Below are positions 1 through 5,016 of a stretch of DNA of 5,016 bases, one piece after another (the first letter of the stretch is position 1; every line of letters begins with the position of its first letter). Origin of the DNA: Oscillospiraceae bacterium (GTDB lineage: Bacteria; Bacillota; Clostridia; Oscillospirales; Ruminococcaceae); the NCBI GenBank assembly GCA_017396055.1, contig JAFQND010000312.1:1-5016 (forward strand). The letters run 5' to 3'. The notes under the pieces are model-generated. The model made no database searches and had not been told where the DNA came from. It saw nothing but the letters and a program-made list of their open reading frames with translations. The position numbers and the translations under genes are program-made.

Positions 1-964
1 CATCGGCGAAGGCCCCGTCATCGTGGCCACCGGACCTCTGACCTCCGACGCTCTGGCAGAGGAGATCGTCCGTATCACCGGCAGTGGCAGGCTCAGCTTT
101 TTTGATGCCGCCGCACCCATCATCACCGCCGAGAGCATCGACCGCTCCATCGTTTTTGCCGCTTCCCGCTATGGACACGGCGACGACGACTATCTCAACT
201 GCCCCATGAATCAGGAAGAGTACGATCGCTTTTACGAGGCACTCGTCTCGGCCGAAGGAGTCGAGCTTCATCAGTTCGAGAAGGACAGCTTCAGAGTTTA
301 TGAGGGCTGTATGCCCGTGGAGATCATGGCAAAACGCGGTCCCGAAACCATCCGTTTCGGTCCTCTGAAACCGGTCGGTCTCCGCGACCCCCGTACCGGT
401 CATCGTCCCTGGGCGGTGGTACAGCTGCGCAAGGAAAACGAACAGGGAACCCTTTATAACCTGGTCGGCTTCCAGACCAACCTCAAATGGGGCGAACAGA
501 AGCGGGTCTTCTCGCTGATCCCCGGCCTTCAGAATGCCGAGTTCGTCCGATATGGCGTCATGCACCGCAATACCTTCCTCGATTCACCCAGACTGCTGAC
601 CCGTACCTTTAATCTCAAAGCGAACGAAAATATCTATTTCGCAGGTCAGATGACCGGCGTTGAGGGATATGTGGAATCGGCGGCCAGCGGACTTCTGTGC
701 GGTCATCATCTGGCGAGAAAGCTTCTGGGTCTTCCGATGCTGGAGCTGCCCTGTGACACCATGCTGGGCGCACTGACCGATCATGTGGTCAACGAAGTGG
801 GCGATTTTCAGCCCATGGGTGCCAATATGGGCATCCTTCCCAAGCTGACCGAGCGGTACAAAGAGAAAAAGGACCGTTATCTGGCTCTGGCCGAAAAGGG
901 TATCGCTTCGTTCAAAGCAGAGCTTGCCCGCGTTGGTCTTCCCGAAGGAGGTCCGAAGGCATGA
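1..964 (+). CDS. trmFO: TrmFO, folate/FAD-dependent tRNA (uracil-54-C5)-methyltransferase, 5'-truncated by window edge
   Basis: Known role: this cytoplasmic flavoenzyme makes 5-methyluridine at position 54 of the tRNA T-loop, using methylenetetrahydrofolate as carbon donor and FADH2 as reductant. Seen: the reading frame is already open at base 2, reading [15 protein letters not shown], so roughly the first 115-120 residues, including the FAD-binding GxGxxG, lie upstream of the window. The GTG at 23 is internal and is not the start. Family signatures follow in order: [25 protein letters not shown] (Cys codon at 308-310, in the conserved cysteine region expected to hold the nucleophile), [32 protein letters not shown] (551-598), the [16 protein letters not shown] block near 644-691, and a C-terminal [12 protein letters not shown]. 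About 320 residues are visible, against about 440 for the whole family. The stop overlaps the next ATG as ATGA (961-964), implying translational coupling. Identification is secure. Confidence 0.96.
945..952 (+). promoter_or_regulatory. Strong ribosome binding site for the lipoprotein gene
   Basis: AAGGAGGT lies inside the trmFO coding end, 8 bases before the ATG at 961. It is a near-perfect match to the anti-Shine-Dalgarno sequence and fixes the start of the downstream gene, which overlaps the trmFO stop. Confidence 0.8.
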
Positions 965-1419
965 AAAAGTTTCTCGCAGGTCTGCTGACAGCAGTTTTCT
1001 GCTGCGGTCTTCTCTCCGGCTGCGGACCCAGCGATTTTCAGCTGGCCATGTATGATGCCGAAGATAAGGTGCTGATGGCGGCAGACAGCTATTTTTACAA
1101 AAAGCATATCAAACATGTGACTGACACCCGGTATGAAGCCGATTTTACCGATTTCACCGGTGCAGATACCATCTGGGATTCCAATAACGATCCGGCAGAC
1201 GGAGAATTTACCATCGAGGGAAGTGTGCAGGTCACCGAGGGCGGTTTCAGACTTGTCCTTGTCTCTTCCTCCGGTGCGGAGGTTTTCTTTGACGCCGCAG
1301 ACGGCAAGGAAGATTTTTCCATTACAAAAGATTTATCGTCGGGACGCTGGCGGGTCAAAATGCTGGCGAAAGAGGCTTCGGGCAGTATCGATATTCTGCT
1401 GCCCGGTACCCCTTCCTGA
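961..1419 (+). CDS. Small secreted lipoprotein of unknown function
   Basis: I do not recognise a family for this 152-residue protein. Seen: a lipoprotein signal peptide with a basic start (MKKF), a hydrophobic core at about residues 5-17, and the lipobox LSGC at 18-21. Lipidation at Cys21 and anchoring to the outer face of the cell membrane are therefore expected. The remaining 131 residues are acidic and rich in Asp, Ser, Thr and Gly. A short stretch at about 26-60 looks helical or mixed. Residues about 85-145 alternate in a beta-strand-like way ([46 protein letters not shown]), suggesting a small beta-sandwich. No catalytic motif is visible. The start is set by a strong AAGGAGGT at 945-952, and the gene overlaps trmFO by 4 bases. 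The stop is followed by a 33-base gap before plsX. Lipoprotein status is confident; function is unknown. Confidence 0.85.
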
Positions 1420-1441
1420 CAACCCACCCCGTAAACAAGAA

Positions 1442-1448
1442 AGCAGGT
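1442..1448 (+). promoter_or_regulatory. Ribosome binding site of plsX
   Basis: AGCAGGT differs from AGGAGGT at one base and sits only 4 bases before the ATG at 1453. It is weaker and closer than the other sites in the window. I see no convincing promoter or terminator in the 33-base gap (1420-1452), so plsX is probably co-transcribed from upstream. Confidence 0.45.
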
Positions 1449-1452
1449 ACAT

Positions 1453-2475
1453 ATGAAAATTATTGTAGACGGATTCGGCGGAGATAACGCGCCCCTGAGC
1501 GTACTGGAGGGCTGTGCCCTTGCGGTAGAGGAGTACGGCGCTGAATTGATCGTCACCGGTGATGAGCAGAAGCTCAGAGCTGTGGCAGCCGAAAACAATA
1601 TCTCTCTGAAAAATATCGAGATCCACCACGCTCCCGATGTTATCGGCATGCATGATGATCCTGTCAGCCTTCTGAAGGCCAAGTCCCAGTCGTCCATGGC
1701 GGTGGCTTTCCAGCTGCTGAAGGAAGGTGTAGGCGATGCTTTTGTTTCTGCAGGCTCCACCGGTGCTATTGTTGTGGGTGCAAACTTCATCATCAAGCGC
1801 ATCAAGGGCATCAAGCGCGCCGGTCTGGCTTCGCTCATTCCCGCCCTGCACGGTTATTATCTGCTGATGGACTGCGGTGCGAATATCGACTGTAAGCCCG
1901 AGACCCTGACCCACTTTGGTCTGATGGGCAGCGTATACATGGAAAAGGTCATGGGTATCAAAAAGCCCAAAGTCGGTCTTGCAAACATCGGCACCGAGGA
2001 CACCAAGGGCGGCGAGCTGCAGCTGGGTGCATACGCCATGCTGAAAGAAGCTCCCATCAACTTTATCGGCAACGTCGAAGCCCGTGAGATCCCCACCGGC
2101 GATACCGATGTGGTAGTTGCTGACGGTTTCACCGGCAATATCATCCTGAAGCTGACCGAAGGTCTGGCTTCCTCTTTCGGCAAAAAACTCAAAGGCATGT
2201 TCCTTGCCAATCTCGGTACCAAGATCGGTGCACTGCTTCTGAAAAAACAGGTTCAGGAGTTCAAGGCTTCGATGGACTATACCGAGCACGGCGGCGCACC
2301 TCTGCTGGGTTCTGCCAAGCCGGTCATCAAGGCCCACGGCAGCTCCAATGCCAAGGCATTCAAAAACGCCATCCGTCAGGCAAGAACTTTTGCTGAGTCC
2401 AATGTTACCGGTGAGATCGAATCCGCTCTGGCTGTCCTGAAAGCAAAAGCTGCCGAAAAGGTCGAGGAAGTATGA
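1453..2475 (+). CDS. plsX: PlsX, phosphate acyltransferase (acyl-ACP:phosphate)
   Basis: Known role: PlsX converts acyl-ACP and phosphate to acyl-phosphate, the donor that PlsY uses to acylate glycerol-3-phosphate at the start of phospholipid synthesis. It is a peripheral membrane enzyme. Seen: 340 residues, full length for the family, with the characteristic motifs in order: VDGFGGDNAP (5-14), SAGSTGA (99-105), DCGAN (140-144), GLANIGTEDTKG (175-186), VADGFTGN (222-229), GGAPLLG (280-286) and HGSSNAKA (295-302). The most common variant of the first motif is VDAMGGDNAP; here it reads GFGG, a modest difference. In many Bacillota plsX is followed by fabD/fabG/acpP or by acpP and rnc. Here it runs by a 4-base ATGA overlap straight into a Ham1-HD fusion gene, and a probable rnc appears only three genes later. 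The gene looks intact. Confidence 0.97.
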   Translation: MKIIVDGFGGDNAPLSVLEGCALAVEEYGAELIVTGDEQKLRAVAAENNISLKNIEIHHAPDVIGMHDDPVSLLKAKSQSSMAVAFQLLKEGVGDAFVSAGSTGAIVVGANFIIKRIKGIKRAGLASLIPALHGYYLLMDCGANIDCKPETLTHFGLMGSVYMEKVMGIKKPKVGLANIGTEDTKGGELQLGAYAMLKEAPINFIGNVEAREIPTGDTDVVVADGFTGNIILKLTEGLASSFGKKLKGMFLANLGTKIGALLLKKQVQEFKASMDYTEHGGAPLLGSAKPVIKAHGSSNAKAFKNAIRQARTFAESNVTGEIESALAVLKAKAAEKVEEV

Positions 2476-3650
2476 TCGACCTTTTGATCGGCACTGGCAA
2501 CCCCGGAAAGATTCTGGACATGATCCCCCTGGCAAAAGAGCGGGGAATGGTCTGTAAAAGCGGCGAAGAATATGCCATCGATCCCGATGAAAACGGCGGC
2601 TCTCCTGCCGAAAATGCCGCCATCAAAGCCAGAGCCTATGCTGAAGTTTCCGGGCTGCCGACCATTTCGTTTGACTCGGGACTTTACTTTGCCGAACTGC
2701 CCATGGACGATCCTCGTCAGCCGGGGCTGCATGTCCGCAGGGTGAACGGCAGGCGCCTTTCCGATGAAGAAACGACCGCTCACTATATAGATCTTGTCAG
2801 AGAGATGGGGCATCCCGTTCTCTGTCAGTGGGTCACCGGCTTTGCCGCGGCGATGCCTGACGGCAGAGTGATCTCCGGCGATGACCGGGAAGGTCAGCCT
2901 AAGTCCTGGCAGTTTTATCTTGTGGATGAGCCGAAGGGCCCTTCAAGTCCCGGAAAACCCCTTCACTGCATTTCAATCGAAGCGGACAGCGGGGAATATT
3001 TCGGCCTGAGAGAGAAAGACGGCAGCTCTGCCGTACGCAGAAAAGCTGTCCGGATGAAGGCACTGGACGCGCTGGAGAATCTGATCTTCGGCGCTGTGGA
3101 TCTGAAGGCTCCTGAACGCACCTGGCCAGAAGAGACCGCTCCCCGGATCGCTCTGGCAAAAGAGATCGCGGTGAAGACCGCGGAAAAACGGCCGGATAAC
3201 AGCCGTCTGGATAAGCTGCACGACATTGTTGACGCAGTGCTCGGTGAGATGAATCCTGTCAGGGAAGCCTATCAGCATCTTTACGGTGTGGCGTCTCTGG
3301 CGGCACTGCTGGCAAAGCGCAGAGGTGCTGATCCGGAGCTTGCTGCCATGGCGGGAATGCTCCATGACTATTACGGTTATGTTTCGGGCGATACCGAAGA
3401 TCATGCCCACCGCTGCCCTCCTCTGGCAAAATCCGTGCTGGAGCTGTGCGGCGTCACCGAAGAGGAACAGTACCGCATCTGCAGAGCGATCTATGAACAC
3501 AGCGACAAGGCAGGGAGCCATCCGCTTCTGTCGGAGATCCTGATCGATGCCGATGTGCTGCAGCACGGCCTCTATGACCCGACCGTTCCGGTCAAAATCA
3601 AGGAAAAAGCCCGCTTCGATGCCATCTCGGCCGAATTGGGCCTGGAATAA
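2472..3650 (+). CDS. Ham1/RdgB-like NTP pyrophosphatase domain fused to an HD-domain phosphohydrolase
   Basis: This 392-residue protein has two domains. Residues 1-206 resemble the Ham1/RdgB family, which hydrolyses non-canonical purine NTPs to NMP plus pyrophosphate. Seen: the GTGNPGK loop (7-13; T8, N10, K13), ENG with E40, SPAENAAIKA (44-53; K52), FDSGL (67-71; D68 aligns with the catalytic second Asp of ADDSGL) and LPMDDPRQPGLHVRRVNG (76-93). The classical GFGYDPIF is missing; SWQFYLVDE (145-153) stands near its place. There is no SHR, although SSAVRRKA (185-192) is nearby. After a linker (about 207-245), residues 250-392 form an HD domain: H269, H298-D299 (MLHDYYGY), H311/H313, H343 (YEHSDK) and D359/D361 (LIDADVL). 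The pattern recalls the YqeK-like or generic HD families. The gene starts in an ATGA overlap with plsX, with GAGGA just upstream. Inferred: a bifunctional nucleotide house-cleaning enzyme. The substrates of both domains are unknown. Confidence 0.85.
   Translation: MIDLLIGTGNPGKILDMIPLAKERGMVCKSGEEYAIDPDENGGSPAENAAIKARAYAEVSGLPTISFDSGLYFAELPMDDPRQPGLHVRRVNGRRLSDEETTAHYIDLVREMGHPVLCQWVTGFAAAMPDGRVISGDDREGQPKSWQFYLVDEPKGPSSPGKPLHCISIEADSGEYFGLREKDGSSAVRRKAVRMKALDALENLIFGAVDLKAPERTWPEETAPRIALAKEIAVKTAEKRPDNSRLDKLHDIVDAVLGEMNPVREAYQHLYGVASLAALLAKRRGADPELAAMAGMLHDYYGYVSGDTEDHAHRCPPLAKSVLELCGVTEEEQYRICRAIYEHSDKAGSHPLLSEILIDADVLQHGLYDPTVPVKIKEKARFDAISAELGLE
2697..2749 (+). repeat. Conserved 53-bp coding block, copy 1 (in the fusion gene)
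   Basis: This copy encodes the LPMDDPRQPGLHVRRVNG segment. It matches the copy at 4480-4532 at 44 of 53 bases by my hand alignment. It is a remnant of gene duplication kept by protein-level constraint, not a mobile repeat. Confidence 0.75.
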
Positions 3651-3654
3651 GGAG
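3649..3654 (+). promoter_or_regulatory. Ribosome binding site of the second Ham1-like gene
   Basis: AAGGAG overlaps the TAA stop of the fusion gene (3648-3650) and lies 7 bases before the ATG at 3662. This supports that start over the in-frame ATG at 3668. Confidence 0.7.
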
Positions 3655-3661
3655 CTAATCC

Positions 3662-4273
3662 ATGGAAATGATCCTTGCATCGCACAATCCCGGAAAACTC
3701 GCTCACCTGAAACCCTTTTTCGAGGGAACCGGCTGTGAACTGAGAAACTGTGATATAGAGATCGATGTGGAAGAAAACGGCGCTGACCCTGCGGCCAATG
3801 CACTGATCAAAGCAGAGTACTGTGCAGAAAAGACGGGGCTTCCCTCCGTTGCTGAGGATTCGGGTCTGTATTTTGTTGAGCTGCCCATGGATGATCCCCG
3901 TCAGCCCGGTCTCTTTGTCCGCAGGGTGGGCGGAAAAGAGCTGACCTATGAAGAGATGGTCGGTCACTACCGTTCGATCGCCCGGGAATTCGGCGGCAGA
4001 GTGCTGGCTGCCTGGTACGACGGTTATGCCATTTCTTTCGGAAAGGGAAAGAACACCTGCTTTCTCATGCCGGAGGAAGACCGGATGGTCTGGGCTTTCT
4101 GGCTTTTGGACGAACAGAAGGAACCCATCAGCCCCGGCATGCCCATCGACTGCATCTCCGAGTGGCTGCCCAGGACACCTGAACGGGAAAAACTGGAAAA
4201 TGATTACCGCGAAAAGCTGACCCGCTATTTTTACGAAGCCATCAGACAGTATAAGGAGCAGAAATGGAACTGA
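3662..4273 (+). CDS. Divergent Ham1/RdgB-like nucleoside-triphosphate pyrophosphatase (second tandem paralogue)
   Basis: A single-domain protein of 203 residues, close to the roughly 200 usual for Ham1/RdgB. Seen: ASHNPGK (6-12; S7, N9, K12), ENG with E38, DPAANALIKA (42-51; K50), AEDSGL (64-69; D66 in the catalytic Asp position, the preceding Asp replaced by Glu), the subfamily block LPMDDPRQPGLFVRRVGG (74-91), LAAWYDGYAISFGKGK (115-130), and WAFWLLDEQ (144-152) where canonical members have GFGYDPIF. The C-terminal SHR is absent; the region reads WLPRTPEREK instead. The Glu of the usual ENA motif is Ala here (A45), unlike in both neighbours. Family knowledge implies NTP to NMP plus pyrophosphate, but specificity cannot be assumed because the base-recognition signatures are missing. 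It lies 11 bases after the fusion gene and overlaps the next paralogue by 10 bases. Ham1-like fold: fairly sure. Active enzyme: likely. Substrate: unknown. Confidence 0.83.
   Translation: MEMILASHNPGKLAHLKPFFEGTGCELRNCDIEIDVEENGADPAANALIKAEYCAEKTGLPSVAEDSGLYFVELPMDDPRQPGLFVRRVGGKELTYEEMVGHYRSIAREFGGRVLAAWYDGYAISFGKGKNTCFLMPEEDRMVWAFWLLDEQKEPISPGMPIDCISEWLPRTPEREKLENDYREKLTRYFYEAIRQYKEQKWN
3881..3933 (+). repeat. Conserved 53-bp coding block, copy 2
   Basis: This copy encodes LPMDDPRQPGLFVRRVGG in the second paralogue. It is identical to the copy at 4480-4532 at 47 of 53 bases by hand alignment. Most differences are synonymous; the exception is Phe versus Tyr. Confidence 0.8.
4253..4258 (+). 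promoter_or_regulatory. Ribosome binding site of the third Ham1-like gene
   Basis: AAGGAG lies inside the 3' end of the preceding gene, 5 bases before the ATG at 4264. It supports a start that overlaps the upstream stop by 10 bases. Confidence 0.7.
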
Positions 4274-4866
4274 TCATAGGTACGAACAATCCCGCAAAGC
4301 TGCGTTCTTTCGGCTCTTTGCTGGATGAGGAACATACCCTGAAACTTGCAGGGATCCCCTGCGAAGTGGAGGAAAGCGGCGCCGACCCCGCCGAAAACGC
4401 CGCCATCAAGGCGGAATATTACGCCGAAAAGCTGGGGAAACCCGTCATTTCCGGCGACGCAGGTCTGTATTTTCTCGACCTGCCCATGGACGACCCCCGT
4501 CAGCCCGGACTTTACGTCCGCAGGGTGGGCGGCAGGGAACTGACCGACGAAGAGATGATCACCCATTACCGTGCCCTTGCCCGCGAGCTGGGCGGAAAGG
4601 CACTTGCTGCCTGGTATGACGGCTATGCCATCTCCTTCGGAAAAGGAAAGACGGAAAAAATTCTCTTGTCCCGCGAAGCTACCCTTGCCTGGGCGTTTTA
4701 TCTGGTGGACGAGCAGGTCGCACCGGTCCATCCCGGTTTCCCCATGGACAGTATCTCGGTGACGCTGCCCCGGACACCCGAAAAGGAAGCCATCCGGATG
4801 AAGGGCGTAGAAGAGGTCAAACAGTTCCTGCGTGATATGATCAAAAAATACGGGGCGGCCCTCTGA
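4264..4866 (+). CDS. Divergent Ham1/RdgB-like nucleoside-triphosphate pyrophosphatase (third tandem paralogue)
   Basis: A 200-residue single-domain protein, clearly the closest relative of the gene before it. Seen: GTNNPAK (6-12; T7, N9, K12), ESG with E37, DPAENAAIKA (41-50; E44, K49), SGDAGL (63-68; D65 in the catalytic position, but the usual Ser after it is Ala and the Asp before it is Gly), LPMDDPRQPGLYVRRVGG (73-90), LAAWYDGYAISFGKGK (114-129, identical in the second paralogue), WAFYLVDEQ (143-151) in place of GFGYDPIF, and TLPRTPEKEA (168-177) where the family normally continues towards SHR. Most core residues of a pyrophosphatase are kept, and the base-recognition motifs are replaced in the same way as in the other two copies. 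The gene overlaps the second paralogue by 10 bases and is followed by a 90-base leader with two hairpins before a probable rnc. Substrate unknown. Confidence 0.84.
   Translation: MELIIGTNNPAKLRSFGSLLDEEHTLKLAGIPCEVEESGADPAENAAIKAEYYAEKLGKPVISGDAGLYFLDLPMDDPRQPGLYVRRVGGRELTDEEMITHYRALARELGGKALAAWYDGYAISFGKGKTEKILLSREATLAWAFYLVDEQVAPVHPGFPMDSISVTLPRTPEKEAIRMKGVEEVKQFLRDMIKKYGAAL
4480..4532 (+). repeat. Conserved 53-bp coding block, copy 3
   Basis: This copy encodes LPMDDPRQPGLYVRRVGG in the third paralogue and is the closest match to the other two. It occupies the position of the PGxYSAR segment of canonical Ham1 proteins, with a short MDDPRQ-type insertion before PG. Confidence 0.8.
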
Positions 4867-4873
4867 CCGTCCA

Positions 4874-4898
4874 CTATCAAAAGCGCTGCTTTTGATGG
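4874..4898 (+). other. Hairpin 1 in the leader before the probable rnc
   Basis: ATCAAAAGC (4876-4884) and GCTTTTGAT (4888-4896) form a perfect 9-bp inverted repeat around a GCT loop. It can be extended by a T-G wobble and a C-G pair to 4874 and 4898. No T-tract follows, so it does not look like an intrinsic terminator on the + strand. Its last two bases overlap the first arm of hairpin 2, so the two folds compete slightly at that border. Confidence 0.7.
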
Positions 4899-4926
4899 CT
4901 ATGGAAAAGCGATTTTCCCCAGCCAT
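4895..4926 (+). other. Hairpin 2 in the leader, with GNRA tetraloop
   Basis: The outer stem is ATGGCT (4895-4900) with AGCCAT (4921-4926). The inner stem is GGAAAA (4903-4908) with TTTTCC (4913-4918), capped by GCGA (4909-4912), a GNRA tetraloop. A 2x2 internal loop (AT opposite CC) separates the stems. The interrupted structure, stable loop and absence of a following T-run suggest an RNA structural or processing element rather than a terminator. The next gene starts 30 bases later. Confidence 0.7.
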
Positions 4927-4956
4927 GAGAAGCGCCGCAGAAAGCGAGTGACAAAA

Positions 4957-5016
4957 ATGACAGACATGTTGGAAAATGCACTGCTGGAAGAGCTTCAGCA
5001 AAAGATCGGCTATACC
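4957..5016 (+). CDS. rnc: Probable ribonuclease III, 5' end only
   Basis: Only 20 codons are present: MTDMLENALLEELQQKIGYT, still open at the window edge. RNase III proteins typically begin with a short acidic helix leading into LExxIGYTF, just before the ALTHSS segment, and this fragment fits that opening. Genomic position also fits: rnc commonly follows plsX/acpP in Bacillota. RNase III would be the cytoplasmic double-stranded-RNA endonuclease for rRNA and mRNA processing. The ATG at 4957 has only a weak GCGAG upstream (4944-4948). An in-frame GTG at 4948 and ATG at 4966 are alternative starts. The call rests on a short fragment plus context, and no catalytic residues are visible. Confidence 0.6.
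   Translation, partial: MTDMLENALLEELQQKIGYT

Follow-up and report, generated by a model that had tools for sequence, protein, structure and literature searches.

Three consecutive genes, each encoding a Ham1-like domain, are found between plsX and a probable rnc in the window, which is the whole stretch of 5,016 nucleotides analyzed here. Judged by their sequences, the encoded proteins HamA, HamB and HamC are not canonical RdgB, and the first is fused to an HD domain. We consider it likely, with modest confidence drawn from sequence comparison and predicted structure, that these three tandem Ham1-like members form a house-cleaning cassette for unusual nucleoside triphosphates. RdgB itself is a house-cleaning enzyme, a non-canonical purine NTP pyrophosphatase.

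Gene content of the plsX-rnc region

The features of the window are given below, all on the forward strand.

2..964, + strand: trmFO (TIGR00137, 448 bits), upstream of plsX, its 5′ end cut by the contig
961..1419, + strand: small lipoprotein-like gene between trmFO and plsX, with a lipobox-like LSGC noted by eye
1453..2475, + strand: plsX (TIGR00182, 334 bits), adjoining hamA upstream
2472..3650, + strand: hamA, 392 aa, with a Ham1-like domain at about residues 1-205 (PF01725, 47.1 bits) and a C-terminal HD-domain hydrolase at about residues 215-392 (PF01966, 40.3 bits)
3114..3650, + strand: HD domain of hamA, with H269, H298-D299, H311, H343 and D359/D361
3662..4273, + strand: hamB, Ham1-like, 203 aa (PF01725, 52.3 bits)
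4264..4866, + strand: hamC, Ham1-like, 200 aa (PF01725, 48.2 bits)
4957..5016, + strand: probable rnc (RNase III), start only, downstream of hamC and cut by the contig end

The initial annotation had described three overlapping or near-touching genes of Ham1 type at 2472-4866, and this is confirmed by the open reading frames and the PF01725 matches; the patterns LPMDDPRQPGLxVRRVxG, E[NS]G and [ST]xNPxK, which it took (the last as [ST]xNxxK) to be common to all three proteins, are likewise borne out. The plsX stop and the hamA ATG overlap (ATGA, 2472-2475), hamA and hamB are separated by 11 bp, with an AAGGAG Shine-Dalgarno-like site of hamB read in the sequence at 3649-3654, and hamB and hamC overlap by 10 bp. 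The contig ends at 5016, 150 bp past hamC. The 20 visible residues of the frame at 4957 match no family on their own and align with the rnc found at the same place in two relatives (G005 and G010), of which the G010 gene passes TIGR02191 with 272 bits; rnc also follows in other relatives. The gene at 961..1419 has no family above its cut-off in the family profile searches, and tblastn over 14 plsX loci found it (E ≤ 1e-4) in only three (L184, L185, L186), which are those of the three cassette-carrying genomes. The Rfam scan of the window gave no match at gathering scores.

Relation of the Ham proteins to RdgB

The three proteins score well above the PF01725 gathering score of 22.5 bits (E-values from 3.3e-12 to 8.7e-14), and the match covers their N-terminal part only, ending at profile position 94-126 of 186. 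The predicted structures have the Ham1/ITPase fold with high confidence (mean pLDDT 92.0 for the HamA model), and a chance or weak similarity to Ham1 was ruled out by the Pfam scores and the predicted fold together. The NCBIfam models of RdgB give at most 45.7 bits against cut-offs of 145-301, that is 28.4-41.5 bits for TIGR00042 (cut-off 145.35) and 40.6-45.7 bits for PRK14822 (cut-off 234). The control RdgB of a genus mate (L017) passes TIGR00042 with 207.6 bits and reaches 220.7 bits with PRK14822, itself under the cut-off of 234.

A first tree of 158 rows was built after nine duplicate loci (L046, L047, L104, L106, L136, L157, L167, L172, L176) and all rows below 120 bits were dropped, using 23 of 54 canonical loci (L004-L033, L074-L097) and 20 chosen proteins, and it carried a long-branch warning for L095 and P0049. 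A careful tree was then made of 60 hand-picked rows of the first, leaving out these two. In the careful tree the family forms a clade separate from canonical RdgB with support of 100/100, and HamA, HamB, HamC and the other cassette copies fall on one branch (98/92), in agreement with the local expansion proposed earlier; the HamC rows form no resolved clade. An AU test rejects the TrmO-linked copies (described below) and the cassette copies as a single clade (p 1.7e-53), for a group which was named after the first tree had been seen.

The residues equivalent to those which in RdgB bind triphosphate and metal (N, K, E, K) and the catalytic D are invariant in all 70 family rows and all 31 canonical rows of the alignment, and from these conserved residues a pyrophosphatase chemistry may be inferred for the Ham proteins. 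The invariant D is equivalent to the general-base Asp of the Maf (YhdE/YceF) nucleotide pyrophosphatases. The family thus shares with RdgB/ITPase (TIGR00042) the fold, most of the triphosphate and metal-binding residues and the general-base Asp, and it differs by the absence of FGYDP, by the absence of SHR at the place of that motif, by a 4-residue insert before PG and by a shifted Arg, besides the separate clade and the scores below every NCBIfam cut-off. The R87 column, in which Arg is invariant in canonical RdgB, holds R in 40/70 and T in 21/70 family rows, and a near-invariant family Arg (68/70 rows) stands one column before it, where HamA, HamB and HamC have RR; because this column is shifted, the triphosphate site is not identical to that of RdgB. 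D68 of RdgB is not conserved in the family.

The [FM]G[YF]D base-pocket motif occurs in 23/23 canonical rows vs 0/135 family rows, and the SHR base-recognition motif near the C-terminus was not found in HamA, HamB or HamC. SHR occurs in 3/135 family rows, never at the place of the motif, and neither its columns nor the canonical-invariant Lys before them are conserved in the 70 family rows. The family has in their stead a conserved PG[WFY]PLDS[LI]S-like motif.

These observations bear on an alternative in which the Ham proteins are ordinary extra RdgB enzymes for (d)ITP and XTP whose C-terminal half differs by drift. It fits the fold and the catalytic columns, which are as in RdgB, and the Asp of FGYDP, retained as D in 60/70 family rows. 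Four genomes (G158, G227, G285, G390; 97-99% complete) are also on its side: they have family members and no PF01725 match above 80 bits, and therefore no canonical-like RdgB. Against it stand the loss of both base-pocket motifs and the RdgB model scores given above, together with the presence of a canonical-like RdgB in 23 of the 28 family carriers sampled, its matches lying in two pieces in one of them (G143). In human ITPase, according to the available text of PMC6640186, which cites Gall 2013, the change of SHR to SAA abolishes ITP specificity or activity. We regard this alternative as unlikely, and it is the strongest of those considered.

A canonical RdgB copy alongside the family, which the initial annotation had suggested looking for, was found in 12 of 13 genus mates, and that of L017 is the control described above. 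RdgB was not found in the genome of the window, which is 67.7% complete and whose contig ends at 5016. A replacement of RdgB by the three Ham copies in this genome was considered and rejected, in view of this completeness, of the contig end and of the position of rdgB in the genus mates, where it lies 6.4-8.8 kb from plsX in 8/8 with both genes on one contig.

Distribution and genomic neighbourhood

Of the Clostridia genomes sampled across the class, 28 of 391 contain the Ham family, as do 5 of 398 genomes of the phylum, that of the window included. In both scans often only seven first-look candidates were scored per genome, so that copy numbers are lower bounds, as are the PF01725 counts, since at E ≤ 0.001 the PF01725 profile fails to find the family member in two genomes (G062 and G140). 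One scan of named genomes gave at least 498 stretches related to HamC, mostly in Clostridia with some in Erysipelotrichaceae, and the 80 loci kept among the matches listed all have a family-profile match of at least 207 bits. None of the family members found has a known substrate. The family is patchy, unlike a core sanitising enzyme, and this speaks against the explanation proposed here.

The gap between plsX and rnc in the genus of the window holds 0, 1, 2 or 3 Ham genes. The order plsX-(Ham1)n-rnc recurs: one genome has n = 1, one n = 2 and one n = 3. The lipid and RNA-processing operon link proposed in the initial annotation seems incidental, since plsX and rnc stand with no Ham gene between them in 10 of the 13 plsX-bearing genomes of the genus, the one of the window being counted among the 13; for the same reason this neighbourhood is a weak clue to function. 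No family-profile match was found in L187-L197 in six frames, and in one genome (G009) the gap is filled by another gene, which encodes a 4Fe-4S domain (Fer4_16). Seven genus mates of other species carry instead a distant Ham copy, preceded by an HI0933-like flavoprotein gene and followed by trmO. Neighbours common across species were also sought, and among the clusters listed only lineage-specific ones were seen, the HI0933-like/trmO pair being the clearest. Phage cargo was rejected, as a scan of viral contigs with alignment A3 gave 52 pattern matches and no relative. Nine records of a phage collection matched, one of them over 86% of HamC on an unverified 'Bacteriophage sp.' scaffold, and five plasmid records matched, one over 97% on a Fusobacteria plasmid.

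The Ham proteins might instead sense nucleotides for a defence or stress system, like the dITP-sensing KomB of the Kongming anti-phage system, with HD, NUDIX or GNAT domains as effectors. We hold this improbable. The catalytic residues are invariant in 70/70 rows, and the genes form a compact series with housekeeping genes, in a window where no defence gene was seen. None of the PADLOC families is matched by HamA, HamB or HamC (PADLOC-DB 2.0.0, 2023, which may not include KomB). The seven window proteins scanned include no NAD-depleting effector and neither a KomA deaminase nor a KomC NADase, on a contig which ends 150 bp past hamC; the neighbours in G005 and G010 were for the most part inspected visually.

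The HD domain and the proposed function

The initial annotation had missed the HD domain of the first gene. PF01966 covers residues 267-364 of HamA, and the complete extended H..HD..H..H..D metal motif, as in YqeK, is present in 21/21 complete HD rows of alignment A5, HamA included; A5 takes 14 of a set of 42 proteins, and the HD counts omit the truncated P0024. In the PDB the best sequence matches of the domain are YqeK chains (E 4e-5), and YqeK and YpgQ hydrolases are nearest to it by sequence and among the nearest by fold, whereas with TIGR00488 (YqeK) it reaches 29.5 bits, below the cut-off of 70.15, and is fused to a Ham1 domain. The same Ham1-HD architecture is seen in four 393-aa homologues (P0095-P0098) and at L035:6630-7811. 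In the open-licence articles searched, to the extent of their available text, no description of the Ham family or of a Ham1-HD fusion was found, which is weak evidence of absence.

Fusion partners seen in other relatives are NUDIX, GNAT, HD or AAA kinase-like domains, and most relatives are without HD. GNAT fusions (L107, L129, L143, L147) point to nucleotide clean-up less plainly than NUDIX or HD does. L150, L155 and L165 have long N-terminal extensions, which were not accepted as fusions, as Pfam gives only Ham1 there and the starts are probably over-long.

Another role considered is in the turnover of nucleotide alarmones or dinucleoside polyphosphates, where the Ham1 domain would join with the HD domain in destroying Np4N-like signals. 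This is slightly more doubtful than a sensor role. To our knowledge no Ham1-fold enzyme acts on dinucleotides, the TIGR00488 score is low, most relatives have no HD domain, and the NUDIX partner of L069 is nearest to MutT families (NCBIfam), below their cut-offs, and was rejected as an Ap4A type. In favour of this role, the closest sequences to the HD domain of HamA are those of YqeK Ap4A hydrolases, and the domain has the whole of the extended motif which is described in the accessible part of PMC8177086.

A recent, redundant tandem duplication with no distinct function would suit the locus copy number of 0-3 within one genus and the N-terminal part common to P0007 (HamC-like) and P0011 (HamB-like), because of which sequence exchange between copies may occur, but it is very improbable, as paralogue identities are only 54% (hamB-hamC) and 43%, each gene has close relatives on other contigs (P0095-P0098 for HamA, P0009-P0011 for HamB, P0001-P0006 for HamC), and motifs are kept within each paralogue group. 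Equal lengths of the longest contig suggest that P0002, P0010 and P0024 (4498 bp), P0003 and P0098 (32996 bp), and P0006 and P0095 (38648 bp) may each lie together on one contig. The pocket reads GKPLHCIS in HamA, GMPIDCIS (GMPxDC) in HamB and GFPMDSIS in HamC, each form being kept among the relatives of that protein. This suggests paralogue specialisation, and from the motif differences alone we infer that the three may differ in substrate, as the initial annotation had supposed.

In the house-cleaning cassette which we favour, the Ham proteins would hydrolyse unusual nucleoside triphosphates, releasing the monophosphate and pyrophosphate. Because the phosphate-cutting residues of RdgB are kept and its base-recognition motifs are missing, the nucleotides cleared are likely to be different unusual ones; each paralogue would hydrolyse its own (deoxy)nucleotide, and ITP and XTP would not be the main substrates, because most carriers keep RdgB for those. 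For the HD domain of HamA the substrate may be a related nucleotide or the product. A likeness is offered by the NadD-YqeK fusion of mycoplasmas, in which, according to the available part of PMC9426524, an HD diphosphatase is fused to another nucleotide enzyme as a clean-up partner; the partner in HamA is a Ham1-like domain. More tentatively, and leaning slightly against it, we put forward a wider proposal: the rebuilt base pocket (PG[WFY]PLDS[LI]S for FGYDP...SHR) may set the family apart as a new branch within the Ham1/Maf superfamily, which this lineage would have multiplied into a cassette of three enzymes; each paralogue would destroy a different damaged or modified nucleotide other than ITP, and HamA would couple two sequential hydrolysis steps on a single chain.

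Among the listed members with no fused domain, P0003 alone came with a name from its source, and it is entered there as an ordinary non-canonical purine NTP pyrophosphatase; should the altered pocket stand for a new substrate, names of this kind would be misleading for a large number of proteins. The repeated fusions with NUDIX, HD, GNAT and kinase-like domains are testable clues to the nucleotide damage which these bacteria face.

Gene layout and distribution within the genus

The initial annotation placed three tandem Ham1-like genes between plsX and a probable rnc; these were confirmed at 2472-4866, and the finding goes further than was claimed. The window is the entire contig C227 of a 1.9 Mb genome which is 67.7% complete, and its genes are as follows.

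First gene of the window, + strand: trmFO (cut), upstream of the lipoprotein-like gene
961-1419, + strand: small lipoprotein-like gene, between trmFO and plsX
Directly before hamA, + strand: plsX
2472-3650, + strand: hamA
3662-4273, + strand: hamB
4264-4866, + strand: hamC
From 4957, + strand: probable rnc, start only

The Ham genes are tightly spaced (an ATGA overlap of hamA with plsX, a gap of 11 bp between hamA and hamB, an overlap of 10 bp between hamB and hamC), and AAGGAG is read in the sequence shortly before hamB and before hamC. The lipoprotein-like gene at 961-1419 gave tblastn matches, among the plsX loci of the genus, solely in those of the three genomes having a Ham cassette, i.e. 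Ham genes between plsX and rnc. A strong hairpin is predicted in the hamC-rnc interval at 4867-4956 (MFE -34.2 kcal/mol, z -5.1 over 200 shuffles), which is possibly an RNase III leader structure; an 86% identical counterpart lies at the same place in the genus mate G005, none was found in the genus mate G010, and no Rfam match was obtained.

The genus set comprised 14 genomes including that of the window, several of them incomplete, and plsX was detected in 13. The gene order recurs, with one Ham gene (HD-fused) in G005, two and a separate HD gene in G010 and three in the window. In 10 of the 13 genomes plsX is followed by rnc with no Ham gene between, so the functional meaning read into a lipid/RNA-processing operon is not supported. 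In G009 the gap holds a different gene encoding 223 aa (L192:353-1024, - strand) with a 4Fe-4S double-cluster domain (Fer4_16), and given this gene the gap seems open to insertions.

Seven genus mates (G001, G002, G004, G008, G009, G012, G013) carry a family member elsewhere, flanked in 7/7 loci (L036-L042, tblastn) by an HI0933-like flavoprotein gene on one side and trmO on the other; the flanking families were named on L039, and trmO additionally on L041. None of the genus genomes, several being incomplete, shows both the cassette and the trmO-linked form, and G003, G006, G007 and G011, in the same partly incomplete set, show neither. These forms do not group as sisters in the careful tree (60 rows), and therefore the family seems to have been acquired repeatedly in the genus, or lost differentially.

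Extent of the family and its relation to canonical RdgB

The family-profile search of 391 Clostridia genomes gave full-length matches of at least 146 bits in 28, cleanly split from the rest; next came a C-terminal fragment of 89 bits in G140, which is one of the carriers, and the remaining matches, among those listed, were at most 83 bits. In the phylum sample 5 of 398 genomes, the window's included, passed E 1e-35, and scanning of named genomes gave at least 498 stretches that code for a HamC relative; the 80 retained include stretches from Faecalibacterium sp. An122 and Beduini massiliensis. One further member (L198:4995-5609) lies on a Fusobacteria plasmid, where its neighbours are a ParA-like ATPase and genes for replication, and the plasmid record contains cas3 too.

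A rival explanation is that these genes are plain RdgB paralogues. In two trees a branch with full support (100; 100/100) sets the family apart, and both the proposed separate clade and the Ham1 fold held. Canonical RdgB was found in 12 of 13 genus mates (the exception, G008, is 69% complete) and a canonical-like copy in 23 of the 28 carriers, the matches of G143 being in two pieces; the five others are the genome of the window, which is incomplete, and G158, G227, G285 and G390 (97-99% complete). Five genomes of 98-100% completeness (G065, G097, G103, G181, G243) gave no PF01725 match at E <= 0.001.

RdgB-like proteins with an altered pocket occur in genomes of families f71 and f79, where FGYDP is replaced by FGFDE (L089, L091, L092, L094) or FGFDQ (L095), and SHR by SAR, SSR, GVR or GPR in four of the five, L089 retaining SHR. 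The carrier G125 encodes a further kind of Ham1 protein (L103:1459-2064), closest to archaeal-type ITPases (1b78, E 6e-24), which also matches KomB.

Conserved and altered halves of the Ham1 domain

In the merged alignment (70 family and 31 canonical rows) HamC N9, K12, E37, K49 and D65 are invariant in both sets. According to PMC3899018 the equivalent lysines of RdgB sit in the triphosphate site and the equivalent aspartate of Maf is the proposed general base; RdgB N10 and K13 mutants are described in PMC8893687. The position of RdgB D68 and the K...SHR columns are unconserved in family rows, a near-invariant Arg of the family is shifted one column from that of RdgB, and in the C-terminal half G[aromatic]P[LM]D[SC][LI]S-like motifs stand where canonical proteins have GFGYDPxF. 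The pattern [FM]G[YF]D was seen in 0/135 family rows against 23/23 canonical rows; G[WFY]P[LMI] is present in 116/135, the second residue being K or M in most HamA and HamB rows, and the Asp of this pocket motif is retained in 60/70. A 4-residue insert between the catalytic D-S-G-L and P-G forms part of the DDPRQPG string noticed initially.

The first split among the paralogues in the careful tree separates HamA (9 rows, 100/99) from HamB and HamC with the second copy of G010 and P0014 (14 rows, 100/98); the G010 copy branches off next, leaving 12 rows (83/84), in which HamB forms a clade (4 rows, 100/100) and the rows of HamC do not resolve into a single one (86 in the quick tree). Metagenome proteins include relatives of each paralogue, and the equal lengths of the longest contigs for P0002, P0010 and P0024 (4498 bp each) suggest recurrence of the trio. 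The HamC-like P0007 looks mosaic, about 48 N-terminal residues being letter-identical to HamB-like P0011, owing either to gene conversion among tandem copies or to chimeric assembly.

Pocket motifs are group-specific, namely GKPL[HS][CT]IS in HamA (9/9), GMP[IL]DCIS in HamB (4/4 covering the region, which P0018 lacks) and GFPMDSIS in HamC (8/8); these motifs are the main pointer hinting that the paralogues may have different substrates. Codon comparisons (hamA and its G005 homologue, dN 0.21 and dS 1.22; hamB and hamC, dN 0.39 and dS 1.42; dS saturated in two other pairs) are consistent with purifying selection.

Fusion partners and proposed mechanism

Ham1-HD fusion was found in the window, G005 and P0095-P0098. 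In G010 the HD protein has a gene of its own, which shares 8 bp with the Ham gene, so the window and G005 carry this pair in fused form. Each of the 21 complete HD rows in the alignment has every residue of the extended H..HD..H..H..D motif, which PMC8177086 describes for YqeK. The best PDB sequence matches of the HamA HD domain are YqeK chains, and by fold it modestly resembles 2pq7, YpgQ and YqeK (E 0.009-0.03). The fusion of YqeK with NadD, to which proofreading and a possible nucleotide-sanitising activity are ascribed in PMC9426524, is a close parallel.

Other partners are a NUDIX domain, C-terminal in L105 and N-terminal in L151 and L158 (closest to YtkD, TIGR02705, under the cut-off), N-terminal also in P0041, P0042 and P0044 (precomputed Pfam and alignment), and C-terminal in L069 (closest to MutT families, under the cut-off), whose Pfam pair is identical in L070; a C-terminal GNAT acetyltransferase in L107, L129, L143 and L147; and an N-terminal AAA_33 kinase-like domain in L073.

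We propose that a nucleotide triphosphate would enter the conserved cleft, the altered pocket would read its base, and D65 (HamC numbering) would activate water for attack on the alpha phosphate, releasing NMP and pyrophosphate; the HD domain of HamA may then hydrolyse a related nucleotide or product. The pyrophosphatase step is proposed because of the conserved residues and the chemistry of the superfamily, while we infer the substrate identity and the HD step. Rival roles are the turnover of dinucleotides or alarmones and a sensor role like that of KomB. The substrates do not follow from these findings, and the interpretation of the initial annotation, a dedicated nucleotide-sanitising or salvage cassette with members differing in substrate, is partly supported.
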